From the NCBI GenBank assembly GCA_905193485.1, contig CAJJOX010000144.1:1-5805 (forward strand): a DNA stretch of 5,805 nucleotides, read 5' to 3'. This document shows positions 1 to 5,805 of the stretch, piece by piece. A program made the translations under genes and the position numbers. How positions within the stretch are numbered: the stretch's first letter is position 1; every line of letters starts with the position of its first letter. The stretch comes from an uncultured Porphyromonadaceae bacterium. Lineage in GTDB: Bacteria; Bacteroidota; Bacteroidia; Bacteroidales; Muribaculaceae. Under the pieces are notes generated by a model that did not search any database, was not told the origin of the DNA, and was given only the letters and a program-made list of their open reading frames with translations.

Positions 1-368
1 CCGGCAAGGCGGCTCGCCCCGCCCCCCGCACCTACGGTTATCTCCAGGTGGCCGACGTGACCGACAACGGAGGCACGATCACCGCCGATGCCGCCAACGC
101 CTACACGATCGAAGCCACTACCGGCGGCTACACAATCAAAATGAGCAACGGCCACTACTTATATCAGACAGGAACCTACAACAGTTTCAACTTCTCCGAT
201 GCACCGTCGGAAGGAAATGTATGGGCCATCACCGCCCAGGGCGACGGATCGTTCAAGATCACCAATGTGGCCACAGGCAAGTTCATCCAATATGATTCGC
301 AATACAATTCATACGGTTGCTACAGCGATTCCAAAGGCGTCATGCCCGCTCTCTACGAGAAACAGTAA
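1..368 (+). CDS. C-terminal fragment of a secreted/surface Bacteroidales protein (5' end outside window)
   Basis: The reading frame beginning at base 3 is open from the left edge to TAA at 366-368, so this is the last ~121 residues of a longer protein. The GTG at 48 is internal and has no leader, so it is not the true start. The visible part is one beta-rich module with Tyr/Gly/Asn-rich motifs: TYGYLQVADV, then GHYLYQTGTYNSFNF, VWAITAQGDGSFKITNVATG and FIQYDSQYNSYG, ending in MPALYEKQ. From memory, this module closes many exported Bacteroidales proteins, including endonuclease/exonuclease/phosphatase-fold proteins encoded next to DUF5689 lipoproteins. That makes a nuclease-like N-terminal part possible, but it is not visible here. 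The next gene starts 29 bp downstream on the same strand with no terminator between, so the two are probably co-transcribed. The function of the module is unknown to me; surface or ligand binding is a guess. Confidence 0.8.
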   Translation, partial: GKAARPAPRTYGYLQVADVTDNGGTITADAANAYTIEATTGGYTIKMSNGHYLYQTGTYNSFNFSDAPSEGNVWAITAQGDGSFKITNVATGKFIQYDSQYNSYGCYSDSKGVMPALYEKQ

Positions 369-390
369 TCAATACACCTTAATTAATTTA

Positions 391-397
391 TAAGGAA
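391..397 (+). promoter_or_regulatory. A/T-rich translation initiation region of the lipoprotein gene
   Basis: The 29-bp gap before the ATG at 398 is almost entirely A/T (TTAATTAATTTATAAGGAA). It contains AGGA at 393-396, but only one base separates that from the ATG, too close for a normal Shine-Dalgarno pairing. Bacteroidetes generally start translation from A/T-rich unstructured leaders, and this fits that pattern. It supports ATG 398 as the start. Confidence 0.5.
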
Positions 398-2731
398 ATG
401 AAAAAATTCAAAGCATATGCAGGCTTGATGCTGACCGCGCTGGTGGCAGGCTGGTCGATGACGTCGTGTCAGGACGATTTCGACTCTCCCGCCATGAACA
501 TCCCCGTGGCAACAATCCAGCCCAACACCTCCATAGCCGATGTCAAGGCTAAATACTGGAACGACGCCGACAACTATATCGACACCATCCGTCTGGCCGA
601 CAACGGCGAACACGTTGTCATAGCCGGCCGCGTGATCAGCTCCGACGCTTCAGGCAACATCTACAAAAGTCTTGTCATCCAGGATGCTACCGGCGCACTC
701 GCATTGTCGGTCAACGCCAACTCGCTCTACAACGATTACCGCATCGGTCAGGAGATTGTCATAGACCTCACCGACATGTATATCGGCAAATACAGCACCC
801 TCCAGCAGATGGGCTTCCCCGATTATTCGGCCGCCTATGGCTGGCAGGCGACTTTCATGCCGCTCGAATTCTTTAAAGATCATGCCCAGCTTAACGGGCT
901 TCCCCAGCCGTCGAAAATCGACACCCTCACGATATCGATAGGCGACCTCGGCAACGGCAGCGCCGAGCTTCAGAAATACCAGAGCCAGCTCGTGCGCTTC
1001 AACAACGTCACTTTTGAAGAAGGCGGTGACGTGTCGTTCTGTACCGCCCATAAAGTCAACACCAACCGCACGATCAAGGATGCAAACGGCAATACCATCA
1101 TCCTGCGCACTTCGGGCTATGCCAATTTCTGGAGCACCCGTCTGCCTTCAGGTTACGGTGACATCGTCGGCATATTGTCGACCTACAAATCGGGCGGCAA
1201 TATCCAGTGGCAGCTCGTCATCCGAAACACCGACGACCTTCTGAACTTCGGCAACCCCACTCTTCCCAAAGGCACCGAGGACAATCCTTATGACATTCTC
1301 GAGGCTATCGAAATGGTCAACAACTCGACAGCCAGATCGGCGTGGTATACCGGCTACATTGTCGGCAGCGTCAAGGCCGGCGTCGAAACCGTAAGCTCTC
1401 CCTCCGACATCATATGGGGTGCGGATGCCGAACTGGCCAACAATCTCGTGATCGGCCAGACACCCGAATCCGCGACTCTCGACGAGGTGATGTTTGTCAC
1501 GCTTCCCCAGGGTTCCACTCTCCGTCAGTACGGCAACCTGCGTGACGTGCCCGAAAATTACGGCAGACAGATGTGGATTCTCGCCATGCCCGGCGAAGAA
1601 CTCGGCATGAAAGCCTTTACCGGAAACACCGGAGCCGTCAACACGTGGCGCATCGAAGGTGTCACCGTTCCCGGTTCGGACACTCCCGGGGGGCCGGTGG
1701 CCGACGGTGACGGTTCGGAAGCCAAACCCTACAATCCCACACAGGTGCTCGCCAAGGGCAAATCGGTCAATGAGGCAGGCAAATGGGTGAGCGGTTACAT
1801 TGTCGGCTATATACCCGACAAATATCTCAACGGCGCAATCTTCACCGTTCCCGCCACTTCGGCAGCCAATGTGATGCTCGCCACGACACCCGACGAAACC
1901 GACTATACAAAATGCGTGCCTGTGCAGCTACCGCTCGGCAGCGGCGCACGCACCGCGCTCAACCTCATGGACAACCCAGGCAACCTCAAAAAACTCTGCT
2001 CGGTCTACGGTAACCTCGTCGCTTATTTCGGTGTGGCAGGCGTTAAGGAAACCTCCGATTACAAGATCGACGGAGGAAGCACCCCGACACCTCCGGATCC
2101 AGGCACCGCTGTGACGTCGTTTACCGAAAATTTCGACGGCGGCACATCTTTCCCCACCGCTGCCGGATTTACAATCGCCCAGACATCAGGCAATGCGTCG
2201 TGGTTTATCCGCAAAGCCGACAACAACAATCCCACCAACTGTGCCGAAGTGACCGCCTACGGCAGCAACAAGACTCCAGGAGCCGACGGATTCGTTTCAT
2301 GGCTCATATCATGTCCGCTCAATGTCGACGGCATGACCGACAAAGTGCTCACATTCAAATCAAAAGTCGGCTACAACGGCAATGGCACGCTTGAAGTCTA
2401 CGCTCTGTCTTCATCCGATCCGGCCACTGCGACAAAAACGAAACTCAGCGCCAATATCCCGCAGCCTGATGGTTCGTGGGGCGACTTCGTCGAGTCAGGC
2501 AATGTTTCGCTCGCCGGACTTTCGGGAACCGTCTACATCGGATTCTGCTACACTGCCGCCCAAGGCTCCAACTACACCACATATCGTGTCGAGGATGTCG
2601 TGGCCGGCACTTCCGGCTCCGGCGGCGGCGACAACCCCGACAATCCTCCGGTGACCGGCGAGAACAGCGCCGATCTCGGCACGCTTCCGGTCAGCAGCTC
2701 CTACAAGACCGTCACATCAACCGACGGTTAG
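398..2731 (+). CDS. Multidomain surface lipoprotein (DUF5689, two DUF6359-like modules, jelly-roll), cut by an in-frame amber codon
   Basis: As written this encodes 777 residues. It begins with a lipoprotein signal: Lys2-Lys3, a hydrophobic stretch, and lipobox MTSC with Cys24. Acidic residues follow (QDDFD, 25-29), resembling the Bacteroidetes lipoprotein export signal, so outer-surface display is likely. Domains in order: DUF5689-like at ~34-283 (GNIYKSLVIQDATGALALSV; ends WQLVIRNTDDLLNFG); DUF6359-like copy 1 at ~291-424 (GTEDNPYDILEAI, WYTGYIVG); copy 2 at ~437-558 (GDGSEAKPYNPTQV, WVSGYIVG); a Pro-rich linker; a choice-of-anchor/cleaved-adhesin-like jelly-roll at ~573-737 (ENFDGG, SWLISCPLNV, VYIGFCYTA); a Gly/Asp/Pro linker at ~738-755; then the first ~22 residues of another beta-sandwich, cut off by TAG at 2729-2731. 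The frame continues open to 3148, so the ancestral protein had 916 residues. DUF5689 proteins have no established enzymatic role; they are often encoded beside exported nucleases and outer-membrane receptors. Domain names are from memory of the families, not from a search. Confidence 0.9.
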   Translation: MKKFKAYAGLMLTALVAGWSMTSCQDDFDSPAMNIPVATIQPNTSIADVKAKYWNDADNYIDTIRLADNGEHVVIAGRVISSDASGNIYKSLVIQDATGALALSVNANSLYNDYRIGQEIVIDLTDMYIGKYSTLQQMGFPDYSAAYGWQATFMPLEFFKDHAQLNGLPQPSKIDTLTISIGDLGNGSAELQKYQSQLVRFNNVTFEEGGDVSFCTAHKVNTNRTIKDANGNTIILRTSGYANFWSTRLPSGYGDIVGILSTYKSGGNIQWQLVIRNTDDLLNFGNPTLPKGTEDNPYDILEAIEMVNNSTARSAWYTGYIVGSVKAGVETVSSPSDIIWGADAELANNLVIGQTPESATLDEVMFVTLPQGSTLRQYGNLRDVPENYGRQMWILAMPGEELGMKAFTGNTGAVNTWRIEGVTVPGSDTPGGPVADGDGSEAKPYNPTQVLAKGKSVNEAGKWVSGYIVGYIPDKYLNGAIFTVPATSAANVMLATTPDETDYTKCVPVQLPLGSGARTALNLMDNPGNLKKLCSVYGNLVAYFGVAGVKETSDYKIDGGSTPTPPDPGTAVTSFTENFDGGTSFPTAAGFTIAQTSGNASWFIRKADNNNPTNCAEVTAYGSNKTPGADGFVSWLISCPLNVDGMTDKVLTFKSKVGYNGNGTLEVYALSSSDPATATKTKLSANIPQPDGSWGDFVESGNVSLAGLSGTVYIGFCYTAAQGSNYTTYRVEDVVAGTSGSGGGDNPDNPPVTGENSADLGTLPVSSSYKTVTSTDG

Positions 2732-3148
2732 GTCGCCACCAACTGCGCTGTGCAGACAGGCGGTTCGAAGGACAACAATCCCGCATTCACCATGATCGGT
2801 TCGTCGGCCGATATCCATGCCGTTTGCCTCAACGGAAAGCAGTCGACTCCCGGATCGCTCGTTTCGCCGACTCTGACGGGCGGCATCAAAACGCTTTCGT
2901 TCAAATACGGTTTTGCGTTCAGCGACAAACAGGCCAAATTCACTATCAACATCAAACAGAACGGATCTGTCGTCAAAACACAGACGGTCGACCTGTCATC
3001 TGTCGAAAAAGGAAAGGCCGTAGACTTCAGCATGGACTGTAATGTAACCGGCAGCTTCGTGATCGAAATCGTCAACGACTGCAAGACCGGAACAGACAAA
3101 AACGTCGATCGCGTTTCAATCTGGAATATCACCTGGTCAAGCATGTGA
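2732..3148 (+). pseudogene. Readthrough remainder of the lipoprotein gene: C-terminal beta-sandwich domain after the amber codon
   Basis: This is the same frame as the gene starting at 398, continuing directly after TAG 2729-2731 for 138 codons to TGA 3146-3148. It encodes the rest of a domain that starts before the stop: ...TVTSTDG-(TAG)-VATNCAVQTGG..., then CLNGKQSTPGSLVSPTLTGG, IKTLSFKYGFAFSD, FTINIKQNGSVV and the ending DRVSIWNITWSSM. This pattern is familiar from C-terminal domains of exported Bacteroidales proteins, which to my recollection have Trp after the first Gly (GW-x-A-x-N). TGG to TAG is one base change. A GTG at 2750 could start a separate 132-residue ORF, but it lies inside the domain and has no leader, so I treat this as the broken 3' part of one gene. 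Codon usage and protein character have not decayed, so the stop is recent, a sequencing error, or read through. Confidence 0.8.
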
Positions 3149-3172
3149 TCATCCCGTTTTCATCAATAACAG

Positions 3173-3208
3173 CGGTGGCGGTTCCTTCGGGATCCGCCAT
3201 CGTCGTTT
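3173..3208 (+). terminator. Hairpin terminator of the lipoprotein operon (TTCG tetraloop)
   Basis: Bases 3173-3185 pair with 3190-3202 around a TTCG tetraloop (3186-3189). The 13-position stem has one G-T wobble and one T-T mismatch and is otherwise Watson-Crick and G/C-rich. It starts 25 bp after the TGA at 3146-3148. The following bases (TCGTTTAT) are only moderately T-rich, while a stronger T6 run lies at 3236-3241 behind a weak 4-bp stem (3217-3220 with 3230-3233) and may act as backup. No comparable hairpin follows the amber at 2729, so the original transcript unit ended here. Confidence 0.7.
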
Positions 3209-3261
3209 ATAACCGCCAGGCAGCGGCATCCTGTCTTTTTTGCTTTGATTAACGAAGTTTG

Positions 3262-3293
3262 TTGAGCGGGATTGCAAATAATTATTAACTTTG
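3262..3293 (+). promoter_or_regulatory. Bacteroidetes sigma-ABfr-type promoter for the gene at 3359
   Basis: A perfect -7 box TAACTTTG (consensus TAnnTTTG) lies at 3286-3293. A TTG at 3262-3264, 21 bp upstream, fits the weak -33 element. The spacer is A/T-rich (GCAAATAATTAT). Transcription would begin near 3300, giving an untranslated leader of roughly 58 nt whose last part is A-rich (CAGCAAAAAACACAGC) with no Shine-Dalgarno site, typical of this phylum. Confidence 0.75.
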
Positions 3294-3358
3294 CACGAAA
3301 TAGTATAGTTGCGTCCCGGCATTAGCCCCGACAATTCACAATCAGCAAAAAACACAGC

Positions 3359-5350
3359 ATGAGTTCCAGATACCCCTATATAGACATCGCCGTCAGTGTC
3401 ACCGACACCGGACGCCCGACAATGACATGCACCACCGAAGGCGCTCCGGAAGTGCAGCTTCCTTCGCTTGACGATATATCATCGCATTTTTCCGGTCTCA
3501 ACGACGGCTATCTGCTCTGGAATGCCGCCGGACGCCGTGCCTACACCTATTTTGTCATCAATGACGGCATTGCGCAGCCGGCACTTTCCGTGACGATACT
3601 CGTCGACAACGACGTTTTGCTGGCAGGCCGTCAGGTGGTGATGCTTGTTTCCGCGATCAAAAGCCGCGTGCTTGAGGGCGAAACTCTTTCTTCCGACACA
3701 TTCGACCGCCTGATACGTGAATCCGGCATGCCCGAGCAGCCGCTCCGTTGCGAAACAGACGGCTACGGCGACATGACCGGCAGCGGCGTCGCCTACCGCA
3801 CCTATTCCTCTCCCGGCGAGTTGTCAAACATTATCGGCTTCCCGCGGCAGAAAGCCTATGCGGGTTATCACGGGATCGCTGTCGTATCCGCTTCGGCAAT
3901 GCAGGTTTCGGGCGACAATATGCCTCAGATTTCAATGCCTGTCGATAAGGCTCTTATGGTGGTGTGCCCGGATGGCGTCAGCTCGTCTGAAAAGCGCGTG
4001 AGCTTCTCCGACCATCTCACCGTCACCTACCGCTGCGCGGGATTCGATCCCGTATCGGTGATGTTTGAGGTCGGCACCACAAACCGTTACGTGCGCATCA
4101 ACGGTCCGGCTCTTATCGTCAACAGCGCCCTTCATGCCGGCATAGTTTTCCGCCGTCGCGTACCATATAGCGTTGTCACGACGGGCGGACAGCCGGTCGA
4201 CACGTATACCATCCTCATCAACGGCCGTACGGCAAACCGCACGGAAGAGGGGTTTGAAGTCGCCAACACTGATTTTGAAAACGGCATAGTGCGCATCTCC
4301 GTGTCGTCGACCAATTTCAGCTCCTACACCGACGAATTCACTCCTGAAGGCCTCGAGAAAGCCTCGCCCCTTGAGGTAGTGCTCCGGCCCGAATCCCGCG
4401 ACATCCTTCTGCGCCTTGATTTCGGCGACGGCCGCGTTGTGGAAGAAAATCTCAACATTGAAAAAAACACTCCCGAATACTGCCGTTTGCGTGCAGGCTC
4501 GTTCCACGGATTCCGCGCCCATCGGCTCATGGGAAGCACCCCCGAAACATACAATATCGATGTGCGTCCAACATCGGTGCCGGCGCCCAAGCCGTTGCTC
4601 CCGAAAACGGTCGTCGTTACCGAACCGGAGCTTCCGTTTGCTGAAAATGAAGCTCCCGACGTCGCTTCCGCCGACGCCGAAACGCCTGCGGCTCCCGTCG
4701 CACCCGTAATTGAAAAGGCTCCCTCAGCCATCCACCGCGAAGAGAAAGTCGAACGGTGCGCCCCTAAATTCGTCAACGAAACCCGCGGCGAAACCGAGCA
4801 ATCCGCCCAACCGCGCCACAACGTCAGGAAAATCGCAGTCGTGTGTGCTTTTGTGGTGCTCGCCATCCTTGCCGTGTGGTGGATTGCCGGACTGATTTCC
4901 GGTTCGGGAAGCAGCGATGCGGTGGCCGATTCGACCGTAACTGCCGCAAACGCCGCCGTGCAAAGCACTCCGGCCGCCGCTCCGGCCGCACCATCGGCCG
5001 ACGAGCAGACCGATATCGATTATCTCAATGCCAATTCCGTGTGGGAGCGTTCCGAACTCAAAACAGCCAAATATCAGGCGCTGTACGACGCATTCACACA
5101 GGGTGATATCGACGCCATTGCGGGGAACGAATATTTCGCGGTGAAAGGCCGCGCGAAAAACGACCGCGCCAACAAGCTTATGGACAACCTTTGGAATGCA
5201 AAGACTTCCATCCCCGGCAAAAAGCACCCCGGCGTGCTTCGGAAATACGACTATAGCAAAGGCATTGACCTGTATAAACTCAACAATGCCATTGCCATAT
5301 ACATGCCCAAGGCTGAAGAATACAACAAAACGCCGCGGCCACAAATCTGA
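3359..5350 (+). CDS. Bitopic membrane protein of unknown function with PEGA/carboxypeptidase-regulatory-like module
   Basis: The 663-residue protein starts at ATG 3359, just after the promoter and A-rich leader, and ends at TGA 5348-5350. I do not recognise a named family. There is no N-terminal signal peptide. Residues 1 to ~265 form a mixed alpha/beta region with YLLWNAAGRRAYTYFVIND near 51-69 and GFPRQKAYAGYHGIAVVSA in the middle. Residues ~268-343 look like a small beta-sandwich of the PEGA or carboxypeptidase-regulatory type (VRISVSSTNFSSYTDEFTP, then SPLEVVLRPES). Another short beta region (~346-391) follows, then a Pro/Ala/Glu-rich low-complexity stretch (~403-475). A single transmembrane helix lies at ~492-513, preceded by RHNVRK. 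The basic flank puts the large N-terminal part in the cytoplasm and the C-terminus outside. An Ala/Pro linker leads to a compact, probably helical domain (~551-663) with NSVWERSEL and a basic segment. This layout resembles a transmembrane signalling or envelope-scaffold protein, but no catalytic motif is visible. It appears to be the first gene of its own transcript. Confidence 0.88.
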   Translation: MSSRYPYIDIAVSVTDTGRPTMTCTTEGAPEVQLPSLDDISSHFSGLNDGYLLWNAAGRRAYTYFVINDGIAQPALSVTILVDNDVLLAGRQVVMLVSAIKSRVLEGETLSSDTFDRLIRESGMPEQPLRCETDGYGDMTGSGVAYRTYSSPGELSNIIGFPRQKAYAGYHGIAVVSASAMQVSGDNMPQISMPVDKALMVVCPDGVSSSEKRVSFSDHLTVTYRCAGFDPVSVMFEVGTTNRYVRINGPALIVNSALHAGIVFRRRVPYSVVTTGGQPVDTYTILINGRTANRTEEGFEVANTDFENGIVRISVSSTNFSSYTDEFTPEGLEKASPLEVVLRPESRDILLRLDFGDGRVVEENLNIEKNTPEYCRLRAGSFHGFRAHRLMGSTPETYNIDVRPTSVPAPKPLLPKTVVVTEPELPFAENEAPDVASADAETPAAPVAPVIEKAPSAIHREEKVERCAPKFVNETRGETEQSAQPRHNVRKIAVVCAFVVLAILAVWWIAGLISGSGSSDAVADSTVTAANAAVQSTPAAAPAAPSADEQTDIDYLNANSVWERSELKTAKYQALYDAFTQGDIDAIAGNEYFAVKGRAKNDRANKLMDNLWNAKTSIPGKKHPGVLRKYDYSKGIDLYKLNNAIAIYMPKAEEYNKTPRPQI

Positions 5351-5358
5351 TCAGATTT
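5343..5358. repeat. Perfect 16-bp palindrome overlapping the stop codon
   Basis: AAATCTGATCAGATTT is exactly its own reverse complement, with no spacer, and includes the TGA stop (5348-5350) of the preceding gene. With no loop bases it would make at best a poor RNA hairpin. It could be a dimeric protein-binding site ahead of the phosphatase gene, part of transcript termination, or chance. Confidence 0.5.
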
Positions 5359-5390
5359 CGCAACCGCCCGCCTCAACAAGCCGAGATCCG

Positions 5391-5408
5391 GTGCTGCGGC
5401 GGCATCAC
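5391..5408 (+). other. Small possible hairpin in the leader of the phosphatase gene
   Basis: GTGCTGC (5391-5397) can pair with GGCATCAC-side bases 5402-5408 around a GGCG loop, giving six pairs with one C-T mismatch. It ends 13 bp before the phosphatase ATG and has no T-run after it, so it is not a terminator. It might influence translation, but it is small enough to be chance in G/C-rich DNA. Confidence 0.2.
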
Positions 5409-5421
5409 AACATTGACGACA

Positions 5422-5805
5422 ATGAAAAAAGTAATACTGCTGGCAGCCATCATAGCCGTTTTTATTCCGACGATAGGGAGGAGCGCCGCGCCGACGGTTG
5501 AAAACCGACGTACGGCAAGCAACTATTATGCCTATCCTTATCCTGAACTTAAACTTCCGGCTCTGACTCCCGCCCCGGAAGGGTATGCGCCGTTTCACAT
5601 CGAGCACTACGGGCGTCACGGCAGCCGCTGGCATATCGGCCAGTGGGTCTACCGTTCGCCTATCGACGAACTCCGTCCGGCCGAACGCAACGGGCGGCTC
5701 ACACCGCGCGGCAAAGAACTCCTGATGCAATTGCGCGATATAGAAATGGCTTCCCGCGGCCGTGACGGCGAGCTCACCCCGCCCCGCGCGCGGCAGCCTC
5801 CCGGG
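5422..5805 (+). CDS. Secreted histidine-phosphatase-superfamily protein, 5' part (truncated by window end)
   Basis: The ATG at 5422 opens a frame that stays open for 128 codons to the right edge. Residues 1 to ~23 form a signal peptide: MKK, hydrophobic core VILLAAIIAVFI, then a small-residue cleavage region near RSAA, so export to the periplasm or beyond is likely. At residues 59-71, HIEHYGRHGSRWH carries the RHGxR catalytic motif (R65, H66, G67, R69) of the histidine phosphatase superfamily; the His forms the phospho-histidine intermediate. The context resembles the acid phosphatase/phytase-like branch. It is followed by NGRLTPRGKELLMQL, another conserved stretch in these enzymes. The His-Asp/Glu motif expected near the C-terminus lies outside the window. 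The substrate is unknown; extracellular phosphomonoesters or inositol phosphates are possible. The gap of 71 bp to the gene upstream has no TAnnTTTG box, so it may be co-transcribed with that gene. The last ~8 residues (PPRARQPPG) deviate from what I expect (about PLGARQHRG), possibly edge errors. Confidence 0.88.
   Translation, partial: MKKVILLAAIIAVFIPTIGRSAAPTVENRRTASNYYAYPYPELKLPALTPAPEGYAPFHIEHYGRHGSRWHIGQWVYRSPIDELRPAERNGRLTPRGKELLMQLRDIEMASRGRDGELTPPRARQPPG

Follow-up and report, generated by a model that had tools for sequence, protein, structure and literature searches.

In Riemerella anatipestifer two adjacent genes are both reported as essential for natural transformation: RA0C_RS04915, whose carboxypeptidase-regulatory-like product (pfam13620) is predicted to lie in the outer membrane, and RA0C_RS04920, which codes for a protein with DUF5689 and choice-of-anchor J domains that the authors speculate binds DNA (PMC8459023). 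As far as that account describes the pair, it shares with the locus analyzed here a protein joining DUF5689 to an anchor-J domain and, in the relatives of this locus, a CarboxypepD_reg (PF13620) protein encoded just upstream. The likeness is one of domains and gene order; in contrast to the Riemerella pair, the present locus has two DUF5689 genes in tandem, and its product also carries a DUF6359 and ends in a CBM4-like domain. For this last domain the system of comparison is the CBM4-type carbohydrate-binding module, as in CBM4-2 of Rhodothermus marinus (2y64).

The whole stretch of DNA analyzed, 5,805 nucleotides long, is called the window, and it contains the following features:

3-368, plus strand: 3' end of the upstream gene, which codes for a DUF5689/DUF6359 protein in relatives; its tail has weak beta-trefoil-lectin-like matches
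398-2731, plus strand: truncated predicted lipoprotein of 777 aa, with signal peptide, DUF5689, DUF6359 and choice-of-anchor J
2663-2731, plus strand: what is left of the last domain ahead of the stop (residues 756-777, the first predicted strand only), together with the stop
2729-2731, plus strand: in-frame amber codon 778, a Trp column in relatives
2732-3148, plus strand: remainder of the last domain, a predicted CBM4-like jelly roll, open as far as the TGA at 3146-3148
2792-3148, plus strand: 118-aa ORF within the remnant, listed in the protein collection as the predicted protein P0122, starting at Met799 in read-through numbering
3168-3246, plus strand: hairpin and terminator-like site after the TGA
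3262-3293, plus strand: sequence resembling a Bacteroidetes-type promoter, ahead of the next gene (TTG at 3262, 21 bases, TAACTTTG at 3286)
3359-5350, plus strand: next gene, 663 aa, with no family over cut-off

The frame opened by the ATG at position 398 runs for 777 codons (398-2731) up to the TAG at 2729-2731, which is codon 778, and past it a further 138 codons (2732-3145) stay open until the TGA at 3146-3148, with neither a second stop nor a loss of frame among them. The GC3 of this post-stop region is 0.67 vs 0.70 before the stop, its codon-adaptation-like index of 0.651 falls among those of pre-stop pieces of 138 codons (0.613-0.751), and the remaining two frames of the same strand contain 5 and 1 stops. 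The post-stop codons look coding, and the original prediction of an in-frame TAG followed by 138 open codons up to a TGA was borne out by the analysis of frame and codon use. No interrupting stop besides this TAG was found in the gene frames of the window, and therefore there is no sign of a changed code. A tRNA search of the window found none.

By eye, the 777-aa product has a signal peptide with lipobox Cys24, a residue that is invariant across alignment A1, which fits a lipoprotein, and the product would presumably be located at the surface. Three domains scored over their cut-offs: DUF5689 (PF18942) at residues 42-280, with 191 bits vs a Pfam gathering cut-off of 28.6; DUF6359 (PF19886), in two stretches (the best at 456-558), with 150.1 bits vs a Pfam gathering cut-off of 23.2; and choice-of-anchor J (NF038128) at residues 575-735, with 53.3 bits vs a curated NCBIfam cut-off of 30. 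Two further models stayed under their curated cut-offs, namely that of the M949_1556 family lipoprotein (NF052645, NCBIfam; 187.2 bits, cut-off 475) and, on the last domain, that of a T9SS-dependent surface endonuclease (NF052644; 28 bits, cut-off 260). The last domain itself (residues about 756-916) is predicted to be a CBM4-like jelly roll of which only the first strand precedes the stop. This assignment comes from the predicted model of P0002, a 99% identical relative, in which strands are placed at residues 766-773 and 779-787 with a model pTM of only 0.39, and CBM4 is not distinctive, other jelly rolls aligning equally well to the last-domain model.

The original prediction had named, as usual in relatives of this domain, a GW-x-A-x-N motif with Trp at the stop column, and had proposed an alignment of homologs across it. 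A search with the read-through protein, carrying X at the stop, matched at least 764 proteins among 7,993 candidates scored, and the best 120 of these 764 were considered. For the column count 64 of the 120 listed relatives were aligned, the other 56 having partial coverage, a different architecture or a rank below P0071. The stop column is Trp in 63 of the 64, with a gap in the remaining one, and also in 71 of 71 rows of a second, overlapping alignment that includes 15 of those 56 and omits 8 of the first 64. The consensus around the column is GWVATN, and the motif named beforehand is thus confirmed. The closest relative among the matches listed is P0002, an intact protein of 916 aa from a cluster of 50 member sequences, to which the window is identical at 911 of 916 residues. 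P0002 and its relatives are intact DUF5689/DUF6359/choice-of-anchor J proteins, that is, the same gene with the same domains as the window copy, which differs from P0002 by the in-frame stop at codon 778. The nearest locus in a named genome, L001, belongs to a Muribaculaceae MAG and is 52% identical; the other named locus, L002, is from Bacteroidales, and a few relatives carry the source names Bacteroides sp., Firmicutes or Clostridium, all of them MAG names.

At the level of genomes, a match at E 1e-100 or better was obtained in 148 of the 297 family genomes drawn. The stops flagged among the matches listed (a TGA in G147, a TAA in G137 and, in another search, a TAA in G001) are all natural frame ends. 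Among the matches listed from those 148 of 297 genomes, many of which miss codon 778 and in which frameshifts are unflagged, no interrupting stop was found. The longest frames in 30 loci (L011-L040) end with TAA in 17 cases, TGA in 12 and TAG in one; in the latter, L011, the stop lies beyond undetermined bases, and the frames of L022, L027, L028 and L033 end outside the last-domain region.

These comparisons bear on the proposal that, through amber suppression or programmed readthrough, the lipoprotein is made in two lengths, one short and one long. The intact post-stop region with its coding-like codon use would agree with such a scheme, but a young nonsense allele would equally leave the downstream codons intact. 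The base after the TAG is G and not U, and a +4U is described in PMC5289835 as reducing readthrough in E. coli; hence, on the terms of that description, the context falls short of the strongest termination signal, a point of little weight at best. Against readthrough, of the 63 relatives that have a residue in this column none retains the stop, and no TAG was flagged among the matches listed in four homology searches, in one of which many matches miss the column. Moreover, the CTA anticodon is absent from all 73 tRNA matches in two related genomes, G267 (40) and G010 (33), which are of species other than that of the window. The option of suppression or readthrough, as put forward in the original prediction, consequently fared badly and appears very improbable. 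Phage recoding was considered separately and rejected, since the C-terminal piece matches none of 50,697 phage records and the N-terminal piece is without relative in viral contigs (six patterns).

The differences between the window and P0002 are not evenly spread. Four of the five fall within residues 778-815 (window 2729-2842), a span of 38 residues starting at the stop; were differences spread uniformly, such clustering would have a probability of about 0.001, by a test picked after the differences had been seen. A single point mutation does not account for a cluster around the stop. Three missense differences fall after the stop, and at two of these sites, 793 and 796, the window residues match those of the 89% relatives P0003-P0008, on which ground decay after the stop was rejected. 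From this sequence comparison, both sites look like ancestral states, P0002 then possibly being the derived one, or like a short recombined tract.

The same clustering around the stop could be taken as a mark of a base-call or assembly artefact, with the gene intact in the organism. The outermost stretches of the window (12-30, with RPAPR near the start, and 5775-5805, with PPRARQPPG at the end) differ from the few relatives set against them, which could reflect error-prone contig ends. However, two of the three neighbouring differences agree with residues in other relatives, and both the rest of the frame and the gene after it are uninterrupted and match relatives at 99% identity; the product of the next gene is identical to P0140 at 659 of 663 residues, and thus the window is not generally error-ridden. 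The 118-aa protein P0122, obtained in a search with the 138-aa remnant and identical to it from Met799 on, occurs on 2 contigs, the longest of 31,934 bases, although these possibly come from one sample. With an open frame, gene prediction should have given the long protein; both contigs therefore probably carry the break and, judging from the identical short protein, would carry the same stop. The base-call error that had been offered as a second option is therefore weakened by P0122, and an artefact is unlikely, if still the alternative to the stop being real that deserves some weight.

A further possibility is that the split represents an established two-gene arrangement, with the C-terminal domain encoded on its own. 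Short proteins with the last domain do exist: 18 were found, several of them on contigs too long for mere fragments, and of these P0122, P0123 and their partners were traced to contigs. Against this, the last domain occurs in 155 of 397 family genomes and, among the matches listed, only three frames are shorter than 300 aa, one by frameshift (G173, the L051 copy) and two at contig edges (G294, G391), the other last-domain matches listed lying in frames of at least 468 aa. The remnant is, by eye, without a signal peptide. One finding named beforehand as able to overturn the prediction was that homologs, too, stop here and are followed by a gene of its own for the downstream part; no such conserved two-gene arrangement was seen among the copies examined, and two other separate remnants trace to other lesions (P0027/P0123 and L051). 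An established split is thus hardly credible.

The two other lesions have their own character. P0027 (724 aa) and P0123 (172 aa) form a split relative, about 80% identical, each from one contig of 11,196 bases; its frame is lost inside anchor-J and there is an additional gap in the last domain. At L051 (770-3155, on a 3.34-Mb contig) the frame breaks off within the last domain, where a stretch rich in G lies a few codons beyond the GW motif; this may be a frameshift, a slippage site or a homopolymer error. P0059, whose longest contig has 14,885 bases, starts at residue 365 in window numbering and could have been broken at another point or be a fragment from the edge of a contig. The similarity of loci L058-L062 to the window protein extends as far as about residue 735-740, at 41-43% identity, and L059 matches DUF5689, DUF6359 and choice-of-anchor J; their frames end just after anchor-J, and no C-terminal remnant was found in the five fetched loci. 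Broken copies are uncommon, although more than one occurs, and some family members are without the last domain.

The reading that we prefer is that the DUF5689 gene of the window, likely from Muribaculaceae, is present as a nonsense allele, which likely ends translation before the terminal predicted jelly-roll domain, and we hold it with considerable confidence. The comparison of the frame with P0002, the alignment and the predicted model all place the stop within a domain which relatives have complete. Of the options in the original prediction, the best supported is that a Trp codon recently mutated to a stop, trimming the outermost domain: the 99% relative is intact, the Trp is conserved and the domain is predicted by the model. 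A selected surface variant, also suggested there, is a conjecture going further than these findings. The stop codon would have arisen where the aligned relatives have tryptophan, and translation would likely end at codon 778, before the terminal predicted jelly roll. The truncated protein would still be exported and anchored through its N-terminal Cys, with the DUF5689, DUF6359 and anchor-J domains intact, and would be without the outermost ligand-binding-like domain. The 138-codon remnant, having by eye no signal peptide of its own, would yield no surface product, and the nonsense allele would be young. The event looks like a probably recent strain-level mutation, and an ordinary one, because members without the last domain exist and other broken copies occur.

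An operon terminator had also been proposed past the second stop. The first 90 bases from the TGA fold at -30.2 kcal/mol, with the main hairpin at 3168-3207, and a terminator-like site follows at 3218-3246; the one site found in the stretch scanned is no excess over the 1.2 expected in shuffles, and the terminator is plausible and unproven. The match at 3262-3293, which we take to resemble a Bacteroidetes-type promoter, would fit the end of the transcript before the next gene. The 663-aa product of that gene, for which 119 relatives were found, has by eye one hydrophobic stretch, and relatives of the gene follow the DUF5689 genes in L054 and L056, with one extra open frame intervening in L055. 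Further on, 5413-5805 is the start of a gene and contains an HIEHYGRHGSRW motif, presumably resembling that of histidine-type phosphatases; this piece has no Pfam or NCBIfam match.

The gene setting is a more interesting lead than the nonsense allele itself. The tail of the upstream gene is 58-66% identical to L054, L055 and L056 (tblastn), and its full-length relative at L054:1300-3420 matches DUF5689 and DUF6359. The tail (3-368) gave RicinB_lectin_2 at 23 bits (cut-off 25.6) and Botulinum_HA-17 at 15.9 bits, both below cut-off; the beta-trefoil is a widespread fold and does not point to a toxin. The window part of the cluster, 3-2731, stops short of a large upstream gene, and the gene order was read from relatives. 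In five of five (L131/L054, L132/L055, L056, L001 and L002; open frames) a large protein comes first, then the DUF5689-type gene and then the lipoprotein gene. The large protein, of about 920 aa, carries CarboxypepD_reg (PF13620) in the three scanned, the other two being judged by their shared C-terminal end. No Pfam match beyond PF13620 and its sister PF13715, and no receptor-barrel domain, was found in the three scanned proteins, and the large protein is presumably receptor-like and located in the outer membrane.

This pairing, like that in Riemerella, suggests that the module takes up a polymer, possibly DNA. By that analogy, the complete module, composed of the receptor-like protein and the DUF5689 proteins, would take up a large polymer at the outer membrane, and uptake as its function is what we infer from the likeness. 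A bolder extension, that shedding of the outermost CBM4-like cap through nonsense or frameshift mutations is a recurrent strain-level switch by which Bacteroidales alter binding or uptake by this Riemerella-like module, seems to us a long shot. A bias toward trimming only the last domain is not claimed, as the remnants of the P0123 type came from a search aimed at exactly such remnants.

Taken as an isolated nonsense allele, the window would represent routine strain variation in a surface protein. Should the module correspond in Bacteroidales to the Riemerella pair, it would point to an outer-membrane system for the uptake of DNA or another polymer in abundant gut bacteria, and natural truncation alleles such as this one would then reveal which domain is dispensable.
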